A DNA stretch of 33,957 nucleotides, taken from contig JABHZQ010000009.1 in the NCBI GenBank assembly GCA_018656555.1, positions 1-33,957 on the forward strand. The letters are read 5' to 3'. Positions 1-33,957 of the stretch are shown one piece after another; within the stretch, counting starts at the first letter, position 1; every line of letters begins with the position of its first letter. The notes under the pieces are model-generated. The model searched no databases, was not told the DNA's origin, and worked only from the letters and a program-made list of their open reading frames with translations. The position numbers and the translations under genes are program-made. Source of the stretch: an archaeon (lineage in GTDB: Archaea; Nanobdellota; Nanobdellia; SCGC-AAA011-G17; GW2011-AR17).

Positions 1-139
1 ATTCATCTAAAATCTGCTGCTTAGCAATTTCCAACAACCCAACTTTCTCTTGAGCTTGCATATTATTAGAAGTCATCTTAGTAGCAATTTTACCATTTCT
101 TATCCTAAAATGTATCATAAAATCTTTATCTTTTTCCAT
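1..139 (-). CDS. Unknown protein, 5' part only
   Basis: An open frame starts with ATG at 139 on the minus strand and runs off the left edge of the window, giving 46 residues that begin MEKDKDFMIHFRIRNGKIAT. A TATA-like element (reverse complement of ctatttaaaac, 161-171) lies about 27 nt upstream, as expected for a leaderless archaeal transcript, and supports this start. The visible part is charged, with no membrane segment or motif that I recognise. It is divergent from pyrG with 84 nt between the start codons. The product is unknown and the 3' end lies outside the window. Confidence 0.6.
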   Translation of the reverse strand, partial: MEKDKDFMIHFRIRNGKIATKMTSNNMQAQEKVGLLEIAKQQILDE

Positions 140-223
140 AAGTGTAAAAATAATTATTTTCTATTTAAAACTATCTATTCAAGAACTATAATCTTTAAAA
201 ACAAAAAAATCCAGAATTCTTAA
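140..223. promoter_or_regulatory. Divergent promoter region, partial gene / pyrG
   Basis: This 84-nt gap holds two TATA-like boxes facing opposite ways. The reverse complement of 161-171 serves the partial gene starting at 139. The sequence ctttaaaaac at 193-202 lies about 26 nt before the pyrG ATG at 224. Neither start has a clear Shine-Dalgarno sequence, so both transcripts are probably leaderless. Boxes were assigned by eye from A+T-rich sequence. Confidence 0.5.
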
Positions 224-1849
224 ATGCAAGAAAGAAAGTATATTATAGTCACTGGGGGTGTTCTTTCAGGCCTTGGAAAAGGTATTGCAGCCGCTTCTGT
301 GGGAAAACTTCTATCAACTAGATTAAAAATAGTCCCATTAAAATTAGATGGCTACCTCAATGTAGACCCAGGAACAATGAATCCAATGGAACATGGAGAA
401 GTATTTGTTCTTGATGATGGTGGAGAAGTAGATATGGACTTTGGCCATTATGAAAGATTTCTAAATGTAACTTGTAAATTTGAATGGAACTTGACTATGG
501 GTAAGGTATTTGAAAAAGTAAGAAAAAAAGAAAGACATGGAGATTATCTAGGGAAAACAGTACAGTTCATTCCCCATGTTACAAATCAAATTCAAGATTG
601 GATAGTAGAAAGAGGAGAAAAAGAAAATGCAGATCTTATTCTAATTGAAATAGGGGGAACTGTTGGTGATATTGAAAATGAATTATACATTGAAGCTTGT
701 AGACAACTAAGTGATAAAGTTGGAAAATCTAACATAATGTACATCCATCTAACCTACATCCCAATTCCCACTGGAGTTAATGAACAAAAAACAAAACCTT
801 CTCAACAATCAGTAAACTTGCTAAGACAAAAAGGTATTCAACCTGATGTAATCATAGGGAGATGTTCAGAATATATTGAAGAAAAGAATAAAGAAAAAAT
901 TGCAAGATTCTGTAACATTGATAAAAACGCAGTAATAACTGGTTTAGATGTGGATAACATTTACAAAATCCCATCTATCTTTGAAAATGAAGGTCTTGTA
1001 GAAATCCTACACAAAAAACTACAAATTTACAGCCCACCAGACTTAACATCTTGGAAAAGACTAGTTGCTAATCTAAATAATCCAGAAAAAAACATCAATA
1101 TCGCAATCTGTGGAAAGTACACCGCACTAGAAGATTCCTATGCATCAATTCTTGAAGCATTAAAACATTGTGAAGCTAACTTAAGATGTAAAATTAATTT
1201 AAAATGGATCGAGACTTCAGAAAACTCAAATTTTGCAGAATTATTAAAAGACATTCAAGGAATTATAGTTCCAGGTGGCTGGGGATCAAGAGGTGTTGAA
1301 GGAAAAATTGCAGCAGTAAAATATGTCAGAGAAAACAACATCCCTTTCTTGGGAATCTGTTTTGGTTTACAAATGGCAGTAATTGAATATGCAAGAAATG
1401 TATGTGGACTAACAAGGGCAAACTCACTAGAAGCTGACCCACAAACCCCTCACCCTTTAATTTTCCTACTCCCTTCACAAAAAGATGTAGTAGACATGGG
1501 TGGAACATTAAGATTAGGAGCTCATGATGTAATAATCAAACAAAATACTCAAGCATTTGAAATGTTTGGAGAAAAAACAAGACAAAGATTTAGACACAGG
1601 TATGAAGTAAATCCAGCATACCTCCAACAACTTGAAGAAAAGGGATTAATCTTCTCTGGTATTTCCCAAGATAAAGATAATGTAATGCAATTAATTGAAC
1701 TACCTAACCATCCTTATTTCATGGCAGGTCAATTCCACCCAGAACTAACTTCAAAACTGGAAACTCCTCATCCAATGTTCTATGGACTCATAAAAGCCGC
1801 AATTGAAAGAAAAAACTTAAATAATCCAGAACCAACAACAAATCTATGA
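224..1849 (+). CDS. pyrG: CTP synthase (glutamine-hydrolysing)
   Basis: Converts UTP to CTP using ATP and glutamine-derived ammonia, the last step of de novo pyrimidine nucleotide synthesis; cytosolic, and a tetramer in the family. The 541-residue protein is full length. The N-terminal amidoligase domain (about 1-265) opens with the P-loop GGVLSGLGKG at 11-20. The C-terminal class I glutamine amidotransferase domain (about 290-530) has an oxyanion-type PGGWGSRG at 350-357, nucleophile Cys379 in GICFGL, and the His505/Glu507 pair in GQFHPE. All catalytic residues are therefore present. The start is ATG with a TATA-like box about 26 nt upstream. The stop overlaps the start of the next gene by four bases (ATGA), so the two are probably co-translated. 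Confidence 0.97.
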   Translation: MQERKYIIVTGGVLSGLGKGIAAASVGKLLSTRLKIVPLKLDGYLNVDPGTMNPMEHGEVFVLDDGGEVDMDFGHYERFLNVTCKFEWNLTMGKVFEKVRKKERHGDYLGKTVQFIPHVTNQIQDWIVERGEKENADLILIEIGGTVGDIENELYIEACRQLSDKVGKSNIMYIHLTYIPIPTGVNEQKTKPSQQSVNLLRQKGIQPDVIIGRCSEYIEEKNKEKIARFCNIDKNAVITGLDVDNIYKIPSIFENEGLVEILHKKLQIYSPPDLTSWKRLVANLNNPEKNINIAICGKYTALEDSYASILEALKHCEANLRCKINLKWIETSENSNFAELLKDIQGIIVPGGWGSRGVEGKIAAVKYVRENNIPFLGICFGLQMAVIEYARNVCGLTRANSLEADPQTPHPLIFLLPSQKDVVDMGGTLRLGAHDVIIKQNTQAFEMFGEKTRQRFRHRYEVNPAYLQQLEEKGLIFSGISQDKDNVMQLIELPNHPYFMAGQFHPELTSKLETPHPMFYGLIKAAIERKNLNNPEPTTNL

Positions 1850-2112
1850 ATACAATAATTATTCTATTGATAATATTGATAATAGCTTACATTCTATTCT
1901 CAATTTTTGCAAAATTAACTAAATTTGTAATGATTGCAGGAATAATAATCCTAACAGCAATACTCATAGTTTCAATGATAAACACAATGGCAGATGAAGA
2001 ACCAGTAATTGAAGAAGAAATAAATGTAACTTTAATCACAAATGAAACTTTAGATACTTCCGAGGATCTTAACCAATCTCTTCCTTCCGATGACCAAGAG
2101 GAAAGCGGCTAA
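1846..2112 (+). CDS. Small membrane protein coupled to pyrG
   Basis: An 88-residue protein whose ATG lies inside the pyrG stop (ATGA overlap), which implies translational coupling. Residues about 3-20 and 28-47 are strongly hydrophobic and look like two membrane-spanning helices or a hairpin. The C-terminal 40 residues are acidic and contain several N-x-S/T sequons (NVT, NET, NQS), consistent with exposure outside the cell. The last 63 bases overlap the 3' end of lysS on the other strand, so its tail is encoded antisense to the lysS C-terminus. I do not recognise the family. The reading frame is continuous and coupled, so it is probably a real gene. Confidence 0.65.
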   Translation: MNTIIILLIILIIAYILFSIFAKLTKFVMIAGIIILTAILIVSMINTMADEEPVIEEEINVTLITNETLDTSEDLNQSLPSDDQEESG

Positions 2113-3591
2113 CTTAGGACCCTTATCTTTTTCTATTAACACATTATAAAACAGTTTAAAGAAATCTTTTGGCTCGTATTCCAAACTCTTACAAATAGTA
2201 TAAATCTCCTCATGAAGATCTTTATCAGACATTTTATCATCTACTTTATTCAAAACTAATTTTATTGCCTCTTTTTCTTTGCTGGTTAGTTTCTTACTTA
2301 TTTTCTTAACAATATTAAACTTTATATCATCAGGAGCATACATTTTCAGCCAATTCAAAGCACATTGAGCCCTAACCTTTACTCTCTCAGCATCTTTACC
2401 TTTAACTCCATAGTCCTTAGCAACTGCATCTAAGTCTCCTTCATAGATTTGAACAAGTGTAGTTAAATGTCTAAAAGAAGGTTGAAAGGGCATCTTTTTA
2501 GGAACCTTATCAACTACAGACAATTCATAAATTCTCTTTTGATTATCAAACTCCTTATCATTCTTTGCATCTTGTTCCTTAAAATATATTCTTTCACATT
2601 TATCAAAATCTTCATAATTCTTTATAACCTCTAAATCAAAGCCAATTGCAAATTCAGCTCCAGGTCTTGTTCCAGCAAATAACCATCTAACCATAGCCGG
2701 TTCATAAACATCTAAACAATCCCTTAAAGTAATAACCTCTCCAGATGAAGAGGATATCTTACCAGCTCCCCCCTTAATACTAATAAAATTATACATCAAA
2801 TAAGTTGGAGCAGTCCAATCATAAAGTTTTACAATCTCTTTACAAGTACTAAAACTTCCACCCTCTGTTGAATGATCTTTGCCTCCAGGTTCAAAATCAA
2901 CTTTCTCATAATCCCACCTCATAGGCCAATCAACTCTCCAAGGTAATTTCAAAAAAGGAGACTTACTAATCTCTATCTCTTTACTCTCTCCACACTCATC
3001 ACAAAACATCTTAATTTTATTCTTTCCATCATAATCAGAAAAACTAACTTCATCCTTACCACAATCTGGACAAAATCCAGTTAAAGGCATCCAATCATCT
3101 TCTAATGGTATTTTCCTATACTCATTCAAAATATCCTTAATCTCTTTAGTATGCTGTAAAGCAACTTTTATTCCGTTAACATACTTCAAAGCTCGATATT
3201 TCTTTGCTTGATATAAAAATTCAGGTTTAATCCCCACCCTTGCCACATCTTCCTCCACATTAACCTCGTGGTATCTTGCATAACTTTCCTCTCTACCAAA
3301 TGGATCAGGAACATCAACAATAGGTTTTCTCAAATTCTTATTCAACATATCTTGCTTAGGCATATTTTTAGGAACCTTTCTAAAAACATCATAATCATCC
3401 CAAGAATAAATAAATCTAACTTTCTTACCCCTAAACTCTAATGCTCTTTTAACTAAATCAACAGTCATAATCTCTCTGAAATTACCAATATGTACACTAC
3501 CTGAAGGAGTAATTCCAGCTGCAACAGTATACTTAGCCTTATCTCCCTTCTCAGCTACTATTTTTCTTACTATTGAATCGGTCCAATGCAT
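2050..3591 (-). CDS. lysS: Lysyl-tRNA synthetase, class I
   Basis: Charges tRNA-Lys with lysine using ATP. This is the class I form, typical of most archaea and a few bacteria and unrelated to the class II LysRS. The 513-residue protein has the class I signature HIGN at 34-37 (for HIGH) and KISSS at 278-282 (for KMSKS). A zinc-binding insertion carries Cys174, Cys177, Cys197 and Cys200. The C-terminal third is the helical anticodon-binding region. ATG at 3591 is supported by a TATA-like box (3611-3621, reverse complement) about 25 nt upstream, so it has its own promoter although it follows the LamG gene by only 35 nt. Its 3' end overlaps the convergent small membrane gene by 63 nt. Confidence 0.96.
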   Translation of the reverse strand: MHWTDSIVRKIVAEKGDKAKYTVAAGITPSGSVHIGNFREIMTVDLVKRALEFRGKKVRFIYSWDDYDVFRKVPKNMPKQDMLNKNLRKPIVDVPDPFGREESYARYHEVNVEEDVARVGIKPEFLYQAKKYRALKYVNGIKVALQHTKEIKDILNEYRKIPLEDDWMPLTGFCPDCGKDEVSFSDYDGKNKIKMFCDECGESKEIEISKSPFLKLPWRVDWPMRWDYEKVDFEPGGKDHSTEGGSFSTCKEIVKLYDWTAPTYLMYNFISIKGGAGKISSSSGEVITLRDCLDVYEPAMVRWLFAGTRPGAEFAIGFDLEVIKNYEDFDKCERIYFKEQDAKNDKEFDNQKRIYELSVVDKVPKKMPFQPSFRHLTTLVQIYEGDLDAVAKDYGVKGKDAERVKVRAQCALNWLKMYAPDDIKFNIVKKISKKLTSKEKEAIKLVLNKVDDKMSDKDLHEEIYTICKSLEYEPKDFFKLFYNVLIEKDKGPKLAAFLLVIGRKRLVKILGSI

Positions 3592-3626
3592 AAAAACTAA
3601 AATCCTACAGAACTTTATTAACTTTT

Positions 3627-6600
3627 CTAAATATTCCTAAATAGTAAAATCAACTTTCTCACTCTACTCTCTTCCCAACCCTTCTCCACAAGAACATTTA
3701 CCAAAGCTTGCTCATTAAAATTAGCAGCAAGTTTAGAATAAATAAACAATGCCAATCTATCTTTTGGAACATCCCTAACTTTAAGCAAAACTCTTTCAAT
3801 CATATTAATATCCCATCCCTCTTTCATTAAATTAATCTTAAGTTTATTCATATCTTTAGCCTGTGCCATATTAAATATTAAGTAATACTTCAACATACCA
3901 ACATTGCCTACTCTTTTACTCTCTACTTTAATATCCTCATCATAATACTTCTTCTTATTCCACTTAAAGATTAGTATCAACTTCATTAAATAATAAACTA
4001 ACAAATTACAAACTACTAAAGTAAAGAGTACCCAAAATAAACTCTTACTTGCTTCAGTTACCTTTTCTCTCAATTCTCTCTCTTCTTCAATAGCTCCAGT
4101 AATTGCCTCTGTAATCTCCTCTATAATACTTGGTTCATTTGGACATTCAAATGCACTAATATGATAGACTCCAAACTCTTCAATATAAGGACTAACAAAG
4201 TAATAGTAACTATCATCTTCATCTACATAAGAAGCATAATATTCTTCTCCTTCTTCTGATTCTACACCCAAATTTTCTAAACTACAGGATGATTCAGTAT
4301 TTGCATCAGCCCAATCTTTATCAATAGAAAAAACAAAATTCATCTCACCAATATCATTATCCACCATATTAGAAGGACTTACATCAAATCCTAAATACTG
4401 ATTTGATTCATCATTTCTTTCCCTATAAAAAGTAACACTAGTTCCATTAATATTTTTATTAGGTGTAAATTCAACATAAAGTAAACCAATACAAGGATCA
4501 TAAATTTCCATTTCTACCATTTCATCTTTATACAAATAATCATAATTCAAATATATCAAATCACCACACTCTTCCTCATACTCTTCCTCTTCCTCTTCGA
4601 TTTCAACCTCTGCCTCAACAGCACCCTCACCAGATCCAGATGAACCAGTATCTGCATCTCCAGTTGAATTTGTAAGTGCTGCAAACATAATAGTCCGATA
4701 GTTAGTAGTATTAATTGCAGTAGATCCTTCTACATTTGTAGTAGTCTGTAAAATTTCCCATTCCATATTTGAAATATTAAATTGAAGAATATAAGGTCCT
4801 GCAATCACATCACTAAAAGCCCCATGATATAAATACCAAGTTGAATTTGTGATATTATCTCTTAGATTCTCATCAACAACCAACATATATTTTGCAGATT
4901 GTCCATTCAATAACCCTTCACTAGATCCTTCAAATTGTTGAGTATATTCAGCTCTTAAATATTTCACATAAGCATTTGAAATATTACTAGCAGTGGTTAA
5001 AGTAAGATTAACAAGATCCAACCCTATCGCACTCTTAAAATTAATTGTCTGACTTTCATTAGCAGTGAAATTAACTTTTTCATAATCCTTACCTAAACCA
5101 TTAGGTATTGTTTTAACAACTGCAAAGCTAAGAGTATCATTAACAAAAGTATTTGCACTATCATTACATCTTACATAATAAGTGTAAATCCCATAAGAAT
5201 CAATCCCAGTGATTACTCCATGAGTTCTTAATCCAGTATCCGTAAAGAAAGTCCAGTTCATAGTCCCATTCTTATATTGACAATCTGAATCTTTTGAAGT
5301 TGTAATATTCAAATCTACAGCACTATCATTATCATAAACATAAGGTATTGTATAAGACAACATATAGGGAGTTTCTTGTAAAACTATTGAAGCATTTTCA
5401 CTCCATTGACTCCAATTACTACCGTCATACACTCTTCTAGATACATTCCATACTTCATCTGCTGTAAAGTTTGCACTTTCAATCCAAGTATTATTAGCAA
5501 AAGTGGTATTCTCTACACCATCTCTCCACCATTTTGTTTCATTATTAATTATACTATCTCCATCAGCATCAAATTCACTCCAATTAACAAATAAGGAACT
5601 ATTAGTATAATTATTAGCATCTGTTGACGAAAGATTCAATCTTGGTATTGCTGGAGGAGCATTCAAGATAGTCAATCCTTCTGTATATAAAGTCTCACCA
5701 TCTATATATCCATCATTAACTGTAATTGAAGCATTCCATACTTCATTTCTTTTAGTAGTTTGTGATACAATTAAATCAGTTCTATTATTATACAAAGCTC
5801 TTATCTGTTCATGACTTAAAGATAAATTCCAAATCCTAAAGTTATCTATGCTTCCATTCAAAGGCTTACTTCCAGAAAAATGATTTCCCAAGAAAAAAGC
5901 ATCTGATGATCCCAAAGTTCCAGTCATATTATGAACAACACCCTTATCCCATTCACCATTAATATAACCAGTCATAGCACTATTATTCATAACAAACACA
6001 AGATGATTCCAAGCATCATCAACAATTAATTGTGTACCAACCATTGAAAGACTATCTGTTTCATTCTCAATCCTATAAAGTAAATACTGGGTTTTTAAAT
6101 AAACATAATAAGCACTTACTATCCCTCCCCCTTTTCCTTTTGAGAAAATATATTGGTCCTCTCCATTCTGAACATTCTTAAACCATAATTCAACAGTCAA
6201 AGCTCCACCCATATTCATATTATAATTTAAAAGAGTATTATTGGCTATAATCAAATAGTTCTCATCTGCACTATTAAATTCAAAAGCACCCCTTCCATCA
6301 TAACCTCCCGTTCTATTCCATAAAGGATTATCAGCAGCAGTTATATTATTTCCATAAGGGCTATAATCTTTAGCAAATGAATTGTTACTTCCTCCTTCAA
6401 AAGGCATATTCAAAAGAAGTATTGATGTATCATTCCTATACCAATTAATTACATTACATACTCTATCTCCATCTAAATCACTAGTACTTTGATTCCAAAC
6501 AGTTAAATTAGCACTACTATAATTAGTACCTAAAGTTGAATTCAATAGAGGTGTTGCATGTTCTGGAAGAGCATTAACTAGTGTAATACTTGAATTACTA

Positions 6601-8222
6601 CTCCAAATACTCCAATCTACACCATCATAAGATCTAACTGAAAAATTCCAAACCTCTCCTTTAGTCAAATTAGAACTTTCAATTGAAGTATAATTAGCAA
6701 AGGTTGTATTCTCGACTCCATTCTTCCACCACCTTGTTTCATTATCTTGTTCAACATCACTATCTCCATCAGTAAACTCCCAAGCTCCAACTAAAGTTCC
6801 ATTAGAATAGTTCAAAGAACTACTAGAGGTAACATTAGCACTAACAGTTGGAACATTATTTGCTGCAAGAACAATTATATCATTACTCCACAAAGTTTCA
6901 CCATCAATATAACCATCATTAGGAGTCATAGTAGCATTCCAAGTTTCGTTTAGTAATGTTTCTTGAGATACAATTAAATCAGTATTATTCTGATACAGAG
7001 CTCTTACTTGCTGATGAGACAAGGATCTATTCCAAATTCTCAACTCATCAAGACTTCCATTCAGAGGACTATCTACTGCATTAATATTTCCAATAAACAT
7101 ATGTCCAGAAGTACCTATCCTCCCAGTAAGAGTATGTGAAGTATTAACATCGATCTCCCCATTAACATAACCTACCATAGCTGTCTGATTAACAGTAAGC
7201 ACAACGTGATACCAAGTCCCTAATTCAAAAGCATTAGTTCCTGCCATAGCAGAAGATTCAGTACCATTTTGTATTCTATAAATTACTTTATCATTATTTC
7301 CTAAATAAACTCTATAATTACTCTTATCCGCAGCATTAATTCCTTTATTCAAAAAGTACTGTTCAGTAGAAGTATCAAAATGTTTAGCTCTTAACTCAAT
7401 TGAAAATTGCTCTCCAGTATCCATATCAAAATTTAGATTAGTTACATTATCAATTAAAATAAATTCATTAGTTGTCCCATCAAATTCAAAGGCACCAAAT
7501 CCATCATAACCCCCAGTTCTATTCCATACTGGGTCTGCAACATAAGCACTAATATTATTTCCATAAGGGCTATAATCTTTAGCAAAGGTATTATTACTTC
7601 CACCTTCAAAAGGCATGTTAACAACAGTCAAGGACGTACTATTCCTATACCAATTAATTATATTCTTAACAACATCCCCATCTAAATCAGCAGTTGTCTG
7701 ATTAAACAAAGTCAAATTATCAGTTGTATAATTACCTGCCGAAGTAGCATTTAATGTTGGAGCAGTATGGCTGGGGGGATTAGTAGCATCTTGAGGTTCT
7801 AAAATATCTTCTTGATCTTCTAAAACTTCTTCTGGTTCTTCTGGTTCACTCTCATTAACTTCTGGTAAAACTTCAATAATCTCTTCAGGTAAAGCACCAA
7901 ATAGCATATAATTCAAACTTTCACTATCTACTACACTTTCATCAACAACCAAATCAACATAAACTAATCCAGTTGTTAGATTATAATCAAGTAAACTAAC
8001 CACTACTTGACTATCAATCAACAATTCAGAAGTATCTCTATCATAAACATTTGCTCCTTGACTAACTCTAACAAAACTTCCATTAATATCCCAAGTTTCA
8101 TTCCAATCAAATGCAACTGTAGTGTCATCTATAATCACATAACCGGTATACTGCATAGTCATAACTATTCCAACTAACAAAATCATTCCCATCAATCCCA
8201 ATAACAAATTATCTCTTTGCAT
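3627..8222 (-). CDS. Giant LamG-repeat surface protein, membrane-anchored
   Basis: A 1531-residue cell-surface protein of unknown ligand. I chose ATG 8222, not the in-frame ATG at 8252, because GAGGT stands six bases before it and a signal peptide or anchor (about residues 4-30) then begins at once. An acidic linker follows (about 125-145). Two tandem units (about 155-550 and 555-950) each hold a LamG/concanavalin-like domain (NMPFEGGSN, then FEF, then RIWN.SLSH) followed by an Ig/fibronectin-like segment with WW(K/R)(N/D)GVENTTFAN. Next come further beta-rich domains, a Glu-rich stretch (about 1192-1219), a membrane helix (about 1395-1419) and a roughly 110-residue cytosolic tail with two related GW-containing helical repeats. 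There are dozens of N-x-S/T sequons, so heavy N-glycosylation is likely. It overlaps the upstream HTH gene by 14 nt and is probably co-transcribed with it. Confidence 0.88.
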   Translation of the reverse strand: MQRDNLLLGLMGMILLVGIVMTMQYTGYVIIDDTTVAFDWNETWDINGSFVRVSQGANVYDRDTSELLIDSQVVVSLLDYNLTTGLVYVDLVVDESVVDSESLNYMLFGALPEEIIEVLPEVNESEPEEPEEVLEDQEDILEPQDATNPPSHTAPTLNATSAGNYTTDNLTLFNQTTADLDGDVVKNIINWYRNSTSLTVVNMPFEGGSNNTFAKDYSPYGNNISAYVADPVWNRTGGYDGFGAFEFDGTTNEFILIDNVTNLNFDMDTGEQFSIELRAKHFDTSTEQYFLNKGINAADKSNYRVYLGNNDKVIYRIQNGTESSAMAGTNAFELGTWYHVVLTVNQTAMVGYVNGEIDVNTSHTLTGRIGTSGHMFIGNINAVDSPLNGSLDELRIWNRSLSHQQVRALYQNNTDLIVSQETLLNETWNATMTPNDGYIDGETLWSNDIIVLAANNVPTVSANVTSSSSLNYSNGTLVGAWEFTDGDSDVEQDNETRWWKNGVENTTFANYTSIESSNLTKGEVWNFSVRSYDGVDWSIWSSNSSITLVNALPEHATPLLNSTLGTNYSSANLTVWNQSTSDLDGDRVCNVINWYRNDTSILLLNMPFEGGSNNSFAKDYSPYGNNITAADNPLWNRTGGYDGRGAFEFNSADENYLIIANNTLLNYNMNMGGALTVELWFKNVQNGEDQYIFSKGKGGGIVSAYYVYLKTQYLLYRIENETDSLSMVGTQLIVDDAWNHLVFVMNNSAMTGYINGEWDKGVVHNMTGTLGSSDAFFLGNHFSGSKPLNGSIDNFRIWNLSLSHEQIRALYNNRTDLIVSQTTKRNEVWNASITVNDGYIDGETLYTEGLTILNAPPAIPRLNLSSTDANNYTNSSLFVNWSEFDADGDSIINNETKWWRDGVENTTFANNTWIESANFTADEVWNVSRRVYDGSNWSQWSENASIVLQETPYMLSYTIPYVYDNDSAVDLNITTSKDSDCQYKNGTMNWTFFTDTGLRTHGVITGIDSYGIYTYYVRCNDSANTFVNDTLSFAVVKTIPNGLGKDYEKVNFTANESQTINFKSAIGLDLVNLTLTTASNISNAYVKYLRAEYTQQFEGSSEGLLNGQSAKYMLVVDENLRDNITNSTWYLYHGAFSDVIAGPYILQFNISNMEWEILQTTTNVEGSTAINTTNYRTIMFAALTNSTGDADTGSSGSGEGAVEAEVEIEEEEEEYEEECGDLIYLNYDYLYKDEMVEMEIYDPCIGLLYVEFTPNKNINGTSVTFYRERNDESNQYLGFDVSPSNMVDNDIGEMNFVFSIDKDWADANTESSCSLENLGVESEEGEEYYASYVDEDDSYYYFVSPYIEEFGVYHISAFECPNEPSIIEEITEAITGAIEEERELREKVTEASKSLFWVLFTLVVCNLLVYYLMKLILIFKWNKKKYYDEDIKVESKRVGNVGMLKYYLIFNMAQAKDMNKLKINLMKEGWDINMIERVLLKVRDVPKDRLALFIYSKLAANFNEQALVNVLVEKGWEESRVRKLILLFRNI
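5373..7760 (-). repeat. Tandem 1.2-kb coding duplication in the LamG gene
   Basis: Two direct repeats of about 1.2 kb lie head to tail within the surface-protein gene, roughly 7760-6567 and 6566-5373. Matching landmarks sit about 400 codons apart: NMPFEGGSN (7619-7593 and 6410-6384 approximately) and GVENTTFAN (near 6720 and 5520). Nucleotide identity is highest around 7555-7620 versus 6346-6411, where the run encoding KDYSPYGNN is almost unchanged. Boundaries are approximate because the copies have diverged elsewhere. Confidence 0.85.
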
Positions 8223-8505
8223 GTTTACCTCTTTTCTTCTTAGCTTTATCATACGATGTCCAAATCGTCTTGTAATCTCTCTTCAAAAGTTTAGCAATCT
8301 CATTAAAACTCAAACCCACCTCATCCTTCAAATACAAAGAAATTGACTCTAACATACCCAAATCAGGGCTAAAAATTGAAACTGGAATAGAAATCTCCTC
8401 TTCCCTCTCCTTTGCCAAATCCATAGCCTCTTTTTTACTTAAATTAAACTTCTTCTGAATATTAGAAAGCAAAATATCTACATCAACACTACTAGACTTG
8501 GACAT
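8209..8505 (-). CDS. Small HTH protein, sigma region 4-like
   Basis: A basic 98-residue protein. The second half (about 65-88, LSFNEIAKLLKRDYKTIWTS) reads as a helix-turn-helix of the sigma-70 region 4/TrfB-like type. It is preceded by a PVSIF segment that I recall from small DPANN HTH proteins (recollection, not checked). The N-terminal 40 residues are charged and helical. It probably binds DNA and may regulate its own operon: it is the first gene, the LamG gene starts inside its 3' end, and two 17-bp palindromes flank its TATA box. It lacks the other sigma-factor regions, so a true sigma role is unlikely in an archaeon. ATG 8505 has a TATA box about 30 nt upstream. Confidence 0.72.
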   Translation of the reverse strand: MSKSSSVDVDILLSNIQKKFNLSKKEAMDLAKEREEEISIPVSIFSPDLGMLESISLYLKDEVGLSFNEIAKLLKRDYKTIWTSYDKAKKKRGKHAKR

Positions 8506-8509
8506 CTAG

Positions 8510-8526
8510 TTCTTATTAAATAAGAA
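8510..8526. promoter_or_regulatory. 17-bp perfect palindrome, putative operator 1
   Basis: The sequence ttcttattaaataagaa has two perfect 8-bp arms around one central base. It lies 4-20 nt upstream of the HTH start codon, between its TATA box (8531-8538) and the expected transcription start, where a bound protein would block initiation. It matches the second palindrome at 8551 in the pattern TTCYTATTWAATARGAA. The binding protein is unknown; the adjacent HTH protein is the obvious candidate. Confidence 0.6.
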
Positions 8527-8550
8527 TTAATTTATAAATTTATCCTTTTT

Positions 8551-8567
8551 TTCCTATTTAATAGGAA
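8551..8567. promoter_or_regulatory. 17-bp perfect palindrome, putative operator 2
   Basis: The sequence ttcctatttaataggaa has two perfect 8-bp arms around one base. It is offset 41 bp from the first palindrome, close to four DNA helical turns, so both sites would face the same side. It lies upstream of the TATA boxes of both divergent genes: 46-62 nt before the HTH start and 42-58 nt before the CBS gene start. It could therefore act on either gene. Confidence 0.6.
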
Positions 8568-8578
8568 AAACAATAAAG

Positions 8579-8592
8579 CTTAAATATTTAAG
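8579..8592 (+). promoter_or_regulatory. TATA box of the CBS gene
   Basis: The sequence cttaaatatttaag is itself a perfect 14-bp palindrome, centred about 24 nt before the ATG at 8609. The spacing fits a leaderless archaeal promoter. The divergent HTH gene uses tttataaa at 8531-8538 on the other strand. Confidence 0.55.
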
Positions 8593-8608
8593 AATCTAAG
8601 CAAATCTA

Positions 8609-9160
8609 ATGAAAACAGGTGTAAAAGTAGGAGATGCCATGACTGAAGCTCCTGTAGTTGTAAAGCCTTCTGAAACTCTTCAAAAATGTGCTAAGCTAAT
8701 GCTAAAAAGAAAGATTGGTAATGTTCTTGTAATCAAAAAAGAAAAACTAATTGGAATAGTAACTGAAAAAGATCTAGTCAGAGATGTGGTATCAAAAGGT
8801 CTTGATCCAAAAAAAACACTAATTGAAGAAGTAATGACTAAAAGAATGAAAACAATAGAGCCAGATAGAGACATAATAGAAGCAATGCAACATATGAGAG
8901 CAAATAAAATTAGAAGACTTCCAGTTCTACACAAAGATACAGTTGTAGGCATAATAACACAAAAAGATATTATCAGACTACAACCAGCAATCCTTGAAGT
9001 AATAGCGGACAGAGGAAAAATAAAAATTCCTAAAAAAGAGAAATATATCGAAGGTGTTTGTGAGATTTGTGAATCCTATGCTCAACTACATGATCGAGAG
9101 GGAAAATTCATCTGTGCAGAATGTATAGATCAACTTGGAGAGAACGTCCAAGAGGATTAG
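8609..9160 (+). CDS. CBS-pair protein with C-terminal zinc ribbon
   Basis: A 183-residue protein with two CBS motifs, about 8-62 (ending GIVTEKDLVRDV) and 73-125 (ending GIITQKDIIRL). Together these form a Bateman module that in this superfamily binds adenine nucleotides or S-adenosyl compounds. A short linker leads to a treble-clef or ribbon-like zinc site made by Cys151, Cys154, Cys169 and Cys172. CBS plus zinc-ribbon proteins are common in archaea, and some are thought to sense nucleotides or act in transcription, but none of that can be assigned here. It is divergent from the HTH/LamG operon and shares the palindrome-bearing intergenic region. The promoter suggests a leaderless transcript. 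Confidence 0.88.
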   Translation: MKTGVKVGDAMTEAPVVVKPSETLQKCAKLMLKRKIGNVLVIKKEKLIGIVTEKDLVRDVVSKGLDPKKTLIEEVMTKRMKTIEPDRDIIEAMQHMRANKIRRLPVLHKDTVVGIITQKDIIRLQPAILEVIADRGKIKIPKKEKYIEGVCEICESYAQLHDREGKFICAECIDQLGENVQED

Positions 9161-9195
9161 AAAGGTTTATTAAGCATTTTTCTATTTAATTATAT

Positions 9196-9678
9196 ATGGG
9201 AAAAGAAAGTGGAGAGAAACTCTCAGTTTTTCAAAATTATAGGATGGTCCAAAAAGGACATCTAGATATTAATGGACTTTTTGCAGTTCTACCCAAATGG
9301 TTTGGTGGTTTTGAATATGATTACTGGGAAAGTGGAATGGGTCAAAAAGACATAGGGATAGGAAAAGAGTACACCTCCGATTGGAAAGGTGTAAGGGAAA
9401 TTAATGACTATGTAAAATTTGAAATAATTGTAAAGGTATTTATTAAAAATATAAACAAAGCAAAAGATCCTAATGTGGTTCATGCTGAAACAGAAGTTTA
9501 CATTAATAGTGCAATGTACAAAAACCATATGGGTACTTTTGGAAAAGATAAATTCCAAGAAACCTTAAGAAGAATATACGAAAGATATGTCAGATATCAA
9601 GATCTTATTGATTATGAAGATAAACTAGCGTTTGAATGTGTAGATCTCCTTAATCTAATTAAAAGCCACTTCAAATAG
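9196..9678 (+). CDS. Unknown protein, paralogue of the next gene
   Basis: A 160-residue soluble protein that I cannot assign. It has a predicted alternation of beta strands (about 40-110, rich in Trp, Tyr and Phe) and a C-terminal helix (about 118-158). It aligns by eye with the next gene product: a WF motif, then YD, then a DYVKFEIIVKVFIK strand matching EYYVKLIIDFRFEA, then a helix around IYERYVRYQDLIDYED matching MYDKLISKKKMSRYED. A helix-grip-like lipid or ligand-binding fold is conceivable but is only a guess. ATG 9196 is preceded by a TATA-like gtttattaa (9165-9173) 27 nt upstream, so it is transcribed independently and probably leaderless. Confidence 0.72.
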   Translation: MGKESGEKLSVFQNYRMVQKGHLDINGLFAVLPKWFGGFEYDYWESGMGQKDIGIGKEYTSDWKGVREINDYVKFEIIVKVFIKNINKAKDPNVVHAETEVYINSAMYKNHMGTFGKDKFQETLRRIYERYVRYQDLIDYEDKLAFECVDLLNLIKSHFK

Positions 9679-9713
9679 AAAGTTTTATATTATATAATCT
9701 CTAATTTATATTT

Positions 9714-10226
9714 ATGACTCAGAAAGATTTTATAGGTCCGGATCAAACAATAAAAAGAACTTTAACCTATAATCAAAAAGACCTATACCAATATTTTCTA
9801 AAGTGGTTCAGTGAAAGACATTATGACATTATTGAACTAGAATATGATGAAAAGGTATTAGACTCTGGTACCAGAAAGATTAATTGGAGATGGATCCCAG
9901 AAAAGAAATGTGAATATTATGTCAAATTAATCATAGATTTCAGATTCGAAGCTAAAGTAAATGATGTCATGGTAGAAACCTCAAAAGGTAATAAGAAAAA
10001 AATGCAAGAGGGTTATGTAGAGGGAAAATTCAGAGCCTATATCCTAAGAGATGTAGAAAGTGATTGGACACTAAATAAAGAAAACCCTACAAAAAGACTG
10101 ATCAGAGAGATGTATGACAAACTTATTTCTAAGAAAAAAATGTCTAGATATGAAGACGAAGTCAAAGAAGATATGAAAAATATTATGAATGACTTTAGAA
10201 CATATGTAAAAACCTACAAATATTAA
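9714..10226 (+). CDS. Unknown protein, paralogue of the previous gene
   Basis: A 170-residue protein, distantly related to the gene before it and probably derived from the same ancestor by tandem duplication. Like its neighbour it has a Trp/Tyr-rich strand region (about 25-115, with KINWRWIP and EYYVKLIIDF) followed by charged C-terminal helices (about 125-165) with Tyr-Glu-Asp near the turn. No signal peptide, membrane segment or catalytic motif is visible. The TATA-like gttttatat (9682-9690) about 28 nt before the ATG gives it its own promoter. Keeping two diverged copies side by side suggests related but distinct roles or a heteromeric pair (inference). Confidence 0.72.
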   Translation: MTQKDFIGPDQTIKRTLTYNQKDLYQYFLKWFSERHYDIIELEYDEKVLDSGTRKINWRWIPEKKCEYYVKLIIDFRFEAKVNDVMVETSKGNKKKMQEGYVEGKFRAYILRDVESDWTLNKENPTKRLIREMYDKLISKKKMSRYEDEVKEDMKNIMNDFRTYVKTYKY

Positions 10227-10261
10227 CAAGTTTTATAAACAATAGATGTTCCCAAAATCCC

Positions 10262-11326
10262 ATGGATCCAAGAGTAACAAAATTAGCAGAAACTTTAGTG
10301 AATTATTCTCTTAAAATCAAAGAAGGAGACACAATTCAAATAAATGGAACCTATGAAGCAAGGACACTTATTCTTGAATGTTATAGACTTATACTAGAAA
10401 AAGGAGCATATCCAAAAACCAATATTATGCTTCCAGATCAATCATATATATTCTATAAATCAGTCTCTGAAAAACTATTAAAAAAAATGCCTAAAGTAGC
10501 ATTATTTTCAGCAAAAAATACAGATGGTGTAATCAATATTGTAAGTGCTCAAAACACAAGAGAACTAAGCAATGTTGATCCTAAAAAAATGAGTATTAGA
10601 AGCACTGCCCTTAGACCTTTAACTGATATTAGATTGAAAAAAGATAATTGGGTAATCTGTGGATTTCCAACACTTGCTGCAGCTCAAGAAGCAGACATGT
10701 CTTTGGGTGAATTTGAAGACTATGTTTACTCAGCAACAAATATCAACTGGGAAGAAGAGTCTAAAAAGCAAGAAAAATTAAAACAAGTTCTTGATAATGG
10801 AACTGATGTTAGAATTATTGGAAAAGAAACAGATATTACTTTCTCAATAAACAATATGTGTGGAATAAAATGTAATGGCCATAGAAATATGCCAGATGGG
10901 GAGGTATTTACTGCACCCATTCCAAAATCAGTTAATGGAAAGATCTACTATGAATATCCTGCAATCTACAGAGGTAGAGTTGTCTCAGGTATAAGGTTAG
11001 AATTCAAAAATGGTAAAGTTGTAAAAGCAAGTGCAGAAAAAAACGAAGAATATCTAAAAGAAATGATCAAATTAGATAAAGGTGCATCATATATTGGAGA
11101 ATTTGGAATCGGAGTAAATTTCCAATTAAATAAATTCATAAAATCTATACTTTTCGACGAGAAACTAGGCGGAACAATACATCTGGCTTTGGGTAGAGCA
11201 TACCCAGAATGTGGTAAAGGTGGAAACAAATCAGCTCTTCATTGGGACATGATTAAAGATCTAAAAAATGGTAGATTCTTAATAGATGGTAAAGTAATTC
11301 TAAAGAATGGTAAGTTCTTAATTTAA
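10262..11326 (+). CDS. M29-family (AmpS/PepS-like) aminopeptidase
   Basis: A metallo-aminopeptidase removing N-terminal residues from peptides in the cytosol, likely part of peptide recycling. The 354-residue length is close to the M29 norm. The N-terminal half begins like the family (VTKLAETLVNYSLKIKEGD). The C-terminal catalytic half has the two-metal signatures: NMPDGEVFTAP (Glu), GEFGIG (Glu), a GGTIHLALG segment with a His, and ALHWDMI with a second His and Asp. ATG 10262 is preceded by ttttataaac (10231-10240) about 26 nt upstream. It stands alone between the paralogue pair and the HAD gene, each with its own promoter. Confidence 0.88.
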   Translation: MDPRVTKLAETLVNYSLKIKEGDTIQINGTYEARTLILECYRLILEKGAYPKTNIMLPDQSYIFYKSVSEKLLKKMPKVALFSAKNTDGVINIVSAQNTRELSNVDPKKMSIRSTALRPLTDIRLKKDNWVICGFPTLAAAQEADMSLGEFEDYVYSATNINWEEESKKQEKLKQVLDNGTDVRIIGKETDITFSINNMCGIKCNGHRNMPDGEVFTAPIPKSVNGKIYYEYPAIYRGRVVSGIRLEFKNGKVVKASAEKNEEYLKEMIKLDKGASYIGEFGIGVNFQLNKFIKSILFDEKLGGTIHLALGRAYPECGKGGNKSALHWDMIKDLKNGRFLIDGKVILKNGKFLI

Positions 11327-11360
11327 TAATTCTTATAAACTACTTAAAAAATCTAGAACT

Positions 11361-11996
11361 ATGACAATACTGTTCGCTTGGGATTTTCATGGAGTTCTTG
11401 AAAAGGATACAGAATATGCTGTTGTAGAAAGGACAAATCTAACTCTCAAAGAATTTGGATATGATCTAGAACTCAGTCTAGAAGATCTTCGTCCATTTTA
11501 TGGTATGAAATGGGGTGATTATTACAAACATTTTATTCCTGGAATAAGTGAAGAAAAAGTAAGAGAAATGGTAGATTGGGCAGTAAAAACAAGTCAAGAA
11601 TCTATAAACAAATTCATCAAACCCAATGATCATGCTGCAGAAGTTCTCGATACATTAAACAAAAAAGGAAATACCAACATCCTTATTTCAAATACAAATC
11701 CTGAAGCTATATTCTGGTTTACAGACTCAGTAAAATTAACAGATTTCTTTGAAAAAATAATTGGTCTTGATAAACATCTAGAAAAAGAAACAAAATCAAA
11801 ATCAGAAGCCATTCTTGAATTTAAAGAACAAAAAAACTTTGAAAAAATTGTAGTAATTGGAGATCATGAAAAAGACATTGAAGAAGGAATAAAAGTTGGA
11901 GCAATAACCTACTTATTTACAAAAAAAGATCCTTCAACAATACAAACCAAAGCAGACCATATAATAACAGATTTAAGAGAAGTCTTTAATGAGTAG
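11361..11996 (+). CDS. HAD-superfamily protein with altered motif I
   Basis: A 211-residue Rossmannoid HAD protein. Motif I reads WDFHGVLE, so nucleophile Asp8 is present, but the second Asp (the usual general acid/base) is His10. Motif II is ISNT, a Lys-rich stretch (KSKSE) can supply motif III, and motif IV is IGDHEKDIEEG. A helical cap lies between about 20 and 95. Classical phosphatases need the DxD pair, while phosphonatase and dehalogenase branches tolerate changes there, so the reaction is uncertain. ATG 11361 follows tcttataaac (11331-11340) by about 26 nt. Its last 11 bases overlap the convergent TldE gene. Confidence 0.8.
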   Translation: MTILFAWDFHGVLEKDTEYAVVERTNLTLKEFGYDLELSLEDLRPFYGMKWGDYYKHFIPGISEEKVREMVDWAVKTSQESINKFIKPNDHAAEVLDTLNKKGNTNILISNTNPEAIFWFTDSVKLTDFFEKIIGLDKHLEKETKSKSEAILEFKEQKNFEKIVVIGDHEKDIEEGIKVGAITYLFTKKDPSTIQTKADHIITDLREVFNE

Positions 11997-13302
11997 TTAT
12001 ATTTACATCCTTGACAATAACTGGTGGAGTAAAAGTTGGAATACCTGACTCCCAAGAATAAATTTGTTCTTGATCCTTACCTACTTGAGTAACATTCTTC
12101 AATAACTGCAAAACATTGTCAGTAATTCTAATCTCCTTTAAAGGTCTAACAATCTTTCCATTCTCAATTAAAAATATTCCATCTCTTGGGATTGTAGAAA
12201 AATCACCAGTAGAATAGTTCTGAAACCTTGTATACCAAACATTGGTTATCCAAATACCATTTTTAATCCCTGCAAACATCTTATCTTTACTATACTTGCC
12301 TTCTTTCATCATTAAAGCATGAGGATCAGGAGATATCAAACCAGCATTAGCCGTAGTCTTAACATTATATCTCTCGGCACTTGAAGTGTTATGTAAAAAA
12401 CCTTTTAAAATTCCTTTATCAATTAACAAATTATTCTGTGTAGGAACTCCCTCAGAATCAAAAATAGAATAACCAAATGAATTTTTCATAGTTGCATCAT
12501 CCATAAGAGTAACATTATCATTACCCACTTCTTTACCCTCTTTACCCTCTAAAAAACTCAAACCAGCCTCAACAGAAAAGATTGAAGCAGACTCTCCAAC
12601 TGTATTCAAAACATTAGCCCATGCAAGAGGCTCAAAAATAACATCAAATTTTCCACTTACTCTTTTCTTAGCTCCTAAACTCTGTTTAGCAATGTCACAA
12701 GCTCTCTTAGCTACATCTCTAAACCCTAATTTATTCAAATTTCTAGAAACTGCAACAGTATGTCCAGATGAATTCTTATCAGCAAGAGCCCTAACCGAAT
12801 AATAAACAGAAGTTCCTCTCTCATAAGCCTCAACATTATTAGAAGTCAACAAATAGTTCTCTCCAACAGTATCCTCAAACACCCCGGCAGTTCTTCTAAC
12901 TTTATTTTCCTTACAAATATCAATTCCTTCTTTAACAATATCATTACCATTCATTCCTTCAATACTTTGATCATATTCTTCATGTTTAGAATAACTAAAT
13001 GGTCCTTTTGCAAGTCCTCTATAACTCGTACTAGGTTGAATCTTCTTCAAAAAATTAAAAGACCTATCTAAAAGTGCAATTGCATCTGATTTTGTAAACT
13101 TTTTCAAAGAAGTCATCAATACTTTCTTATCCTTTGCCAAAAATAAAACAATATCACTAGAATCCCAAGTCTTCACAGCACTAATCTTACTATTAGCAAA
13201 CTTAGATTGAGATTTTTTTGATTTAACTACTTGTACTACTACATCATCTGCTCCTTTCTTCTGAGCCTTCTCTAATAAGTAAACAGCTAAATCTTTGTTC
13301 AT
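11986..13302 (-). CDS. tldE: TldE/PmbA-family protein, partner of TldD
   Basis: A 438-residue member of the TldD/PmbA family. In bacteria TldD and TldE form a heterodimeric metalloprotease that degrades unfolded peptides and matures some ribosomally made peptides. TldE supplies a non-catalytic subunit, and this copy indeed lacks the HExxxH motif. It shows the family's DDATMKNSFGYSIFDSEGVP segment and the C-terminal FTPPVIVKDV end. Its ATG overlaps the TldD stop by four bases (ATGA), so the pair is translated together. The 3' end overlaps the convergent HAD gene by 11 nt. Archaeal copies are widespread but their substrate is not generally known. Confidence 0.93.
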   Translation of the reverse strand: MNKDLAVYLLEKAQKKGADDVVVQVVKSKKSQSKFANSKISAVKTWDSSDIVLFLAKDKKVLMTSLKKFTKSDAIALLDRSFNFLKKIQPSTSYRGLAKGPFSYSKHEEYDQSIEGMNGNDIVKEGIDICKENKVRRTAGVFEDTVGENYLLTSNNVEAYERGTSVYYSVRALADKNSSGHTVAVSRNLNKLGFRDVAKRACDIAKQSLGAKKRVSGKFDVIFEPLAWANVLNTVGESASIFSVEAGLSFLEGKEGKEVGNDNVTLMDDATMKNSFGYSIFDSEGVPTQNNLLIDKGILKGFLHNTSSAERYNVKTTANAGLISPDPHALMMKEGKYSKDKMFAGIKNGIWITNVWYTRFQNYSTGDFSTIPRDGIFLIENGKIVRPLKEIRITDNVLQLLKNVTQVGKDQEQIYSWESGIPTFTPPVIVKDVNITTH

Positions 13303-14711
13303 TTTATTCTCAACCCCTTAAGCAAAATAGAAGGACCACCCATAAACACAGGTATCCCTTGCATTGGCTCACCCTTACCACAATTACCAGAAAACAATTC
13401 TAAATTATTAGCAACTTCATCAACAGCATGATAAAGTTTAGTAGTAGACACTTCTAATACTGGATTAATAACTGGTTTTGTCAATTCTCCATTCTCAATC
13501 AAATAAGCCTCAGCACCAGTATACTTCTGATTCAATCTTTTATCATCAATATTCCATTCCATAAAATTCTTAATAAACACACCCTTCTTAACATCTTTAA
13601 ACAAATCATCTTCACTAACTTTTCCAGGTAACATAAAAGTATTAGACATTCTCACAATACTCTCCTTATCATAATCAGTAGCTCTTGAACTACCATTACT
13701 TTCCAATCCCATATGATGTGCAGTCTCTCTATTATGCAAGAATTCAGTAATCATTCCATTTTTAATTAAAAACTTCCTTCTAGCCTTAACTCCCTCATTA
13801 TCATATTTATAATAACCATAACTATTCTCTAAAACTGGATCATCCACAACAGTAACCTTCTCATTACCAATATTAAATCCAACCATTTTTTTAGTAATAA
13901 AAGATTCTCCCGCTTGTGCAGCCTCTCTTCCAAAAATCCTATCTGCTTCATAAGGATGTCCTGCAGATTCATGAACCATTATTCCAGTAACCTCTGGACC
14001 ACAAACAATAGGCATTATTCCTTTTGGAGTTTTAACACCTTTTACTAAATTAGTTTTCATAGAAACAACCTCTTCAGTAAATAACTTATTCAAATCCCAA
14101 CTCTCTGGTATCTCCCAACCCCCACTTCCACCCTTACCCGAATATCTTTGAGTAACTTTATTATTTTCAGCAATAGTCAATAAATAATACATATTAACTT
14201 TAGGAACAGTTGCAGTAATTGCAGTTCCATCAGAATTAACCAAATGTTCTGTAGTCATATGATCAGAATAACCAATAAATCTTGCAGGAACATTAACACC
14301 AGAACTTTTTATAGCTTTTTCAGATTCCATTATCCATTTAATCTTCTCATCAATATCAATATCTAATAAGTTATTCTTCTGTTTAACCTCATACTTATCT
14401 TGATGAGCAGTATCATCTGCTAAAGTTAACTTTTCACCATACTTCTTAGAAGATTTAGTTTTCTTAATAGCTTCAACAATTAATCTTTTTATTTTGGCTT
14501 TACTATCTAATCCATTTGTAGAAACAAACCCTAGCTTTCCTTGAACAATAAACCTCATCCCCAATCCATCATAAGTACTAAAAGTAGAGGCCTCTAAATT
14601 ACCATTCTTCAAAACAATTCCAGTAGTAGATGTATTCTCTACTCTAGCCTCAGCATATTTTGCTCCTTTTTTTTGAGCATATTCAACAGAAAAGTTAGCT
14701 AAATCCTCCAT
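13299..14711 (-). CDS. tldD: TldD metalloprotease, catalytic subunit
   Basis: A 470-residue zinc metalloprotease subunit. The motif HESAGH (His247, Glu248, His252 counted from ATG 14711) is the TldD active site, and the late GNCGKG supplies the expected Cys ligand. I chose ATG 14711 over an upstream TTG at 14726. A TATA-like box (14732-14743, reverse complement of cctatttatagt) lies 26 nt before the ATG, so the TTG would fall close to or before the transcript start. It is followed directly by TldE with a four-base overlap. The gene for a 140-residue unknown protein ends 32 nt before the start; the intervening TATA box suggests tldD-tldE also forms its own unit. Confidence 0.94.
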   Translation of the reverse strand: MEDLANFSVEYAQKKGAKYAEARVENTSTTGIVLKNGNLEASTFSTYDGLGMRFIVQGKLGFVSTNGLDSKAKIKRLIVEAIKKTKSSKKYGEKLTLADDTAHQDKYEVKQKNNLLDIDIDEKIKWIMESEKAIKSSGVNVPARFIGYSDHMTTEHLVNSDGTAITATVPKVNMYYLLTIAENNKVTQRYSGKGGSGGWEIPESWDLNKLFTEEVVSMKTNLVKGVKTPKGIMPIVCGPEVTGIMVHESAGHPYEADRIFGREAAQAGESFITKKMVGFNIGNEKVTVVDDPVLENSYGYYKYDNEGVKARRKFLIKNGMITEFLHNRETAHHMGLESNGSSRATDYDKESIVRMSNTFMLPGKVSEDDLFKDVKKGVFIKNFMEWNIDDKRLNQKYTGAEAYLIENGELTKPVINPVLEVSTTKLYHAVDEVANNLELFSGNCGKGEPMQGIPVFMGGPSILLKGLRIK

Positions 14712-14731
14712 AGAAGAATAAAACAAGACTA

Positions 14732-14743
14732 CCTATTTATAGT
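14732..14743 (-). promoter_or_regulatory. TATA box of tldD-tldE
   Basis: The reverse complement reads actataaatagg, centred 26 nt before ATG 14711. The distance fits a leaderless start at that ATG and argues against the in-frame TTG at 14726. Confidence 0.5.
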
Positions 14744-15166
14744 TTATGGTTGAACTCTGACTCTTTTACCACTAGAGGTATAGGCCATAAAAACTAAATC
14801 ACTCGGTGGATTAGGATGTAACTCTCTTAAATATTTCAAAGCTTCTCTAACTTCAAATAAAACATAAGATTGATGAACATCCAATAATCTAAAAGGAACT
14901 AAATATAAATCTCCCACCCTCTGGAAACTATCCCAAGCAGAATCCCTAACCTTAACCTCTCTAGGTAGCCATCTTGCCTTCCCTGTAAGATAATCTCTAA
15001 CCAAAGGATATAAAACCTTCTCATCTGTAAGTTTATAAGCAACAATCCTAAACCCATTCATTCCACCCTTCGGCTCAAATCTTTTATGATGTACCACAGG
15101 ATTAACTAGAATTTCCTCTAAGGTTGCACCCCCACTAACCAACCCAACCAACTTACTTTCTTTCAT
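14744..15166 (-). CDS. Unknown 140-residue protein upstream of tldD
   Basis: A 140-residue soluble protein that I do not recognise. It is mixed alpha/beta, rich in Val, Leu and Arg, with a Gly-rich start (GLVSGGATLEE), a central RWLPREVKVRD strand region and a C-terminal SSGKRVRVQP. There is no signal peptide, membrane helix or metal motif. ATG 15166 has a TATA-like atttataaag (15191-15200, other strand) about 29 nt upstream. It lies just before tldD on the same strand and could share transcription with it, but the short gap contains a tldD TATA box. Its arginine-leaning composition differs from the lysine-rich neighbours. Confidence 0.65.
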   Translation of the reverse strand: MKESKLVGLVSGGATLEEILVNPVVHHKRFEPKGGMNGFRIVAYKLTDEKVLYPLVRDYLTGKARWLPREVKVRDSAWDSFQRVGDLYLVPFRLLDVHQSYVLFEVREALKYLRELHPNPPSDLVFMAYTSSGKRVRVQP

Positions 15167-15305
15167 TAGTTATCACTTACCAAACATTGCATTTATAAAG
15201 ATTTAAGTGAAATAAAAAATATATTTTCTGATATATGTTTTAGTAAACAAGTATATATAAAGCACTTCTCCTTCTACCTAAATATCCTAAAGAGGGGGCG
15301 TAGAA
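15167..15305. promoter_or_regulatory. Divergent promoter region with leader and SD
   Basis: A 139-nt gap between divergent genes. On the minus side a TATA-like box at 15191-15200 serves the 140-residue gene. On the plus side gtatatataaag at 15251-15262 would start transcription near 15283, leaving a leader of about 20 nt. That leader carries gaggggg (15292-15298) seven bases before ATG 15306, a strong Shine-Dalgarno sequence, unlike most genes in the window. Confidence 0.55.
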
Positions 15306-15506
15306 ATGACAAAAGATATCAAAGAAGATGTAAAAAATATTGTTAACAAATTAACAATTGACACAAGTTCTGTTTTCTCAGAAAAAATATATTACCTAGC
15401 TGGAGAATTAGGAATAGGAGAGCTTCTTGTCAAAGAATCACTCCAAGAATTAATCAATGATAAATTCATTGCTGAACCAGTAATGGGTATAATTAAAAGA
15501 ATTTAA
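15306..15506 (+). CDS. Small winged-helix-like protein
   Basis: A 66-residue protein. The segment about 22-60 (SEKIYYLAGELGIGELLVKESLQELINDKFI, described here by its ends) has the helix-turn-helix-strand pattern of a minimal winged helix: a first helix, a turn at Gly-Ile-Gly, a recognition helix and a short C-terminal wing ending MGIIKRI. Such stand-alone wHTH proteins are frequent archaeal regulators or adaptors; the target is unknown. Translation is set by a strong Shine-Dalgarno sequence seven bases before the ATG, which suggests good expression. Its stop overlaps the stop of the convergent antiporter gene by four bases. Confidence 0.75.
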   Translation: MTKDIKEDVKNIVNKLTIDTSSVFSEKIYYLAGELGIGELLVKESLQELINDKFIAEPVMGIIKRI

Positions 15507-17269
15507 CGCCTATTTTCTGCATTTATTTCTAATAGGTGTTGCAAATGATCTCTCTTTATTTTCAATAAAGCTTTTCTATCATTAATATACTTCTCCAATA
15601 ATATTGAAACTGACTCACCTGACATCATATGAGGTAAGATAACATAATCAGCTCCTTCATCATACAAAGTTAAAGCTACATCCAAATCATCTGCAGTAAT
15701 AAAAGTTAAAGCAGTTGATTTAACCTCTTTCAAATGTTCTAAAAGAACAATATTATCTTTTTCCTTAGGATTAGTTGAGATAATTACTTTAGCATGCTTA
15801 AAATCAATCCTCTTCAAAATTTCAGGATTAGCCATATCTCCATACATAGCAGAATACTTTTGTTTAATCAAAGTTTCAATAGCCTCTGGATTAAAATCAA
15901 TAACCAAAACACTTCTCTTCATTTTTTTCAAAGCTTTCAGAAAAATCACACCAATCCTATGATAACCAAAAAGAACAATCTTCTTCCTCTGCCTAGTAGA
16001 TTTGGTAATATTCCTCTTCTTAATTGCCAATTTTTCAAAAATACTCAACACTGGACTCAAAAAAGTATAAATCTTAACTTGGAATTTAATAAAATATGAT
16101 GTCAATCCTATTGAAATAATTGCAGCAAGTATGGTGGTTGTAAATAAAACTTCAGAAATATTAGAAAGAGACATAACTAAGATTAAAGAAAACTCAGAAA
16201 TCTGTGCTAAAGAAATAGCAGAAGCAAATGAATTCCTTTTATCATATCCCATAATACTCAAAATAATCATAATAACAAGTGGTTTCAATAATAAAACTAC
16301 CAACATAAAAACAAGTAATGGAATCATAATAGTTCCAAAAGTACCCACACCTAATTGCAAACCCAAACCTACAAAGAAAATAGTTGCAAAAAAATCCTTC
16401 AATGGACTAATTCTACCCACAATATTCAGATTATAAGGGAGATTTGCAATACAAATACCTGCAAAAAATGCACCAATTGCAATTGAAATACCAAACAAAT
16501 AAGCCAACAACACAAAGAAGAAACAAATAGCCAAAGAAGTTAAAAACAATAATTCCTGAGACTTTGCTGCAAATCTAAAAGCCCTATGAACAACAAATCT
16601 ACTAAACAAATAAACAACTAAAATCAAAGCTAAAAACTTCAAAGCAATTCCACCTAATAAACCAAAAGAAAAGCCATCTGAAGTACCCAATAACACAGTC
16701 AATGCAATAATAACAAAAATATCTTGTAAGAATAAAATACCAATAATAATCCTTCCGTGCAAAGTATCCAATTCTCTTTCATCAGAAATCAACTTTATAA
16801 CAATCATTGTTGATGAAAAAGCCAATATCAAACCAGCATACATAGAATTTGTAGGATCAAAACCTAAGACATATAATGAAATGAAATAACCAGCAGCAAA
16901 AGTCAAAATAACCTGCAAGGTTCCAACAACAACAGCAGTTACCCCCAAACTTTTCAACTTCTTTAGATTCATCTGAACCCCAACAATAAACAATAAGAAA
17001 ATAATACCAATCTCAGCAATCACATTAATAATTTCAATATCCCGTATAACACTCAATCCCAAAGGTCCAAGAAGAATACCTGCAACAATATAAGCAGGAA
17101 TCAAAGGTTGTTTAATCATCTTAGCAATATAAGCAACAATAGCTGCAAAAATCAAGACTAAACCAATATCAAATAATATATTCTGAGGTAAATTTTGTAA
17201 TAACAAAACAAAATTATCAGTTATACTAGAAATCCCATTAGGAAAATAATTATTTATCACCTCTAACAT
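15503..17269 (-). CDS. Kef-type cation/proton antiporter with RCK domain
   Basis: A 588-residue inner membrane transporter of the CPA2 family exchanging K+ or Na+ for protons. The first 400 or so residues are about twelve hydrophobic helices of the Na+/H+ exchanger fold, with the family-typical LLGPLGL loop near residue 70 and the GAFFAG motif in the middle. A basic linker (KKRNITKSTRQRKK) leads to a cytosolic TrkA-N/RCK nucleotide-binding domain starting KIVLFGYHRIG and including VIDFNPE and YGDMANPE. No TrkA-C domain follows; the protein ends about 40 residues later. ATG 17269 is preceded by a TATA-like aatttataaa (17291-17300) about 27 nt upstream. Confidence 0.93.
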   Translation of the reverse strand: MLEVINNYFPNGISSITDNFVLLLQNLPQNILFDIGLVLIFAAIVAYIAKMIKQPLIPAYIVAGILLGPLGLSVIRDIEIINVIAEIGIIFLLFIVGVQMNLKKLKSLGVTAVVVGTLQVILTFAAGYFISLYVLGFDPTNSMYAGLILAFSSTMIVIKLISDERELDTLHGRIIIGILFLQDIFVIIALTVLLGTSDGFSFGLLGGIALKFLALILVVYLFSRFVVHRAFRFAAKSQELLFLTSLAICFFFVLLAYLFGISIAIGAFFAGICIANLPYNLNIVGRISPLKDFFATIFFVGLGLQLGVGTFGTIMIPLLVFMLVVLLLKPLVIMIILSIMGYDKRNSFASAISLAQISEFSLILVMSLSNISEVLFTTTILAAIISIGLTSYFIKFQVKIYTFLSPVLSIFEKLAIKKRNITKSTRQRKKIVLFGYHRIGVIFLKALKKMKRSVLVIDFNPEAIETLIKQKYSAMYGDMANPEILKRIDFKHAKVIISTNPKEKDNIVLLEHLKEVKSTALTFITADDLDVALTLYDEGADYVILPHMMSGESVSILLEKYINDRKALLKIKRDHLQHLLEINAENRR

Positions 17270-17302
17270 ATATTATTTAGTTACTTAGTTAATTTATAAA
17301 TC

Positions 17303-17329
17303 TTTTTAATAAAAATAATAAAAAAGAAA
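17303..17329 (-). terminator. T-rich terminator after the Alba gene
   Basis: Read on the minus strand, the bases right after the Alba stop codon give an almost pure T/A run with several T tracts (reverse complement of the A-rich stretch 17303-17329). Archaeal RNA polymerase terminates at such oligo-T stretches without a hairpin. The antiporter promoter TATA box begins immediately downstream. Confidence 0.5.
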
Positions 17330-17638
17330 TTAAGTCTTTTTCAAGTAAACTTCAATTGTAGAAACTCTAACTTGTTTTCCTTCTTTGTTTTTGAATTCTT
17401 CACTATCAACTTTCACATCAAAAACTTTAGCTTGTCCTTCTAAAAACCTTTTAGATGATACTTCTGCAATATCTACAGCTTTAGAAATAAATTTTCCTCT
17501 TGCCTTAACAATAACTTCTGGTGCATTTTTTGTTGTGAATTGCATTACTACACCTGTCACATAATTCATAAATGGTTTATTACCTACAAATATTGTATGG
17601 TCATTGTCAGGATTAACTGGTCGTTCTTCGTTCTCCAT
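17330..17638 (-). CDS. albA: Alba chromatin/RNA-binding protein
   Basis: A 102-residue Alba-family protein, an abundant archaeal architectural protein that binds DNA and RNA as dimers. Family features are the early FVGNKPFMNYVTGVVMQF segment, the VIVKARGKFISKAVDIAEV core including the RNA/DNA-contacting Lys and Arg, and the final strand STIEVYLKK. A 20-residue polar N-terminus precedes the fold. It follows the S17e gene by 15 nt. AGGAGG at 17649-17654, overlapping the S17e stop codon, provides an unusually strong ribosome binding site ten bases before the ATG. The two genes are therefore probably one transcript with independently boosted Alba translation. Confidence 0.95.
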   Translation of the reverse strand: MENEERPVNPDNDHTIFVGNKPFMNYVTGVVMQFTTKNAPEVIVKARGKFISKAVDIAEVSSKRFLEGQAKVFDVKVDSEEFKNKEGKQVRVSTIEVYLKKT

Positions 17639-17648
17639 TTTTCACTAA

Positions 17649-17654
17649 CCTCCT
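17649..17654 (-). promoter_or_regulatory. Strong Shine-Dalgarno site of the Alba gene
   Basis: AGGAGG on the minus strand overlaps the S17e stop and lies ten bases before the Alba ATG at 17638. It is the best match to the 16S anti-Shine-Dalgarno sequence that I noticed in the window and fits the high abundance expected for Alba. Confidence 0.65.
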
Positions 17655-17845
17655 CAATCAGTATCTTTTGTTACTAATCTAGTAAGATAACCTGCTAAAA
17701 CATTTCTAAGTTTTTTAGAATAAACTTCTGCAACTTCAGGGATTGCCTTTTTATTGTGATCAAAGTCCTTACTAAACTTGTCTTTATGTAAAGCATATAG
17801 CTTATTACCTGTTCTCTTAATCAATGTAGTTTTAATTCTTCCCAT
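17654..17845 (-). CDS. rps17e: Small-subunit ribosomal protein S17e
   Basis: Archaeal/eukaryotic ribosomal protein of the 30S subunit. The reading frame can be extended to a TTG at 17869, but the family start MGRIKTTLIKRTGNKL begins at ATG 17845. A TATA-like tttataaag box near 17870-17878 (other strand) sits about 29 nt before that ATG, so the TTG would lie upstream of the transcript start. I therefore call 63 residues. The rest (DFDHNKKAIPEVAEVYSKKLRNVLAGYLTRL) is typical of S17e. The Alba gene follows after 15 nt and is probably co-transcribed. Confidence 0.92.
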   Translation of the reverse strand: MGRIKTTLIKRTGNKLYALHKDKFSKDFDHNKKAIPEVAEVYSKKLRNVLAGYLTRLVTKDTD

Positions 17846-17865
17846 ATACCCTTTAAATTTTAAAG

Positions 17866-17879
17866 CCAATTTATAAAGG
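17866..17879 (-). promoter_or_regulatory. TATA box of the S17e-Alba operon
   Basis: On the minus strand the sequence reads cctttataaattgg, centred about 29 nt before ATG 17845. It decides the S17e start in favour of the ATG over the upstream TTG. Confidence 0.5.
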
Positions 17880-17907
17880 TTTCGGCTCTAAAAGCACCAT
17901 TTAGAAG

Positions 17908-18396
17908 TCATTTTCTGGCAGTTTCTAGCCTAGTTGGATCATAATTAAGCATATTTCTCCCTAAATCAATAGTTAACTTCCTTTCACCACCAGTCCTAAA
18001 AAGCTCATTAACTATCTCTCTAGAAGGATAAACTCTAACAATTGTTCTTCTTTTATAAGGATCATCATCAACTTTAAAACCAGCCAATTCCTCATCACCA
18101 ATCACCTCATCAAAGAAAAGTTTACCAATAGACAAACCAACCACATGAACAATACCATTTGGCCCTCTTCTAGCCTCCAAATATGGACTTTCTGCAAAAC
18201 TAGGATACATCTCATCTCTAAGAGATCTAAAAAAAGCTTCATAATCCTCAACCCAACCCATACCTACTTCTGGTACAAACCAATACTCTCTAAATTGACC
18301 CCAAGCCCCATTCCTTCTTGGAAGAAAATTAACATCAAGCCCTCTAACCAAATCTGCTGTATTTCTCAATCTTGCAGTTAATTGGGGATGACTCAT
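17908..18396 (-). CDS. Unknown 162-residue protein, Arg-rich
   Basis: A soluble 162-residue protein that I do not recognise. It has 19 Arg but only 5 Lys, unlike its lysine-rich neighbours, and several Trp/Tyr/Phe in a central region (about 30-65, with REYWFVPEVGMGWVED). A Gly-Pro-Asn-Gly turn is followed by strand IVHVVGLSIGKLFF, then acidic GDEELAGFKVDDD. No signal peptide, membrane helix or obvious catalytic motif is seen. ATG 18396 has a TATA-like box (reverse complement of tataaaacta, 18421-18430) about 29 nt upstream. It lies between the S17e-Alba unit and the THUMP methyltransferase on the same strand. Confidence 0.65.
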   Translation of the reverse strand: MSHPQLTARLRNTADLVRGLDVNFLPRRNGAWGQFREYWFVPEVGMGWVEDYEAFFRSLRDEMYPSFAESPYLEARRGPNGIVHVVGLSIGKLFFDEVIGDEELAGFKVDDDPYKRRTIVRVYPSREIVNELFRTGGERKLTIDLGRNMLNYDPTRLETARK

Positions 18397-18427
18397 AATC
18401 AGAAAAATTAAACAATTACTTATAAAA

Positions 18428-19486
18428 CTACCTTTTCTCTAGTATTAAAATCCTTCTTTTCAATTTAGAGGTAGGAGTTTCATATTCAAAACTAGTAACT
18501 TTAAATCCTGTTAAATCTAAATCTAATTCAAAATTTCGCCTAGTTCTAGTAAAAAATACTGGAACCACAATAACAGCTTTTTTACATCTAATACTTTTAA
18601 TTTCTTTCAAAACTGCATTATACATCGGTTCTAATTTCTTAATTGTTTTCTTAGCATCTTGTGGGGTAGGTAACTTCCTCAAAAAAGGACCCATAAATGG
18701 CTCTGAAACAACATAATCAACTTTCTTAACATAACTACTCATTCTAGTTGCATCCCCTAAAAACAACTTAAAAGAAGGCTTAACAGAATAACTCTTCCTT
18801 AACCAAGCAATATTATTTTTAGCAGATTTCAACATAGTTGCACTTTTGTCAATACCATAAACTTCAACTCCTAACAACATGGCCTCTTGTAAAATAGTCC
18901 CAATACCACAAAATGGATCTAACAATTTATCCTTTTTCTTAGCACCAGACAAATTTATCAAAATCTTAGCCAATCTTATTGAAATAGAATGCAACCTCTC
19001 TTGATCTGGTCTCTTCAAATCTCTAGTCTTATGATCATTAGGATTAAAAATAGCAATAGTCTTTCCAATATACTCATCAAAAACAACAATCTCCAAAACA
19101 TTCTGAGCCTCAGAAGGATTCAAATAAGTCTGTTTATGGTGAGACTTCTTCAACATAGCCTTCAATCCTTGAGACTTAAAATACTGTTTTAACTCCTCTT
19201 TCAAATCAGAAACATCATCTGAGGTATAATTAGAAATTGCATACTTCAACTTCCCCTTGCCACCCCTATACAACCCATCAAAATCCTCAATAACTCTAAC
19301 AATCTTCTGAGATCCACCAATTTCCTTCATAACCTTTTTACAATTCAAAGAATCAGGTAAATCTAAAACCACCCCTACATCAGATTTTTTAATAATCTTA
19401 TAACTAATACCTCTAGAAGTTGAATAACTCTCAAATTCAGCCAAACCTAATTGCGGATCTCTCCCTAAAATCAAAATGCATCTCAT
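18428..19486 (-). CDS. THUMP/Trm11-type tRNA guanosine methyltransferase
   Basis: A 352-residue SAM-dependent methyltransferase of the COG1041/Trm11/Trm-G10 group, expected to modify guanosine at tRNA position 10. The N-terminus (ILILGRDPQLGLAEF) and the region to about 150 match the NTD-THUMP RNA-binding half. The catalytic half has RPDQERLHSISIRLAK, then SAM motif I LLDPFCGIGTILQEA and motif VYGIDKS. Motif IV reads SEPFMGP instead of the common DPPYG, a variant I recall from archaeal relatives. The start overlaps the 3' end of the amidase gene by 50 nt. I kept this ATG because the first residues are the conserved family start. Confidence 0.88.
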   Translation of the reverse strand: MRCILILGRDPQLGLAEFESYSTSRGISYKIIKKSDVGVVLDLPDSLNCKKVMKEIGGSQKIVRVIEDFDGLYRGGKGKLKYAISNYTSDDVSDLKEELKQYFKSQGLKAMLKKSHHKQTYLNPSEAQNVLEIVVFDEYIGKTIAIFNPNDHKTRDLKRPDQERLHSISIRLAKILINLSGAKKKDKLLDPFCGIGTILQEAMLLGVEVYGIDKSATMLKSAKNNIAWLRKSYSVKPSFKLFLGDATRMSSYVKKVDYVVSEPFMGPFLRKLPTPQDAKKTIKKLEPMYNAVLKEIKSIRCKKAVIVVPVFFTRTRRNFELDLDLTGFKVTSFEYETPTSKLKRRILILEKR

Positions 19487-20237
19487 AATCCCTCAAATCT
19501 CTTCCGGGTTTATAAGACTTTTCTTCCCCAAATCTCTTCCTTACCTCATCAAGAACCCCTTCAATCCCTCCAGGACACAAAGTCTCACATTCTGGAACTA
19601 AAGTAACTCCTCTTTCTTGAGCAATCAAATAAGCCTGTTTATGACCAATCACTCTTTCTTTCTCAATAGATAAAAAATGCCTAGATACAAAACCAGTCAA
19701 CCAATACAAACTATCTTTTTGTTCAACAGTTGGCTCACTTCTTGTAAAATCACCAATTAAACAAATATTCAAAACTCCATAATTAGGAGACTCTCTTGGA
19801 TTAACTAATCTTCCATGTTCCTCAACCTGAGCACGACTCTCAAAACTAGCACCTACAGCAGCACCCATTACAAACCAAAATCTTCCCTCATAAATCATTC
19901 CATCTCTATCAATAACCCAATTATAAGCAATATCAGATTTATCATTATTCATATGTGCTTCTTGAATCTGTTGAACAGTTGCAATACTTGCCCCGGGTCC
20001 TGAATGATGAACAGCCAACCACTCTAACATATTAGTATCAAAACAACCCATCACTCCAAAAATATCAAGCAAAGAAAGATCAAAGTCATGAAAATGTGTA
20101 TACAAAACTGAATGTGGATCTGGATTAGGATCTCTAGCACCCCACTCTTCTCTTAAAATAATTCTTCTATCTTGAGAATAAGCTAACAAAGGCAAAGCAG
20201 CCACCAACCTAAAACTTTCTCTTCTAGAAAAATCCAT
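19437..20237 (-). CDS. N-acetylmuramoyl-L-alanine amidase / PGRP-like, exported
   Basis: A 266-residue Amidase_2/PGRP-fold protein. This zinc enzyme family cleaves the bond between N-acetylmuramic acid and L-Ala in peptidoglycan. The N-terminus has SRRESFR followed by a short hydrophobic stretch ending near residue 21, resembling a Tat-type or short signal peptide. The fold begins REEWGARDP. Zinc ligands are all present: His77 in AVHHSG, His199 in IGHKQ and Cys221 in TLCPGG. Tyr105 in IAYNWVIDRDG is also kept, and GRFWFVMGAAVG is the usual substrate-groove strand. It should thus be active. The composition is Arg-rich (23 Arg, 7 Lys), suggesting possible acquisition from elsewhere. Its 3' end overlaps the methyltransferase gene. 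Confidence 0.88.
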   Translation of the reverse strand: MDFSRRESFRLVAALPLLAYSQDRRIILREEWGARDPNPDPHSVLYTHFHDFDLSLLDIFGVMGCFDTNMLEWLAVHHSGPGASIATVQQIQEAHMNNDKSDIAYNWVIDRDGMIYEGRFWFVMGAAVGASFESRAQVEEHGRLVNPRESPNYGVLNICLIGDFTRSEPTVEQKDSLYWLTGFVSRHFLSIEKERVIGHKQAYLIAQERGVTLVPECETLCPGGIEGVLDEVRKRFGEEKSYKPGRDLRDYEMHFDFRERSAIRFG

Positions 20238-20288
20238 AATAATACTTTTTAAGAACTAATATATAAAATTAATTAAAAGAAAAAAAAA
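20238..20288 (-). promoter_or_regulatory. Terminator and TATA box between surface and amidase genes
   Basis: On the minus strand the surface-protein stop is followed by a T tract (complement of the A run at 20275-20288), a probable oligo-T terminator. A TATA-like aattttatata (about 20258-20268) lies roughly 26 nt before the amidase ATG at 20237. The amidase is therefore likely transcribed separately. Confidence 0.5.
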
Positions 20289-21626
20289 TTAATAATATGT
20301 TTGTCCTTCCTTGTCCAAATCATAATCTTCATCTTCATCATCGCCCATCTTTCTAAAGGCTACAACTAAGATAATAATTATGATGATCACTACAATCACA
20401 ATAAACAAGATTTTCAACCAGTCAGCAATTCCACTGTCACTTGCAGATTCTTCAACAGTAAGTTCAACAGTTTCCTCATGTAGTAATTGTTCATCTCCAT
20501 CCAAGATCTGTAAAGTAAAACTATACTCACCAGCTTCATTTGGAGTCACATAAACATTTACTGTTTCTGATTCGCCACCTTTAACCATCACAATTGAAGG
20601 TTCAATCTCAGAGTTACCCCATTGATCTTCTCCTAAAACATCAATAGTAAAGATTTGACTAGCTTCTCCAGGATTTGAAAACTTTACTTCATATACAGCT
20701 TCTTCACCAACTAAGACATCAGTATTCTCTAAATCAACACTAACACTAACTTCACCAACTTCTTCAGTTTCGGTTTCGGTTTCAGTTTCAGTTTCAGTTT
20801 CTGGTTCAACAGACTTCACATAAAGAGTTGTAACTTCTTCAACACTATCATGTCCTCTATTGTATGAAACATCTACTTCAATATCATAGTATCCTTCAGC
20901 ATTTTGTGGAACTTCTAAGTAAAGGAAAATTGAATCTGAGCTTTCTTCATCCTCATTATCTAATTCAGGAGCAGCTAACTCATCAACATAACCACTCTCA
21001 GTAATTCCAAGTTCATCAACAGATACTGTAACTTTAATGTCTTCTTCTTTGCTCTCACCAAGGTTTTCTAATCTTACTTCAACCTTTGCAAGTTCATCAG
21101 CATTTACTTCACTATCTACTATTACATCCATAACAGTAATATAATGTCTAGGCCTTTCGATGAATAAAACATATGCTTCTCTTTCATAATCATCGTCATC
21201 ATATACTTCTACATACAAAGTAAAAGAACAGTCATCTCCTTCTTCCAAATTATTCTCTTCATCCATACAAACATCTAAGTCTTCTGGAAGTTCAAGGTTT
21301 AATGTTTTAAGATAAGTTACATTTCCTTCAACATCAAATGAACCAGTAGTATCTTCCATGTCACCATATTCGTAACCACCAATCCAAGCTTTTACCTTAA
21401 CATCATCAATATATTCGCCAACTCCAGTTAATTCTGCTTTAACTGTTATTTCATCACCCAATTCAGCACTAATTGCTGTCTGTCCATTAGGATCTAATTC
21501 TACACCATCTAAGTAAGCTGCATCTATTTCATAATTATCACTAGCTGCACTTACAAAAGTGGCTAAAGTAACTAGACCTAACAGTAATACTAAAACCATA
21601 CTTGTAATTTTTAATTCTTTTGTCAT
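20289..21626 (-). CDS. Acidic membrane-anchored surface protein, COG1361-like
   Basis: A 445-residue cell-surface protein. Residues about 7-27 form a signal peptide (ITSMVLVLLLGLVTLATFVSA). Three Ig-like beta domains of the NEW3/COG1361 type follow (about 30-155, 160-272, 290-390). Between the second and third is a low-complexity stretch of about seven Thr-Glu pairs. A membrane helix (about 398-422, very Ile/Val-rich) and an acidic cytosolic tail end the protein. It is highly acidic overall and has few N-x-S/T sequons, unlike the LamG protein. GGGGGTA (21634-21640) lies seven bases before the ATG, a strong ribosome site, and a TATA box lies further up. It may be an abundant envelope component (inference). 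Confidence 0.82.
   Translation of the reverse strand: MTKELKITSMVLVLLLGLVTLATFVSAASDNYEIDAAYLDGVELDPNGQTAISAELGDEITVKAELTGVGEYIDDVKVKAWIGGYEYGDMEDTTGSFDVEGNVTYLKTLNLELPEDLDVCMDEENNLEEGDDCSFTLYVEVYDDDDYEREAYVLFIERPRHYITVMDVIVDSEVNADELAKVEVRLENLGESKEEDIKVTVSVDELGITESGYVDELAAPELDNEDEESSDSIFLYLEVPQNAEGYYDIEVDVSYNRGHDSVEEVTTLYVKSVEPETETETETETETEEVGEVSVSVDLENTDVLVGEEAVYEVKFSNPGEASQIFTIDVLGEDQWGNSEIEPSIVMVKGGESETVNVYVTPNEAGEYSFTLQILDGDEQLLHEETVELTVEESASDSGIADWLKILFIVIVVIIIIIILVVAFRKMGDDEDEDYDLDKEGQTYY
20764..20806 (-). repeat. Hexanucleotide repeat encoding Thr-Glu pairs
   Basis: About seven copies of the 6-bp unit agtttc/ggtttc (plus strand) encode alternating Thr and Glu in the linker of the surface protein. 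Copies are nearly identical, differing by A/G at one position. Changes by whole units keep the frame and only alter linker length. Confidence 0.75.
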
Positions 21627-21764
21627 TTTAGGCTACCCCCATTATAGTAATTATATCTCTCATTTTGTGGGTGAGTTTTATAAACATTGTGGTGAGAATA
21701 AATCATAAATACCACCACACTATAACAAGAAAATAATATCTGTTATTACCACTGGAACCGAATA
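21627..21764 (-). promoter_or_regulatory. Surface-gene promoter with upstream inverted repeat
   Basis: This 138-nt gap has a TATA-like box (complement of ttttataaa, 21676-21684), giving a transcript start near 21654, a leader of about 28 nt and the Shine-Dalgarno site GGGGGTA at 21634-21640. Just upstream of the TATA box is an inverted repeat, tgtggtg (21688-21694) and caccaca (21713-21719), separated by 18 bp. It could bind a dimeric regulator. The rest, toward the PIN gene stop, shows nothing clear. Confidence 0.5.
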
Positions 21765-22457
21765 TCAAAAACCTTCAATAGCCAATAGAGAGTTTATTTC
21801 GCTCACAGAGACCGCACAACCTCTTAATTTCGCACCCCACAAAAAAGCATCAAGAAGATCTTTCTCATTACCTAATTTTTTATCTGGAATATATCTATCT
21901 AATAATCCTAATTCATAAGCAACTAATCCTAACTCCACACTTCTAATTATTCTCAAAGATTTAAACTCTTTAGAAAACCTATCCAAAACCTTCCTATTAA
22001 CAAATATATCCCTATGTAATTTTCTCTTCAAATAATCTCCCAACTCAAAAGGTCTTTCTAGTAACATTCTTGTAGTTCTCTCGTCGATAACCACTGCCTG
22101 TGAACCTAACTCCTGTGCTAATACTAAAGCACTAACCTCTCCTTCATGTAAAACTTTTAAATCCTTATTCCCAGAACTAAAAATCTTATTCATCAATCTA
22201 ACCAACTCTTTTGTTTTAGAAGCCAATTTAGAATCATCATAAATTTTAAGATCTCCCTCTCTAATCACCTTCAAAACCTGTAAAGCTTCAAATTTAAACT
22301 TCTTTGATTTTAATGGAGTATCAATAATTTCTTTTTTAACAGAAAGTGGAATATAAAATTCACCCCTAAACTTCTTTCTCAACGGCTTTAACAACCAAAG
22401 TAGATTATTCATAGCCAAAGTAATTATAGTACTACTATCAAAAACCAAACTCTTCAT
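21765..22457 (-). CDS. PIN-domain nuclease-like protein
   Basis: A 230-residue protein with the PIN fold of metal-dependent RNases. Acidic residues are in the expected order: Asp7 (VFDSSTI), Glu43 (VKKEIID), Glu105/Glu107 (LHEGEVSALVLA) and Asp125 (VVIDERTTR). The GEVSALVLA plus VIDERTTR pattern is close to the DUF3368-like PIN branch. About 80 further residues follow the PIN core, including GLVAYELGLLDRYIPD. Its ATG overlaps the stop of the upstream 189-residue gene by four bases. This resembles a toxin-antitoxin layout, but the partner is larger than usual antitoxins, so an RNA-processing pair is equally possible. Confidence 0.85.
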   Translation of the reverse strand: MKSLVFDSSTIITLAMNNLLWLLKPLRKKFRGEFYIPLSVKKEIIDTPLKSKKFKFEALQVLKVIREGDLKIYDDSKLASKTKELVRLMNKIFSSGNKDLKVLHEGEVSALVLAQELGSQAVVIDERTTRMLLERPFELGDYLKRKLHRDIFVNRKVLDRFSKEFKSLRIIRSVELGLVAYELGLLDRYIPDKKLGNEKDLLDAFLWGAKLRGCAVSVSEINSLLAIEGF

Positions 22458-23023
22458 ACGTTAAAAATCCTCCTAGCATATTCTAATCTCCCTTCCACAT
22501 CCTTTCTATAAGTAGGACCAATATCAGATAACTTAGTATTACCAATATAATTCATCATCTCCCAAGAAGAAACACCCAATAACTCAGAAACTCTTCCCAC
22601 AGAAACACCATGCTCAAAGATCCTACCTCCCTTCTTAATTCTAGATTGTTTAATAACTTCAGTAATATACATACCAAATTTCTTCTCTAATTTTCCAATA
22701 TAAGCAAACATTTTTTTTATAACTCGTCTATAATCTGCTACTTTATCCTTAGACAAATTACTTTGAGCTTCACTAATCATATCCAAAAAGTCCTTTTGGA
22801 ATTTTCTAAAATCTTTACTTCTCTTTATCCTTTCTCTTGAACAAATCTTATACAAAGAGTATACAATCACAGCAACAGAAACAGAATCTTGATCTTGATA
22901 CATACTAGAATTATGCAAAGTATAGTCACTAGTGAACTTCATAGAATCAGCATCCCACTTCTTTAAAGCAGAATAAACATTTCTCAAAACAGTAAGAACA
23001 TCCTTCTTTACCTCTTTTTCCAT
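22454..23023 (-). CDS. Unknown helical protein coupled to the PIN gene
   Basis: A 189-residue, largely alpha-helical basic protein that I do not recognise. Residues about 60-130 look like long amphipathic helices. Near the C-terminus, GVSVGRVSELLGVSSWEMMNY (split here as GVSVGRVSELLG plus VSSWEMMNY) has the spacing of a helix-turn-helix, so nucleic-acid binding is plausible. It is the first gene of a two-gene unit with the PIN protein, with a four-base ATGA overlap. A TATA-like box (complement of attatttaaaat, about 23043-23054) lies about 25 nt before ATG 23023. It could be a regulator, inhibitor or specificity subunit of the PIN protein (inference). Confidence 0.7.
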   Translation of the reverse strand: MEKEVKKDVLTVLRNVYSALKKWDADSMKFTSDYTLHNSSMYQDQDSVSVAVIVYSLYKICSRERIKRSKDFRKFQKDFLDMISEAQSNLSKDKVADYRRVIKKMFAYIGKLEKKFGMYITEVIKQSRIKKGGRIFEHGVSVGRVSELLGVSSWEMMNYIGNTKLSDIGPTYRKDVEGRLEYARRIFNV

Positions 23024-23107
23024 AATCTATCAATGGTTAAGAATTATTTAAAATTAACGTTTAACTAAATAAATCCTTAAAAATATAGAAATTATATAAT
23101 TTATATA
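23024..23107. promoter_or_regulatory. Divergent promoter region, PIN pair / AbrB-PhoU
   Basis: An 84-nt A+T-rich gap. The minus-strand TATA-like box at about 23043-23054 serves the PIN operon. The plus-strand cttaaaaata at 23076-23085 lies about 28 nt before ATG 23108. Between them are partly symmetric ttaacg/gtttaac bases around 23054-23064. Both transcripts are probably leaderless. Confidence 0.45.
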
Positions 23108-24040
23108 ATGAAAAGAAACATAATTCTCATGGGGGGCAAAACCCATGTTATCTCTCTACCCCTAAAATGGATTAAAAAGTACAATGTCAAGAAGGGAGAA
23201 GAACTTGAATTAAAAGAAGAAGAAAATAAAATAATAGTTTCTACAGAAAAAGTACACATAAGACCACCAATAAAAATAAATCTAGAAGGAGCAAATGCCT
23301 CTGTAGCCATTAAAAACATAACAAATGCCTATCAATTAGGATATCCTGAACTAGAACTGATTTTCAGTAATACTACAACAAATGATAAAACACAAAAAGC
23401 AGTAACCTCTCTAAACCTAATCCAAGAAACTTGTGACCAACTAATTGGTTTTGAAATAACAGATGAAAAAGAAACATTTTGCAGAATAAAAGATGTTGCA
23501 GGTAACTCAATAAATGAATTCAAGAACATTCTAAGAAAAATATTCCTAATGATCAACACCTATGGCACTGAAACTCTAAAAAACATAGACAATCCCAAAA
23601 AATTAAAAGAATTACACAAAAAACACACAGACATAAGAAAATACTGTAATTACTGCCAAAGATATCTAAACATAAAAGGCTTTGAAAACAAAACAGCACA
23701 ATACAATGAAATCTTAGTTAGACTCTTAGATGTCAGTAGAACCTACAGATTCATAAGCAAAAACCAATTATTAAACAAAAATAAGTATTCCAAAGAAACT
23801 CTCAAAGTTCTAAAAACTACAATTAAACTCCAAGAAGACTTCTACAAGTTATTCTACAAATTCTCACTAGCCAAAGCATCAGACATAACAAGAAAGAGAA
23901 TAGATATCTTCAAAGTAATAAATGAACTAAGTAAAAAGGAAAATAGTGAAAATCTTATCCTCATACATAGACTTCCTTTTATTCTAAATACAATACTATC
24001 TCTAATGAACACAACAATTGCAATAAATTTTAAAGAGTAG
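23108..24040 (+). CDS. AbrB-PhoU fusion regulator
   Basis: A 310-residue archaeal regulator. Residues about 1-47 form a SpoVT/AbrB swapped-hairpin DNA-binding domain (GGKTHVISLPLKWIKKYNVKKG, shown by GGKTHVISLP and KKYNVKKGEEL). The remainder, about 85-310, is a helical PhoU-like region with repeated three-helix character. Archaeal proteins of this architecture are usually annotated as phosphate-uptake regulators, but no phosphate transporter or pho gene is near here, so the target is open. Divergent from the PIN pair with a shared 84-nt intergenic region, which it might regulate (inference). ATG start, leaderless promoter. Confidence 0.82.
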   Translation: MKRNIILMGGKTHVISLPLKWIKKYNVKKGEELELKEEENKIIVSTEKVHIRPPIKINLEGANASVAIKNITNAYQLGYPELELIFSNTTTNDKTQKAVTSLNLIQETCDQLIGFEITDEKETFCRIKDVAGNSINEFKNILRKIFLMINTYGTETLKNIDNPKKLKELHKKHTDIRKYCNYCQRYLNIKGFENKTAQYNEILVRLLDVSRTYRFISKNQLLNKNKYSKETLKVLKTTIKLQEDFYKLFYKFSLAKASDITRKRIDIFKVINELSKKENSENLILIHRLPFILNTILSLMNTTIAINFKE

Positions 24041-24079
24041 GATATAAAAATATAAAAAGAAAAAAATTATCTTATATTT

Positions 24080-24418
24080 ATGACGGGAGATCTAGAAACT
24101 AAAACACTAAATAGTAGATTATTTGAGGATGGTTTTGAAGCTATAGAGGTTATTCCCAATGATAAACTACCTGAAAGATTAACCACAACAATGATTGATT
24201 TAGCAAGAGGGAAATATCTTGACATGAAAGTTATACCTGGAGAACTTGCTTTTGAAGGTATTGAGTGGCAAATAGAAACTCCCTCCCATATTATTTATGC
24301 AAAAGTTAATACTGAATATCCAGGACATGATCCTAAATCTATTTATATTGTCCAAACTTTTTTTAAGCACTCTAACACTGGAGAAGTAGAAATACTAAGA
24401 ATATGGCATGGCCGTTAA
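24080..24418 (+). CDS. Unknown 112-residue protein
   Basis: A small soluble protein of 112 residues that I do not recognise. The first 45 residues look helical and charged. The second half is a likely beta sheet (GIEWQIETPSHIIYAKVNTEY, then SIYIVQTFFKH, then EVEILRIWHG), ending abruptly after Trp-His-Gly-Arg. No cysteine pairs, signal peptide or membrane helix are seen. A TATA-like atataaaaatataaaa (24042-24057) about 30 nt before the ATG gives it its own promoter. It sits between the AbrB-PhoU regulator and the dehydrogenase-like gene on the same strand. Confidence 0.65.
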   Translation: MTGDLETKTLNSRLFEDGFEAIEVIPNDKLPERLTTTMIDLARGKYLDMKVIPGELAFEGIEWQIETPSHIIYAKVNTEYPGHDPKSIYIVQTFFKHSNTGEVEILRIWHGR

Positions 24419-24476
24419 TTTCAAAGAATAGATCCAATTCAAAAGATTTTTATATCGTCAATTACTTTCATTTAAT

Positions 24477-25388
24477 ATGACCCAGATAGTAATCACACAA
24501 GATCTAGGATTAGATCCTAAAGATATTGAAAAGTTAAAGAAACTTGGAGAATTAACAATTTATGAAAAAGTATCAAAAACACCAGATGAATGGCTAAAAA
24601 GATGTAAAAATGCGGATATTATCTGCACAGGTAAGTTTGGATTAAAAACCGAAAAAACTTACAAACTAAAAAATGTATTTCTTGTTTTACCTTTTGTAGG
24701 AACTGGATTTTTAGACAAGCAAAAATTAAAAGAAAATAACATAACTGTATCTTACTGTCCAGGATGCAATACAGATGCTGTTTCTGAATGGATTATTGGA
24801 ATGATAATAAATCTACTTAGAGATTTACCAGAAACATTGAAAAACAAACCCTTAACAAAAAGAGCTTTCCCTAAAGAGACACTTAGTCTAACAAATAAAA
24901 ATATAACTATACTTGGAAAAGGAAATATTGGGAATAGAGTAGGTAAAATTTGTAAAGCATTTGGTATGAAAGTTAATTATTTTTCTCGTAATAGTAAGTT
25001 AATAGAATCAGTTAAAACTGCAGACATTATTGTAAATACATTAAGTAAAAATCCTTCTTCAGAAAATCTCCTAGGTACAAAGTTTTTTGACTCTCTAAAA
25101 AAGGGCAGTTTTTTCCTTTCTGTTACAAGTCCTTCTATCTTTGACACAGATGCTATGATAAAAGCTCTCAATGAATGTAGATTAGAAAAAGTAGCTATTG
25201 ATGCAGGTGGAATTCAAGTAGGAAATATAAATGATCCATATTATCAAAAAATGCTAGCTCATCCAAAAATACTGTTAACTCCCCATATTGCATTTAACAC
25301 AGATGTTACAAATGAAGTTAGTAGCAAAATGATAGTAAAAAACATAGAAGCATGGCTAAACAAAAAACCAATTAATCTTATAGAATAG
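24477..25388 (+). CDS. D-2-hydroxyacid dehydrogenase-like protein, altered active site
   Basis: A 303-residue protein of the D-isomer-specific 2-hydroxyacid dehydrogenase fold (SerA, glyoxylate reductase family). The NAD(P) motif GKGNIG is at 147-152, with Ser170-Arg171 in place of the usual acidic residue after the second strand, suggesting NADP(H) preference. Of the catalytic triad only His270 (LLTPHIA) remains. The Arg normally in the xxRGxxVD segment aligns with Ser218 (SVTSPSIFD), and the Glu normally near TEP aligns with Gln247. The known chemistry is therefore doubtful. TATA-like tttttatatc at 24447-24456 lies about 26 nt before the ATG. The gene end overlaps the convergent APH-like gene by 11 nt. 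Confidence 0.85.
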   Translation: MTQIVITQDLGLDPKDIEKLKKLGELTIYEKVSKTPDEWLKRCKNADIICTGKFGLKTEKTYKLKNVFLVLPFVGTGFLDKQKLKENNITVSYCPGCNTDAVSEWIIGMIINLLRDLPETLKNKPLTKRAFPKETLSLTNKNITILGKGNIGNRVGKICKAFGMKVNYFSRNSKLIESVKTADIIVNTLSKNPSSENLLGTKFFDSLKKGSFFLSVTSPSIFDTDAMIKALNECRLEKVAIDAGGIQVGNINDPYYQKMLAHPKILLTPHIAFNTDVTNEVSSKMIVKNIEAWLNKKPINLIE

Positions 25389-27063
25389 AACCAATTCCAC
25401 TACTCTTCAACTCTTCTCTTAACCCTTCCCTCAATCTTCTAACACTTACAGCCTGTCTACGCATAGACAATCTAGGCATATAAGTCTCAGCCAACAACAA
25501 AGACTCCTCAGCATGATCTAACTGAGTCAAAACCTCTTCCTTACCTTTACTAACCATCTTTCTTGCAGCCCACAAATGCAACACAAACCTTCTAAGGTTA
25601 TATGCAACAAAAAATCTAACATATTCTCTTTCATCAACAATCTCTTGTCTATCTTTTACAATCTCTCTTGCCTCATTAACCCAATTTGGATTTTCAAAAA
25701 ACTCTCCTCTAGCTAAAGCACTAATAGCAAAATAATCTTGTAAAATAGCACTCCTTCTATCATTTGAAAATTTAAATCTATCCTCTTCAATCTGTCTAAT
25801 AACATCATCCTGACAATAACCTAAACAAGTTAATTCAAAATCTAACATAGAAAACCTTTTTCCATTAAACTTAACATTCTTTGAATGTAAACTTCCATGA
25901 ATTACTCCCTCATAACTCCCTCTCCAAATTTTTAATAACTTAACTAAAGGTTTAGCTAATCTGTTTAAATTATCTCCCCTATATCTTAAAGACTTCAAAA
26001 TCATTTCCATTTCATCTTTAAATTTATATCTTTCCACTCCATGTAAACCCTTAGCATAAGCAAAATTATGAAAAAAGGGTAACAACCGAACAAATTGATG
26101 AGTTAAATCCAAACTACCTATCTCTAAAAGAGTTCTACCTTCAACTCGACCCATAGCTATTATACTAGTTCTTTGATCTTTTCCATCAAAACAATAAACT
26201 GGTAAAGGAAAATCCAAAAATCCACTTGGAAATGTTTCTCTCAATCCTTTAGCAACCTGATAATCCCTATACAATCTACTAGAAGGGGAAGAATCCACCC
26301 ACAAACCAAATTCATCCTCTCCAAAAAAAGGATCTGCTGTTTTTGTAACAAACTTCCTATTTATTCTTCCTTCTAAATCAGAAATAACCTCCACCAAGTA
26401 TCTGTCTCTTTCAGCAAACACAGTAACCTTATCATTACCCTCTTCCAATCTATTTGTTAAAAGAGTTGAAGATTGTGGAATACCCACCTTAACAGATTCA
26501 TACATCCAATCTAGTTTTCCTGATCTTTTACTGATATCAAAAATCTTATCAGCTAAACTTTCAATAACCACTTCATACAAACCTTGTGGATCCTCTCCTT
26601 CCAACCAACCATCATCCCCACCGTTATCTAAATAAGATCTCAAATTTCTCAAAAAAAACATCTCTTCAAACAAACTTCCCCCATTAAAACCTAAATAAAT
26701 TCTCAAAAAAGCATTTTGATAGTCCAAAAAACTAGAAAAATCAATATTTTCAAGTACAGTATTAAATGCAAAACCATATCTAACCACTGGCAACATTTCA
26801 ACAAACTCTTTCAAAAGAGAATAATCTCTTTTTTCAACCGGCATCCAATCCAACAACCCATCATCCGGTCTTAATTCCATGTCCATATCACTATACAACT
26901 CTTTAAAGTCAATTCCTCTCTCTTCAAACACTCGATCCCTCTCAATTCCCCAATCATCATATTCTTTCAACAACCTAAAATACTCTGGTTGATCTTGAAC
27001 AGAAAATAATCTAACTCGCCATTCTAATTCTCTAGAAACAACATCATAATTCTCCCATAACAT
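25378..27063 (-). CDS. APH-fold phosphotransferase-like protein, Asp lost
   Basis: A 561-residue protein whose C-terminal half resembles the aminoglycoside/choline phosphotransferase kinase-like fold. The Brenner-type motif reads HGSLHSKN at 389-396, with Ser391 where the catalytic Asp is expected (codon AGT, 25893-25891). The metal-binding Asp of the DF motif is kept as Asp408 (MLDFE). N-terminal residues 1-200 are Asp/Glu- and aromatic-rich with no motif that I recognise. Arg exceeds Lys, unlike most neighbours. It is possibly a pseudokinase or small-molecule binder. A TATA-like box (complement of aattatttaa, 27081-27090) precedes ATG 27063. Confidence 0.75.
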   Translation of the reverse strand: MLWENYDVVSRELEWRVRLFSVQDQPEYFRLLKEYDDWGIERDRVFEERGIDFKELYSDMDMELRPDDGLLDWMPVEKRDYSLLKEFVEMLPVVRYGFAFNTVLENIDFSSFLDYQNAFLRIYLGFNGGSLFEEMFFLRNLRSYLDNGGDDGWLEGEDPQGLYEVVIESLADKIFDISKRSGKLDWMYESVKVGIPQSSTLLTNRLEEGNDKVTVFAERDRYLVEVISDLEGRINRKFVTKTADPFFGEDEFGLWVDSSPSSRLYRDYQVAKGLRETFPSGFLDFPLPVYCFDGKDQRTSIIAMGRVEGRTLLEIGSLDLTHQFVRLLPFFHNFAYAKGLHGVERYKFKDEMEMILKSLRYRGDNLNRLAKPLVKLLKIWRGSYEGVIHGSLHSKNVKFNGKRFSMLDFELTCLGYCQDDVIRQIEEDRFKFSNDRRSAILQDYFAISALARGEFFENPNWVNEAREIVKDRQEIVDEREYVRFFVAYNLRRFVLHLWAARKMVSKGKEEVLTQLDHAEESLLLAETYMPRLSMRRQAVSVRRLREGLREELKSSGIGSIL

Positions 27064-27099
27064 TAATTAAACTAATTATTAATTATTTAAAAGAATTAT

Positions 27100-28962
27100 T
27101 CACATAAAAAACAACTTTATCAAACCATATGGCTTCTTCTCAATCTTAATCTTCCAATCTTTAGGAAAACACTGTAAATAAGTCCTCCAAACATATCTCT
27201 CATCTAAAAACACAATTATCCCTCTATCCTTCTCACTTCTAATACACCTTCCTGCACTCTGCATTGTTTTGATAATCGCAGGAAATACATAACCATAATC
27301 CCAACCCCTAGAAAATCTCTTATCATAATAATTAATCAACTCTTGAGTTTCCAAATCGGGCCTACCAAGAGGCAACCCCACTACAACAACTCCTTTCAAA
27401 TAATCACCAGGCAAATCAATACCTTCTGCAAAGTTTCCACCTGCAACACCTAACAGCACTGCACCTTGATCCTTGTATCCTTTAAACCTCTCTAACAAAT
27501 CCCCCTTTTCTTCTTTTGTCAAGCCAGAATCCTCTAAAAACACAGTTTTATCACAAGCCTCAGAAAAAAACTCATTCACTTTATCTCTAAAAAAATAACT
27601 AGGAAAGAATATAACAATATTCCCTGGAACATTCTTAACAATTTTAACACATCTCTCTGCAATCTCCTTATACATCTTCTCCCCTCTTGCAGCATACTTA
27701 GAAGTTGTTTCAGGCAAGATAATATTCAATCTATTCTCCTTAGGGAAAGGATTATCAAACTCTAATAACTCAGCATCCAAACCTAACAAATCCTTATACA
27801 TATTCAAAGGAGTTAAAGTACCAGACATTCCAATAATTGCATGTGCATTCTTAATATCTGCCATAATCAATTGAGGATCCAAACATTTGTAATTCAAAGA
27901 AAACACAGGTTTACCTGTCTTCTTACTAAAACCTCTATTTAACACCCTAACAAATCCATCATCTTGTCCCATCCAAAAATGCATAAAGTCAGCAACACTC
28001 AAAGAAAAACTTCTTCTCTTGGTTTCCAAAACCTGATCAGCAACAAACTTAAAGTTACCAATAAACTCTTCATAGTCTCCCAAATTATGAACTTGTGAAT
28101 GAAAATCATCCTTCTTAATCAAAACCTCATCCTTTTCAATACTGATCTTATCCCTAACAAACCTCTCAACAACATTTTTAATTCCTTTAAGATCATCAGC
28201 CATCTCTTCATAACCCAAAACAGCAATTTCCTTAGCCGCCCCATCTAAAACAAAACTAGTAACACTAGTACTCATCAAATGTCTTGCTCTTGAAGGAAGA
28301 TTATGAGCCTCATCAAAGATAACAATAATATCTTCCATTTTCTTATTAATCCTTCTAAGTAAATTCTCCCTAACAAACTTATCTAAAACATAATTATAAT
28401 CAGCAATAATAATATCAGCTTCTTTTCCTAACAAACAAGCAACCTCATAACTACACATATTCCTATTTGAACAAACAGTTTTCATCCCTTCAACATGTTG
28501 AGGTTCCATTTGTTTCAACTCATCTAAAACCATTAAAGCTTCAGGTGAAGTTTTACCTTTTAATTTAAGATTCTCATAAAAATTACAGTGATTCTTCTCT
28601 CTAAGGTCCTTACAATACTCAAAAAACTCCCCACTACTCAACAGATTAACACCTGCTTGATCACACATATGTCTTTTCCCAATCAAATCAACAACAACAA
28701 ACTTCTTATCAAACTTCTCTCTAATTTCCCTAAGTGTATCAATAGCAATCAAATGCTGAGTATTCCTAGAAGTCAAGAAAAACACAGTCTTCCCATTTTT
28801 CAAAGCATAAGTCAAAGCAGGAGCCAAAGCAGAAACCGTCTTTCCAATACCTGTAGGAGCATGAATCAATAAGTTTTTTTTATTCAAAATAGTATCGTAT
28901 ACTCTATCCATAAACTCTTGTTGTACATTCCTCTTCTCCGGATAAGGAAATAGAAAATCCAT
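27100..28962 (-). CDS. Rad3/DinG-type Fe-S DNA helicase
   Basis: A 620-residue SF2 helicase of the XPD/DinG family, which unwinds DNA 5' to 3' in repair or during transcription-replication conflicts. Walker A is APTGIGKT at 35-42 and the DEAH box is at 217-220. Motif VI is QSAGRCIRSEKDRG near residue 580. Cys100, Cys164, Cys170 and Cys176 lie between motifs Ia and II with spacing like the DinG 4Fe-4S cluster ligands, so the cluster is probably present. Residues about 226-340 form the Arch-like insertion. It lies between the APH-like gene and the Nudix gene on the same strand, with a likely TATA box about 23 nt upstream. Confidence 0.92.
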   Translation of the reverse strand: MDFLFPYPEKRNVQQEFMDRVYDTILNKKNLLIHAPTGIGKTVSALAPALTYALKNGKTVFFLTSRNTQHLIAIDTLREIREKFDKKFVVVDLIGKRHMCDQAGVNLLSSGEFFEYCKDLREKNHCNFYENLKLKGKTSPEALMVLDELKQMEPQHVEGMKTVCSNRNMCSYEVACLLGKEADIIIADYNYVLDKFVRENLLRRINKKMEDIIVIFDEAHNLPSRARHLMSTSVTSFVLDGAAKEIAVLGYEEMADDLKGIKNVVERFVRDKISIEKDEVLIKKDDFHSQVHNLGDYEEFIGNFKFVADQVLETKRRSFSLSVADFMHFWMGQDDGFVRVLNRGFSKKTGKPVFSLNYKCLDPQLIMADIKNAHAIIGMSGTLTPLNMYKDLLGLDAELLEFDNPFPKENRLNIILPETTSKYAARGEKMYKEIAERCVKIVKNVPGNIVIFFPSYFFRDKVNEFFSEACDKTVFLEDSGLTKEEKGDLLERFKGYKDQGAVLLGVAGGNFAEGIDLPGDYLKGVVVVGLPLGRPDLETQELINYYDKRFSRGWDYGYVFPAIIKTMQSAGRCIRSEKDRGIIVFLDERYVWRTYLQCFPKDWKIKIEKKPYGLIKLFFM

Positions 28963-28984
28963 AATCTTTCAATATAGAAACAGT

Positions 28985-29509
28985 TTATAAGTTTTTATGA
29001 AGTTTAGCCAGAAATAATCCAGTCAAAGTACTCTGATCAGTAATCAATCCTTTTTTTATCATACTTTCAACCCTATTAAAATTAAAAAATCTAACCTCTT
29101 TAACAAAATCAGTATTATGCACATCCAATTTATTCTTCAAATCAACTAAAAAATAAAAATGCTCTTTATTACTAATTCCCATCCATGGATTTCCTTCCCC
29201 TAGTCTTTCAACACCTTTAACCTCATAACCCATTTCATCTTCAACTTTCCTTTTAACCGCACTCAAAGGCATCTCTCCACTATCAATCCATCCACCAGGA
29301 ATTTCCCAACTATAACCATTAGTAGCAAATCTAAAATTCCTAACCATACCTAATTTATTATCCTTAAACACAACCCCACCAACAGAATTATGATTAGCAT
29401 CAACAAAATTATGTTCTATAATCTTACCTGAAGGTAATTTCAAGTCTACTCGCTCCACATTTATCCACGGAGAAGAATACACCCTTTTTCGATTTAATAC
29501 TTCTTGCAT
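28985..29509 (-). CDS. Nudix hydrolase-like protein, altered Nudix box
   Basis: A 174-residue Nudix-fold protein, closest in layout to the ADP-ribose/NADH pyrophosphatase group (N-terminal strands SSPWINVERVDLKLPSG, then the box). The Nudix box spans residues 73-95: Gly73, Glu79, Arg87, Glu90, Asp91, Glu92, Gly94. The Glu that should follow Arg87 in REUxEE is Lys88, and the next Glu is Asp91. A metal-ligand position is thus changed, and activity may be reduced or the substrate different. The helicase gene begins 22 nt downstream on the same strand. Confidence 0.82.
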   Translation of the reverse strand: MQEVLNRKRVYSSPWINVERVDLKLPSGKIIEHNFVDANHNSVGGVVFKDNKLGMVRNFRFATNGYSWEIPGGWIDSGEMPLSAVKRKVEDEMGYEVKGVERLGEGNPWMGISNKEHFYFLVDLKNKLDVHNTDFVKEVRFFNFNRVESMIKKGLITDQSTLTGLFLAKLHKNL

Positions 29510-29550
29510 CTCTATAATTTCAAAACAACATTCTCTATTTAAAAAGTTTA

Positions 29551-29841
29551 CTAATTCAAACTTAGTATTTCCCCTTCTTCACTAACAACTGCTTCTAAGG
29601 GTTTATCATTAGGAAACAATAATGAACTAAAAGGAACAAAAACACCAGGACTAATAATACTACTCCTTTGTTGTCCAGCATAACCCTTCCAATGTTTAGA
29701 AAGATTTTCCCCATAACAAGGCAAATCAATCTGTTCTAAAGCAGCATAATACCTAGAAGTATGTACTCCAACATTAGCCATAACCAAAGCACCATAAGCA
29801 ACAACACCAAGAACAATCCCTCTCTTAAACCAATCACCCAT
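29551..29841 (-). CDS. Small single-pass membrane protein, unknown
   Basis: A 96-residue protein beginning MGDWFKRGIVLG. I used ATG 29841 instead of an upstream in-frame TTG at 29847, because a TATA-like box (complement of aattataaag, about 29866-29875) lies about 29 nt before the ATG. Residues about 8-26 are a hydrophobic membrane segment. The remaining 70 residues have one Cys, several Tyr and a GYAGQQRSSIISPG stretch and probably lie outside the membrane. It has no recognised family. It lies between the Nudix gene and the zinc-ribbon/DUF2073/GTPase operon on the same strand. Confidence 0.6.
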   Translation of the reverse strand: MGDWFKRGIVLGVVAYGALVMANVGVHTSRYYAALEQIDLPCYGENLSKHWKGYAGQQRSSIISPGVFVPFSSLLFPNDKPLEAVVSEEGEILSLN

Positions 29842-29877
29842 TTTCAATCACTATAACCCATTCATTAATTATAAAGT

Positions 29878-30249
29878 TTATGAATCTCTTCTCTCAAAAG
29901 TACTCACAATATCGACCACATACTTTCCATCATCTAATTTATACACCAAAGGTTTCCCTTTAAACATTGCAACCAAATCCAAATCATACTTACCTGGAGA
30001 ATTCACTCTTATAGATTCAAAATCCAAAACAATTGGCTTATCACTATGTTCCTCTCCAACAATATCTAAAACATCTTTTTCTATCTGCTCTTTTTCTTTT
30101 TTAGATAAATTCTTAGTAACTTCTTTAGCAGTATCCACTGCCTCTTCTTTAACAAAGAAAAAGAATCTACCCCCACAGCCACATCCTTCTAGCAACTCCT
30201 TACAGCCTGCAGGATATAACTTCCCACACCTAACACATTGATGAGGCAT
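29878..30249 (-). CDS. Zinc-ribbon protein of the GTPase operon (COG3364-like)
   Basis: A 123-residue protein. The N-terminal zinc site has CVRC (Cys5, Cys8) and later Cys16, Cys23 and Cys25 in GCGCGG. A charged helical linker (about 35-70) leads to a C-terminal domain with IRVNSPGKYDLDLVAMFKGKPLVYKLDDG (parts shown: RVNSPGKYDLDL). It matches the archaeal zinc-ribbon-containing family placed beside DUF2073 and an Era-like GTPase in many euryarchaeal genomes, as I recall. Its ATG follows the DUF2073 stop directly with no gap. The function is unknown; a link to RNA, ribosomes or transcription is often assumed because of the partners. Confidence 0.8.
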   Translation of the reverse strand: MPHQCVRCGKLYPAGCKELLEGCGCGGRFFFFVKEEAVDTAKEVTKNLSKKEKEQIEKDVLDIVGEEHSDKPIVLDFESIRVNSPGKYDLDLVAMFKGKPLVYKLDDGKYVVDIVSTFERRDS

Positions 30250-30633
30250 CTATTTTCTCCCGTTTTTTCGTTTTGCTCTTGTTTTAGATAACAACAACTC
30301 TACTTTATCCGGATTTCTTTTGATATCTTTAACAATGGTTGCAGGTCCAATTATTGTAAAACCTTCAATATCACCCACAAGCATTTTAACGAAAAACTTT
30401 TTGAAAGCATTATTTTCCTTTTGAGGAAATACAGTACAGAGCTCAATTCCTTTAAACTCTTTGGTCACTTCCTGCATAGTCTTTTCAATCAATCGGGTTT
30501 CTTCAGAAGGTTTTAATCTTCCTTGCATTAAAACAATCTTATTCTTTTTAACCAAAGTCATTAATTTGCTTACTCTCTGGTTGGAACTCAAGTTCTCTAT
30601 ATCATTATATGGTACAAACTGTAATGTCAGCAT
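30250..30633 (-). CDS. DUF2073-family protein
   Basis: A 127-residue archaeal protein of the DUF2073 (COG3365-like) family, with no known activity. It is alpha/beta: IVLMQGRLKPSEETRLI is a strand-turn-helix that includes the conserved GRLKP segment, and the second half (GFTIIGPATIVKDIKRNPDKVELLL) leads to a Lys/Arg-rich tail KTRAKRKNGRK, suggesting nucleic acid or ribosome contact. It is the middle gene of a three-gene operon between the Era-like GTPase (11 nt upstream) and the zinc-ribbon gene (no gap). AGGTGAT shortly before ATG 30633 serves as a ribosome binding site. Confidence 0.82.
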   Translation of the reverse strand: MLTLQFVPYNDIENLSSNQRVSKLMTLVKKNKIVLMQGRLKPSEETRLIEKTMQEVTKEFKGIELCTVFPQKENNAFKKFFVKMLVGDIEGFTIIGPATIVKDIKRNPDKVELLLSKTRAKRKNGRK

Positions 30634-30644
30634 CTACTATCACC

Positions 30645-31280
30645 TCATTTTACTACTTTTAGTAAAGCATCATAAAATTTATCAACATTCTTCCCTTTTG
30701 TAGCTGAAACTCCTACAACTTTGTACTGTGGGAAAGCTGATTCTATTTTTTTAATGTCGGACTTCTTTAAATCTATTTTGTTTCCTACTATAAGAACTGG
30801 AATGTCCCTAGCAGCAAGATTTCCAATAATTGTAATATTAACTTGGGAATAAGGATTCACAGTAGAATCCAAAACAACAACAACTGCATCCATATCATCC
30901 AGCCACTTAATAGCATCTATAACCCCTTTAGTTGCTTGTTTTGCTCTCTCTTTAGCATCCTTTTTATTCATCTTAAACTTTAAAAAATCCTCATAATCAA
31001 TCTTAGTAGCGATTCCAGGAGTATCAACAAGATTAAAGGACAACTCTTTTCCTTTTTTCTTAATCTTTATCTGATCTCTAATCTGAATCTCTCTAGTTTC
31101 ATGAGGAATAGCAGAAGCAGAACCCATCTCAATCTCTTCACCCAACCAATCTTTACACACCCTATTAGCCAAAGAGGTTTTCCCAGCATTAGGTGGACCA
31201 TAAAGTCCTAATTTTATCTCTTTTTTCTTACCAAATATCTTAGTAATACCCATCAGAAATTTCTTTAGTTTCTTTAACAT
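30645..31280 (-). CDS. Era-like small GTPase
   Basis: A 211-residue TRAFAC-class GTPase. G1 is GPPNAGKT at 28-35, G3 is DTPG at 86-89, G4 is NKID at 167-170 and G5 is SATKG at 192-196. There is a basic N-terminus (LKKLKKFLMGITKIFGKKK) but no KH domain, so it is not a canonical bacterial Era. It heads the operon with the DUF2073 and zinc-ribbon genes. The products may form one complex, with the GTPase as switch and the other two as adaptors (inference). A TATA-like box (complement of 31305-31313) and an inverted repeat precede the start. Confidence 0.9.
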   Translation of the reverse strand: MLKKLKKFLMGITKIFGKKKEIKLGLYGPPNAGKTSLANRVCKDWLGEEIEMGSASAIPHETREIQIRDQIKIKKKGKELSFNLVDTPGIATKIDYEDFLKFKMNKKDAKERAKQATKGVIDAIKWLDDMDAVVVVLDSTVNPYSQVNITIIGNLAARDIPVLIVGNKIDLKKSDIKKIESAFPQYKVVGVSATKGKNVDKFYDALLKVVK

Positions 31281-31318
31281 TTCAACCTATAAGATAATTA
31301 TAGGATTAATAAAGATTT
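31281..31318 (-). promoter_or_regulatory. GTPase operon promoter with inverted repeat
   Basis: The 38-nt gap holds a TATA-like ctttattaat (about 31304-31314 on the minus strand) and, between it and the start codon, perfect 7-bp arms cctataa (31286-31292) and ttatagg (31298-31304) around five bases. The symmetric site would overlap the region between the TATA box and transcript start, a typical position for archaeal repressors. Confidence 0.5.
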
Positions 31319-32251
31319 CTATGTTAAAATCTCTTCTTTGATTAGAACATCTAAATCTTGCTTTTCTCTACCAGAAACAATCATCTCTCCAATTAATCCA
31401 ATTGAAGTTACTTGAACTCCTAAAACAATCAATAAAACACTCAACAACATCATAGGCATGTGATGAGACATTGGTTCTCCAAAAGACCAAAGCCAATATA
31501 AGTAAAATCCTAAAATAGTACCCACAGAAGCAGCAACCAAACCAATAACACCAAAGAAATGTAATGGTCGATTATTATAAGTCATAAGATATTTTACAGT
31601 CATCAAATCTAAAAATCCCTTAAGTAATCTTTCAATCCCATATTTACTAACCCCATGTTTTCTTGGGTGATGTTTAACTTTAATCTCTCCAATTTTATAC
31701 CCCTTCCATTTAGCCAAAGCAGGAATATTCCTATGAAGTTCACCATATATTTCTATATTCTTTACAACCTCTTGCCTATAACACTTGAAACCACAATTCG
31801 AATCATGAATATTAACACCAGTCATATAAGAAGTCAACCAGTTAAATAGTTTTGAAGGTAATGTTTTACCCATGGGATCATGTCTTCTAAACTTCCAACC
31901 AGAAACCAAATCATAACCTTCTTTCATTTTCTTCAAGAAGTTCGGAATCTCTTTTGGATCATCTTGCAAATCTCCATCCATAGTAAACACATACTCTCCT
32001 TTGACTCTCTTGAAACCAACCTGTAAAGCATAAGCCTTTCCAAAGTTTGCTCTGAACTTAATTAATTTAACACACTTGTCTTTTTTCCTTAATTTCTTCA
32101 AAACAGAATAAGTTTTATCTCTAGAACCATCATCAATGAATAAAATCTCATATTTCAACTTATTCTTCTTCAAAACACCAGAAAGAACCTTATGTAACTC
32201 TTCAACATTCTTTTCTTCATCAAATACTGGAATTACAACTGAAACTAACAT
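31319..32251 (-). CDS. Polyprenyl-phosphate glycosyltransferase, family 2
   Basis: A 310-residue GT-A glycosyltransferase of the DPM1/GtrB type, moving a sugar from a nucleotide donor to dolichyl or undecaprenyl phosphate at the cytosolic membrane face. The N-terminal domain starts VSVVIPVFDEEKNV and has the metal-binding DGD at 92-94 in DGDLQDDP and the acceptor-loop HRNIPALAKWKGY. Two membrane helices (about 232-256 and 268-290) end the protein. It could feed N-glycosylation of surface proteins such as the sequon-rich LamG protein, though no AglB is in the window. A TATA-like ccttaaaaac (about 32272-32281, other strand) precedes the ATG. Confidence 0.92.
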   Translation of the reverse strand: MLVSVVIPVFDEEKNVEELHKVLSGVLKKNKLKYEILFIDDGSRDKTYSVLKKLRKKDKCVKLIKFRANFGKAYALQVGFKRVKGEYVFTMDGDLQDDPKEIPNFLKKMKEGYDLVSGWKFRRHDPMGKTLPSKLFNWLTSYMTGVNIHDSNCGFKCYRQEVVKNIEIYGELHRNIPALAKWKGYKIGEIKVKHHPRKHGVSKYGIERLLKGFLDLMTVKYLMTYNNRPLHFFGVIGLVAASVGTILGFYLYWLWSFGEPMSHHMPMMLLSVLLIVLGVQVTSIGLIGEMIVSGREKQDLDVLIKEEILT

Positions 32252-32315
32252 GTTAACGACTTTTAACTTGAAGTTTTTAAGGTTTATGACTTCTCTAAAG
32301 AATTATTTATAAAAC

Positions 32316-33452
32316 TTACCCCTTATTGGGGAAATTCAACCAACCACCTTGAGAATATAAGCCATTACTAACTAAACTAATACGTGATTTATCAGTCACT
32401 TGACCAATTACTTGTCCTTCAATATCTTCATATCTCTCCAAGACTTGCATTACTCCTAAAGGATTAGGAGTTATCACAATAAAACCTTGTCCCATATTCC
32501 AAGTTTGATAAGCCATTTTATCTGAAACATCTCCTTCTTGTTGAAAATAAGACATAGCTCTAGCTGGATCAAATAAATTATCCATTGTTGCACCCAATCC
32601 AGGTCCCCCAAGTACTCTTTGTAACTTACCAACTAATCCTCCACCAGTAACATGTACAAAACCATGAACATCGATTTCTCCTTCTTCTTCAAACCTACCA
32701 CACATATCCAAAGTAGCTCTTGTATAAATTTTTGAAGGAGTCAATACTCTCTCTCCTAAAGAAACACCTTCTAGATTAACATTATGCCAATCATCTCCAT
32801 GAACATCAGTAGCTATTTTCCTAACTAAAGATAAACCATTAGATCTAAAACCCCCTTCTTTCAATCCAACCAAATAATCTCCAGGTTGTATCTCTCTTCC
32901 AGTAAACAGCCTATTTACATCAGCAACCCATAGAGCAGCTGCAGCCCAATTAGCATTAAAAGGACCATACCCACCAACCCTCATTCCAATTTCAGCAGTC
33001 TCTCCATCTATAACTGCAACTTGAGCAAGATCAGCAGCTTCTACATATCCTCTTGCTAATTGTTTTACATGTTCAGCAAAAGGTTCACCTACCTCATCCT
33101 TAAGTCTATTAACATCTAAAACAGAACCAACAGCAAAAGGTTCAGCACCCAGTACAATAGCGTCCTCTACAGCCATTGCAATTAAATCATGAGCAATTGT
33201 AGTATAATCTCCAATCCTTTCTGCCACTTCAATTTTAGTTCCAATACCATCCAAAGCCATTCCTATCCTTGTACCTAATGGTAAATTAGAAACCTCAAAA
33301 CCTCTAGCACCAGAAAAAGAATCTTTTGCAACTTGAATCTCACCAAATCTTCCAGCTCTATTTTGCCAAGTTAACTTAGAAGCAGCATACAACATTTTAG
33401 AAACTTCATCACCTAGTGCAACATCCACTCCAGCATCATCATAGTCTGTCAT
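32316..33452 (-). CDS. purM: Phosphoribosylformylglycinamidine cyclo-ligase (AIR synthetase)
   Basis: A 378-residue PurM-family ATP-dependent enzyme closing the imidazole ring in de novo purine synthesis (FGAM to AIR). Family features: DYDDAGVDVALGDE at the start, FGEI, GTKIEVAERIGDYTTIAHDLIAM, then VEDAIVLGAEP, GGFRSNGLSLVR, HVTGGGLVGKLQRV and WNMGQGFIV near the end. The length suits PurM and is somewhat longer than E. coli PurM. Its start is two bases after the PCNA stop, so the two are almost surely one transcript. No other pur gene is in the window. Arg exceeds Lys (19 to 13), unlike most neighbours. PurM relatives (ThiL, HypE, SelD) were considered but the C-terminal NMG motif fits PurM. 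Confidence 0.9.
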   Translation of the reverse strand: MTDYDDAGVDVALGDEVSKMLYAASKLTWQNRAGRFGEIQVAKDSFSGARGFEVSNLPLGTRIGMALDGIGTKIEVAERIGDYTTIAHDLIAMAVEDAIVLGAEPFAVGSVLDVNRLKDEVGEPFAEHVKQLARGYVEAADLAQVAVIDGETAEIGMRVGGYGPFNANWAAAALWVADVNRLFTGREIQPGDYLVGLKEGGFRSNGLSLVRKIATDVHGDDWHNVNLEGVSLGERVLTPSKIYTRATLDMCGRFEEEGEIDVHGFVHVTGGGLVGKLQRVLGGPGLGATMDNLFDPARAMSYFQQEGDVSDKMAYQTWNMGQGFIVITPNPLGVMQVLERYEDIEGQVIGQVTDKSRISLVSNGLYSQGGWLNFPNKG

Positions 33453-33454
33453 TC

Positions 33455-33957
33455 TTAATCATTACTTACTCTAGGCGCCAGTATAAAAGCTAATCTTAAC
33501 TTATCCAACAATTTATACTCTGCTCTTAAAGGATAATCATTTCCAAATTCCAAAGAAACAGAATCAGCCAACTTAGAAGCTTTAGAAACTTTCTTCAAAT
33601 ACTCAATTGAATATTTTGAACTTGCCTCTTCCTCAGAAATAATAACAGTCTCTTCAGAAGGTAAGATTTCAACTTCAGCATCTCTCATATTAGATTCTGA
33701 TTTTACTAACAACTTTTCAGCACTTGCAACAAGAGCAACACTCTCAGCAACAATACCCATATCTTCAATAGCATCATCAAACTTTGAAGAAGACATTGAA
33801 ATTTTTGATGCAAAGGTCAAATTAGGTAACTTTTGTTCTGATTCTTCAATATTAATTAAAGGAATATTAAACTGCCTTGCAGATGTTCCTCTCAAAGAAA
33901 TATTTAATCTATTCTTATCCTCATCAAGATTCAAAGTAACAGTATCTGTAGGCTTAG
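33455..33957 (-). CDS. pcn: DNA sliding clamp PCNA, 3' part
   Basis: The last 167 codons of a PCNA gene, cut off by the right edge of the window. The frame runs to the edge without a true start; the TTG at 33934 is internal. The sequence covers the second half of the first domain onward: LNLDEDKNRLNISLRGTS, the interdomain region, SASEKLLVKSESNMRDAEVE-like strands (here VASAEKLLVKSES), and the closing PLRAEYKLLDKLRLAFILAPRV, typical of archaeal PCNA C-termini. The trimeric ring tethers DNA polymerase, ligase and nucleases to DNA. It is followed after two bases by purM. Confidence 0.92.
   Translation of the reverse strand, partial: KPTDTVTLNLDEDKNRLNISLRGTSARQFNIPLINIEESEQKLPNLTFASKISMSSSKFDDAIEDMGIVAESVALVASAEKLLVKSESNMRDAEVEILPSEETVIISEEEASSKYSIEYLKKVSKASKLADSVSLEFGNDYPLRAEYKLLDKLRLAFILAPRVSND

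Follow-up and report, generated by a model that had tools for sequence, protein, structure and literature searches.

A PGRP-type zinc amidase gene of likely bacterial or phage origin in an archaeon with no sign of murein synthesis

Some archaea are known to possess peptidoglycan hydrolases. Modular enzymes were found in about 5% of archaea and are prominent in Nanoarchaeota (Strock et al. 2025, PMC12352652); as the title of that paper states, archaeal hydrolases of this kind kill bacteria. In Woesearchaeota, murein transglycosylases have been described (Vigneron et al. 2022, PMC9723730). The amidase analyzed here is a further case, non-modular and of the PGRP type. Like the hydrolases of Strock et al., it is archaeal, belongs to an organism that apparently has no murein of its own and shows a patchy distribution. 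However, a wall-binding domain was required for that set, and about one third of its members carry Sec or Tat signals (PMC12352652). A Pfam search of our protein recognized Amidase_2 alone and no wall-binding domain. The combination of catalytic and wall-binding domain that defines the modular hydrolases (PMC12352652) is therefore missing, and the 2025 screen would not have detected this amidase.

Phage endolysins of PHROG 1493 and the PGRP-type amidases of Actinobacteria and Bacteroidota share with the archaeal protein the zinc ligands, the Tyr, the Thr, the RxxWGAR opening and a match over the whole domain. The identity is about 26-39%, and the archaeal amidase differs from them in three loop inserts, in the apparent loss of the GAH-motif His and in having no wall-binding domain. 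The fold, the zinc site and the Thr at the position of the T7 Lys recur in animal amidase PGRPs (PGRP-LB; PMC4573324), but these are remote from the archaeal amidase, and no animal link is implied. T7 lysozyme and the T7-like amidases of the order (L008, L009, L010 and L013) also share the zinc site and fold, but at the position of the Thr they carry Lys, and the PGRP opening segment is missing from them.

Active site, fold and groove

The gene lies on the minus strand at 19437..20237 of the window, i.e., the whole stretch of 33,957 nucleotides that was analyzed. As the initial annotation proposed, it is a real open reading frame, and its 266 codons specify a zinc amidase of the PGRP/T7-lysozyme type (Amidase_2). 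The protein matches Pfam Amidase_2 (PF01510) over residues 72-201 (5e-12; 46.7 bits compared to a curated cut-off of 26) and the PHROG 1493 endolysins over residues 26-240 (2.8e-15). The three zinc ligands are His77 (20007..20009), His199 (19641..19643) and Cys221 (19575..19577), which align with H17, H122 and C130 of T7 lysozyme, and the catalytic tyrosine is Tyr105 (19923..19925; T7 Y46), all encoded on the minus strand. Both the numbering and the retention of these residues had been given correctly. None of the four varied when the protein was aligned with T7 gp3.5 and endolysins or with 61 relatives from phages and bacteria, and they were also invariant in the archaeal relatives compared. 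The corresponding residues make up the catalytic zinc site in T7 lysozyme, PGRP-LB and the Ts2631 endolysin (PMC8124813, PMC4573324).

Two features characteristic of the PGRP subtype are present, namely the N-terminal RxxWGAR segment and a Thr in front of the CPG motif. The PGRP-specific opening segment RRIILREEWGAR (residues 24-35; 20133..20168, minus strand) was unique among the class amidases sampled. In AmpD, Asp replaces Cys as the third zinc ligand; the archaeal protein has Cys221 there and does not belong to this subtype. Nor does it have the Lys typical of T7-like enzymes (T7 K128), as this position is occupied by Thr219 (19581..19583, minus strand), a difference between PGRPs and T7-like enzymes described previously (PMC4573324). 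On these sequence features, the domain is classified as a PGRP-subtype Amidase_2, whose nearest counterparts are phage endolysins and bacterial PGRPs. The amidase had no match in a library of defence systems.

An AlphaFold model based on 62 sequences had a core pLDDT of about 85-95, and the unsure parts were the two ends, residues 1-14 (pLDDT below 50) and 250-266. The best PDB matches of the model were PGRPs, PGRP-LB and amidase endolysins, followed by T7 lysozyme and AmpD. Compared to PGRPs, the protein has three loop inserts around the groove. In the alignment with 61 relatives, positions that hardly vary among PGRPs are changed in the archaeal protein (W100 to Lys, G104 to Ala and G157 to Asn, residues read off the sequence). 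The column of the GAH-motif His, 90% conserved in this alignment, contains Ala127; a second alignment places His141 there, past a long insert. Given these departures and the three inserts, an altered murein activity is possible, and the substrate of the amidase may have changed.

Genomic setting and origin

The 3' end of the amidase gene overlaps by 50 bases (19437..19486, minus strand) with the start of a gene for a TIGR01177/Trm14-like RNA methyltransferase (18428..19486, minus strand), and the overlap codes for a disordered tail, residues 251-266. The methyltransferase gene is the first of a methyltransferase-Alba-KefB block that is kept across the order. A TTTATA box (20262..20267, minus strand) is located at -30 from the amidase ATG and is found in the same way at other genes of the window, suggesting that the amidase has its own leaderless promoter. 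A scan for bacterial-type promoters and terminators gave nothing exceeding chance. The archaeal setting assumed at the outset is borne out by neighbours in the window encoding an archaeal lysyl-tRNA synthetase (LysRS), Alba, the sliding clamp PCNA and an XPD/rad3-type helicase, and a PACE-CTERM S-layer-like protein adjoining the amidase region suggests a Pacearchaeota-like DPANN lineage. The genome (1.08 Mb, 97.7% complete), that of a small archaeon of the symbiont type, contains one Amidase_2 gene in total. Between the methyltransferase and Alba genes, we also observed an Arg-rich (11.7%) orphan open reading frame (17908-18396) with its own TATA box; it matched no family, and nothing similar was found at that spot in relatives.

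The initial annotation took the Arg-rich composition of the amidase as a sign of acquisition. The composition is real (8.6% Arg, 2.6% Lys), but it is weak evidence for acquisition, since R/(R+K) is at least 0.5 in about 19% of 139 sampled genes (about 137 kb of genome stretches plus the window), among which the amidase ranks fourth, and since its codon use is native: 22 of 23 Arg codons are AGA/AGG, the genome's own, and GC3 is 0.22, like the rest. Arg-rich, Lys-poor and slightly GC-richer genes with native codons thus form a class comprising about one fifth of the sampled genes. Examples are found at 14744-15166, 25378-27063 and 32316-33452 of the window and at 7470-18460 of L233, and several cluster near one end of contig C7.

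Acquisition itself is backed by other evidence. The best pairwise scores were obtained with phage endolysins (71 bits), followed by bacteria (64) and other DPANN amidases (50). In the tree, a 97/88 branch puts the amidase with the bacterial and phage enzymes, where it occupies a basal position and has a long branch of its own. The phylogeny suggested by the initial annotation therefore favours bacterial and phage relatives, but a grouping with the archaeal T7-like amidases survives the AU test (p 0.063). Shared descent with the other amidases of the order is disfavoured by the opening segment, the pairwise scores and the tree, albeit not formally rejected. Relatives keep the methyltransferase-Alba-KefB block, and the amidase is missing from the syntenic place, which supports acquisition. 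Based on scores, tree and synteny, it is likely that this lineage acquired the gene, with bacteria or one of their viruses as the source. L073, the nearest partner in the large tree, was set aside as a case of long-branch joining.

Single-sequence scans of the genome and viral collections revealed no relative, and alignment-based scans retrieved distant ones; none of the searches yielded a close relative. When 378 genomes of the class were scanned with a profile of relatives, 19 had some such domain; only the window's own match spans the opening segment (profile positions 4-168), and all others begin at position 23 or later. Within the order, Amidase_2 genes are scattered over 13 of 103 genomes in several distinct forms. 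Many of the other class amidases are short proteins that start straight at the domain. Read from their sequences, three proteins of the order (L005, L012, L015) appear to fuse a lysozyme/transglycosylase-like segment with the Amidase_2 domain. Six DPANN amidase-like proteins (L243, L245, L246, L247, L248, L251) have a long insert ahead of the CPG motif and may represent a separate family; in most of them, the second His is also shifted (SHTxGQ or a similar motif).

Substrate and place of action

The genome has a single match to a Mur-ligase domain (Mur_ligase_M), and its sequence signature points to a FolC-like enzyme. Own murein synthesis is thus unlikely, in agreement with the earlier view of an archaeon without murein, and in a genome with no murein ligases, the substrate of the amidase would be foreign. 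We consider it probable that the protein is an acquired PGRP-subtype zinc N-acetylmuramoyl-L-alanine amidase acting on foreign bacterial murein, with external and cytosolic action taken together. A bacterial or phage gene would have been acquired and have come to lie upstream of the conserved archaeal block. Two His and one Cys would bind Zn2+, and Tyr105 together with a zinc-bound water would cut the MurNAc-L-Ala bond of bacterial peptidoglycan. The enzyme could act on the walls of bacteria that live nearby or serve as host or prey, or on fragments of such walls. It would do so either outside the cell, exported by a weak Sec-type pathway or some other one, or in the cytosol on fragments that have been taken up.

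The protein had been described as starting with a twin-arginine hydrophobic segment and as looking exported. The N-terminal 20 residues MDFSRRESFRLVAALPLLAY (20178..20237, minus strand) indeed form a twin-arginine-like segment, but a degenerate one: SRR at residues 4-6 is followed by E-S-F and not by x-F-L, and the hydrophobic stretch is short (about 10 residues). The best 15-residue Kyte-Doolittle mean is 1.01, which is within the range of cytosolic neighbours (up to 1.47); Tat-type starts of homologues reach 1.5-2.0 and clear Sec-type starts in the window 2.8. The search for tatA and tatC suggested at that time found neither TatA nor TatC in the organism's own genome (97.7% complete). TatC scored above the cut-off in one of 103 genomes of the order and in none of the 19 amidase-bearing genomes tested, while the searches were positive in Haloferax and other controls. 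Tat export is therefore unsupported and was rejected, and the claim of export could not be confirmed; Sec export by the N-terminal segment is possible. Delivery by a contractile injection system was rejected, as no sheath gene was found. In another genome (G460; 83% complete), in which TatC was not found, we observed an amidase (L241, 1489-2217) with a clear Tat-type signal, TRRNFLTTALTAGG.

The preferred reading, an amidase on foreign murein, spans both places of action, and two alternatives that split this question overlap with it. According to one, the enzyme is secreted by Tat and attacks whole bacteria as an antibacterial or nutrient-releasing factor. The SRR followed by a hydrophobic stretch, Tat-type homologues in Streptomyces and Chloroflexota (L021, L205, L224) and the killing of bacteria by archaeal hydrolases with Tat signals (PMC12352652) agree with this, but the missing TatA and TatC, the near-complete lack of TatC in the order, the unremarkable hydropathy and the lack of a wall-binding domain and of a contractile sheath gene make it unlikely. 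The other alternative is a cytosolic scavenger, which would cleave or disarm imported muropeptides with no need for export. This variant is a serious possibility, although we would not expect it to be the correct one: no convincing export signal is present and many class amidases are short and start at the domain, but most relatives of the PGRP type are phage lysins or have signal-like starts, and no importer or partner gene was recognized within the window.

Two further explanations question the activity on murein itself. The zinc amidase fold could have been turned to a non-murein substrate or into a binding protein, as the apparent loss of the GAH-motif His, the three groove-loop inserts and the long tree branch might indicate. 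We regard this as improbable, however, because the full zinc site and the Tyr are retained, whereas non-catalytic PGRPs are without bound zinc (PMC8124813). It is very unlikely that the gene was left behind by a provirus, as a former lysis gene, or was captured recently and has no function. The top matches are viral endolysins and the C-terminal tail extends 50 bases into the next gene, but the genes around it are either conserved or of the archaeal housekeeping kind; none was recognized as viral, and five unassigned ones that were scanned against PHROG gave no viral match. A provirus remnant was rejected on these grounds. Furthermore, a settled gene is indicated by the uninterrupted frame, the native codons and the TATA box. 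We give little credence to the more far-reaching idea that, in this wall-less, Tat-less DPANN archaeon, the groove has been remodelled for something other than ordinary murein or an undescribed export route leads to bacterial walls. Such a route is hinted at by the G460 amidase, with its Tat-type signal in a genome where TatC was not found.

The amidase adds a non-modular PGRP-type example to the archaeal peptidoglycan hydrolases, in an order whose Amidase_2 genes take several forms. It raises the question of how such enzymes would leave the cells of Tat-less DPANN archaea, or whether they serve inside them.
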